Shown here one piece after another: positions 1-41,798 of a stretch of 41,798 bases of DNA (the first letter of the stretch is position 1; each line of letters opens with the position of its first letter). This DNA comes from Kofleriaceae bacterium (lineage in GTDB: Bacteria > Myxococcota_A > Polyangia > Haliangiales > Haliangiaceae): contig JANTGM010000048.1 of the NCBI GenBank assembly GCA_024762925.1, forward strand, positions 1-41,798, written 5' to 3'. Made by a program: the position numbers and the translations under genes. The notes beneath the pieces are model-generated. The model was given only the letters and a program-made list of their open reading frames with translations, made no database searches and was not told the DNA's origin.

Positions 1-139
1 CGACGGGAGCTCGTTCTTTGACAAGGCGCGAAGGACGACCTTGCTGGGGCAAGGAAGGATCTGAGCAACGATGAGCTGAAGGCGTTCAAAGGGCGAAAAG
101 CCGAGCCAGGGCGTTCTATGCCTCTGGATCCCACACTAG
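1..139 (-). repeat. Diverged, left-truncated copy (copy 0) of the CTAG-ended repeat, inverted
   Basis: Read on the minus strand, this stretch aligns with the start of the repeat family. The 28 bases from 139 down to 112 match the left end of the copy at 41649 without a gap at about 20 of 28 positions (hand count), including CTAGTG and ATAGAACG. The next section matches the copy near 1320 (ATAGAACGC, TCGCCC), and TTGCCCCAGCAA and AACGAGCT follow at the expected spacing. It is clearly more decayed than the other copies. It is cut by the window edge. It shares CTAG (136-139) with copy 1. Confidence 0.6.
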
Positions 140-311
140 TGCGCGATTGATGAACGTGCTCACTCGTCTTCTCGCCCGCTGGACAGACTGGCTCAGCCGG
201 TCTTCTTTGTTGTTCATCGAGCGCTTGCCCCAGCAAACTCCCTCTTCCCGCCTCGCCAGCCAACGAGCTGACTTCGCGATCACGAATCAATGTCCATGGA
301 TCGCGCTCTAG
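136..311 (+). repeat. MITE-like CTAG-ended repeat, copy 1 (complete)
   Basis: A 176-bp non-coding element bounded by CTAGTGCGCGAT (136-147) and ATCGCGCTCTAG (300-311), which are inverted repeats with one mismatch. It contains a hairpin at 185-203 (AGACTGGC, loop TCA, GCCGGTCT, with one G-U pair) followed by TCTTTGTTGTT. The conserved core runs from TTGCCCCAGCAA to the Ser/Ala-like GCTGACTTCGCG. Relative to the copy at 41649 it lacks 7 bases after the left end. No transposase lies nearby, so mobility would depend on an enzyme supplied elsewhere. The family name is unknown. Confidence 0.75.
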
Positions 312-1225
312 TCTTCTTGCATTGCGGTAGGAAGCTCGCTGAGCCGCTGAGTCGACGAGCCAACCAACTGGGCCGGTGTGATGCGGGCCAGTCCCCATGG
401 CTCCACATCTCCTCGACAAACTGCAAAGGCACCACCGTCGATGCGACCAACCACTCCGAGCCCTGAACTCTCGGCGCTGGTTCGCTGCGTCTCGGTAGTT
501 TTCTCGGGCAGCCCGGATATATCGAGTTCCACATGTCCGCGCTCACAGCTTAGGACGAGCGAGTAGTTTATAACTCGCCTTTCCAGCATAAGAATATTTC
601 CGATGTCGCTTCGGTAGACCTGTGTCCAGTTGCCGCGAATTCCATGGCTGCGTAGCGTGGCAAAGTCGAGATGGAAGAGCCCAGGTTCGCCAATTCGTCG
701 GGCGAGCAGACCTGATTGTGTGACAACAGCATCGACAAGCCCAGACGCGTGTAGATCCGCGACAGGCGCTCGCTCATCAGAGATCCACCAAGAGCCAGGT
801 TGATGAGGTGTGCAGCCGAGAAACATGTCCTTGGTGCCCATTTGACGAAGCCATCGAGAGACTCCATAGGCAATTTCTGCCGCGCTCCCTGTATCGTCTA
901 GGCGACGGTCCCCATTCCAAAGCACGGTATCTCCGGGCAAGCGATGGATTGCATCAAAGTGGTAGTAGCGGCCCTCCCAAGGTGTTTCGCAACTCATCTT
1001 GTCACCGACGCGCAGCTCGCCAACTCGCGCCGACGCCTGTGGGATGGCGACGTGACATTCGCCTCGGGTATCGAGCGCGATAAACAGAATGCTTCGCGGG
1101 GTAATGCCACGCTTGGCAAGCTCTTGGAAGCCGATGATTGCGGCTGCCGGTTCGCGGAAGTGAAAGACCTTAGCGGGGATCATGAGGCCGCGGAACCTAC
1201 CACCACCTTGGGCGTCTGGCGACAA
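308..1225 (-). CDS. Hypothetical protein of unknown function, 305 aa
   Basis: A 305-residue soluble-looking protein with no signal peptide, no membrane helix and no motif I recognise. Two long, partly repetitive halves can be seen: an N-terminal part around LFIALDTRGECHVAIPQ and a C-terminal part around VVNYSLVLSCERGHVELDIS-like sequence, either of which could be a beta-rich domain, but this is only an impression. The start chosen is TTG at 1225, preceded by AGGG eight bases upstream; an ATG at 1183 without a good ribosome site is the alternative and removes 14 residues. The TAG stop is part of the terminal CTAG of the repeat at 136-311. It is isolated between two repeat copies and reads the same way as the regulator at 1473-3131. 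I do not assign a function. Confidence 0.6.
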   Translation of the reverse strand: MSPDAQGGGRFRGLMIPAKVFHFREPAAAIIGFQELAKRGITPRSILFIALDTRGECHVAIPQASARVGELRVGDKMSCETPWEGRYYHFDAIHRLPGDTVLWNGDRRLDDTGSAAEIAYGVSRWLRQMGTKDMFLGCTPHQPGSWWISDERAPVADLHASGLVDAVVTQSGLLARRIGEPGLFHLDFATLRSHGIRGNWTQVYRSDIGNILMLERRVINYSLVLSCERGHVELDISGLPEKTTETQRTSAESSGLGVVGRIDGGAFAVCRGDVEPWGLARITPAQLVGSSTQRLSELPTAMQED

Positions 1226-1290
1226 TCGAAATGCCCTACAAAATCAGGGCCTTTGTGATTGTCGGGCCGAACTGGCACCGGGCCAAGGTC

Positions 1291-1476
1291 CTGGTCCGGC
1301 GGGACTGGATCGATAGAACGCGCTCACTCATCTTCTCGCCCGCTGGAGAGACTGGCTCAGCCAGTCTTCTTTGTTGTTCCTCGGTCGCTTGCCCCAGCAA
1401 ACTCCCTCTTCCCGCCTCGCCAGCAAACGAGCTGACTTCGCGATTCACGAATCAATATCCATGGATCGCGCACTAG
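1291..1476 (+). repeat. MITE-like CTAG-ended repeat, copy 2 (left end decayed)
   Basis: The sequence from about 1313 (ATAGAACG) to 1476 is nearly identical to copies 1 and 3. The right end ATCGCGCACTAG (1465-1476) is intact. The left inverted repeat is not recognisable; CTGG at 1291 may be what remains of CTAG, so the left border is approximate. The core at 1388-1440 is the best conserved part of the family. The right half also contains CGCGATTCACGAAT (1439-1452), a direct copy of the left-end core. Confidence 0.7.
1349..1377 (+). terminator. Hairpin plus T-rich tract inside repeat copy 2
   Basis: AGACTGGC / TCA / GCCAGTCT forms a perfect 8-bp stem (1349-1367) followed by TCTTTGTTGTT. Equivalent hairpins occur at 185-203 and 41705-41723; the loop and one stem position vary while pairing is kept. 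The T tract follows on the plus strand, opposite to the flanking genes, so any termination would block antisense reading. The tract is interrupted by G, so terminator strength is doubtful. Confidence 0.4.
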
Positions 1477-3131
1477 AACGCATTGTCGCCGCGAGCCGGG
1501 GGAACGCCCCAGCCTTTGAGTTTTCGCCACAAGGTGTTGGCACCAATGCCAAGCGCTTTCGCCGTACGGGTTCGGTTCCCTCGATAGCGCTCGAGCACTT
1601 CCAGAACGTAGCGCCTTTCAATCTCAGCCATAGACAAGACTTGGTCGTGTTGCACCTTGGCGAACTCGTCCCGGATGCTTCGAAGCGACGGCGAGAGATG
1701 GTCGACCTCAACTTTGGTCTTCGAGCCCGCGAGAATGACGGCTCGCTCCATGGCATTTCTCAGCTCCGTGAGATTGCCGGGCCAACTATGCCCAACAAGC
1801 GCCTCGGCGACCTTGGGAGAAAGCGTCTTCTGTTCGATCTCGCTTCGAGCGCACGCCTCGGCAAGATAGTGTCGTGCGAGTGGCAAGACGTCCTCTGTTC
1901 GCAATCGCAACGGTGGTACTTCGAGGTTCATGACATTGAGAAGGTAGTAGAGGTCATTGCGAAAGCGCCCTTCCTGCGTGAGCTGTCCCAGGTCCCTGCT
2001 GCTTGTTGCCAAGATTCGCAAGTCGATCGCGCGTGGAGTGTTGGCACCCGTGGGCCAAATTTCATTCTCTTGAATGGCACGGAGCAGGGCGACTTGGCTT
2101 GTTGGCGACATCTGCCCCACTTCTTCAAGTACGAGTGTGCCACCCCGCGCTTGCTCAAAGAGCCCGGTCTTTGCGGAGATTGCACCGGGAAGCGCGCCGG
2201 GCTCATGCCCAAAGAGTTCGCTGTTAAACAGTGCTTCGGGCAGCGCTCCGCAGTTGATGCGCAGCAGTGGGCCATCGGCGTTTTCGCCTTGAGCATGGAG
2301 GTAGCTGGCGATCTCTGCCTTGCCGGTTCCGCTCTCGCCCGAAAGAAGGACGACGGAGTCGCTGAGGGCAACGGTATCACAGAGGGAAAGCAGCTTGTTC
2401 ATCTCGGGGCTGACGGCCGTTGGATGCCGCCCCTTTGGCATGCTGCTCAAGCGCCGCTCTTCTCGTTTGCGGGAGGCCCGCTTGGCGCTGCTCTCATGAA
2501 GCTCTCTCGCCCGTGCCTTGAGTTCGTTGGCGAGGGGCTGAGCTTGGTAGTCCCTTGCAACTCTGTCACCATCGTCGGCCCAAGCTCTACGAGTTTTACC
2601 TACGACACGACAGCAGTCTCCACCCATGGCCGCGCACTCTGTTTCTACGACGATACACTCCTCGCCCATCAGCGCGGTTGCAAAGCCCGAGGCAAACCCC
2701 GCAAGTGTCCAACAGACAGGTTCGGTTGCGGACGTTGCAATGCGCTTGTGCTGTTCCACTTCGTAGGAATGAGTCCACTCGACCTCCATCTCAAAAATGC
2801 CCTTTTCTCGATCGACCTTGAGGTGCTGGACATCGGGATTTACTTTGCCTTCGTTGCGCTGCAGACTCGGACACGAGAGCCACCACTCTTCGTCGCTTTT
2901 CCAATCGACGAGAGATTTCGTGGTGAGTGCATCTCGGTAGCCATTGGCGAAACCGAAGCGCTTGAGGATTGGGCGCGCTTGGTTGCTTCCCAGCGATTCG
3001 ACGAGTTCGTGGCGCAGGTTGCCAAATGCATCTGCGTCCCACAGCAACATTCGTCGCTCCTTGAAGCGGATGGAGCCTTCGTTTTGGGCAAAGTCGAGAA
3101 GGTCGAGCAGGTGCAGTTCTGATGCTTTCAT
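1473..3131 (-). CDS. Sigma-54-dependent activator, XylR/DmpR type (V4R sensor, AAA+, Fis HTH), with GALPGA loop
   Basis: A 552-residue enhancer-binding protein. Residues 1-180 form an XylR-N/V4R sensor like that of DmpR and XylR, which bind aromatic effectors; the cysteine cluster ETECAAMGGDCC (164-174) matches the V4R metal-site region. Residues 235-485 are the AAA+ domain with Walker A GESGTGK (265-271). Residues 495-543 are a Fis-type HTH. Three departures stand out: the sigma-54 contact loop reads GALPGA (312-317) instead of GAFTGA, Walker B has LEEV rather than LDEI, and the WPGN motif is followed by LTEL rather than VREL. The start ATG has GGAG about ten bases upstream. The stop codon comes from the repeat end at 1473-1476, and the tail after the HTH is short. 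It may be a divergent activator, or a repressor that no longer engages sigma-54. The target is unknown; the nearest divergent gene is at 3403. Confidence 0.85.
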   Translation of the reverse strand: MKASELHLLDLLDFAQNEGSIRFKERRMLLWDADAFGNLRHELVESLGSNQARPILKRFGFANGYRDALTTKSLVDWKSDEEWWLSCPSLQRNEGKVNPDVQHLKVDREKGIFEMEVEWTHSYEVEQHKRIATSATEPVCWTLAGFASGFATALMGEECIVVETECAAMGGDCCRVVGKTRRAWADDGDRVARDYQAQPLANELKARARELHESSAKRASRKREERRLSSMPKGRHPTAVSPEMNKLLSLCDTVALSDSVVLLSGESGTGKAEIASYLHAQGENADGPLLRINCGALPEALFNSELFGHEPGALPGAISAKTGLFEQARGGTLVLEEVGQMSPTSQVALLRAIQENEIWPTGANTPRAIDLRILATSSRDLGQLTQEGRFRNDLYYLLNVMNLEVPPLRLRTEDVLPLARHYLAEACARSEIEQKTLSPKVAEALVGHSWPGNLTELRNAMERAVILAGSKTKVEVDHLSPSLRSIRDEFAKVQHDQVLSMAEIERRYVLEVLERYRGNRTRTAKALGIGANTLWRKLKGWGVPPARGDNAF

Positions 3132-3402
3132 AAGGAGCTCCGGCGGGCCGAAATGGAGTAACGGCTCTCTTGAACAAGATTGGGTACGCCACTTTGAGGC
3201 AAATCGTTACAGGCTGGTGGCAATCAATTTCATTGTGGGGATCTAGGAACCTGGGAGTTGCACTCAGGCTGTAACCGCACACAAATTGCTGCGTATGTCG
3301 GACGAAAGACTCACATCTCGAATTGGTGGGATGTAGCATTCACTCAATGACGCAGAGCGCTAACTCTGCAACTCTTCAAATTTCATCGAAAGAACCTAGA
3401 AA
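3132..3402. other. Divergent intergenic region between regulator and cytochrome gene
   Basis: This 271-bp region must hold promoters for both flanking genes. I find no convincing -35/-10 pair and no -24/-12 site; TGGCA near 3219 lacks the GC element at the right distance. A small inverted repeat, GCAGAG (3352-3357) / CTCTGC (3364-3369), lies in the leader of the cytochrome gene. No reading frame here looks coding. Confidence 0.5.
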
Positions 3403-3978
3403 ATGAACAAACTACTTCTCCTTGGCTTGGCTTCTGGCCTCATGGCATGCGGCGGCGGCAGCAAGAGCGACTCCATGAACTCGGCAAATCCCTGTGGCGC
3501 GAACCCCTGTGGCGCAAACCCCTGTGGTGACAATCCCTGTGGTGACAATCCCTGTGGTAACCCATGCGGGGGCAGCGATAGCGCGGGTCCCATGGACGTC
3601 GGAGTCGACTGGACTGGTTGGGCAACTTGGAACAAAGTGAACGCTGAGCCATTTGTCTCAAAGGGGCACAAGAAACCTTGGGTGAACGTCTATGTTCCTT
3701 CCGAGCAAGTCTCAACATACGCCGCACTCGAAGGCGAAATGCCTGAAGGATTTGCGATTGTAAAATCCGTGCACAAGGACGCTGAGGGCGCCGCCGGAGA
3801 TGTTGCAGCTCTGACGGTGATGGTCAAGATGGGCAGCGACTACGATCCTGAAAATGGCAACTGGTACTACGGTGTACTTTCCGCCGATGGAACCAAGGCC
3901 ATGCAAGAAGGCAAGCTTGCCGGTTGTATTGGCTGCCACTCCTCGGCAAATACCGACTATCTCTTTGGAACGAAGTAG
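3403..3978 (+). CDS. Cytochrome P460-like lipoprotein with NPCG repeats
   Basis: 191 residues. The N-terminus is a lipoprotein signal with lipobox LMAC (Cys16), so the protein is probably anchored in the envelope. Residues 29-56 hold six NPCG units. Residues 68-190 resemble the cytochrome P460 family: a VYV-type strand after the His/Lys-rich segment, SDYDPENGNWYYGVL, and the c-type haem motif CIGCH (175-179) followed by TDYLFG. Family members are small periplasmic haem proteins; some oxidise hydroxylamine and others have no known substrate. The crosslinking Lys of true P460 cannot be assigned by eye. The gene stands alone, divergent from the regulator, and is followed by two terminator hairpins. 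The Shine-Dalgarno (AAAGAA) is weak. Confidence 0.8.
   Translation: MNKLLLLGLASGLMACGGGSKSDSMNSANPCGANPCGANPCGDNPCGDNPCGNPCGGSDSAGPMDVGVDWTGWATWNKVNAEPFVSKGHKKPWVNVYVPSEQVSTYAALEGEMPEGFAIVKSVHKDAEGAAGDVAALTVMVKMGSDYDPENGNWYYGVLSADGTKAMQEGKLAGCIGCHSSANTDYLFGTK
3487..3570 (+). repeat. Tandem NPCG-coding repeat, 15-bp period
   Basis: Six in-frame Asn-Pro-Cys-Gly units, five of them spaced by one Ala or Asp (15-bp period) and the last two adjacent (12 bp). Third-position changes (AATCCC/AACCCC, TGTGGC/TGTGGT) show the units are not identical, so the repeat is not a very recent expansion. It puts six cysteines between the lipid anchor and the haem domain. Confidence 0.9.
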
Positions 3979-4014
3979 TCTCGATTCGGGTTCGAACACG
4001 AGACCGAAACGACG

Positions 4015-4045
4015 AAGAGCGCGTCAGGCTGACGCGCTCTTTGTG
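4015..4045 (+). terminator. Strong hairpin after the cytochrome gene
   Basis: AAGAGCGCGTCA (4015-4026), loop GGC, TGACGCGCTCTT (4030-4041): a perfect 12-bp stem followed by TTGTGG. It lies 37 bases after the cytochrome stop codon and can also act on the opposing gene at 4086-4892. Confidence 0.7.
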
Positions 4046-4050
4046 GTTTC

Positions 4051-4080
4051 AAAGGGCGCAAAGAGAAGCGCCTTTTTTTG
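4051..4080 (+). terminator. Second intrinsic terminator with T7 tract
   Basis: AAAGGGCGC (4051-4059) pairs with GCGCCTTTT (4068-4076) with one G-U pair and an 8-base loop, followed directly by a run of T ending at 4079. Tandem with the hairpin at 4015. Confidence 0.75.
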
Positions 4081-4085
4081 TGTTG

Positions 4086-4892
4086 TTAGTAGAAGAGGTG
4101 AAGTGAGAGTTCGGTAAGAGGTGTCCAGATGGCGCCAACATCAATATTGCTTGTTGTTGCATCATCGCTGATCTGGAACGAAGTGCTGGTGTAGTTGACA
4201 AATGGATTGCGAGCCGTGAAGCTCAAACACCAATTGGCGTTGTACCAGTACTCCACACCCAGACCGTAGTCGACAGCCAGCGTCGTTGTGGTGCTGTTGT
4301 TGTCATCGCCATCAGGATCATCGCTGTCAAAGCCCAGTGAGCCACCAACGGTCGCGATTAGGTCAACCTTGCCACGACTCTTGAGTGGGAGACGAACATT
4401 GGTACCAAGGAGAAGCTCGTTTTGCGCATCCTTGATGTCATCGTTCATCTGGCTTTGGCCATGGGTTGCAAGGCGTATGAACGGCTCGAAGGTAAGTGCA
4501 GATGCGAGGCGGAAACGTGCGCTCGCACCATCAGGACGATCAAGTTCGGCACCTCCGAGAATGTAGTTGATGCCGAGACCGAGACTCAGCCCTTTTGCAC
4601 GAGCGGTCGCCGGTGCGTCTGGCTCGACAGGTTCTACAGGCGCCGGTGCTGCCGCGGGCGCAGGTGCTGGTGGGGTTGGCGTTGGTGCGTAGACCGGTGC
4701 TGGTGCTGGTGCCGGTGCTGGTGCCGGTGCTGTGACTGGAGCTGGTGCCGGAGCGGGCACTGGGGTCGGGGTTGGTGGCGGGGTAGGCTCACCGAATCCA
4801 GTTCCCGGCTGCTGTGCAAGAGCAACGCTTGGCAGAAGAAGGGCAGCGCCAAGCGCCAACCCGGATACGAGGGATTTCTTAGTATTGGTCAT
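4086..4892 (-). CDS. Outer-membrane beta-barrel protein with Pro/Ala-rich linker
   Basis: 268 residues. A Sec signal peptide ends at about ALA26. Residues 27-95 are almost entirely Pro, Ala, Thr and Val in a PAPAPAP pattern, which suits a stiff periplasmic or cell-wall spacer. Residues 100-268 look like an eight-or-so stranded barrel: alternating strands, YILGGAEL, long acidic loop DSDDPDGDDNN, and a C-terminal strand ending LSLHLFY with the terminal aromatic typical of BAM substrates. AGGAG lies ten bases before the ATG, inside the end of the upstream gene; the two genes are separated by 2 bp and are surely co-transcribed. The specific role (structural, porin-like) is not known. Confidence 0.75.
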   Translation of the reverse strand: MTNTKKSLVSGLALGAALLLPSVALAQQPGTGFGEPTPPPTPTPVPAPAPAPVTAPAPAPAPAPAPVYAPTPTPPAPAPAAAPAPVEPVEPDAPATARAKGLSLGLGINYILGGAELDRPDGASARFRLASALTFEPFIRLATHGQSQMNDDIKDAQNELLLGTNVRLPLKSRGKVDLIATVGGSLGFDSDDPDGDDNNSTTTTLAVDYGLGVEYWYNANWCLSFTARNPFVNYTSTSFQISDDATTSNIDVGAIWTPLTELSLHLFY

Positions 4893-4894
4893 AT

Positions 4895-5245
4895 TTATTG
4901 ATCTCCTGGTCGTGGATCGGTTTCGGGAACAGACTCATCGTCGATGATTACATCAGAGAGCGATTGGCAATCGGACTCACAATTGTCGAGAGTTTGGCAG
5001 GATGAGGTTGTGACGCATGAGAAACAGGCGTCGGTTAGAATTCGCTCGTCACCAGTCTCTTCTTCTGCACGTGTAATGTCAGCGGTGCAATCCGTAGCGC
5101 AAACGGCAATGCCTTCCTCTGTACCATCGGAGATGCACTGGCAGATGCTGTTGCAGAAGTCTTCAGCTCGGTGATCGCCACAGGCTGCAAAGGTGACTAG
5201 TCCCGATAGGGCGAGCGCGGTGAATATGGAACGTCGGATGAACAT
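4895..5245 (-). CDS. Cys-rich lipoprotein, 116 aa
   Basis: A small lipoprotein: MFIRRSIFTALALSG-type signal and lipobox FAAC (Cys22). The mature part has ten further cysteines in spaced pairs (FC, IC, QC, VC, DC, AC, SC, SC, NC, DC), which suggests a disulfide-stabilised envelope protein, then a Ser/Asp/Glu-rich tail. I chose ATG 5245 because AAGGGGA lies just upstream and the signal peptide starts cleanly there; an upstream start at 5281 would add twelve polar residues before the signal. It is the first gene of a two-gene unit with the barrel protein. Many Myxococcota genomes carry such Cys-rich lipoproteins of unknown function; no family name is claimed. Confidence 0.7.
   Translation of the reverse strand: MFIRRSIFTALALSGLVTFAACGDHRAEDFCNSICQCISDGTEEGIAVCATDCTADITRAEEETGDERILTDACFSCVTTSSCQTLDNCESDCQSLSDVIIDDESVPETDPRPGDQ
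4903..4907 (-). promoter_or_regulatory. Ribosome binding site of the barrel gene within the upstream gene's end
   Basis: The minus strand reads AGGAG ten bases before the ATG at 4892, inside the last codons of the lipoprotein gene, which supports that start and translational linkage. Confidence 0.7.
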
Positions 5246-5290
5246 AGCAGTTTTCCCCTTAGAGTCCGCGAAGCATCCCATGTCTCACAT

Positions 5291-5310
5291 GCCGGGTAAA
5301 AAAACCTGGC
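5291..5310. repeat. Short inverted repeat with A-rich centre
   Basis: GCCGGGT, six A, ACCTGGC (one G-U pair in plus-strand RNA). It lies between the phosphotransferase-like gene and the Cys-rich lipoprotein, which read in the same direction. It could be an operator or a weak transcription boundary; it has no trailing U tract. Confidence 0.3.
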
Positions 5311-5342
5311 AACAATTTGCGTCCTAGATTGAACGGCATCCA

Positions 5343-6413
5343 CTAAAGGTGACCTTGATCAATCGATCGCTGGGCTTGCGCGCTCAGAATCCCCACAGCG
5401 TGGATAAACTGGCCGAAGCGTGGGTCAGTCGTGAGCCCCTTTTGGAAGCGAAAGTAGATTTGCTGGACGATGACCAGGCTCTTAAAGAGTCCAAACACAT
5501 AATAGAAGAGAATATTCGCGATCTCGGCTCCAGTACGCTCCGCATAGTAATCGGCAATTTGTTGCCGACTGAACATGCCTGGTAGGTGCGTTGGGCAGAA
5601 TCGCAGATTGTGCAGGACCGCTAGGTCGTCTGCTTGAACCCAGTAGCCCAAGGCCCCACCGAGGTCCATCAGCGGATCCCCTAGGGTGGTCATCTCCCAA
5701 TCGAGAATGCCGCGAACCTCCCGGGGGTTGTCGGGGTTCAAGACAAGATTGTCGAATTTGTAGTCGTTGTGAATGAGAGCTGCCCGTGCACTGGTCGGAA
5801 TGTTCTCAGCGAGCCACTTGGCAACCGCATTCACCGTTTCAATGTCGTCTGTCTTTGCGTCTTGGTAACGCCGCGTCCAACCGCGCACTTGCCGCTCGAC
5901 ATAGTCATCGGGGCGCCCGAGTTCCCCAAGTCCAATTGCTTGATAGTCCACGTCGTGAACTTCGGCAAGGGTATTGACTAGAGAGCGACACATGTCGGCC
6001 AACAGCTCTGGTGAGGGTGTCATCTCTTGGGGGAACTCTTTGCGCAGAATAAATCCCTCAACGCGCTCCATGACATAGAAGGTGCAACCAAGCACAGATT
6101 CGTCCTCGCAGTACGCGAGTGGAGTAGGAGCTTTCGCGAATGCGGGGCCAAGCCGGGAGAGCACTCGATACTCGCGCCCCATGTCATGCGCTGCCTTCAC
6201 TTTCGATCCAACTGGCGGCCTTCGCAAAACGGCCTGCCACGCCCCTTGGGAAACTAGATAGGTAAGATTGGAGTGGCCACCAGGGAACTGCTCGATGACG
6301 AGCGGGTCGCTTGCGGTAACTGCCTCGATCTCCGATGCCAAGAACGCACAGAGCTTCTTGGCATCGAGCTCTTCACCAGCACGAACGGACTTGGGTTGAT
6401 CGAGAAGGCTCAT
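5343..6413 (-). CDS. APH-fold kinase of the ACAD10/11 and LvaA type
   Basis: 356 residues of the aminoglycoside-phosphotransferase fold. The catalytic loop is HNDYKFDN (215-222) and the metal-binding segment is ILDWEMTTLGDP (237-248). In this subfamily the kinase phosphorylates the 4-hydroxyl of a 4-hydroxyacyl-CoA (LvaA of the levulinate pathway; N-terminal domain of human ACAD10/11), and a partner dehydrogenase-like enzyme then removes the phosphate. That partner is the next gene upstream: the ATG overlaps its TGA as ATGA, so the pair is translationally coupled. The role is therefore inferred from family plus neighbour, not aminoglycoside resistance. The substrate chain length cannot be read from the sequence. 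Confidence 0.8.
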   Translation of the reverse strand: MSLLDQPKSVRAGEELDAKKLCAFLASEIEAVTASDPLVIEQFPGGHSNLTYLVSQGAWQAVLRRPPVGSKVKAAHDMGREYRVLSRLGPAFAKAPTPLAYCEDESVLGCTFYVMERVEGFILRKEFPQEMTPSPELLADMCRSLVNTLAEVHDVDYQAIGLGELGRPDDYVERQVRGWTRRYQDAKTDDIETVNAVAKWLAENIPTSARAALIHNDYKFDNLVLNPDNPREVRGILDWEMTTLGDPLMDLGGALGYWVQADDLAVLHNLRFCPTHLPGMFSRQQIADYYAERTGAEIANILFYYVFGLFKSLVIVQQIYFRFQKGLTTDPRFGQFIHAVGILSAQAQRSIDQGHL

Positions 6414-7624
6414 GATCGAGTTACCCCATACTCCTTGAGCATACGACGGGCGACAACCATCTTGTGTACTTCGTCGGGGCCATCGTAAATGCGCGCCCCG
6501 CGTTCGTGAGCATAGTAGTACGCGAGAACCGTATCGCTCGTAATGCCAAGCGCGCCGTGCACTTGGATCGCTCGATCAACCACCGTCATCATGATGTCGG
6601 CCACGTAGAACTTGATCAGCGAGATTTCTTCGCGGGCGGCGTAGAACCCTTCGTTTTGAATCTTCCATGCGGCTTGCAGTACCGTGAGGCGTGCGGCGTT
6701 GATGGATGCTCGGCTCTCAGCGATCCAGCTCTGAATGATCTGTTGGTTGGCCAGCGGGCGCGAGGTGCCTCGAATGCTGCCCAATTCGCGCTCAGCGGCC
6801 CGTGCACACATCATCGAGAGCGCGCGTTCGCAGATTCCCAGCCAACGCATGCAATGGTGAATCCGCCCCGGGCCCAGCCGCTCTTGCGCGATGGCAAAGG
6901 CTGCTCCCTGCGTTCCTAAGAGGTTTTCTTTGGGGACGCGCACATCGCGATACCAAATTTCGCCATGGCTTGCCCACCCCTCACCAGGGTCACCCATAAT
7001 CGGAATGTTGCGAACCAGTTCGTAGCCTGGACTATCTGTGGGCACGATGAGCATGCTCGCTTGGCCGTGCCGCTGGGCCTTTGGGTTCGTAACTGCCATG
7101 ACGATTGCAAAGGCGGCCCCGTCGGCTGCCGTGGTGAACCACTTGTGACCATTTATCACCCACTCATCGCCATCGAGCACAGCTGTGCATGACATACGGG
7201 TTGGATTGGAGCCGGCATTCTCCGGCTCGGTCATCGAAAAGCAGCTGCGAAGATCACCCGCAGCGAGTGGTGCAAGCCATGTTTCCTTCTGCGCCTCGGT
7301 CCCAAACTTGTGCAGAATTTCCATGTTGCCAGCGTCGGGGGCAGGGCACCCAAAGACAAAGTGTCCAAGTGGTGAGTGTCCAAGGGCCTCACTCATCATG
7401 CCGTGCTCGACCAGTGGAAGTCCCATGCCGCCCAGCACTGCTGGCAGGTGCGGAGCCCACAGCCCCATTTCCTTCACGTGGTTGCGAATATCTCTTAGTT
7501 GTGGGAGCGCGGCATTAAACCCGCCGTGCAAGACGGAGAGCTCGATAGGTTGGAGCTTCTCGCGAACGATTGCTTCGACCCTTGGAAGAAACTCTTGGGC
7601 GCGCTTCGGAATGGTAAAGTCCAT
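6410..7624 (-). CDS. Acyl-CoA dehydrogenase-fold enzyme of the ACAD10/11 and LvaC type
   Basis: 404 residues from ATG 7624. N-terminal helical domain, FAD/substrate segment CFSMTEPENAGSNP, and C-terminal helical domain with IQVHGALGITSD. The segment near the C-terminus reads IYDGPDEVHK: an Asp sits where medium-chain dehydrogenases have the catalytic Glu of YEGT. This is typical of the ACAD10/11 branch. A longer frame to 7777 exists but overlaps the upstream gene and lacks conserved sequence; AGGT lies before 7624. The gene starts 4 bp after the histidine phosphatase stop and overlaps the kinase gene by 4 bp, so all three form one operon. Confidence 0.85.
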   Translation of the reverse strand: MDFTIPKRAQEFLPRVEAIVREKLQPIELSVLHGGFNAALPQLRDIRNHVKEMGLWAPHLPAVLGGMGLPLVEHGMMSEALGHSPLGHFVFGCPAPDAGNMEILHKFGTEAQKETWLAPLAAGDLRSCFSMTEPENAGSNPTRMSCTAVLDGDEWVINGHKWFTTAADGAAFAIVMAVTNPKAQRHGQASMLIVPTDSPGYELVRNIPIMGDPGEGWASHGEIWYRDVRVPKENLLGTQGAAFAIAQERLGPGRIHHCMRWLGICERALSMMCARAAERELGSIRGTSRPLANQQIIQSWIAESRASINAARLTVLQAAWKIQNEGFYAAREEISLIKFYVADIMMTVVDRAIQVHGALGITSDTVLAYYYAHERGARIYDGPDEVHKMVVARRMLKEYGVTRS

Positions 7625-7628
7625 GATG

Positions 7629-8309
7629 TTACCTGTATGTGACGTGCTCACGCTCGAGGTGCGCGATGCGGTTAAAAGCAGAAAGGGCGAGGGCATCGTC
7701 TCGAAATCGAAACTCTGTGACAGAAGCATTTGCGATGCTCCAGAGAAGTTCGCAGGCCTTGCTGGCGCCGAGTCCAAGGGCCGACTTCATGGCCATCATC
7801 TTTGGTCCGCCTGACGTGACCAACATGATCGTCTTGCCTTTGGCACCGCCTGCACACTCTGCTGCACAGATGGCGGCAAGGCTACCAACTACGCGGGCCT
7901 CAAACTGTGCGGCGGTTTCCAGGTGTCCCGAATCTAGGGTCCCCCGCATCCAGCCATCACAGATAGACTCGAAAGAGCTTGTTGGACCGGTACCCTTTGG
8001 CTCCGCCTCGTGAAGCTCGGTGCCAGTGTGCATGGTGAAAAGCTCGAAGGCGGGAAACTCCCCCAAGCCTGGGTCCTCGGTTGCATCTGGCATGACAAGC
8101 CCCTTCGCCGTGGCTGCGCGCGAGATGCCCTCTGCGGTTTGCCGATGGCGCTTGGCTGGACCGACGTAGAGTGCGTCAACCTGTCGCTGGCGCTGGGCGA
8201 GCCACTGGCCGAGCCGTTCGCTCTGCTCTTCACCGAGCTCCGAGAGTTGGTCATAGTCAGCCGCTCCATATGAGGCCTGGCCGTGGCGTACCACCAGTAG
8301 TGTGCTCAT
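7629..8309 (-). CDS. Histidine phosphatase superfamily protein with altered second motif
   Basis: 226 residues from ATG 8309, chosen because AGGG lies eight bases upstream; GTG 8318 would add three residues. The phosphohistidine motif RHGQ is at residues 8-11 and the Arg/Glu positions around SELGEEQSERL and EFPAFELF fit the family. The motif that usually reads SHGG or THGG is TSGG (about 165-168), so the second catalytic His is replaced by Ser; this is seen in some branches of the superfamily. It opens the operon with the dehydrogenase- and kinase-type genes, so it may remove phosphate from a pathway intermediate, but that is inference. Not a glycolytic phosphoglycerate mutase by context. Confidence 0.75.
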   Translation of the reverse strand: MSTLLVVRHGQASYGAADYDQLSELGEEQSERLGQWLAQRQRQVDALYVGPAKRHRQTAEGISRAATAKGLVMPDATEDPGLGEFPAFELFTMHTGTELHEAEPKGTGPTSSFESICDGWMRGTLDSGHLETAAQFEARVVGSLAAICAAECAGGAKGKTIMLVTSGGPKMMAMKSALGLGASKACELLWSIANASVTEFRFRDDALALSAFNRIAHLEREHVTYR

Positions 8310-8327
8310 CGCCTGCACCCTACCGCA

Positions 8328-8357
8328 TTGCCGCCGCCCCCGCTGGCGAGCGATAAA
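8328..8357 (+). promoter_or_regulatory. Possible promoter of the aspartate kinase gene
   Basis: TTGCCG (8328-8333), 18-bp spacer, GATAAA (8352-8357). Both boxes are only partial matches. It lies in the divergent region between the histidine phosphatase and aspartate kinase genes. Confidence 0.25.
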
Positions 8358-8422
8358 TTCGGCGAAGATGCGAAATATCGGCAGCGAAGTGCGCGTTCCA
8401 GATATAGGGTACGGCGAACGAA

Positions 8423-9604
8423 ATGAGCCAGAGCAGCATCACCGACAAACCTATTGTGGTTCAGAAGTATGGAGGTTCTTCGGTGGCCGACAGCGAGCAC
8501 TTGTTGAAGGTTGCCAAGCGCATCGTCAAGACTCGTGAATCGGGCAAACATGTGGTTGTTGTGGTCTCAGCCATGGCCAAAGCCACAGACGACTTGCTTG
8601 CCCGTGCTCGTGAGGTTGCCAACGCGCCATCGCGACGCGAGCTAGATATGTTGCTCAGCTGTGGCGAGCGCGCATCGATGGCGCTACTTGCCATGGCGGT
8701 GCATGAGCTTGGGCATGAAGCGGTGTCGCTCACTGGGTCGCAATCAGGCATCATGACCAACGATCGTCACTCAGGTGCTCGCATCATTGAAGTTCGGCCG
8801 CTTCGAGTTGAGGACGAACTCGCTCGCGACAAGATTGTTATCGTTGCGGGCTTTCAAGGGGTATCTTACAAGCGCGAGATAACGACCTTAGGGCGCGGTG
8901 GCTCTGACACGACCGCTGTAGCACTGGCTGCTGCACTGGGAGCTGAGTATTGTGAGATTTGTTCTGATGTCGATGGCATCTACAGTGCCGACCCGCGCAT
9001 CGTCGACGGAGCCGAGCTGCTCGAGGCAATTCGCTGTGATGAGATGCTGGAGCTAGCAGCCCACGGTGCCAAGGTGCTTCACCCCGGTTGCGTTGAGATT
9101 GCAAGACGATCGGACGTGCGTCTTTATGCTCGAGCCACGGCTCGCAGTGGCGGTGGCACTCGAGTGGATTCCATTGGTGACCCAGAGCGGACGTCGCCAA
9201 GTGGCGTCACGGCAATGCGTGGCCTCGTCTGTTTGCGAAGCGAGTCGGCTGACGCTTTGCTCAGACTCGCCGAGGCCGAGAGCATTGCCGTTTTGCACTT
9301 CTCCTCGGAAGGAGACAGTGGGGCTCTCTGGTTCTCGCTCGCGAATCAGCACGACTGGCCCGCTGTCCGTGGACGTGTACTGGCACTCGGGAATGTCACC
9401 ATCCAAGAAGGCCTCGGAGCAGTCTCCATCGTCGGCGAGGGCTTTGGACAGAGCGCCTCTAACCTCATGGCAATTCGAACGATTGCCCGCGACACGGGGA
9501 AAACGCTACTTGGAACTAGTACTTCTCCACTTCGGGCGACGATCTACTGTGAAGAGGACACGGCAGACCTCTTGCTTCCTCTTCTGCACGAAGCGCTGTC
9601 TTAG
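8423..9604 (+). CDS. lysC: Aspartate kinase
   Basis: 393 residues. It phosphorylates aspartate, the first step towards lysine, threonine, methionine and diaminopimelate. The N-terminal amino-acid-kinase domain has KYGGSSV (15-21), VVSAM, SCGERAS, GFQG and the nucleotide segment [30 protein letters not shown] follows. The C-terminal 110 residues hold the ACT region that mediates feedback control, with the characteristic [10 protein letters not shown]-like turn in place of the common VGxGM. It is monofunctional: no homoserine dehydrogenase domain follows. Monocistronic by position. The Shine-Dalgarno is poor. Confidence 0.93.
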
Positions 9605-9672
9605 GCTCTTGGGCCCCAAAGTGGGCAAAAGGACGATGCGGAATTTGGGCCGAGCTGGCGTATACTCACGTC

Positions 9673-10284
<612 letters not shown>

Positions 10285-10310
10285 GAAAATCTCTCAGTCT
10301 CTGACGCGGC

Positions 10311-12266
10311 CTATTCAGCATTGACGACTGCCAAGACTTGGTCGCCGGCAACCTGATCGCCAGCAACAGCGTCTAAGCCTTGTACAACACCACTTCGGTC
10401 GGCTTGGATCCGGTGTTCCATCTTCATCGCTTCGAGGATGAGTAGGGTGTCGCCCTCAGCGACGATCACGCCGTTCTCGACAAGGACTTGCACCACTCGA
10501 CCAGGCATGGGAGCGATACAGCTGCCTTCCACCCGCATCGCGTCTCGTTTAGGAAAGCGCGGTTTGGTTGCAAAATCAAAGCTTCTTCCATCTGCCTGGA
10601 CCAAGCTTCGCTCGCCGCGCAAACAGACCCTATACCTTTGTCGATGCCCATCAATCTGGATCGCGCAGGTTCCCGTTGCGCTACCCTCGGTGAGCCGTAC
10701 CCTGTGCACTTCGCCCTCATCGACCCGCATCGTTAGCGAGCCATCGCTGGCAGCGCGATAGTGCACCGTTGCCTCTCTCTCGTCCCAACGAAACGTCTCA
10801 CTCGCATCTCGCCAGCGACTGTTGCGGTAGCCAGGCCGTATGCTCGACAAGACCGTGCGTTGCTCCGTCCGCTGTTGGTACCTCGCATATCCGGCCACAA
10901 CTAGCGCACGGTTGGTTAGGTTCTCGGAGGCTGGCTGCTTCTCAAGGCTGGTCGCGTGTGTCGATAGGAAGTTGGTGTCGATCGCTGCTGCGACAAATTC
11001 TGAATGGCCAAGCACTCTCAGCAAGAACTCGCGGTTGGTGATCGTGCCCAGGGCAGACATCCGAGTCAGGCTGCGCTTCATCCGTTGAAGCGCTTGGCTG
11101 CGATCACAGCCATGGGTAATGACTTTGGCGAGCATGGGGTCGTAGTGGATGCTGATCTCAGAGCCACTTTCGACACCGCTGTCGACCCGCAAGCCTGCGG
11201 CTGGTTCGACATGAAAGTCGAGTATTCGGCCACTACAAGGCAAGAATCCGTTGTCGCAGTCTTCGGCGTAGAGCCGACACTCGATCGCTGCACCAACCTG
11301 GTGGACGTCCTCTTGCGAAATCTCGAGGGCCGCACCTTGCGCGACGAGGATCTGCTGGCGTACCAGGTCAATGCCCGTCACGCATTCGGTGACCGGGTGC
11401 TCAACCTGCAGACGCGTGTTTACCTCGAGGAAATAGAACTCGCCATCTGGGGCCACGATGAATTCTACGGTGCCAGCATTGCTATACCCTGCTGCCTTGC
11501 CTACCGCCACCGCCGCGTTCGCGATTGCGTCACGCAGGCCGATCGGGAGGTTCGGTGCGGGCGATTCTTCGATGATCTTCTGATGGCGTCGCTGAATAGA
11601 GCATTCGCGTTCAAAAAGATGCAGCAAGGTGCCGTGCGAATCTCCGAGGATCTGGATTTCGATGTGCCTTGGTGATTCAACGAATCTCTCGATGAGAATC
11701 GTGTCATCGCCAAAGCACGTTTGAGCGATGCGTTTGGCAGACTCCAAGGCTGGTGCCAATTCGTCGTGACTTCGAACGACGTGCATGCCCTTGCCGCCAC
11801 CACCGGCGCTCGCCTTGAGCAAAACAGGGTAGACAATATCGTTGGGAGCTTCCAAGTCGAAGCTCGGCACCACAGGCACCCCTGCTTTGGAGACGACTTC
11901 TTTCGATGCCTGTTTCGAGCCGAGCAGGGCGATGGCCTCCGGTGAGGGCCCGATGAATATGAGCCCCGCATCGGCGACGGCCTGGGCGAAATCGGCGTTC
12001 TCGGCCAAAAATCCGTAGCCCGGATGAATCGCTTCCGCGCCACAGCGTTGCGCAGCCGCAATAATGGCGTCACCTCGGAGATAGGATTCGGGGCTTGGCG
12101 CAGGACCCAGTCGCACAGCTTCATCCGCCTCGCTCACAAAGCTCGCGCTCTCGTCGGCGTCGGAGAACACCGCAACGCTGCCGATTCCCATTTCGTGACA
12201 GGTTCGAATCACACGCGAGGCAACCTCTCCGCGATTGGCAATAAGAATTTTACTGAAGGTCCGCAT
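10311..12266 (-). CDS. Acyl-CoA carboxylase alpha subunit (biotin carboxylase + BCCP), probably methylcrotonyl-CoA carboxylase
   Basis: 651 residues. The biotin carboxylase part (1-450) has the ATP-grasp loop KASAGGGGKGMHVV, the RECSIQRRHQK segment and the EVNTRLQVEHPVTE motif. A linker region follows, then the biotinyl domain with EAMKMEH; Lys615 is the biotin site. It makes carboxybiotin and hands the carboxyl to the beta subunit encoded just upstream (14-bp gap, AGGAG eight bases before the ATG). The beta-subunit partner and the acyl-CoA dehydrogenase in the same cluster suggest leucine degradation (LiuD/MccA), but acetyl- or propionyl-CoA specificity cannot be excluded. The C-terminal strand contains a VAGDQ duplication. 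Confidence 0.88.
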   Translation of the reverse strand: MRTFSKILIANRGEVASRVIRTCHEMGIGSVAVFSDADESASFVSEADEAVRLGPAPSPESYLRGDAIIAAAQRCGAEAIHPGYGFLAENADFAQAVADAGLIFIGPSPEAIALLGSKQASKEVVSKAGVPVVPSFDLEAPNDIVYPVLLKASAGGGGKGMHVVRSHDELAPALESAKRIAQTCFGDDTILIERFVESPRHIEIQILGDSHGTLLHLFERECSIQRRHQKIIEESPAPNLPIGLRDAIANAAVAVGKAAGYSNAGTVEFIVAPDGEFYFLEVNTRLQVEHPVTECVTGIDLVRQQILVAQGAALEISQEDVHQVGAAIECRLYAEDCDNGFLPCSGRILDFHVEPAAGLRVDSGVESGSEISIHYDPMLAKVITHGCDRSQALQRMKRSLTRMSALGTITNREFLLRVLGHSEFVAAAIDTNFLSTHATSLEKQPASENLTNRALVVAGYARYQQRTEQRTVLSSIRPGYRNSRWRDASETFRWDEREATVHYRAASDGSLTMRVDEGEVHRVRLTEGSATGTCAIQIDGHRQRYRVCLRGERSLVQADGRSFDFATKPRFPKRDAMRVEGSCIAPMPGRVVQVLVENGVIVAEGDTLLILEAMKMEHRIQADRSGVVQGLDAVAGDQVAGDQVLAVVNAE

Positions 12267-12280
12267 GAAACCGCTCCTGC

Positions 12281-13903
12281 CTAGTGACGGAATACACCCC
12301 AGGTTTGGGTGCCCGCGACGTCGGCGCTATAGGCTGCCGAGAGGGATATCGCAACAACACTTCGTGTGTCCCGAGGGTCGATCATTCCATCATCCCAAAC
12401 TCTGGCGCTGGCAAACAGGGGGTCGCTCTCCTTGCCAATTTGCCCCTCAATCATGATCTTGCCGACTGAGATGCGCTGTTCATCGACTTCGATTCCTTTC
12501 TTCGCTGCGCTTTGACGCTGAATGATCTCCAGTACGCCCCCAAGTTGTTGACCGCCCATTACAGCGATGCGGTGATTGGGCCAGGTGTAGAGAAAACGAG
12601 GCTGATAGGAGCGTCCGCACATCGCGTAGTTGCCTGCTCCATAGCTCGCCCCAGTCATAATGGTGATGGCTGGAACGGTGGAGTTTGACACCGCGTTAAT
12701 GAGCTTCGCACCGTTCTTGATGATCCCGCCCTGCTCGTATTCCTTGCCAACCATGAAACCAGTAATATTCTGAAGGAAGAGCAGGGGCGTGTTGCTCTGG
12801 TTGCAGAGCTGAATGAACTGAGCGCCCTTGTTTGCAGACTCGCTAAAGAGGATGCCGTTGTTTGCCAGAATGCCCACAGGAAAGCCATGCACGTGGGCCC
12901 AGCCGCAGACCAGGGTCGAACCGTAGAGTGGTTTGAATTCGGAGAAGCGCGAGCCATCGGTGATGCGAGCTATCACCTGCCGAGAGTCGAAAGGCTCTTT
13001 GAGATCGGCCGATGCGACTCCAATGAGTTCCTCCGGAGAGTAGTACGGTTCCTCGACGACTCGGTCGGTCAGGCGACCTGCCTTCTGCCAATCTAGGTGC
13101 GAGACGATTTCTCTACCGAGGCGAATCGCATCGAGCTCGTCTTCTGCGAGGTAGTCAGCAACACCGCTCATGGTGGCGTGCATTTGAGCGCCACCGAGTT
13201 CTTCGTGAGCGCTCTCTTCGCCTGTCGCCATCTTCACCAGTGGAGGGCCAGCTAGATAGACCTGTGCCTGCTCTTTCACCATGACGACGTAGTCGCTCAT
13301 GCCCGGGATGTATGCGCCACCTGCTGTTGAACTGCCAAAGACGAGGCAGATCGTTGGGCGTCGCTGAGCCGATGCACGCGTGAGGTCGCGAAAGGCTGCT
13401 CCACCACGCACGAAGATCTTGCTTTGATTCGGCAAGTCAGCTCCGGCCGATTCGGTAAGGTGAATGCTCGGCAGCCGATTCTGCTCTGCAATCTCCGATA
13501 GCCGTGCGCTCTTGGTGACACCATACTCGCTAACGGCACCACCCTTGATTGTGGAGTCGTTAGCAGAGACTAGACACTCGACTCCAGATACGACTCCAAT
13601 GCCACCAATGATGGACGAGCCCGGTGAGTGTCCCGCAATATTGTAGCCCGCTATCGGGCACAATTCGAGAAAATGCGAGTCCTGGTCAAGCAACAGTTCC
13701 ACGCGTTCGCGTGGCAAAAGCTTGCCCTTCTTCAGGTGCCTCTCAGTATATTTCTCACCGCCGCCTGCGCGTGCCTTGGCAAGCACCTCGTCATACTTGT
13801 CGAGCGTTGCTTGGTTTGCTTCCGCGTTTTTCTTGTATTGCTCGTCAACTCGAAGCTTATCCTCGAGACGGGGGTATGCCTGGCTAAGCGTCGTCGCGTG
13901 CAT
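12281..13903 (-). CDS. Acyl-CoA carboxylase beta subunit (carboxyltransferase), probably methylcrotonyl-CoA carboxylase
   Basis: 540 residues. The N-terminal half has [13 protein letters not shown] and [23 protein letters not shown]-type crotonase-like strands. LPNQ and [11 protein letters not shown] build the oxyanion region, and the C-terminal half has [25 protein letters not shown] and [14 protein letters not shown]. The FMVG and [11 protein letters not shown] pattern is typical of 3-methylcrotonyl-CoA and geranyl-CoA carboxylases rather than propionyl-CoA carboxylases. ATG 13903 was chosen; a GTG at 13927 adds eight residues and neither has a clear Shine-Dalgarno. The alpha subunit follows at once. 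Confidence 0.88.
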
Positions 13904-13973
13904 TGCCCGACATGGTTGCGAGCCCACGTCGTGCTGTCAAGTCGCGGTAGCTCGCCCTGGTGCGTCTAGCCAG

Positions 13974-15401
13974 TTAGCCGGCCAGCGCTTGCTCGCCATT
14001 GTCTTGCGCTTCGCGTTGTTTGCGCGCCTGGTTTATGAGGTCGAGCGCTGCAATTCGGTAGGCCTCGGCAAGCGTTGGGAAGTTGAAGATGTTCTCGATG
14101 AATGCATCCACGGACCAACCCGAGATGAGAGCGATTTGCGCGACGTGAACCAGTTCACATGCGCCCTTGCCGACAATATGAGCACCGAGAAGCTTCTCGC
14201 CGTGCTCGTCAGCTACAAGTTTGAGCAGGCCATCGCTCCCACCGGAAATCTGGCCGCGGGCGACCTCGGAAAATGATGCTCGCCCAACGGTACAGCCACC
14301 AAATTTCTCTCGAGCCTCAGCTTCGGTAATCCCAATGCTCGACATCTCGGGAATCGTGTAGATGCCAATCGGAATGTAGCTGGCGCCTTGACCAAGAGGT
14401 AGGCCGAGAGCATGAAAGACGGCGCGCCGGCCCTGCTCCATGGATGTCGAGGCCAGTGCTGGATGTCCAATGACATCGCCAACGGCATAAATGTGTGGAA
14501 CCGAGCTTTGACAGTGCTTGTTTACCACGATGTGACCACGCTTTGATTGTTCTACGCCCGCACCAGCAAGACCTAGGCCCTCGACGTTCGCGAGTCTTCC
14601 GAGGGCGCATAGGAGTTTTTCGGAGCGAATCTCTTCGCCGCTCTTGAGCTTGGTGACGACCGAACTCTCACCATCCCAATAGCATTCCACTATGTTGCGT
14701 TGTGACAAGTAGCTGCCACCTGCAGCTTCAAAATCGTCGACGAACGTAGCGCTGAGTTCGGGGTCCATGAAGGACACCGGTGCTTTGCCGGCATCAATGA
14801 TGGTCACCTCGGTGCCCAGTGCGGCAAATATCGATGCGTACTCGGACGCAATAACGCCTGCCCCAAGGACGGTTAGCGACTTGGGTAGGTAGATCATCGA
14901 GAGAATCGAATCGCTGTCGAGAAGATGTTCGTGGTCGATGGGGATTTCTGGAGGTTGACGAGGTCTCGAACCAGTCGCGACGATGATTGTGTCTGCGGTG
15001 ATCGCGAGGGCAGGCCCCCGAACTTGTTTGACGCTCAGCTCGGTTGCCGAGAGAAAACTGGCTCGGCCAGTGATGATTTCGACCTCGTTGCGCTTGAGCT
15101 GATCACTCATAAAAGATGCATGACTGTTGGTCACTTCGTCGAGTCTTGCCATCAGTGTTGCGACCTCAACGTGCGGATCCATCTTGATGGTCATTACATC
15201 GCGAAAGCCTCGAACCGACGCTAGCTGCAGGGCGGTTTCACGCAGGGTCTTGCTGGGAATCGTGCCCCGGTGCACGCACGCTCCGCCCACGAGCCTCTCT
15301 CGCTCGATCAGTGCGACAGAGCAGCCATTCTTTGCCGCTGCAATGGCCGCCTTTTGCCCAGCCGGGCCACTGCCGATGACCGCAACGTCGTATTTCTTCA
15401 T
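13974..15401 (-). CDS. sthA: Soluble pyridine nucleotide transhydrogenase
   Basis: 475 residues, an FAD flavoprotein of the class I disulfide reductase fold. Two Rossmann motifs are visible: VIGSGPAGQKAA (8-19) and LGAGVIASEYA (about 180). The redox segment reads GGACVHRGTIPSKTLRE: the second cysteine of the CxxxxC pair of dihydrolipoamide dehydrogenase is missing, as in SthA. IYAVGDVIG marks the FAD site and the dimer domain ends with FNFPTLAEAYRIAALD. It moves reducing equivalents between NADPH and NADH in the cytoplasm. The start ATG overlaps the HDOD gene's TGA. In this cluster it may balance the NADH produced by acyl-CoA oxidation. Confidence 0.9.
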   Translation of the reverse strand: MKKYDVAVIGSGPAGQKAAIAAAKNGCSVALIERERLVGGACVHRGTIPSKTLRETALQLASVRGFRDVMTIKMDPHVEVATLMARLDEVTNSHASFMSDQLKRNEVEIITGRASFLSATELSVKQVRGPALAITADTIIVATGSRPRQPPEIPIDHEHLLDSDSILSMIYLPKSLTVLGAGVIASEYASIFAALGTEVTIIDAGKAPVSFMDPELSATFVDDFEAAGGSYLSQRNIVECYWDGESSVVTKLKSGEEIRSEKLLCALGRLANVEGLGLAGAGVEQSKRGHIVVNKHCQSSVPHIYAVGDVIGHPALASTSMEQGRRAVFHALGLPLGQGASYIPIGIYTIPEMSSIGITEAEAREKFGGCTVGRASFSEVARGQISGGSDGLLKLVADEHGEKLLGAHIVGKGACELVHVAQIALISGWSVDAFIENIFNFPTLAEAYRIAALDLINQARKQREAQDNGEQALAG

Positions 15402-16237
15402 GATGCAACCGCCATTTGAATGCGTTCCTGATTCGCGATGATTTCCTCAAGATGGTCTGGATACATGCTCAGCTCGTCAAGGACCGGCAGATCGGCAACG
15501 TGCTCAAATCCGTTTCCCTCTAGCAGCGCGCTGGCCAGCGCGTGAGACAAGTTGACGACGGCCGCCAGGTGTCTATGCTGCTCAGCATCCTCATAGGCAT
15601 CACTGTGCCGAATTACCTCCGCAACTTGGCTGGGCAAGTGCCAGGTATCCGTAGCTAGGAGCCCAACGTCGACATGGAGAGCAGATAAGAGTTCTTCTAC
15701 CTCTTCGGTCGTTGGCTTCTCGTCCGTCTTGCCCCGAACCTCCGTTACGGCTTTTAGCACCAGGGGCATGCCGATGCGGTGCAGGAGGCCACAAAGGTAG
15801 GCCGCTTCGACATTGCGTCGCTGTTGCCTGGCGATTTCCTTGGCGAAGATTGCCGACGCGAGGGAGTGGGTCCACAGGCTTGAGGAAATTTCTGCGAAGG
15901 CCTTCTTTGGGAAGACGCTGCCCCGCACACAAATTGTCACCGCGAGTTCGGCGATCGTTTGCATGCCAAGCCGCGTAATGGCCTGTTGGAGAGAGACGAT
16001 GGCGCGACTGCCGGCGTAGGCCGGGGAGTTCGCAATCCGCAGCAAGTTCGTGGCGAGCGATTGATCCTTGCAAATAAGATCTGCCAGCGAAGCACTCGTC
16101 GACTTGTCATCCTGCGCCATCGACAGCGCCTGGGTGGCGACGTGCGGAAGGTTCGGCATTTCGAAGTCCTTGGAGTAGAGCTGATCCGTTACTTCCTCTT
16201 TGAGTGATCCGGGCATTGGCCCTGAGAAATCGGACAA
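15398..16237 (-). CDS. HDOD-domain protein
   Basis: 279 residues with one HDOD domain (about 20-225): MPNLPHVATQALSMAQDD, ICKDQSLATNLLRIANSPAYAG, SLQQAITRLGMQTIAELAV and AAYLCGLLHRIGMPLVL. The metal-binding HD pair of true HD phosphohydrolases is absent (LLHRIG rather than HDIG), as usual in the family. HDOD proteins act in signalling in many deltaproteobacteria, often with c-di-GMP or kinase domains; here the domain stands alone. It overlaps sthA by 4 bp and starts 70 bp after the acyl-CoA dehydrogenase gene. The link to metabolism is unknown. Confidence 0.85.
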   Translation of the reverse strand: MSDFSGPMPGSLKEEVTDQLYSKDFEMPNLPHVATQALSMAQDDKSTSASLADLICKDQSLATNLLRIANSPAYAGSRAIVSLQQAITRLGMQTIAELAVTICVRGSVFPKKAFAEISSSLWTHSLASAIFAKEIARQQRRNVEAAYLCGLLHRIGMPLVLKAVTEVRGKTDEKPTTEEVEELLSALHVDVGLLATDTWHLPSQVAEVIRHSDAYEDAEQHRHLAAVVNLSHALASALLEGNGFEHVADLPVLDELSMYPDHLEEIIANQERIQMAVAS

Positions 16238-16307
16238 CTGAGAGAACTCCTGAAGGGGCTGCCAGAATCAGCCTTCAAGAGGTCTGTAGTATCAGTTGCT
16301 TACAACG

Positions 16308-17456
16308 TTAGAACGCCTCGGTCTTGCTGATGATCTCGTTCATAATCTCGCGGGTTCCGCCGCCGATCGCATAGAGCCTTGCATCGCGATAGAGGCGCTC
16401 GACGATTGACTCACGCATGTACCCATAGCCCCCGTGAATCTGCACCGCTTGATCGGCAACCCAGGAGCATGCATCGGTCGCCGCGTTCTTGGCCATTGCC
16501 GCTTGCGCTATCACGGCTTCGCCAGCCATTGCGCGCATTGCGACTTCCCCGGTGAGCGCACGAGCGGCCGCGATCTTGGTAGCCATGTCCGAGAGTTTGT
16601 GGCGAGTGACTTGAAAACGACTAAGTGTTTTTCCGAATGCGCTGCGATTTCGAGCGTAGGCCACAGACTCTTGATAGGCCAGTTGCGCGATCGCCACGCA
16701 TTGCGCCGCCAGATAGAGCCGTTCGTGAACAAAGTTGCTGACAATCGCGAAAAAACCGGAATTCTCGGGGCCGATGAGGTTTTCTGCGGGGACGCGACAG
16801 TTGTCAAAACGAAGCTCTGCTGTGTCGCTAGCCCACCACCCCGTCTTCTTGAGCTTCTTGGAAACGAAGAATCCAGGGGTGTCCTTTTCAATTATCAAGA
16901 GCGAGATTCCGCCGTGGCCTGGCCCACCTGTGCGCACCGCCGTGGTGACAAAGTCCGCCCGAGTACCCGACGTAATGAACGTCTTCGCGCCACTCACGAC
17001 ATAGTGGTCTCCATCGCGCACGGCCTTCGTCTGCAAAGCAGCAACATCGCTGCCACCACTAGGCTCTGTAATGCCAAGCGCAGAAATCTTCTCACCGCTC
17101 ATGACCGGGGATACGAAACGGCGCTTCTGCTCTTCGCTACCGCGAGCCAAAATCGGGGGCAAGGCAATGGCGTGGCTTGAGAGCCCGACGATCGTTCCTA
17201 CGCTGTGGCCGGCCAAGAGGATCTCCTCAGCCGCCGCCAAGGTATGGCCAAGGTCTCCGCCGCAGCCTCCGAATTCTTCTGGGTAGCCAACGCCCATGAG
17301 GCCAGCGTTCGCAAGGGCCGGGTACAGCGAGCGCGGGAATTCCTCGGCTTCCTCCCAGGAGGTTGCATTGGGCGCAATCTGCGCGGTGGCAAAGCGTCGA
17401 GCCTGGGTGCGCAATTCCTCGTGCTCCTCGCCCTCAAAGTAGTAGCGTGCTCTCAT
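16308..17456 (-). CDS. Acyl-CoA dehydrogenase, isovaleryl/long-chain type base position
   Basis: 382 residues. It oxidises an acyl-CoA to the 2-enoyl-CoA with FAD and electron-transfer flavoprotein. ALGITEPSGGSDVA is the FAD/substrate motif and AVQIHGGYGYMRE the C-terminal signature. The C-terminal loop reads AIGGGTREIM, so the medium-chain catalytic Glu is absent there. Instead NFVHERLYLA supplies Glu245, where isovaleryl-CoA and long-chain dehydrogenases have their base. With the two carboxylase subunits downstream this suggests a LiuA-like role, but the intervening HDOD and transhydrogenase genes are unusual. It is divergent from the lipoprotein at 17628. Confidence 0.88.
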   Translation of the reverse strand: MRARYYFEGEEHEELRTQARRFATAQIAPNATSWEEAEEFPRSLYPALANAGLMGVGYPEEFGGCGGDLGHTLAAAEEILLAGHSVGTIVGLSSHAIALPPILARGSEEQKRRFVSPVMSGEKISALGITEPSGGSDVAALQTKAVRDGDHYVVSGAKTFITSGTRADFVTTAVRTGGPGHGGISLLIIEKDTPGFFVSKKLKKTGWWASDTAELRFDNCRVPAENLIGPENSGFFAIVSNFVHERLYLAAQCVAIAQLAYQESVAYARNRSAFGKTLSRFQVTRHKLSDMATKIAAARALTGEVAMRAMAGEAVIAQAAMAKNAATDACSWVADQAVQIHGGYGYMRESIVERLYRDARLYAIGGGTREIMNEIISKTEAF

Positions 17457-17566
17457 AAGCTCAGGAGTATCACTGTTGTCGCCATCACAGGACTGCCAGG
17501 AGCGTTCTGTGAGGAGAATTCGCGTTTCCGCTGTTCTTTGACGAGAATTGGTCGCAGAAGCGCGGG

Positions 17567-17592
17567 GGGAGAATCACAATGGCAATTCTCCC
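17567..17592 (+). promoter_or_regulatory. Perfect 8-bp inverted repeat in a divergent promoter region
   Basis: GGGAGAAT (17567-17574) and ATTCTCCC (17585-17592) flank a 10-base centre. Outer GCGC segments (17560-17563 and 17595-17598) can extend the pairing past a small bulge. It lies 36 bases before the lipoprotein start, between divergent genes, so an operator or leader hairpin is likely. Confidence 0.45.
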
Positions 17593-17627
17593 TTGCGCGC
17601 GGTTGCAGAACTTGGAACCGTTGCGAG

Positions 17628-18197
17628 GTGCGAATTGAGTGCCTAGTTCTGGCTGCGGTTTTGGGATCCGCATGTGGCCCGCGTATCGCCCAGCCTTCAC
17701 CTCAACCCAGCCAGCCTGAACCTATCGCAAGCAAGACGCCCGAGGCGGATCGCAACTACCGGCCGCCGAACATGCCTTGGTGGCAGGGGGAAGAGCCTGT
17801 GTGTCCGGGCGGCGAGATGAAAAAACGCACACTCAGCTGGGGTGCCGTGTTCTGGTGTTACTTGCCAGGACACCCAGTGGATGCGAGTTTGCAAAATGAC
17901 TTTGGCCGGCTTGCTCGATGCGTGCATGAGTCAGTCGAAGCATTTCAAGTTGAACCAGGTGATGATGGACTCGGAGAATTTCTTAAAAAGGCAGAAGACG
18001 TGGGGCTAAATCCTGTGCTTTGTGGAGCCGTTCGCAGAGACAGTGAAGTTCGGACCTACAATGGTAGAACTGTGCTGCTCGAGCGCGTGATTGCGACCCC
18101 AGCAAGCGCGGCGGGCGAGTCCACAACGGTGCGCTACCGCTTCAGCTGTGAAGACTGCCTCGTCGCATCCGAAACCTTCGTCAAGGTAATGCTCTGA
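17628..18197 (+). CDS. Putative lipoprotein, 189 aa
   Basis: I start this gene at GTG 17628, which gives a clean lipoprotein signal (MRIECLVLAAVLGSAC, Cys16) and has GGAA ten bases upstream. The longer frame from 17205 overlaps the acyl-CoA dehydrogenase gene and is rejected. The mature protein has a Pro/Gln/Ser linker, then a compact Cys-containing domain (EEPVCPGGEM, FWCYLPG, LARCVHES, NPVLCGAV, FSCEDC) that I do not recognise. The last base of the stop is the first base of the next ATG (TGATG), so it is coupled to the GDPD-like lipoprotein. Confidence 0.65.
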   Translation: MRIECLVLAAVLGSACGPRIAQPSPQPSQPEPIASKTPEADRNYRPPNMPWWQGEEPVCPGGEMKKRTLSWGAVFWCYLPGHPVDASLQNDFGRLARCVHESVEAFQVEPGDDGLGEFLKKAEDVGLNPVLCGAVRRDSEVRTYNGRTVLLERVIATPASAAGESTTVRYRFSCEDCLVASETFVKVML

Positions 18198-19039
18198 TGC
18201 TTGGCTCAAGAGAGATGCTGCTTGGTGTGTCCATGCTACTCGCTGCCTGCACGTCTGAACCGCCGATCGAGTATTGTGAGAACGCAGCGGGCGGCGCAGA
18301 CCTCATCCCGCTTGAGGACTTGGACTACGTCGCGCACGCCGGAGGTAGCCCCTATGGCCTCAATCAGCTACCAAGCTACACCAACAGCCGTCAGGCGTTT
18401 GACGTCTCCTACCAAAACGGCTTCCGCGCCTTCGAGTTTGATCTCATCACGCTGGGCGATGGCACCGTGGTTTTGGCGCACGATCACCACGAAGACCATT
18501 ACGGTTTGAGTAAGACGTTTGGCGAGTCGACGCGAGCGGATGTTGAGGGCCTCCGATATGACGGATTGTTTGAGATTCTCTTTGCCCAAGACCTAATCGA
18601 CATGATGGTCGAACATCCCGATGTCTGGATGATTCTCGACTCAAAATGGGACCACGAGATCATCGCTCAGAGGCTTGTCGATTTGGCCCCCAATGATCAG
18701 GTCCGAGATCGACTTGTGCCACATCTCGCGAGTGGCGAGCACGTTGAAGCGCTAGAAGCCATCTACGAGTTTCCGGAGAAGATGATCGCGGTCTACCGAT
18801 GGGCTGGTGCAGACTCTGAGATCGCGGGCCGCAAAGAGCGCTACAACGTCGATAACGTCATGATGTGGTGGGACTCTCGCTGGAGCCCCGAAGGGCAGGC
18901 GCTCTTTGAAGAAGCAGGGCTTCACGTCTGGGTTCACACACCCGATGAGGGCGAAGTGATCCAGTCCTTCTTGGATCGGGGAATTCGCGTCTATAGTGGC
19001 GGGCTGATCGCGCCCTGCCTTGCCGATTCACCACGGTGA
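18197..19039 (+). CDS. Glycerophosphodiester phosphodiesterase-like lipoprotein
   Basis: 280 residues. Lipobox LLAAC (Cys18). The GDPD/PLC-like TIM-barrel signatures are present: AHAGG (N-terminal His), NGFRAFEFDLITLGDGTVVLAHDH (metal-binding Glu and Asp, and the catalytic His-Asp pair), WMILDSKW in place of the usual ExK strand, and HVWVHTPDEG near the end. The family cleaves glycerophosphodiesters in the envelope, but lipoprotein members with short barrels are often uncharacterised. The gene is coupled to the lipoprotein before it. Confidence 0.78.
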   Translation: MLGSREMLLGVSMLLAACTSEPPIEYCENAAGGADLIPLEDLDYVAHAGGSPYGLNQLPSYTNSRQAFDVSYQNGFRAFEFDLITLGDGTVVLAHDHHEDHYGLSKTFGESTRADVEGLRYDGLFEILFAQDLIDMMVEHPDVWMILDSKWDHEIIAQRLVDLAPNDQVRDRLVPHLASGEHVEALEAIYEFPEKMIAVYRWAGADSEIAGRKERYNVDNVMMWWDSRWSPEGQALFEEAGLHVWVHTPDEGEVIQSFLDRGIRVYSGGLIAPCLADSPR

Positions 19040-19064
19040 AGTGCGCTAAAGTCTGCGCCAGGTC

Positions 19065-19535
19065 ATGAAGGAACAACTACTCGAAGCACTCGCACCCCTC
19101 GTCGAATTCTTGGACACGCTCGACCCCGCCTCGGCGGATGCCGCAACAGCTCTTAATGCACGCTATCCCGTCGATGGCGACGACATGAAGAAGCTGGCGA
19201 GCATATTTGCCGATGGTGTTGCGGACGGCTGGCTTTGCGATCGCGATGGTGGCCCGGGCGTGACCTACTCTCGTGTGACCAAGAAAACCGGCGGCTCGGA
19301 TTTCAGCATTGACGCGGTTCGCATGGACCGACCAGCGCTTGGGCACGCACACCCAACGGGAGAGTTTGATCTGTGCTTTGCAACGGATGGCGAACCTGAA
19401 TTTGATGGCAACAAGCCCGGATGGGTTGTGTACCCACCAGGCTCTTGGCACGTGCCGTCGGTGAGCGGTGGGACGATGAACATTCTGTATTTTCTGCCCG
19501 CGGGCGCTATCAAATTTGGTCCGAAAGATTCTTAG
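19065..19535 (+). CDS. DUF4863 / 4-hydroxylaminobenzoate lyase (PnbB) family protein
   Basis: 156 residues. It matches what I know of the DUF4863 family, named for 4-hydroxylaminobenzoate lyase PnbB: DGWLCDRDGGPGVTYSRV, HAHPTGEFDLCFATDG, GWVVYPPGSWHVPSV and ILYFLPAGAI. The HxHP and HVP segments suggest a cupin-like metal site. PnbB converts 4-hydroxylaminobenzoate to protocatechuate and ammonia, but most family members are untested, and no other aromatic-degradation gene is nearby. It sits 25 bp after the GDPD-like gene and 9 bp before the helicase gene. The substrate here is therefore open. Confidence 0.7.
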   Translation: MKEQLLEALAPLVEFLDTLDPASADAATALNARYPVDGDDMKKLASIFADGVADGWLCDRDGGPGVTYSRVTKKTGGSDFSIDAVRMDRPALGHAHPTGEFDLCFATDGEPEFDGNKPGWVVYPPGSWHVPSVSGGTMNILYFLPAGAIKFGPKDS

Positions 19536-19544
19536 TCGCTTTCG

Positions 19545-22500
19545 ATGATTCCGCGTTTTTCTCAGGTGGCCTTGGAGCTCACCGCCGAGCATTTTGATGA
19601 AGGCACCTTTAGGCGAGGTGTGAAATACGCGGCAGAGAATCGCGTCAAGCTGGTCAAACCCACTTGGCCGGCTGTGGCCAAAGTCCGGGGAAGGGAGAGC
19701 TACGTTGTCACTGTGAATTACAGTGAAGACCGTGGGCACATGTGGAGTGAGTGCTCTTGTCCCGTTCACTACGGCTGTAAGCATGCGGCGGCCACTGCTT
19801 TGCAGATATTTCAGCTGCTCGAAGGAGATATGCGCGCCAATCGCGAGCGCTTTCGGGCTGAAGCTGTGGGCGAGTGGCTCAGTGCTATTGGCCGCAAGAC
19901 AGCCGAGCCCCTCACAAGTGAGATGTCGGCGCCGACTAAGCGTGTTGCCTACATCCTCAGTGGCGAGTTGTCCGAAGCCACGCTTGAGCTTTATGCAACA
20001 AACGTTCTAAAGCGCGGCGGCTTTGGCAAACCCACGCCGATTCGCAGGCGCTCCTACGAAGCTCGTGACATGCCAACCTGGCTTAGTCGTGAAGAGCTTC
20101 GGCTCACGATTAGCTGTCGCGCATACGCGGAACGATCGTTTTACGAAAGTGGCATGGACGCAGGGCGTCTTGGCGCATCTCTCCTGAAAGAATTGGCTGG
20201 AACCGGCATGTTGTTCTGGGAAGACGTGAGTGGCCTGCCTCTCTGTTGGGGGCCGGAGCGCAATGCGGGAATCTCTTGGCAAGAGCTTGCTGGGGAAGCA
20301 GAGGAGCATCGGCTGCGTCTCGATGATGACCTCATGATGATCACCGGAGATGTGCTGCTCTACGTCGATCGGACCACCCACACAATTGGTCCGCTCGACA
20401 TTGGCGTGGACCCATCGCTCATCCCATCGCTGTTTGAGGGGCCACCTGTGCCTACTGTGATGCTGCCAACCGCAGAAGCCAGTCTGCGCTCGTTGGTTCG
20501 GCTTGGCGATTCGGAAGTGCAGCAAGAGTTGGAAGAAGTTCAGCCGGCGATCTTGGTTTCTCTTGGAGGCAACGGAATCGAGATTACGTCCAGAGCGTTA
20601 TACTCAAATGGCAGTCACGAACTAGGGGAGTGGAATGACCTCACCGGAAATGGGCGAGAGAAGGAAACTCTCACAACCCGAGATATGGTTGCCGAGGGGC
20701 GTCACGCAGAGCGATGGAAGGGGCTCTTGCAGGAAGCCAATCTGCAGCTCAACTATCTCGACAACGAGGAGTACCAACGAGTTGGCCCGCAAGTATTAGA
20801 AAAACTCGCACATGAGATTTTGCCTAGGCTCGTGCTCGAAGGATGGCACTGTGAGTTTGAAGAGGGTGTTCCGGCAGCGTTACCTGTGCTGGATGCCGAG
20901 TTTGTGGAGGAACTCAAGCCGGTAGGGGAGGGCAACGATTGGTTCTCCCTGGGACTTGGGGTTTCGATTGGGGGCAAGACTGTCCCGCTCTTGCCTTTGC
21001 TGCTGCAGGCGTTGCGAGCAGGCAAGATCGATCTGAACACATCGACCTTTGATGCCAAAAAAGGACTGGGAATCAATCTTGAGCTCGGCGATGGCACACT
21101 TATTCACGTTTCGGGCGAGCGGCTGCAGCGCTGGGTGCGCCCCTTGGTGGAACTCAACCTGCGTGGGCTCAATACGGAGGCGCAATTGGTGATGCCTGGC
21201 ATCACTGCCATCGATCTTGCTGGTGACGCGCCAGAGCGCTACTTGGACGGAAAGGCCCTGCAGGCAGTCCGCAAGCGCATTGCCGCATTGCTCGACTTGC
21301 AACCGATGAAGCCTGCGAAGTCCTTTGTTGGCGAGTTGCGTAAGTACCAGTGCCGGGGACTGGCATGGTTGCGATTTCTGCACGACGACGGCTATGGGGG
21401 GCTATTGGCGGATGACATGGGGCTCGGAAAGACGGTGCAGCTGTTGGCCTTCCTCGAAGGCTTGCGAACAGGGCGGAAACTGTCGGCAAAGGCGCCCGCT
21501 CTGGTTGTGGCGCCGAGAAGTGTGGTTGGAAACTGGCATGCAGAGGCCGCGCGTTTCACCCCCAAACTTCGTTCGAAGGTGCATCTTGGTGCCGACCGGG
21601 GGAAGGATGCTGCTGGCCTGTGTTCGGTGCCGCTCCTCGTGACGTCGTATCAAACGCTTCTTCGCGATATCGAGCTCTTTCTCGAAGTTCCTTTCACGAC
21701 GGTTATTTTCGATGAAGCACAGGCTCTCAAAAACCCCGACACAAAACTTCGAAGGGCGGCCGCCCGGCTCAAGGCTAAGAGTCGCTTCTGTGTCACGGGA
21801 ACTCCGGTAGAAAATCACCTAGGAGAACTTTGGTCGCAAATGGACCTCGCGATGCCTGGGATTCTTGGCAATCGAAGCGCATTCGCTGTCGCGTTTCGCA
21901 AGCCGATCGAGAAATACGGCGATAGCCGTGCGCTCACACTCATGCGCCAGCGTATCCGGCCGTTTATGCTCAGGAGAACAAAGGGCGACGTTGATATCGA
22001 CCTGCCAGAGAAAACCGAAATCGTGGAGCGGGTGCGGCTAGGTACCGCACAACGCGATCTCTACGAGAGTCTGCGGCTAATTCTCGATAAGAAGGTTCGG
22101 GATGCGCTGGCCGAGCGAGGGGTGTCTGGCTCCTCCTTGATCCTCCTAGATGCACTCACGCGCTTGCGACAGTGTTGCTGCGATGCTCGGTTGGTGAAGA
22201 CGCCCGAAGCAAAAAAGGTGAAGTCATCCGCAAAGCTGGAACGACTCATGACCATGTTAGAGGAGTTGTGTGACGCCGGTCGATGCACGTTGGTGTTTTC
22301 CCAGTTTACGAGCATGCTCTCGATCATCGAAGATGCGTGCAAGGCGGTTGGTATTCGCTATGTGAAGCTGACAGGGCAAACCACAAAGCGTGAAGCTGTT
22401 ATCGAAAAATTCCAAAGCGGAACCGTGCCTGTGTTTCTCATCAGCCTCAAAGCGGGGGGGGTTGGATTGAATCTCACCCAGGCGGATACGGTAATTCACT

Positions 22501-22730
22501 ACGACCCGTGGTGGAACCCTGCAGCGGAGAACCAAGCTACAGACCGCGCACATCGGATCGGCCAGACGAAGAACGTGATGGTGTACAAGCTGGTTGCTGA
22601 AGCTACATTGGAAGAGCAGATTCTCGTACTGCAGCGGCAAAAACAAAAACTTACCGACTCGGCACTCAAAGAAGGCGGCCTAACGCACCTTGGCGCCGAA
22701 GACTTGCGGGCGCTTTTTCAGAGCCTCTAG
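19545..22730 (+). CDS. SWIM zinc-finger SNF2-family helicase/ATPase
   Basis: 1061 residues. A SWIM zinc finger is near the N-terminus (C70-x-C72-x5-C78-x-H80). A long middle part (about 100-590) of unclear fold follows and may be the bacterial SNF2-associated domain. The SNF2 motor starts at about 600: DDMGLGKT (Walker A, near 622-629), FDEAQ (near 722-726), CVTGTPVEN, then the C-terminal RecA domain with FSQFTSML, LISLKAGGVGLNLTQADTVIHYDPWWNPAAE-like motif V/VI and DRAHRIGQ. Such proteins act on DNA or protein-DNA complexes; in bacteria they occur in repair and in defence islands. No defence partner is next to it. A run of eight G (22454-22461) lies in motif V. Confidence 0.88.
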   Translation: MIPRFSQVALELTAEHFDEGTFRRGVKYAAENRVKLVKPTWPAVAKVRGRESYVVTVNYSEDRGHMWSECSCPVHYGCKHAAATALQIFQLLEGDMRANRERFRAEAVGEWLSAIGRKTAEPLTSEMSAPTKRVAYILSGELSEATLELYATNVLKRGGFGKPTPIRRRSYEARDMPTWLSREELRLTISCRAYAERSFYESGMDAGRLGASLLKELAGTGMLFWEDVSGLPLCWGPERNAGISWQELAGEAEEHRLRLDDDLMMITGDVLLYVDRTTHTIGPLDIGVDPSLIPSLFEGPPVPTVMLPTAEASLRSLVRLGDSEVQQELEEVQPAILVSLGGNGIEITSRALYSNGSHELGEWNDLTGNGREKETLTTRDMVAEGRHAERWKGLLQEANLQLNYLDNEEYQRVGPQVLEKLAHEILPRLVLEGWHCEFEEGVPAALPVLDAEFVEELKPVGEGNDWFSLGLGVSIGGKTVPLLPLLLQALRAGKIDLNTSTFDAKKGLGINLELGDGTLIHVSGERLQRWVRPLVELNLRGLNTEAQLVMPGITAIDLAGDAPERYLDGKALQAVRKRIAALLDLQPMKPAKSFVGELRKYQCRGLAWLRFLHDDGYGGLLADDMGLGKTVQLLAFLEGLRTGRKLSAKAPALVVAPRSVVGNWHAEAARFTPKLRSKVHLGADRGKDAAGLCSVPLLVTSYQTLLRDIELFLEVPFTTVIFDEAQALKNPDTKLRRAAARLKAKSRFCVTGTPVENHLGELWSQMDLAMPGILGNRSAFAVAFRKPIEKYGDSRALTLMRQRIRPFMLRRTKGDVDIDLPEKTEIVERVRLGTAQRDLYESLRLILDKKVRDALAERGVSGSSLILLDALTRLRQCCCDARLVKTPEAKKVKSSAKLERLMTMLEELCDAGRCTLVFSQFTSMLSIIEDACKAVGIRYVKLTGQTTKREAVIEKFQSGTVPVFLISLKAGGVGLNLTQADTVIHYDPWWNPAAENQATDRAHRIGQTKNVMVYKLVAEATLEEQILVLQRQKQKLTDSALKEGGLTHLGAEDLRALFQSL

Positions 22731-22760
22731 CGAGAAGGTGATACTGGGCGAGAGTGCTCG

Positions 22761-22789
22761 TTGTCACGGCACAAATGCGAGTTTATCTT
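22761..22789 (+). promoter_or_regulatory. Candidate sigma-70-type promoter of the two-cupin gene
   Basis: TTGTCA (22761-22766), 17-bp spacer, TATCTT (22784-22789). It matches in four to five positions of each box with ideal spacing, 63 bases before the ATG. Confidence 0.4.
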
Positions 22790-22851
22790 ATTACTCCTTC
22801 GTGCTGTCGTAGAGTGACGGACCACAGAGTTTGGTATCCTAGAGCGAGCCG

Positions 22852-23991
22852 ATGACGACGCTGATTCCGAACTCTTGGGAACCCCTCTCTGAACGTGTGT
22901 CGGTGGCGAGAATCCTCAAACACGATGTGCACCCGGAGGGGCTCGACTTTGATCGGGCGCGGTTTTCAGGAGACGCCACCTACGAGATGCCAAGAGATGC
23001 AGGATCGCTGCTTTCGGTTCTCAGTGGAACTTTGGAGCTTGCAACCTCGGAGCACAAGTCGCTCACTCTTGAGGCTGGCACCCATGTCTACCTGCCGCCC
23101 AATAGCCAGCCGCGATTGCGAGGACAGGCTGGCACCGACATTCTTCACGCCTGCGCACCCGCTGCACACCGTGCCCGCGGCACACACATGATGGTTCGCA
23201 GCGATCGCTTCATTGCAGGTTGTGCACTCGCCGGCCGCTCTCTTCGATGGATTCTTACGCCTCAGTACCTCAGTCGCCGCGCCTTCTTGCATCACGATAG
23301 GACGCTCGTCTCGCCACGTGGTGAGCCGCTTTCGTGGTTTCACACAACCATGTTCGATGCTCGTGGCTTGCCAGAAAACAATGAGGGCTCGCCCGTGTTC
23401 AAGATGTCCTACAATCATCGAACCGAGCCAAACGTCTGTTATGAAGTTAAGGGCAGCGCTCATGTGCGCATTGCACATCATCCCTATTCTGAGTCTCAAG
23501 CTTGGGGGCCATGGCAAACACTCACCGGTGATGTGACCTATCACCTATGCGAAGACCTCGATGAATCTGAGTGGGTGGCGGGTGACGGCAAGACACAGGA
23601 GCCACGACGAAACAAACACGAGGTGCGAATCCTCAATGGCCATGTCTCGCTAGTCTGCATGCACAACCCAGGTTGCACGGGAGCCGAGAGGCATTCGGAG
23701 GGCGAGTACACCGGGTATGGAGACCTCGCTGAAGTACTTGGAACGGCTGAGCACCTCGCGCATTTGGAGCGAATCTCCCCAATGGATTCGGTTGTGGACG
23801 CACTCTCGCTTGCGCTTGCGATGGGGCAGGATCCCAAGACCTTGGCAGAGTGGGCAGCGTACAAGGAGGGGCTCGCATGCCAGCAAGCTGTCGAGGCCGA
23901 CCTCCTTGAGACCCTGCGACTCGAGGGGCATGGGCGGGAGCAGATCCTGGCGTCTTGGGTCCTTGGCAGCAGCCGGTGGCTAGGACACTAG
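22852..23991 (+). CDS. Two-cupin-like protein of unknown function, 379 aa
   Basis: No signal peptide and no membrane helix. The N-terminal part (about 45-115) looks like a cupin barrel: SLLSVLSGTLELATSEHK, LEAGTHVYLPPNSQPRL. A second barrel-like part (about 190-290) has NVCYEVKGSAHVRIAHHP and VTYHLCEDLDESEW, and NGHVSLVCMHNPGC. The last 70 residues are helical (DSVVDALSLALAMGQDPKTLAEW). This architecture suggests a metal-binding enzyme or sensor, but I cannot name a family. It stands alone downstream of the helicase gene. Confidence 0.6.
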   Translation: MTTLIPNSWEPLSERVSVARILKHDVHPEGLDFDRARFSGDATYEMPRDAGSLLSVLSGTLELATSEHKSLTLEAGTHVYLPPNSQPRLRGQAGTDILHACAPAAHRARGTHMMVRSDRFIAGCALAGRSLRWILTPQYLSRRAFLHHDRTLVSPRGEPLSWFHTTMFDARGLPENNEGSPVFKMSYNHRTEPNVCYEVKGSAHVRIAHHPYSESQAWGPWQTLTGDVTYHLCEDLDESEWVAGDGKTQEPRRNKHEVRILNGHVSLVCMHNPGCTGAERHSEGEYTGYGDLAEVLGTAEHLAHLERISPMDSVVDALSLALAMGQDPKTLAEWAAYKEGLACQQAVEADLLETLRLEGHGREQILASWVLGSSRWLGH

Positions 23992-24016
23992 TCCCTTTGC
24001 AATCAACCGGTTGCAC

Positions 24017-24080
24017 TCTTGTTCTAGTAATATCAGTGTGTTACTCGTCGCGGACGCTGGTGCGATTCTTGCTCTAGCTA
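24017..24080 (+). repeat. Two 14-bp direct repeats 50 bp apart upstream of the MYXO-CTERM gene
   Basis: TCTTGTTCTAGTAA (24017-24030) and TCTTGCTCTAGCTA (24067-24080) agree at 11 of 14 positions. They sit in the leader before 24095. AACCGGTT (24005-24012) is a short palindrome just before the first unit. They might be regulator sites; nothing further is visible. Confidence 0.35.
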
Positions 24081-24094
24081 GGGGGACCTTGCCA

Positions 24095-26263
24095 ATGTCT
24101 TCCATGGTCCCCACCCCCAAAGTCTTTCTCCCAGGCCTCTGTCTCGCAACCTACCTCGCTGTGATGGTCGCCCCAAGTGAGGCGCTGGCCCAACACGATG
24201 TGCGTGTCTTTCTCGCAGAAAGCGGTGTGGACTTTGTCGCCGATAATGCTCCGGCTGCATTGCCCTCCGTCTTTGAGCTGCCAACCATCACAAAGTCGTT
24301 CACCTGCATGGACTTCGAGCAGAGCAACACCACCGTCAACATGGGCATTGACCGCCTCGACATCGACATGCCTTCGCAAGATCGCATAGTCGTTGACCTA
24401 GATTTCAACATTGCTGCAAATGGCGAGCTTTTTGCCGACGATCTTTATGCCTGTTTTGGTTCGGCAACGTGTCAGGACACCATGCAACTCGACAAGGGAA
24501 CGGCAGTTCTCCAGTTTGATGTGGAGATTGTTGGCGGTGAGCCACGAGTAGCGACTCATGACATTGATTTGACCGTTAATCCCGAGGACTTTGATTTTGT
24601 TTTAGATGAGTGTGGCTTCACAGGAAGCGCACTAACAACGGCAATCGACTTCACCGAAGGTTGGATTCTAGACTACGTCGAAGGCAAAATCATCACCATG
24701 GCTGAGGAGAACTTTGCTCCAATGCTAGAAGATACGCTCTCTGGATTGGCGATGGAGAGCATCTATATGAGGGCCTCCGTTGAGGACCTCTACTTCCCAA
24801 ACGATGGTGTTAGCGTGACCATTGACTCGGGCTTCCCATATACAAGGGCTGCGGCAAAGTGCATGGAGGCTTTTGACAAGCCTCGCCCAAACCGCGCAAC
24901 TGGCGCCTCGGTTCCCGATATTCAGGCAGGCACAAATGACGTCAACATGGCTGTCAACTTCGGCCTGCTCAACGATGCGCTCTACGCTGCTTGGCGAACT
25001 GGCGTCTTCTGTCTCACAGACAAGCACATTGCAGGGCTTGGCGTCGAAGTTGATCTCAGCATGGTGGGCGCGATGATGCCTGGCTTTCCTGCAGGCACCG
25101 CATTCTCATTGGAATTGAACTTCACCGACTATCCGCAGGTACGCGGTGCGGGAACTGATGCATCAAGCCTGACCTTGGAGGTCGAGGGCATCGAACTGCA
25201 AATTCATGGAGATCGTCCTGATGGCACCAGAAATACTCTGGCGGCCGAGATCAGTCTGGAAGCCACAGCAAAGCTTGGTGTCAGCCCTGGTAGCAATGCA
25301 ATCTACGCTCAGCTCGCTGGCGCGGAAATCACTCACATGCGAATGACTGACGAGCGGGACGCAACTGGTGCTGGCTTTGATGTTGCCCGCATCCAGCAGC
25401 TTGTGCACCAAGCCATACTCCCTCACATGCTTCATGAGATGGGCCCAATTCCCCTTACCGGCCCAGTCTTTGAGGTTTCAGACTACGCCATCCTCCTGCG
25501 CAGCATCGAAACCAACAAGGCCTATGCCGCTGCCGGCGTTGACCTTTTCGCCATTCCCGCCAACGACACTACAGCCCCAGACACCAGCATTGTAGACGCA
25601 CCTGCCTTGGGCAATGCGCACAGCGCAGTGATTCGCGTCAGTGGTACGGATGCAGAGATTCCAAGTGACCTTCTAAAGTACCAAGTGACAGTAAACGGTG
25701 AGGCTCGCGAGCCAACGTTTATTCGTGACATCAAGATTGGAGCTGCAGGCTTCACAAACAACTACGACGTTACGATTGCCGCCGTTGATCTTGCTGGCAA
25801 TGTCGATTCGAGCCCAGCGCGCGCCACCATGCTTGTTGATGGCATCGTTCCATTTGTTGCTGTCCAAGGTGCTCGCACACGAGACGCCGACGAAGGTCCA
25901 ACCGAAGTGCGTTGGAACATGAGCGACGATACTACCGCCACAGAGGCGCTAACTGCGCGTTTGGAAATCTACGAGCTCGCCGACCCTGCTGATGCGCTCT
26001 CCGCAAAGCTTGTGGAGACACAAGAGCTTGCGCCTGGTGTTACTAGTGCGATGGTTGATCTTGAGAAGGCTGGCGGGTTGTACCGAGTAGAAATCCATGT
26101 CGTTGATGAAGCGGGAAACGACTCGCGTTCTTCACTTCTGCTCAGCAGTGCGACCGTCGGTGGTTGTTCCACCAGTGGAAGTCGCGGCGGTAGCAGTGCC
26201 GCACTCCTGCTCGTAGCGCTGCTCCTTGTTTGGCGTCGCCAACGTCGCCAACGTTCGCTGTAG
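24095..26263 (+). CDS. Large secreted MYXO-CTERM surface protein
   Basis: 722 residues from ATG 24095, supported by AGGGGGA about ten bases upstream; the frame extends to 24011 but that part has no conserved character. A Sec signal peptide ends near LALA. The body is acidic and beta-rich (repeated DxD/NxN turns), resembling an LBP/BPI-like or other lipid-binding fold only faintly. DTTAPDTSI starts an Ig-like domain (about 520-600), and a second such domain follows. The end is a MYXO-CTERM tail: GGCSTSG, hydrophobic helix LLLVALLLVW, then RRQRRQR. Such tails mark proteins for processing at the surface. Function unknown. Confidence 0.75.
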   Translation: MSSMVPTPKVFLPGLCLATYLAVMVAPSEALAQHDVRVFLAESGVDFVADNAPAALPSVFELPTITKSFTCMDFEQSNTTVNMGIDRLDIDMPSQDRIVVDLDFNIAANGELFADDLYACFGSATCQDTMQLDKGTAVLQFDVEIVGGEPRVATHDIDLTVNPEDFDFVLDECGFTGSALTTAIDFTEGWILDYVEGKIITMAEENFAPMLEDTLSGLAMESIYMRASVEDLYFPNDGVSVTIDSGFPYTRAAAKCMEAFDKPRPNRATGASVPDIQAGTNDVNMAVNFGLLNDALYAAWRTGVFCLTDKHIAGLGVEVDLSMVGAMMPGFPAGTAFSLELNFTDYPQVRGAGTDASSLTLEVEGIELQIHGDRPDGTRNTLAAEISLEATAKLGVSPGSNAIYAQLAGAEITHMRMTDERDATGAGFDVARIQQLVHQAILPHMLHEMGPIPLTGPVFEVSDYAILLRSIETNKAYAAAGVDLFAIPANDTTAPDTSIVDAPALGNAHSAVIRVSGTDAEIPSDLLKYQVTVNGEAREPTFIRDIKIGAAGFTNNYDVTIAAVDLAGNVDSSPARATMLVDGIVPFVAVQGARTRDADEGPTEVRWNMSDDTTATEALTARLEIYELADPADALSAKLVETQELAPGVTSAMVDLEKAGGLYRVEIHVVDEAGNDSRSSLLLSSATVGGCSTSGSRGGSSAALLLVALLLVWRRQRRQRSL

Positions 26264-26273
26264 GCTTGTGACC

Positions 26274-26840
26274 ATGCATAGACTTGCATCCATCGCGATT
26301 CTCTCTCTACTTGCCTCGTGTGGTGGAGAGGATTCTGAGGGAGTGGATGTCGACGCCTCGAGAAGCGTCGCAGACTCTGGGGCAATCATTGATGCCACCA
26401 CCGCGGACGCAAATCGCGCCGACGCGTTGCCCTCTGAGCCCGATGCGGCGATCAAGCGAACCACTTTGCTGCCAGGGTTCTGTCCAAGCACCGTCACAGC
26501 ACCAGGCCTTTACCAAGGAACGCTGGCGGCCAATCTCAACGACGTAAGCGGCTGTGGTGCGCTTTCTGCCCCTGGGCGCGATGGTGCGGTTCGCCTTGAA
26601 CTCGCACCAGGAGCCTCGGTGTCTGCGACCATGCGGCACGCAGGTGATGGTGCGCTCTACATTCTCGATGCTTGCCCTGTGGTTTCGAGCTGTCTTGATG
26701 CTTCGGATGAGAGCCTAAGCGGGGCGGAGACGGTGAACTACACCAATGACACGGGGGGCACAAATACGGTGTACGTGGTGTTGGATAGTGATGACTTGGC
26801 AGGTCCACAGACGTTTGAGCTGGACCTCACAGTCGACTAG
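26274..26840 (+). CDS. Putative lipoprotein with C-terminal PPC-like beta domain
   Basis: 188 residues from ATG 26274. Signal and lipobox LLASC (Cys15), then an Asp/Ala/Ser-rich linker to about residue 60. The rest is a compact beta-sandwich-like domain (PGLYQGTLAANLNDVSGCG, SVSATMRHAGDGALYILDACPVVSSCLDAS, NTVYVVLDSDD) whose pattern matches the bacterial pre-peptidase C-terminal (PPC) type. It follows the MYXO-CTERM gene by 10 bp. An upstream start at 26226 overlaps that gene and is rejected. Confidence 0.7.
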   Translation: MHRLASIAILSLLASCGGEDSEGVDVDASRSVADSGAIIDATTADANRADALPSEPDAAIKRTTLLPGFCPSTVTAPGLYQGTLAANLNDVSGCGALSAPGRDGAVRLELAPGASVSATMRHAGDGALYILDACPVVSSCLDASDESLSGAETVNYTNDTGGTNTVYVVLDSDDLAGPQTFELDLTVD

Positions 26841-26860
26841 CGCGTCGACTGCCATGTTTG
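26830..26860 (+). terminator. Hairpin spanning the lipoprotein stop codon
   Basis: CAGTCGAC (26830-26837), loop TAGCGC, GTCGACTG (26844-26851): perfect 8-bp stem with the TAG stop in the loop, followed by CCATGTTTGTT. The T tract is poor, so termination is only likely. Confidence 0.4.
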
Positions 26861-26879
26861 TTATCACTAAGTAGAGTTC

Positions 26880-28685
26880 TTAGCTGGTCAGCTCCTCAAA
26901 CGCCTGCCAGTCCTGCTCAACTAGGTCGATGGATGCATTCCAGAAGTCGGGTTTCTCCAGGTCGACGCCAAGCGTCTTCATGGCTACTTCTTCTGCGCTG
27001 GCGCTGCCTGTGAAGCGTAAGAGTTCCTCGTAGCATGGTAGGAAGTCGGCTCCCTCCTTGAGAAAACGCGCAAAGATGCCAAGGCTAAAGAGATAACCAA
27101 AGGTGTAGGGGAAGTTGTAGAAACTCACCTCTGTAATGTAGAAGTGCAGCTTGGACGCCCAGAACCACGGATCGAGGGCTGATGGATCCAAACTCGGTCC
27201 ATAGTTTTTGCGCTGCGCATCCAGCATGAGTTCCTTCAGTGCACCAACACTCAACTCGCCCTCTTTGCGAGCTTCGTAGAGCGCGCACTCGAAATCAAAT
27301 CGCATGGGGATGTTTAGAAGGAATGCGCTGCTATCCTGCAGTCGCTGGTCAAGAATCTTGATGCGATGTTCGCGGCTGGTTTGCGGGTTCTTCAGGGCCG
27401 CGCTGGTGACAACGTTCTCTGCGAAGGTTGAAGCGGTCTCGGCCAGCGTCATCGGATATTCCGAGGCCCAAGGGCGCATCTCACGCATGAGATAGGAGTG
27501 GAAGGCGTGCCCGAGTTCATGTGCCAGCGTTTGAACATCGCCCATACCGCCATTGAAGGTCATGAAAATCCGCGATTGCCCAGTGATGTGAGAGCTGGAA
27601 CAGAATCCACCAGGACGCTTTCCGGCCCTCGGTTTGTAGTCGATCCACTTCTCATCAAAGGCTCGCTCAGAGAGTCGAGCTAGACCCGGATACGACGCTT
27701 CAAAGGCGCTCTGCACCTGCTCGCGACCTTCTTCCCAGTGAACGCGGGTGTCTTGACCGGTTGCCAGCGGAGCCATCAGATCCGAGAACGCAAGCGTTTC
27801 CAACCCCAGCAGCTTTGCTTTGCGCCCCAGGTAGGCTTGTGGGAGACCTTGGCGCGATCGCACAACACCGAGCATGCAGTCGAGTGTCTCGCGCGAAATG
27901 CCCGCATCAAAGAGAGCGGGCTCTAAGAAGTGTTCGATTCCTCGGTGGGCGTAGAGGGTGTGTCTCGTTCCCGCGATAGCGTTTAGGCTGGCAGCGACCG
28001 TGTCACCAACGCTATCCCATGCGACCGCGCTTCCATCAAAAGCGGCCTTTCGCACTGCTGGGTCTGCATCTTCGAGAAGGCTGCGCGTCATCGACACAGG
28101 GAGTGTCTTGGCGGCCTCTCCTGGTACTTCTAGGGAAAATTCTAGCGTTCCCGAAACCTGATCGTAGAGCCGGCCCCATGCCGAGAGGCCATTGACGCTT
28201 AGGTCGGCGTTTAGGCTTTCAAGTTCTGGTGCCATGGATTGTTTGGCTTGTGTGCGCAGTCGACCAATGAAATACCGAGCAGAAGCGAGCTCGTCATCGC
28301 TTGTGAGTGTTTCGAAGACGGCTTCATCGCATGTTCCGATTGCGGCACGAGCAGTGACATAGAGCTTGTCTAGAGTTGCCAGGGTTGTCGCCAAGCTTGC
28401 AGCCTCGCGCTTCACTACTGCGTCTCGCGAGTCCGCCGCACCAAGGCAGCCAAGGTAGGAGGAGAGGTGCTCAGCGCGAGCGCTGGCATCTTCGAGTCGC
28501 AAGAGTAGGGCGGACCAGGCGCCACATGTTCCTGTTGCAAGCTTCGGAGCAAAGGGGAGCTCGGCTGCCAGCGCCTGCATGTCACCTTGGAGCGTTGCGC
28601 AAAATGCGTTGTAGTCATCACCGCTGACGCTAGAGAAGTATGGGCTCATGTCCCAATCTGCGCGATCCTGTGGTTCGTTTGTCAT
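26880..28685 (-). CDS. M3-family oligoendopeptidase (PepF type)
   Basis: 601 residues. A zinc metallopeptidase that cleaves oligopeptides in the cytoplasm. The HExxH motif is LAHELGHAFHSYL, and the third zinc ligand Glu lies in ETASTFAENV. The N-terminal 180 residues are the helical M3B N domain (AEHLSSYLGCLGAADSRDAV), and PGKRPGGFCSS precedes the active site. The gene converges on the lipoprotein (39-bp gap). Start codons cluster at 28685, 28691 and 28709 with no clear ribosome site; 28685 is my preference but up to eight more residues are possible. Confidence 0.85.
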   Translation of the reverse strand: MTNEPQDRADWDMSPYFSSVSGDDYNAFCATLQGDMQALAAELPFAPKLATGTCGAWSALLLRLEDASARAEHLSSYLGCLGAADSRDAVVKREAASLATTLATLDKLYVTARAAIGTCDEAVFETLTSDDELASARYFIGRLRTQAKQSMAPELESLNADLSVNGLSAWGRLYDQVSGTLEFSLEVPGEAAKTLPVSMTRSLLEDADPAVRKAAFDGSAVAWDSVGDTVAASLNAIAGTRHTLYAHRGIEHFLEPALFDAGISRETLDCMLGVVRSRQGLPQAYLGRKAKLLGLETLAFSDLMAPLATGQDTRVHWEEGREQVQSAFEASYPGLARLSERAFDEKWIDYKPRAGKRPGGFCSSSHITGQSRIFMTFNGGMGDVQTLAHELGHAFHSYLMREMRPWASEYPMTLAETASTFAENVVTSAALKNPQTSREHRIKILDQRLQDSSAFLLNIPMRFDFECALYEARKEGELSVGALKELMLDAQRKNYGPSLDPSALDPWFWASKLHFYITEVSFYNFPYTFGYLFSLGIFARFLKEGADFLPCYEELLRFTGSASAEEVAMKTLGVDLEKPDFWNASIDLVEQDWQAFEELTS

Positions 28686-28850
28686 GTCACCCATGGTGGG
28701 AGCATACATGCGATGTCTGTGGGGGCACGGCCCTCAGGTGTCGCTTGGGAGCCCATTCGTGTGCCTCGGTCATAGGGCGCAAGGTCTCGAAATTACAGCG
28801 GTGTCGGGAGCAACACACCTGGTCACGGATTCGCATATGATCACAGGTGA

Positions 28851-29516
28851 ATGCGAAGTCCCGCTGTCATCATCTTGTCCGTTCTTACTCTCGGTGCGCC
28901 CCTGGCCCAGGCGCATATCCAGCAGACCTTTCCGGCAACTCGAACCGAATCACAGAAGCAGGGACCATGCGGCCTCACCGATAGTACTCGCGGGCCCGAG
29001 CAAGTCTTCGAACCAGGAGAGACGATCACGGTCACCTGGAACGAGACGGTCGAGCATCCAGGTCACTATCGAATCGCATTTGACGTCGATGGGGAAGACT
29101 TTCCTCTTCCGAACAATCCCGATGATAACTTCGATGTGACTCTGGTCGATCAGATTCCGGATCGCAATGTCAATGGAGCCGATCGCACCTACAGCCAGGA
29201 AATCACGTTTCCCGATGTGGAGTGCGAGAACTGCACCTTGCAGCTAATCCAGATCATGACTACGAATATTCCCTACAATAGCTTTTACTTTCAGTGTTCA
29301 GACATTTCGCTGCGTGCTGGAGGTGGCAGCGGTCCGGATGCAGGAGCTGGTGGAGGCAATTCCGATGCTGGTGGTGGTGGCGCAGTGCAGCCAGCTTCGG
29401 GAGGTTGCTCTTCAGGAGGAGCCACTGGGTTTGGAGCGACGCTCTTGCTTCTCGGAGCATTGCTCGCGCTTCGCAACCGGGCGATCATTCGTGCTACTCG
29501 GGCACCCAAAAGGTAA
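28851..29516 (+). CDS. Secreted LPMO-like protein (SCE4755-like) with MYXO-CTERM tail
   Basis: 221 residues. The signal peptide ends at AQA21, so the mature protein starts with His22, the first ligand of the histidine brace of copper monooxygenases. His69 and His72 (TVEHPGHYRIAFD) follow, and CGLT, VECENC and YFQCSD hold the cysteines. I know this architecture from the SCE4755 family of polysaccharide-monooxygenase-like proteins, named from Sorangium. A Gly/Ala-rich linker leads to a MYXO-CTERM tail (GGCSSGG, helix, ALRNR). An extra 11 residues after the Arg cluster overlap the 3' end of glgB by 23 bp. Copper binding and substrate are not shown. Confidence 0.78.
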   Translation: MRSPAVIILSVLTLGAPLAQAHIQQTFPATRTESQKQGPCGLTDSTRGPEQVFEPGETITVTWNETVEHPGHYRIAFDVDGEDFPLPNNPDDNFDVTLVDQIPDRNVNGADRTYSQEITFPDVECENCTLQLIQIMTTNIPYNSFYFQCSDISLRAGGGSGPDAGAGGGNSDAGGGGAVQPASGGCSSGGATGFGATLLLLGALLALRNRAIIRATRAPKR

Positions 29517-31371
29517 TTGCGAGCGGGCCAATGGAGAGGACAAGACTCTGCTCTTGGTTGTGCCATGGCACCTTGTCACTTTGCACCGAACGAATCTCGC
29601 TGTATCCGCTGCCACCAAACTCTGTCGAATCGGTGTCCAAGATTCGTCGATAGGTCCCCCCTACGGGAATCCCCAGCCGATAGTCCGCCCTTGGAACCGG
29701 TGTGAAGTTCGCAACCACAAGCACAGTTGCGTGCTTTGAATCGTGGCGTCGCCAAGCCATCACACACTGATCGCGATCCCCCGTGTGGAGCCATTCAAAG
29801 CCTTCTGGGCTGCAATCGAGGGCGTGCATGGGGCTGTACTCGGTGTAGAGCCGATTTAGCGCAGCCACAAGGGTTTGAACGCCTTGCTCGCGTTCGCCTT
29901 GCAGCGCATTCCAGTCGATGGACTGGTCGTGATTCCATTCATGCCATTGACCAAACTCCATTCCCATGAAGATCAGCTTCTTGCCAGGCGTTCCAAACAT
30001 CGTTCCGAAAAGCAGGCGTAGGTTGGCGAATCGCTGCCAGGCATCACCCGGCATGCGCGAGAGAAGAGAGCCCTTGCCGTGAACGACTTCATCGTGTGAG
30101 AGCGGTAGACAGTAATTCTCTGAGAATGCCCACAGGCCACGACGAGTGAGATCATCTTGGTGGTGGCTTCTGTGAACAGGCTCTCGTGAGAAATACTCTA
30201 AGGTGTCGTGCATCCACCCCATGTCCCACTTCATTCCAAATCCCAGGCCACCCATCGACACCGGCCGCGACACCATTGGGAAGGCGGTGCTCTCCTCTGC
30301 GATGGTCTGCACGTCAGGAAACTCTCGATACACAGCTGTGTTTAGCTCTTGGAGCAGCGAGATGGCTTCGAGATTCTCGCGGCCACCATCTTTGTTTGGG
30401 ATCCACTCGCCCTCATCTCGCGAGTAGTCGAGGTAGAGCATGGAAGCAACGCCATCGATTCGCAGGGCATCCACGTGATAGCGCTCAAGCCAAAAGATGG
30501 CGCTCGACAGCAAGAAGCTTCGAACCTCATGTCGACCGTAGTTAAATATGTATGTGTTCCAATCGGGGTGAAATCCCTTTTTCGGATCGGAGTGCTCGTA
30601 GAGATGTGTGCCGTCGAAATCACCCAAGCCGTGTTCGTCGGTGGGAAAGTGTGCCGGAACCCAATCCAGAACAACACCGAGACCGGCCCGGTGGAGGCTG
30701 TCGATTAGGAACATGAGATCCTGTGGAGAGCCATAGCGCGCTGTGGCGGCAAAGTATCCTGTTACTTGATAGCCCCAGGAACCGTAAAATGGGTGCTCAG
30801 TGACAGGCATCAGCTCGACGTGAGTGAACCCGAGGGTCTTGCAGTGCTCGATGAGGTTCGGCGCCAGTTCGCGATAGCTGAGTATATCTCCATGTTCATC
30901 ACGCTGCCACGAGCCTAGGTGTAACTCGTAGATGCTTACAGGCGCATCGAGAGCAATCTTCTGCTTTCGATTCGCCATCCACTGCGCGTCCTGCCACTCG
31001 TAGTCGAGGGAGGTGACTACCGATGCTGTCTTCGGCGGCTCCTCATGCGCAAATCCGACAGGGTCGGCCTTGTCGACACAGTGGCCGTCCTGTGCTTGAA
31101 CGCGGTATTTGTAGAGACTGCCAGCCTCAATACCAGGCGCGAACGCGTACCAAATGCCACTCTGGTGCACAGGCTGCATGGGCACGCCTGAGTTGGTCCA
31201 GGCACAGAAGTCGCCAATGACTTGCACGTGTTTCGCTCCTGGGGCCCACACCGCAAAGTGCGTTCCTCGAGTGCCGTCTTTCTCGCCCGGATGTGCGCCG
31301 AGACGCTTGTAGATGTGAAGGGCGGTTCCCTCGTTGAAGAAGTGTAGAAGGTCGCTTGAGATGTAGCTCAT
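29494..31371 (-). CDS. glgB: 1,4-alpha-glucan branching enzyme
   Basis: 625 residues, GH13. It transfers glucan chains to form alpha-1,6 branches in glycogen. The N-terminal CBM48 module starts with HIYKRLGAHPGEKDG and HFAVWAPGAKHVQVIGDFCAW. The catalytic barrel has YLDYSRDEGEW (with nucleophile Asp before it in RIDGVASM), the acid/base Glu in IAEESTAFP and LSHDEVVHGK. The extra N-terminal module of E. coli GlgB is missing, which is common. It is divergent from glgX (56-bp gap). Confidence 0.93.
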   Translation of the reverse strand: MSYISSDLLHFFNEGTALHIYKRLGAHPGEKDGTRGTHFAVWAPGAKHVQVIGDFCAWTNSGVPMQPVHQSGIWYAFAPGIEAGSLYKYRVQAQDGHCVDKADPVGFAHEEPPKTASVVTSLDYEWQDAQWMANRKQKIALDAPVSIYELHLGSWQRDEHGDILSYRELAPNLIEHCKTLGFTHVELMPVTEHPFYGSWGYQVTGYFAATARYGSPQDLMFLIDSLHRAGLGVVLDWVPAHFPTDEHGLGDFDGTHLYEHSDPKKGFHPDWNTYIFNYGRHEVRSFLLSSAIFWLERYHVDALRIDGVASMLYLDYSRDEGEWIPNKDGGRENLEAISLLQELNTAVYREFPDVQTIAEESTAFPMVSRPVSMGGLGFGMKWDMGWMHDTLEYFSREPVHRSHHQDDLTRRGLWAFSENYCLPLSHDEVVHGKGSLLSRMPGDAWQRFANLRLLFGTMFGTPGKKLIFMGMEFGQWHEWNHDQSIDWNALQGEREQGVQTLVAALNRLYTEYSPMHALDCSPEGFEWLHTGDRDQCVMAWRRHDSKHATVLVVANFTPVPRADYRLGIPVGGTYRRILDTDSTEFGGSGYSEIRSVQSDKVPWHNQEQSLVLSIGPLAITFWVPE

Positions 31372-31427
31372 GGGTCTGGTTTCACATTCGGAGCGGCAAG
31401 CTCTGTTAAGGTGGCGGCGAATCTGTC

Positions 31428-33551
31428 ATGGAATCACACGACATGGAACTGTGGCCCGGAAAGGCCTTCCCTCTTGGCGCGCATTTTGACGGAAGCGGCA
31501 CCAACTTCTCTATCGTTTCTGAAGTAGCAGATCGCGTTGAGCTGTGCCTCTTCGACACAGCGGGTGTTGAGAAACGCATCGTGCTCCCAGAAGTCACTGG
31601 AAACGTATGGCACGGCTACCTTCCAGGGGTGCAGCCAGGACAGCACTATGGATATCGTGTTCACGGTCCCTTCGAGCCAAGTGGTGGTGCGCGATGCAAT
31701 CCAAACAAGCTTCTTCTCGACCCCTACGCGCTTGCGATCGAAGGGCGCTTCAACTGGGACCCATCTCTCTACGATGAGCACCAAGGGCAGATTGACGCGC
31801 CGAATCCCGTCGATAGCGCTCCACACATGCCGCGCAGCGTTGTTGTGAACCCATTTTTCAACTGGGACAACGATCGCGGACCGAATACGCCTTGGCATGA
31901 GACGGTGATCTACGAGGTACATCCCAAAGGCTTCTCGATTCTCAATGAGAATATTCCCGAGAAGCTTCGAGGCACATACTCTGGCTTGGCTCACCCGGCA
32001 TCAACGTCCTACCTCAAGCAACTTGGTGTGACGGCGATTGAACTCATGCCCGTGCATCATTTCGTGCACGACGAGCGACTTGCCGATCTGGGGCTCAGAA
32101 ACTACTGGGGCTACAACTCGATTGGCTACTTTGCTCCGCACGATGAGTACTCACGCAAAGGGGCGCCTGGGTCGCAGGTACAGTGCTTCAAGGAGATGGT
32201 CCGAGCGATGCACCAAGCGGGCATCGAGGTGATCCTGGATGTTGTCTACAACCACACTGCGGAGGGTGGCCGAGGAGGCCCAACCTTGAGCTTTCGCGGT
32301 CTCGACAACGAGACCTACTATCGCCTGGCGGAGCACGATAAGCTGCGCTACGTCGACTACACCGGCTGCGGCAACACGATGAACATGCGGCAGCCGTTTG
32401 TACTGCAACTCATCATGGACTCCTTGCGCTACTGGGTCGAAGAGATGCATGTCGATGGGTTTCGTTTCGATCTTGCCTCGGCGCTCGCTCGCGAGCTTCA
32501 CGATGTCGACAGGCTGTCGGTTTTCTTCAACCTCATTCAGCAAGATCCCGTTTTGCAGCGAGTGAAACTCATTGCTGAGCCGTGGGACATTGGGGAGGGC
32601 GGGTACCAGGTGGGGAACTTTCCGCCTGGGTGGTCGGAGTGGAATGGAAAGTACCGCGATACTACGCGTGACTTTTGGCGAGGCACGGACCGCACCCTTG
32701 CGGAATTTGCGTACCGCTTCACCGGCAGTTCGGATCTCTACGAGAGTTCAAGCCGCAGGCCACACGCAAGCATCAACTTTGTTACCTGTCATGATGGTTT
32801 CACGTTGCGTGACCTTGTTTCCTATAACGAAAAACACAACCAAGCGAATGGAGAGCAAGGGCGCGATGGTGACTGGCACAATCGCTCATGGAATTGTGGC
32901 ATCGAGGGCGAGACCGACGACGCCGAAATTCTCGCTCTACGCGGCCGACAGCAGCGTAACTTCCTTGCAACGCTCCTTCTCTCTCAAGGCGTGCCAATGA
33001 TTTTGGCTGGAGATGAGCTAGGACGGAGCCAGGGGGGCAACAATAATCCCTATTGTCAGGACAATGAAATCTCCTGGATTGACTGGTCGAAGAGTGATGC
33101 TGATTTGCACGCCTTCGTACGTGGGCTAACCAAGCTGCGATTGGAGCACCCTGTCTTTCGAAGGCGCCGGTGGTTTGAGGGCCGATCAATCCGCGGTCAC
33201 GAAGGACACCGAGATATCGGCTGGTTTCGGCCCAGTGGCGCGCGCATGAATGATGAGGACTGGCGCGCCTCGTATGCGAAGGCATTAGGGGTTTTTCTTA
33301 ATGGAGAAGAAATCGCTTCGACCGATGGGCGAGGTTGCCGCGTGGTGGACGATAGCTTCTACATAATTTTCAATGCTGGCAGTGAACCCCTTAGCTTCTC
33401 AATGCCCGAAGAAATGGAGTGTCGCACCTGGGAGTGTGTACTCGACACAGAAAGTGGTCACGTGGGCACCGGGCCCGCGCTCGAAAACCCAGGAGAGATA
33501 CCGGTCTGCTCACGGTCACTGCACGTCTACCGCTGTCGACGCGTGTCCTAA
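31428..33551 (+). CDS. glgX: Glycogen debranching enzyme
   Basis: 707 residues, GH13. It removes alpha-1,6 branches left by phosphorylase. PLGAHFDGSGTNFSIVSE begins the CBM48 part. The barrel has VILDVVYNHTAEG, DGFRFDLASALARE (nucleophile Asp), IAEPWDIGEGGYQVGNFPPGW (catalytic Glu) and FVTCHDGFTLRDLVSYNEKHN. Length is normal for GlgX. Two starts are possible: ATG 31428, or ATG 31443, which has GGAA nine bases upstream and places the conserved WPGK segment near the N-terminus. Convergent with the lipoprotein gene at 33560. Confidence 0.93.
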   Translation: MESHDMELWPGKAFPLGAHFDGSGTNFSIVSEVADRVELCLFDTAGVEKRIVLPEVTGNVWHGYLPGVQPGQHYGYRVHGPFEPSGGARCNPNKLLLDPYALAIEGRFNWDPSLYDEHQGQIDAPNPVDSAPHMPRSVVVNPFFNWDNDRGPNTPWHETVIYEVHPKGFSILNENIPEKLRGTYSGLAHPASTSYLKQLGVTAIELMPVHHFVHDERLADLGLRNYWGYNSIGYFAPHDEYSRKGAPGSQVQCFKEMVRAMHQAGIEVILDVVYNHTAEGGRGGPTLSFRGLDNETYYRLAEHDKLRYVDYTGCGNTMNMRQPFVLQLIMDSLRYWVEEMHVDGFRFDLASALARELHDVDRLSVFFNLIQQDPVLQRVKLIAEPWDIGEGGYQVGNFPPGWSEWNGKYRDTTRDFWRGTDRTLAEFAYRFTGSSDLYESSSRRPHASINFVTCHDGFTLRDLVSYNEKHNQANGEQGRDGDWHNRSWNCGIEGETDDAEILALRGRQQRNFLATLLLSQGVPMILAGDELGRSQGGNNNPYCQDNEISWIDWSKSDADLHAFVRGLTKLRLEHPVFRRRRWFEGRSIRGHEGHRDIGWFRPSGARMNDEDWRASYAKALGVFLNGEEIASTDGRGCRVVDDSFYIIFNAGSEPLSFSMPEEMECRTWECVLDTESGHVGTGPALENPGEIPVCSRSLHVYRCRRVS

Positions 33552-33559
33552 GAGAGTAC

Positions 33560-34477
33560 CTACTGCAAGCGAACAGCGTACACATAAGCCACTCTTGCTT
33601 GTGTGTATGAAGTGACAATACCAATGCCTTCTCCGTTGAAGTTCGAACCTGAATAGTTGAACGACACAGTATCGTTGCCCGGGAACTCAAACACGCAAGA
33701 GCGAGTCGAGCCATCAACGCTGTTTGCGATCACATAGTCGCTGTTGTCACGTACCTTGGGGCCAATGGGGGTGCTGCCAGTAGGCGAGCCGTTACTAACG
33801 GAGACACCCGAGTAGCCTTCCACGGGCTGGCTAAGCGATCGGAGCACCCAGCAACCGTTGTTGTCTGGTTCGTCATTGGCTTCAACGAAGACGCCGCCAT
33901 ACCGAAAGGCGATGCCATTGGGGCCAAGCGGGTTTGAAAATTGAATCTTCGAAACCACCCGGATCTTGTTGGAGCCGCCAGCCGCCTCATAGCGAAGGTA
34001 GTAACGCTGGCTGTTGTCATTTTGGACAAGAGAACCGCTGTTCACCTGCCACGAACTCAGGCCATCCCAATCGCCGGCTGGCAACTGGTCGAAGCCCTCA
34101 AAGTGGATCAGCTGGTTGGCTTGTCCAGGTTGCGGATCGCAGGCATCACCCACTTCATCCAGATCGGCATTCGCTTGTTGCTCGTTGTCCTCTGCTGGGC
34201 AATTGTCGCAGAGATTTCCCAAGCTATCGCCGTCTTCATTGAACTGGTTGGGATTCGCGACGGTCGGACAGTTGTCGACTGCATCGAGGATCGTGTCACC
34301 GTCCATATCGGTGTCGCTCGTCATCGCATCCACATCAGATGAAGTGCCGCTATCACTCAAAGAGGTGCCATCGCTCGAGGGCACGCTGCCATCTGGATTC
34401 AACTCGCCAATCGGCACCGAGCCATCGAACGAGCACGCTATCAACAAGAGGCTTAGTGAAAGGTAAAGAGAGCGCAC
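33560..34477 (-). CDS. Lipoprotein with thrombospondin type 3 repeats
   Basis: 305 residues. Lipobox LLIAC (Cys15). After a Ser/Thr/Asp linker, residues 55-120 hold calcium-binding thrombospondin type 3 repeats: DTDMDGDTILDAVDNCP, FNEDGDSLGNLCDNCP, NADLDEVGDACDPQ. The last 180 residues form a lectin- or concanavalin-like beta sandwich (FEGFDQLPAGDWDG, IAFRYGGVFVEANDE, CVFEFPGND). This layout is common in surface lipoproteins of Myxococcota. Ligand unknown. It ends 8 bp from glgX. Confidence 0.78.
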   Translation of the reverse strand: MRSLYLSLSLLLIACSFDGSVPIGELNPDGSVPSSDGTSLSDSGTSSDVDAMTSDTDMDGDTILDAVDNCPTVANPNQFNEDGDSLGNLCDNCPAEDNEQQANADLDEVGDACDPQPGQANQLIHFEGFDQLPAGDWDGLSSWQVNSGSLVQNDNSQRYYLRYEAAGGSNKIRVVSKIQFSNPLGPNGIAFRYGGVFVEANDEPDNNGCWVLRSLSQPVEGYSGVSVSNGSPTGSTPIGPKVRDNSDYVIANSVDGSTRSCVFEFPGNDTVSFNYSGSNFNGEGIGIVTSYTQARVAYVYAVRLQ

Positions 34478-34571
34478 ACGGTATTGTACGAGGTTTCAAC
34501 AACGGATCTCGTGCTGAAGTGTGCTCTTGAGGCTTTCACAAGTGATTTCCTGGGAGAATTTGGGGTGCGCG

Positions 34572-34585
34572 GAAGTGCGCACTTC
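34572..34585. promoter_or_regulatory. Perfect 14-bp palindrome upstream of the thrombospondin-3 lipoprotein
   Basis: GAAGTGCGCACTTC is fully self-complementary, about 95 bp before the lipoprotein start. A dimeric-regulator site is plausible. The rest of the 34478-34687 gap shows no gene. Confidence 0.4.
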
Positions 34586-34687
34586 TGTGCTTTCGCAGCC
34601 GGGGCGCTTTCTCAAGCGATACGCAGCTCGATCAACTGAAGTTCAATAGAAGTTTGTCAGTGAGAACGACATTATTGCCTTTTAGCT

Positions 34688-34715
34688 CCTAGGTGTTTCT
34701 CTCAAACCGCCTAGG
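34688..34715 (-). repeat. Inverted repeat at the DUF454 stop codon
   Basis: CCTAGG (34688-34693) and CCTAGG (34710-34715) with inner GTTT/AAAC pairing form a hairpin whose arm includes the TAG stop. No U tract follows on the minus strand, so terminator function is uncertain. Confidence 0.4.
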
Positions 34716-35166
34716 CCTTTGTGGTTTCACCTGGCAAGTACGACGTACCTTCGCTCGTTGCGCTTTGGGAGAAGGAGGGAGCTCGAAGAACGAAGAAGGC
34801 TCCTAGCCCGAGGAACCCAGCAGTGGCGGAAAGCGCAATCCATCCGAGGTCAGCGAAGAGCAAGACGAAGGTCATGCTGCCCGCCATCGAAACGAGGGCC
34901 GCAGCTTTCGCGGCCAAGGGGATACATCGATCACGCTGCCAGCGTTGTAGCGGGCCACCAAAGGTGGGGTGATTCCAGAGCCACTGATGCAGTTGAGGCG
35001 AACTTTTCGAGAACGCCCACAAACTGATGAGCAGGAAGCAAGTGGTTGGCATGACAGGCAAAAATGCCCCAATCACCCCAAGCGCAGTGGACAGCAATCC
35101 AAGTCCCGCATAGCCCCAACGAGCCGTTCGTGCGTGGTGAATTTGTGATTTTGGGCAGTTGGACAT
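34711..35166 (-). CDS. DUF454 (YbaN-like) membrane protein
   Basis: 151 residues from ATG 35166. The signature is clear: GYAGLGLLSTALGVIGAFLPVMPTTCFLLISLWAFSKSSPQLHQWLWNHP-type sequence, followed by the R-W-Q-R-D-R-C-I-P-L stretch and further membrane helices. The family is named after E. coli YbaN; function unknown. A longer frame to 35433 is rejected because it would cross the divergent lipoprotein and adds low-complexity Ser-rich sequence. It has three to four membrane helices and a short polar tail. Confidence 0.8.
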   Translation of the reverse strand: MSNCPKSQIHHARTARWGYAGLGLLSTALGVIGAFLPVMPTTCFLLISLWAFSKSSPQLHQWLWNHPTFGGPLQRWQRDRCIPLAAKAAALVSMAGSMTFVLLFADLGWIALSATAGFLGLGAFFVLRAPSFSQSATSEGTSYLPGETTKA

Positions 35167-35248
35167 GGCCACACTTGGATCGGCTGCCCAAATGTCGTCT
35201 TTAGGCCTACTTGCGTTTTGCTGTGTGGCGTCTAGAATCAGTCCACGA

Positions 35249-35836
35249 ATGGGACGTTTGCGAAAAGTCGGCGCCGTCTTGGCGATCTCAACACTGCTCG
35301 TGTCTTGTGTGCGATTTGAGTTGGATGGCGAAGACGATCGAGAGCTTGATGTCGGCTCTTCCGCCCTTCGCATTTCCAACGAAGACTCTGTTGTCTTGTG
35401 TCCTCTCGCTGCGGGCCTTGAGCCAAGCGGCAACGTCTCAGTTGTCTGGGCTGGCTACCCTGCGGATGACGATCGTCTACAACTGATGCATGCACGTGTT
35501 TCAAGCACGGGCGCTCTTGTGCAAGAGCCTCGTGGTATCGCCCAGATTGCCGATGAGTTGGCGTTGCTTTCTCTCCACAGCGATGGCACCAACTTCGAAG
35601 TGCATGCCATTGGCCGCGATGCCTCTCAGGCCCTTCGCATCGAACTCTCGGACTCGTTCCAAGTTCTCGGTGCACATCGCGATGCAATTCGTTCTGAAGA
35701 ACAGGATGTGGTGCTCGAAGCACTCACCAGCGAGCGCTGCCAAGAAACGGTGTTCACCTCGGATGCGCGCTTGCAGATCCGCAGAAGCCAGGTTGATGGG
35801 GAGTTGCCGCTCTTTGTCGAGAGTTTCTCGCTCTAG
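35249..35836 (+). CDS. Putative lipoprotein, 195 aa
   Basis: Start ATG 35249, giving a short basic N-terminus, hydrophobic core and lipobox LLVSC (Cys19). The upstream extension to 35159 overlaps the divergent DUF454 start and is rejected. The mature part is acidic and strand-rich with the pattern LxPSGNVSVVWAGYPADDDRLQLMHARVSSTGALVQEP, which suggests a repeat of a beta-propeller blade, though only one or two blades fit. Two cysteines (VLCPLA, SERCQET) may pair. No family is assigned. It may be co-transcribed with the phosphoesterase 28 bp downstream. Confidence 0.65.
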   Translation: MGRLRKVGAVLAISTLLVSCVRFELDGEDDRELDVGSSALRISNEDSVVLCPLAAGLEPSGNVSVVWAGYPADDDRLQLMHARVSSTGALVQEPRGIAQIADELALLSLHSDGTNFEVHAIGRDASQALRIELSDSFQVLGAHRDAIRSEEQDVVLEALTSERCQETVFTSDARLQIRRSQVDGELPLFVESFSL

Positions 35837-35864
35837 CGGCCTTGTTGGCCACTAGACTACCACC

Positions 35865-36794
35865 ATGAGACTTGCGCATTGCTCTGACCTACATCTTCTA
35901 AGCCTAGAAGGTGCAGGCGTTCTGGACTTCGCCAACAAACGTTGGATTGGTGGGCTCAACTTGCTCACGAACCGTGGTCGCCATCATCAGTCATCCATTT
36001 TCGAAGCGATGATTGAAGACCTCAACCGTCAAGAGGTAGATCACATCCTCGTGACTGGTGACGTAACGAACTTGGCACTCGATGAAGAGTTTCGATTTGC
36101 CAAGAGCCTCTTCGACCGATTTGATCTTGGTCCCGACAAAATTACGGTTCTTCCGGGAAACCACGATGCATACGTGCAAAAGGGCGCAAAACACTTCAAG
36201 ACCCACTTCCAAGAGTTTTTCGTAAGCGACGAAGGACGCACCAATGGAGAGACCTGGCCGTGTGTCCGTCGACGTGGCCCCGTATCGATTCTCGGTCTCT
36301 CAACGAGTCTGCAGACACCTTGGTTCACAGCGTATGGCGTGATTGGAGATGAGCAACTCGACCGATTGCGCACCGCACTCATGGCGCCAGAGCTCGCAGA
36401 CACCCTCAGGCTTGTTGCGATTCATCACTCGCCCGCTGAGCCCAGAGCACGCTCGCGAGTGCGGGGCCTACGAGATCGCGCCAAGCTCTATTCGCTTCTT
36501 GAAGAGGTGGGCGCAGAGCTCATTTTGCATGGCCATGAGCACCTCGATTTGACGGCCAGCCTGCCAGGTAAGACCGGTGATGTCCCGGTTCGAGGCATAC
36601 AATCAGGCACTTACGATGCTGGGGATGGGGCGGCTCACAAGCGCGCCCGCTACAGAATCTACGAAATTTCTGATACTTGCGAATCTGGCCGGCGGCCAAC
36701 CGTGTTGGGGGAGGAGCTTCGGCTCTGGGACCCTGGCCGCAAGTCGTTTGTGCAAGAAGAGACGGTTGCGCCCGCAGCTTCTGCGACCGCATAA
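35865..36794 (+). CDS. Calcineurin-like metallophosphoesterase
   Basis: 309 residues. The five metallophosphoesterase blocks are in order: SDLH (7-10), GDVTN (65-69), GNHD (98-101), AIHHSP and GHEH. They bind two metal ions. The length and the spacing resemble the cyclic-nucleotide or CpdA/YkuE-type cytoplasmic enzymes, and there is no signal peptide, so the substrate is open. The C-terminal 60 residues (RIYEISD onwards) are a beta cap region. Its position before an operon with phospholipid-synthesis enzymes is noted but does not establish a role. Confidence 0.85.
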   Translation: MRLAHCSDLHLLSLEGAGVLDFANKRWIGGLNLLTNRGRHHQSSIFEAMIEDLNRQEVDHILVTGDVTNLALDEEFRFAKSLFDRFDLGPDKITVLPGNHDAYVQKGAKHFKTHFQEFFVSDEGRTNGETWPCVRRRGPVSILGLSTSLQTPWFTAYGVIGDEQLDRLRTALMAPELADTLRLVAIHHSPAEPRARSRVRGLRDRAKLYSLLEEVGAELILHGHEHLDLTASLPGKTGDVPVRGIQSGTYDAGDGAAHKRARYRIYEISDTCESGRRPTVLGEELRLWDPGRKSFVQEETVAPAASATA

Positions 36795-36830
36795 GTGCTC
36801 GAAACCCGTGGCTGCATTCTGTAGACTGCC

Positions 36831-36851
36831 TGCCCTGCAAGGCGGGGCAGT
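36831..36851 (+). terminator. GC-rich hairpin before the aminotransferase gene
   Basis: CTGCCCTGC, loop AAG, GCGGGGCAG: 9-bp stem with one G-U pair. No U run follows, so it may be a weak terminator for the phosphoesterase or a leader structure for the next operon. Confidence 0.35.
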
Positions 36852-36939
36852 TCGCGAGTGGGCACAACGACCCTAAGAAACGACTTGTTTCATAGCGCCT
36901 CCTGGAACATGCCCCTTTGCCAAAGTGGAACCGAAGATC

Positions 36940-38241
36940 ATGAGTACACAAGACACCAAGAAGAAAGACGCCGATGAGCTGCTAGCGAGAGACGAGAAGT
37001 ACGTCATTCGCCCATGGACAGGCACCGGCGAGCCCGTTCCCGTTGTCGAAGGAAGAGGCTGTGTCATTAAGGATGCGTACGGCAAAGAATTCCTCGATTT
37101 CACATCGGGGTATTTCGTAAACCAGGCTGGCCACTGTCATCCAACCGTTGTGGCTGCAGCAACCGCCCAGCTCTCGCAGATAACCCAGGTGTCGGGGCGT
37201 CACACAACGATTCCCCTCGTGAACTTGGCCGAACAACTCGTCGAGTTGTCGCCGAAGTCTCTCACGAAAGTCTTCTTCACAACCGGGGGCTCCGAGTCCA
37301 ATGAGTTCGCGCTTAAGATGGTGCGGCAAAAGTCTGGCAAGGGCGACATCATGAGCCTAGAGAATGCCTATCACGGCCTTTCTCTTGGTGTGCTTGGCGG
37401 ATGTGCTTCGGAAAAGTACCGCAAGACCGCAGGCATCGAGTTGCAGGACAACTTCGTTCGCGTGCCAACGCCTTACGCCTACCGACATGCTGGCGACTCA
37501 GACTGCACGACATTCTGTCTGGAAGCCGCCGAGAAGGAGTTTCAGAAGAACTCCAATATAGCCGCAGTGATTGCCGAGCCGATACAAGCGGTTGGTGGAA
37601 TCATTCCGTCGCAGCAATACTGGGATGGAATGGCAGCTCTGTGTGATAAATACGGGGTTTTTCTTATTCTCGATGAGATTCAAACTGGCATTGGCCGTAC
37701 AGGTGCCATGTTTGCCGCGGACCACTACGGGCTTGAGCCAGACATCATGACGATTGGCAAAGGCCTCTCGGGCGGCGTTGGTTCTCTTGCTGGTGTCCTC
37801 GCTTCTGACGAACTCGTTGAAGGGTTTTATGGCGGTACCACGCCAACCTCTGCAGGCAACGCTGTATCTGCTGCGGCTGGGCTTGCTCTCATTGGAGTTC
37901 TGCAGGAAGAGAAGATGATTGAAAATGCGGCCAACATGGGCGTGTACTTCACGGAGGCCGTTGCAGCACTGAAGGATCCGTGGGTCGGCGACATTCGATT
38001 CAAAGGCCTTCTTGGTGGCGTAGAGCTTGTTTCAGACCGCGAGACGAAGGCTGTTCTTCCCAAAGAGCTGGTTGTCAAAGTGAAAGATACTCTGTATGAG
38101 GATGGCATGCTTATTACCGTTAGTGGGTTGCATGGAAATGTTCTTAGACTCCAGCCATCGCTCTGCATAACCTCCACGCAGCTCGACTCGTTCGTAGCTT
38201 CGTTAAAGAAGGCGCTTGACAGCGTTCGCGGCCAGGCCTAG
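36940..38241 (+). CDS. Class III (PLP) aminotransferase
   Basis: 433 residues from ATG 36940 (GGAA nine bases upstream; GTG 36925 is the alternative). Fold type I class III: FTTGGSESNEFALKMVRQ binds the cofactor phosphate, NAYHGLSLG follows, FLILDEIQTGIGRTG holds the Asp that contacts the pyridine nitrogen, and MTIGKGLSGG holds the PLP Lys. Members transfer amino groups between omega-amino acids (GABA, beta-alanine, ornithine, glyoxylate) or act as phospholyases on phosphoethanolamine. The substrate is not visible. The gene is followed by a phosphatidyltransferase gene at 9 bp, which hints that the product could be an amino alcohol or its precursor; this is inference. Confidence 0.88.
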   Translation: MSTQDTKKKDADELLARDEKYVIRPWTGTGEPVPVVEGRGCVIKDAYGKEFLDFTSGYFVNQAGHCHPTVVAAATAQLSQITQVSGRHTTIPLVNLAEQLVELSPKSLTKVFFTTGGSESNEFALKMVRQKSGKGDIMSLENAYHGLSLGVLGGCASEKYRKTAGIELQDNFVRVPTPYAYRHAGDSDCTTFCLEAAEKEFQKNSNIAAVIAEPIQAVGGIIPSQQYWDGMAALCDKYGVFLILDEIQTGIGRTGAMFAADHYGLEPDIMTIGKGLSGGVGSLAGVLASDELVEGFYGGTTPTSAGNAVSAAAGLALIGVLQEEKMIENAANMGVYFTEAVAALKDPWVGDIRFKGLLGGVELVSDRETKAVLPKELVVKVKDTLYEDGMLITVSGLHGNVLRLQPSLCITSTQLDSFVASLKKALDSVRGQA

Positions 38242-38250
38242 GAACGCGGT

Positions 38251-38925
38251 ATGAATCTCTTTGCGCTTCGCAAGCAGCTCGACAAGATCTTGCTCCCGCT
38301 TGTTTCCAACATTGCCAAGTTGCCTCTGCATGCCAATCACTGGACGTTGCTCGGGGCATTTGTCGGCCTTGCTTGTTCAATCTTCTTTCTCTACGGCATG
38401 TGGTGGCCAGGGCTTGCGCTCTTGCTGGGGCGCGGCTTGATCGATCACATTGATGGCTACAAAGCTCGCAACTTCAACCAGCGATCGACCTTTGGCGCTG
38501 TTATGGATGACGTCACCGACCGTTGGGTTCTCGGAATCATCTATGCCGGCGCCTGTTTGAAACTCAGCTTTGACTATCCCCACGTGCTCATCGTCTTGGG
38601 CTTCGGAATCACAGGCTCGCTCTCCAACGTCATTGCGAAACTCAGCATCTACGCCGAGTCTCAGCAGGATCTCTTCCGCGAGCAGGGCAAGATCGGTCAT
38701 CCAATTGATGTCGTAGGCCTCTTTGGCTCTGCTGAGTTCATCATCTATTTTGGGATGGGTGTTCTTTGGACCGCAATTCTTGGCGACCTTCGGCCACTTC
38801 TCGCGGGTGTTTGGGCGGTTGCAATCATGTCGCACCTCTCGCTGTTTCAACGAATCATCTTTGCGTGGCAGCGATATCGTCACGTTGATCCTGGCGCAAT
38901 TGAGCAACAGGTGGCAGAGAGTTAA
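38251..38925 (+). CDS. CDP-alcohol phosphatidyltransferase (first of two)
   Basis: 224 residues, about six membrane helices. The family motif D-x2-D-G-x2-A-R-x8-G-x3-D-x3-D is complete: DHIDGYKAR, then NFNQRSTF, then GAVMDDVTD (residues 65-91). It joins a CDP-linked diacylglycerol or CDP-alcohol with an alcohol to make a phospholipid in the inner membrane. AGGA lies before the ATG. The acceptor alcohol cannot be read. The second enzyme starts 3 bp after the stop. Confidence 0.9.
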   Translation: MNLFALRKQLDKILLPLVSNIAKLPLHANHWTLLGAFVGLACSIFFLYGMWWPGLALLLGRGLIDHIDGYKARNFNQRSTFGAVMDDVTDRWVLGIIYAGACLKLSFDYPHVLIVLGFGITGSLSNVIAKLSIYAESQQDLFREQGKIGHPIDVVGLFGSAEFIIYFGMGVLWTAILGDLRPLLAGVWAVAIMSHLSLFQRIIFAWQRYRHVDPGAIEQQVAES

Positions 38926-38928
38926 TCT

Positions 38929-39453
38929 GTGGGCGGCGATATTGTAAATCCGGCAAACGCGATTACCTTTTCGCGCTTCTTCACGCTACCTCCATTTGTC
39001 ATGTACATGGAGCAGGGCAAACCGCAAATGGCGCTGCTCATGGCACTCTTGTGTGGTTTTATGGATCTCTTTGATGGCATGGCAGCGCGGAAGTTCGATT
39101 GCAGCTCAGCCTTTGGTGAGTTCTTCGACGCCGCCTCTGATGCGATCTGCTACGGCTTCATGCTGGGCTACCTGGCTTGGTCCGGGCATCTGCCCTGGGA
39201 ACCCATTGCACTCATTTGCGGGCTTGGTGCGATCAATAGCGTTGCTCGGGTTCTCTATGCCAAGCGCATTGGCAAGGCAACGAACTACCGTTCATGGGCC
39301 ATGGAGCGGGTCGTTGGTTACCTGGCCTACCTCGTGGGCTTTGGCACCGCGGGCATTTCGCCAGTTTTCTACGCCTGGGCCGGAGCTGGGCTCATGCTCT
39401 TCATCTTGGGGCATGATCTCAAGCGCATGCTCATTGATCCGGTGCCAGCATGA
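38929..39453 (+). CDS. CDP-alcohol phosphatidyltransferase (second of two)
   Basis: 174 residues from GTG 38929. The full motif is present: DLFDGMAAR, KFDCSSAF, GEFFDAASD. The N-terminus NPANAITFSRFFTLPPF resembles PgsA/PssA-type enzymes. It differs strongly from the preceding 224-residue paralogue, so the pair likely uses different alcohols or substrates. The ATG of the next gene overlaps the TGA stop. Confidence 0.88.
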   Translation: MGGDIVNPANAITFSRFFTLPPFVMYMEQGKPQMALLMALLCGFMDLFDGMAARKFDCSSAFGEFFDAASDAICYGFMLGYLAWSGHLPWEPIALICGLGAINSVARVLYAKRIGKATNYRSWAMERVVGYLAYLVGFGTAGISPVFYAWAGAGLMLFILGHDLKRMLIDPVPA

Positions 39454-39659
39454 TTGTTTCCAACACGGTCTTTCTCTGGTTCTGCACCTTCATGGTTCTC
39501 GGGCTCGCCGTTGTGTGGACTCTTTGGGACGGCAATCTCATTCGCCGGCTTTGGAGCACGCGCAGAGAGAATCACGACGAGTTTTTTGGCGCCCTGATGG
39601 GCATCGTTATCATGATCATTGGAGTCACGGGCGTGATTCTGCACCACCAGGCGCTGTGA
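39450..39659 (+). CDS. Small two-helix membrane protein, 69 aa
   Basis: ATGA overlap with the preceding phosphatidyltransferase gene argues that it is real and translated with it. Two hydrophobic segments (about 6-26 and 47-65) flank a charged loop (RRLWSTRRENHDEF). I know no named family. A subunit or regulator of the lipid enzymes is plausible. Its last 35 bp overlap the opposing MBL-fold gene. Confidence 0.7.
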   Translation: MIVSNTVFLWFCTFMVLGLAVVWTLWDGNLIRRLWSTRRENHDEFFGALMGIVIMIIGVTGVILHHQAL

Positions 39660-40455
39660 GTTCGAGCGCTTCGCCATGGCTGAGTACGCGCAGAAGTTCG
39701 CTCACGCCAAGGTTTGCCGCGAGTTCTTCAATCTTGTTGCGAGGCGCCGCACCGCTGTGAAAGAGGCGCAGGTTCAAGGTCCCCCAGTGGACAGGCACCA
39801 GACGTGTCGCCCCCAGCCGCTCGGCGATGTGCAGGGCTGTTTCGGGACAAATATGGACGCCTTTGTCGAGCTTGGCCTGTTTGGCGGCGTAGTACCAGGG
39901 GGGAAGCATGCCGCCAATTGGCAGCATCGTGGCGTCGATATCAAAGTCTTTACCGATGGTGTCGAACACATCGTACGTCGACATGTCGACATCGCCGGCG
40001 TGGTGAACCACAATGCCATCCTTCTGCAAGATGTAGCCAACACAGATGGGCTTGTCCGCTTTCTTCCAGCGGCCGTTGTCGTGTCGCGTCTCAACGGCGA
40101 TGACATCGATGCCTCCACAGGCAAAATGGTCCCCGGGCTCGGCCTCCAAGACCTCGGAGAATCCCATGTTGTCAACAATGGGCTTGGCGCCCTTTGGCAC
40201 GATCAACTTGACGGACTTATCGAGTTTGGAGAGTGTCCACCGGTTGAGATGATCGACGTGGGAGTGTGTAATCAGAATCGTGTTGTACGGACTCGCGCTC
40301 AATGCCCGTCTGCGCCCGAGAGGGTCGATCAATATTCGGTCTTCACCAAACGCCACAAGGGCACTTGCGTGTCCCAACCACACGATGTGTGGATTGGCGA
40401 GCGAACTCGCACCCGTCTCCGAACTGCTCGGGGCTGTTCCAACCGAATCGCTCAT
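39625..40455 (-). CDS. MBL-fold metal-dependent hydrolase (NAPE-PLD/UlaG-like)
   Basis: 276 residues from ATG 40455. WLGHASALVAF starts the fold; HSHVDHL is the metal motif, with further ligands at GDVDMS and VPVHWGTL. The pattern WxGHAxxL and VHWGT is seen in NAPE-PLD-like and UlaG-like hydrolases (lactonases, phosphodiesterases). No signal peptide. A longer frame to 40518 is rejected. It is divergent from the LysE-type gene (65-bp gap) and overlaps the small membrane protein gene tail to tail. Confidence 0.85.
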   Translation of the reverse strand: MSDSVGTAPSSSETGASSLANPHIVWLGHASALVAFGEDRILIDPLGRRRALSASPYNTILITHSHVDHLNRWTLSKLDKSVKLIVPKGAKPIVDNMGFSEVLEAEPGDHFACGGIDVIAVETRHDNGRWKKADKPICVGYILQKDGIVVHHAGDVDMSTYDVFDTIGKDFDIDATMLPIGGMLPPWYYAAKQAKLDKGVHICPETALHIAERLGATRLVPVHWGTLNLRLFHSGAAPRNKIEELAANLGVSELLRVLSHGEALELTAPGGAESRP

Positions 40456-40520
40456 TCTCGTTGTATAGCACGTCACACAAGTGCTGCTTGGCATGATGCC
40501 GCCACAACCCTGGGGCATGC

Positions 40521-41147
40521 ATGCTGAAATTCTTTGCCATCGGCTGCGCTGGTGGTGCCATCACGGGCGTCCCAATTGGGCCGGTGAATATTGCGGTAAT
40601 CGACACGGCGTACCGACATCACCTCAAGCGAGCAATTGCTGTCGCTCTTGGTGGGGCTCTTGCCGACATGCTCTACGCATTGATCGGTATCTTGTGGTTC
40701 GGCCCTCTCGTTAAAACACGGCCACACATTCCGCCCATTCTCTATGCCTTTAGTGGTGTTGCTCTCATCGTCTACGGCATCCTCATTCTCAGGTCTCGCC
40801 CGGTTGGTCCACGATCGGAGGATGATGAGTCGGGAAACAAAGCCTACTTTTGGAGTGGGCTGGCCTTGGGCTTCGCACTCATCATCTTCAATCCGAGCAC
40901 GCTCTTGGCGTGGGTGGTTTTCTTTGGAACGTGGATGGCAGATGTTCACCGAATGGACGGGATTGCGGCGGCGGTCGGAATTGGAGTGGGGTCCTTTGTG
41001 TGGTTCGGCTTCGTCGCGATCCTGGCCAATCGCGGCAGACGCTTCTTGCAGGCGAAGGCGACGCTGCTCAATCGCATCATCGGGCTCTTCCTGCTTGGCT
41101 TTGGCGTCTATTCGATCGGCAAAGCGGCCCACTACTGGCTAACGTAG
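40521..41147 (+). CDS. LysE/RhtB-family exporter
   Basis: 208 residues with about six membrane helices. The N-terminal TGVPIGPVNIAVIDTAYRHH stretch and ALGGALADMLYALIG match LysE-family amino-acid efflux proteins, and FNPSTLLAWVVFFG is the repeat in the second half. Substrates in the family range from lysine and homoserine to other small solutes; no specificity can be assigned. Divergent from the MBL-fold gene. Confidence 0.85.
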   Translation: MLKFFAIGCAGGAITGVPIGPVNIAVIDTAYRHHLKRAIAVALGGALADMLYALIGILWFGPLVKTRPHIPPILYAFSGVALIVYGILILRSRPVGPRSEDDESGNKAYFWSGLALGFALIIFNPSTLLAWVVFFGTWMADVHRMDGIAAAVGIGVGSFVWFGFVAILANRGRRFLQAKATLLNRIIGLFLLGFGVYSIGKAAHYWLT

Positions 41148-41219
41148 GCCGTTTCAGTCATGGGCTGCATTGCAAGGCCCTCGGTTGCGCCATCAGCGCC
41201 CAGCCTCTTGGCGACGTGC

Positions 41220-41633
41220 TTATCGTTGTGTGTCACTCTTGTGCACGCGAGCCTGAGGCAGGGTAGCCGTTGTTCTGCGGCGCATCCAACACTTCTCGGT
41301 TGATTCACCGCCAAGGGCGACAAGCCACGCGATGACAGCAAGTGCGGGGTTGGAATCAAAATATGAAATGGTGGCGAGTACTGCCACAAGCATCCGAGGT
41401 GCTACGAGCCATCCGAGCCACCAAAGGAGCCCTCCAGTTGCAATGGAGGAGAGTAGCAAGGTGAGACGCGGCAGCAGGGCAAGCCCGATGAGAAGGCCGA
41501 CGCCATGCGCATCCCAGTAGTTTGTTGTTCCAAACTCGACACCAAAGGTTTGCATCGCAACCATCGATGCAACGCCAACCAGGGCAAAGACCACCGCAAA
41601 TCGAATGAGCAAGCGCATGGCTAAGGCTAGCAT
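41220..41633 (-). CDS. Small membrane protein of unknown function, 137 aa
   Basis: Four hydrophobic helices (about 6-28, 41-62, 64-86 and 93-107) then a basic C-terminal tail rich in Arg/Thr. No family is recognised. ATG 41633 or ATG 41618 are both possible; neither has a clear ribosome site (AGG abuts the first). Its start lies only 15 bp from the end of repeat copy 3, so the promoter should lie inside the repeat or further upstream. Convergent with the LysE-type gene. Confidence 0.6.
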   Translation of the reverse strand: MLALAMRLLIRFAVVFALVGVASMVAMQTFGVEFGTTNYWDAHGVGLLIGLALLPRLTLLLSSIATGGLLWWLGWLVAPRMLVAVLATISYFDSNPALAVIAWLVALGGESTEKCWMRRRTTATLPQARVHKSDTQR

Positions 41634-41648
41634 CCTGTCAGTGGCATG

Positions 41649-41798
41649 CTAGTGCGCGATTCATGAATATAGAACGTGCTCACTCGTCTTCTCGCCCGCT
41701 CGAGAGACTGGCTCTGCCAGTCTTCTTCGTTGTTCCTCGGTCGCTTGCCCCAGCAAACTCCCTCTTCCCGCCTCGCCAGCAAACGAGCTGACTTCGCG
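41649..41798 (+). repeat. MITE-like CTAG-ended repeat, copy 3 (cut by window end)
   Basis: Starts with CTAGTGCGCG, ATTCATGAAT, ATAGAACG, and then follows copies 1 and 2 closely to the window edge (GCTGACTTCGCG). The hairpin is at 41705-41723 (loop TCT). It has the most complete left end of the family. The window ends inside the element before the right inverted repeat, which is what an assembly break at a repeat would look like. Confidence 0.8.

Follow-up and report, generated by a model that had tools for sequence, protein, structure and literature searches.

We find that a class III aminotransferase gene, the genes of two widely different CDP-alcohol phosphotransferases and a gene for a small protein with two predicted TM segments form a compact set with intact catalytic motifs, that this set is conserved among the relatives of the bacterium, and that genes for the common phospholipids lie elsewhere in its genome. 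We judge the chances to be about even that the set is a lineage-specific operon for an unusual aminophospholipid head group, beyond PE. The bacterium is a Kofleriaceae-type myxococcote with an assembly of 6.8 Mb, in which the genes lie on contig C48; this contig, at its full length of 41,798 nucleotides, is the window to which all coordinates refer.

Four genes form a compact and conserved operon

All four genes are intact open reading frames on the + strand. The aminotransferase gene (AMT) runs from an ATG at 36940, or an alternative GTG at 36925, to 38241, and is followed by CDP1 (38251-38925, 224 aa), by CDP2 (38929-39453, 174 aa, GTG start) and by SMP (39450-39659, 69 aa). The gaps, when re-measured, were 9, 3 and -4 bp, exactly as the initial annotation had claimed, the last being a 4 bp overlap of SMP with CDP2. 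The full catalytic motif that had been ascribed to both transferases, D..DG..AR(8)G...D...D, is indeed present in their translations, and their wide divergence was likewise borne out, with 25% identity over 138 aa. The differences from locus L055 are biased toward the third codon position in all four genes (0.10/0.06/0.43 by codon position for CDP1 and 0.32/0.22/0.51 for SMP), and thus the conservation of the four genes is more than chance. Relative to locus L056, the bias is seen in AMT, CDP1 and CDP2 and is absent from SMP (0.49/0.38/0.49 over 55 codons), for which the reading frame in L056 looks truncated. A scan for promoters and terminators was of no use here, since its counts (3 promoter-like and 6 terminator-like sites) were close to those in shuffles (1.7 and 6.2). 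Elsewhere in the window, positions 1476-3131 (-) encode a sigma-54 activator that carries XylR_N and V4R domains, and a 750-residue open reading frame at 24011-26260 (+) has no Pfam match at 1e-5.

The four genes had been judged very likely to form a single operon, and their failure to stay together in relatives had been set beforehand as a possible refutation. The genes did stay together: AMT, CDP1 and CDP2 share a strand at all 20 loci that were fetched, with AMT immediately upstream of CDP1 in every one, at gaps that range from -4 to 144 bp between AMT and CDP1 and from -8 to 77 bp between CDP1 and CDP2. SMP was found 3' of CDP2 in 19 of the 19 checkable loci, 14 by tblastn and 5 by reading of the open reading frames; the sequence of L074 stops too early for this locus to be counted. 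The gap between CDP2 and SMP, measured in 14 loci, is -4 to 26 bp, and is exactly -4 in 6 of them. In locus L071 (G013), CDP1 is split into two pieces in different frames, indicating that either the copy or the assembly is broken.

CDP1 has a match in 30 of the 35 genomes of the order (E 1e-10), and CDP2 has a match in the same 30; the genomes without them are G021, the incomplete G001 and three from other families, such that the absences behind this co-occurrence are few and phylogenetically clumped. The whole-genome search for AMT covered the family, with its 30 genomes. AMT reached the threshold in 29 of these 30, 28 of which have orthologues above 500 bits; the match in G021 is a paralogue of just 220 bits, and G001 has none; AMT orthologues are thus missing from this family wherever CDP1 and CDP2 are missing. 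In G030 and G031, which belong to another family, AMT adjoins CDP1. In wider samples, in which the best few candidates per genome were scored and weak relatives may therefore be missed, CDP1 was found at 1e-20 in 8 of 377 genomes of the phylum, all from its own order, and at 1e-12 in 33 of 289 genomes of the class, three of them outside the order, while AMT was found at 1e-85 in 27 of the 377, its score falling from 743 bits in the last of the eight genomes from its own order to 324 bits in the next. Viral contigs gave a single 54-base match, and a profile search of them gave none. The genome of G031 is 1.6 Mb in size, is listed as 98% complete, and retains the whole gene set (L073, contig C22); it has no match for Psd or Ino1, and a second class III aminotransferase is encoded on the operon contig.

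Genes for the common phospholipids are found elsewhere in the genome

The genome has 13 matches to PF01066. We scanned 10 of the 11 proteins besides CDP1 and CDP2 (L153 was left out), and found that three are PgsA-like (one over the cut-off), two are PssA-like and one is PIPS-like (all three below the cut-off), while four have a weak match or none. Ino1 lies just downstream of the PIPS-like gene, and we set aside the idea that CDP1 is the PI synthase of this genome. Psd is found in 28 of the 35 genomes, including this one, which led us to set aside a replacement of PE synthesis as well. The presence of PgsA-like, PssA-like, Psd and PIPS-like genes elsewhere implies that the operon is an addition, and that PE, PG and PI are probably made without need for it.

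CDP1 resembles PIP synthase but has an altered acceptor site

Both transferases are class I CDP-alcohol phosphotransferases by motif and by PF01066 score (46.4 bits for CDP1 and 70.1 bits for CDP2, against a Pfam cut-off of 22). CDP1 scores below the cut-offs of more specific models, with 53.1 bits for PIP synthase (NF045883, cut-off 170), 27.8 bits for PGP synthase (TIGR00560, cut-off 109.1) and 28.1 bits for PS synthase (TIGR00473, cut-off 107). The best Foldseek match of its predicted model (mean pLDDT 81.5) is PIPS, in agreement with the profile search, which also led to PIP synthase. CDP1 shares the catalytic motif and the six-helix fold with RsPIPS and MtPgsA1 (TM-score to query 0.61-0.73), but differs from these PIP synthases in a longer TM4-TM5 loop and in most of its acceptor residues. 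In an alignment with MtPgsA1 (hhalign probability 98%), from which we excluded the broken copy of L071, the positions of R94 and R195 are arginine in 20 of 20 sequences, whereas K135, R137, R152 and R155 are replaced by S, Y, H and D, respectively, in all 20. In the model of CDP1, TM5 begins from residue 160, which brings F163 instead of D153 to the R155 position; with either residue there, the arginine is absent under either alignment.

CDP1 therefore does not retain the complete set of acceptor-phosphate residues of PIPS (R94, R155 and R195, with K135 and R137). The relevant passages of the structural reports tie R94, R155 and R195 to inositol-phosphate binding, and K135 and R137 less strictly (PMC4634129, PMC6506517). 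From the loss of most of these residues, the acceptor of CDP1 is probably other than inositol phosphate. An acidic residue at the R155 position would suit a cationic acceptor, and a phosphate-bearing acceptor, with which the retained R94 and R195 are compatible, is possible.

Some of the relatives of CDP1 point in another direction, in which the product of CDP1 and CDP2 would be a soluble phosphodiester, as with di-myo-inositol-phosphate synthase, made from a precursor aminated by AMT. CDP1 does score with the archaetidylinositol-phosphate and DIPP synthase models, and its ~42% identical homologues in G413 and G406, two genomes from beyond the order, each lie 3' of a gene for a MobA-like nucleotidyltransferase, the one in G413 being followed by a DIPPS-like CDP-OH protein. 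However, a Pfam search of the window found no nucleotidyltransferase beside the operon, and PIP synthases, which use lipid, give the best fold matches to CDP1, ahead of AF2299 and IPCT-DIPPS; we thus consider a soluble product quite unlikely.

The neighbours of CDP1 homologues outside the order were scanned for families in G413 only, where the 4.5 kb around the homologue also encode a third CDP-OH protein and an aminotransferase of class V, whose best model is PhnW-AepZ (184.8 bits against a cut-off of 360.8). In this one genome, then, a CDP1-type transferase has a different aminotransferase, unrelated to AMT, as its partner. The locus (L178, 3403-8599), with its three CDP-OH proteins, MobA-like nucleotidyltransferase and AEP-transaminase-like class V aminotransferase, is possibly another undescribed head-group cluster. 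The G406 homologue lies at a contig end, so that the neighbours on that side are not visible, and the CDP1 match in G374 is a stretch of ~97 residues, near which AMT was not found.

CDP2 is nearest to PGP synthase

CDP2 also scores below the cut-offs for PGP synthase (33.4 bits), PS synthase (35.7 bits) and PIP synthase (27.1 bits) in the models used for CDP1. Its closest solved relative by both sequence and fold is PgsA (PDB 7drj, 7drk), which is the best match in a PDB profile search (36.6 bits) and, for the predicted model (pLDDT 79.4), in Foldseek (TM-score 0.71, E 2.5e-3, 14% identity). The PgsA-like protein L144 of the same genome has a GKTKT stretch, but CDP2 does not. Residues N119, S122, A124, M125, E126 and K165 R166 M167 are invariant among CDP2 sequences. 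The acceptor used by PgsA is phosphorylated. The alignment of CDP2 with PIPS is unreliable, with an hhalign probability of 6%, and the automatic alignment and the by-eye spacing differ on the acceptor residues. Second copies of CDP2 lie on other contigs in two genomes: in L186 (9-2229, G012) followed by SMP, MBL and LysE genes, and in L187 (388-891, G007) on a 6.6 kb contig without operon genes.

The 69-residue SMP has two predicted TM segments and matches no Pfam family; that it is an accessory subunit is only a guess.

AMT is set apart from class III aminotransferases of known function

AMT is a class III aminotransferase by its PF00202 score (315.5 bits, Pfam cut-off 30.5). Its orthologues are 55-72% identical, and all 10 of those that were aligned have K274, D245 and R403, which we take to be the PLP lysine, the ring aspartate and the carboxylate arginine. 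AMT shares this fold and these catalytic residues with class III enzymes such as PbfA (NF049939), PRK08117 and the amino-acid racemase 9wrf, but it scores below the cut-off of every NCBIfam model, and the fall in score beyond its own order sets its orthologue group apart. Judged by sequence, AMT has no close relative among enzymes of known function, and its distance below the NCBIfam cut-offs means that it may have a role in general amino-acid metabolism.

The latter possibility belongs to an explanation in which the head groups made by CDP1 and CDP2 are nitrogen-free, of the inositol or glycerol type, and AMT is co-transcribed for amino-acid supply or catabolism, or for some other reason. Such products would be consistent with CDP1 being nearest to PIP synthase and CDP2 nearest to PGP synthase, by sequence as well as by fold, and with the likeness of AMT to amino-acid racemases and to class III enzymes of a general kind. 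However, the genome is already equipped with three PgsA-like genes and with a PIPS-like gene next to Ino1, and the position of AMT directly 5' of CDP1 is kept in every locus, even in the 1.6 Mb genome of G031. Thus, we regard nitrogen-free head groups as a serious but rather doubtful alternative.

The best NCBIfam match of AMT, at 300.7 bits, is PbfA, a phosphonate enzyme, which together with the PhnW-AepZ-like aminotransferase at the G413 locus would fit a phosphonolipid operon with de novo synthesis of 2-aminoethylphosphonate. We consider this highly improbable: the PbfA cut-off is 525 bits, and PEP mutase (TIGR02320) is over its cut-off of 319.55 in none of the 35 genomes of the order (the best match, in G005, has 263.2 bits) and has no match in the genome studied here. 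The lack of PEP mutase is why we set this reading aside.

Neighbouring genes include a candidate phosphatase and a NAPE-PLD-like hydrolase

Upstream of AMT, a metallophosphoesterase (MPE, PF00149) is encoded at 35865-36794 (+). MPE holds this position in 19 of the 20 loci; in the remaining one, L072, the sequence 5' of AMT is only 240 bases long. MPE is also present in 34 of the 35 genomes, four of which lack CDP1 and CDP2, and it was therefore set aside as an operon-specific part. Among these four genomes, MPE is divergent from Ino1 in G021 (L181, 6203-7132) and lies tail-to-tail with a CDP-OH gene, a few bases away, in G034 (L183, 6237-7145), while neither an Ino1 nor a CDP-OH gene was found adjacent to MPE in G033 and G032. 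Based on its place beside the operon here, beside Ino1 in G021 and beside a CDP-OH gene in G034, MPE may be a general head-group-phosphate phosphatase.

On the other side of the operon are an MBL-fold hydrolase (Lactamase_B_2; 39625-40518, -), for which the nearest solved sequence is NAPE-PLD (E 2.4e-11), and, divergent from it, a LysE-type translocator (PF01810; 40521-41147, +). The two genes lie 3' of the operon in 16 of 20 loci. The 30 of 35 genomes that have CDP1 and CDP2 are also the ones with the NAPE-PLD-like MBL gene, including genomes in which it is away from the operon. In G025, about 100 kb separate the MBL-LysE pair from the operon; we consider them loosely linked and have set them aside as true operon members.

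A proposed pathway and its relation to known systems

The unusual aminophospholipid proposed in the initial annotation has held up in part and is the reading that we favour. The presence of common-lipid genes (PE, PG, PI) elsewhere, the loss of R155 in CDP1 and the co-occurrence of a NAPE-PLD-like hydrolase all fit it, while the substrates, the products and the order of the steps are ones that we infer. In this pathway, AMT would use a carbonyl precursor and an amino acid donor to form a small amino alcohol or its phosphate, and CDP1, CDP2 or both would transfer phosphatidyl from CDP-diacylglycerol onto the amino alcohol, yielding an aminophospholipid beyond PE, with the two-TM protein SMP as a putative helper of one transferase. 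Should the acceptor of CDP2 be phosphorylated, like that of PGP synthase, MPE could strip the leftover phosphate.

The most specific form of the aminophospholipid proposal has phosphatidylserinol, the 2-amino analogue of phosphatidylglycerol, as the product of the operon. AMT would transaminate dihydroxyacetone phosphate, and the resulting serinol phosphate, being similar to glycerol 3-phosphate, would be joined to CDP-diacylglycerol by the PgsA-like CDP2; MPE, as an unrecognised head-group-phosphate phosphatase, would then take the phosphate off, and CDP1 would make a second, related lipid from a free amino alcohol. This version is speculative, and we assign it a low probability.

If the aminophospholipid reading is true, a bacterial family has an undescribed membrane lipid class together with its pathway. 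The relatives that carry the operon are metagenome assemblies, and an operon expressible in E. coli would provide a practical handle on their membranes. The enzyme families are already known, but we found no description of their combination in the open-licence PMC literature, in keeping with the earlier statement that no described operon with this gene set was known. Likewise, searches of that literature for serinol lipids or for metallophosphoesterases acting as lipid phosphatases found no such operon described, and the word phosphatidylserinol was absent from the top five matches.

There are precedents for individual steps. The sections of the reports cited here describe C. jejuni Cj1437 as an aminotransferase that converts dihydroxyacetone phosphate to (S)-serinol phosphate (PMC11800397), and Bradyrhizobium elkanii RtxA as catalysing the same first step (PMC3222319). 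In the C. jejuni capsule, as presented in the same portion of that study, a phosphatase acts after the attachment of serinol phosphate (Cj1437/Cj1435; PMC11800397). This system is thus a precedent for serinol phosphate followed by a later phosphatase, but its target is the capsule, not a lipid, and its phosphatase is of the HAD superfamily, whereas the one linked to the operon is a metallophosphoesterase. A parallel in gene arrangement is seen with the Bacteroides inositol-lipid cluster BT_1522-BT_1526, in which, as set out in the part of the report cited, a head-group precursor enzyme, a CDP-alcohol transferase and a lipid phosphatase are clustered (PMC9246714). The Bacteroides cluster, as given there, differs in having no aminotransferase and in having a phosphatase of the PgpA family, not a metallophosphoesterase. 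As a candidate phosphatase of head-group phosphates, MPE would fall outside this PgpA family identified in Bacteroides.
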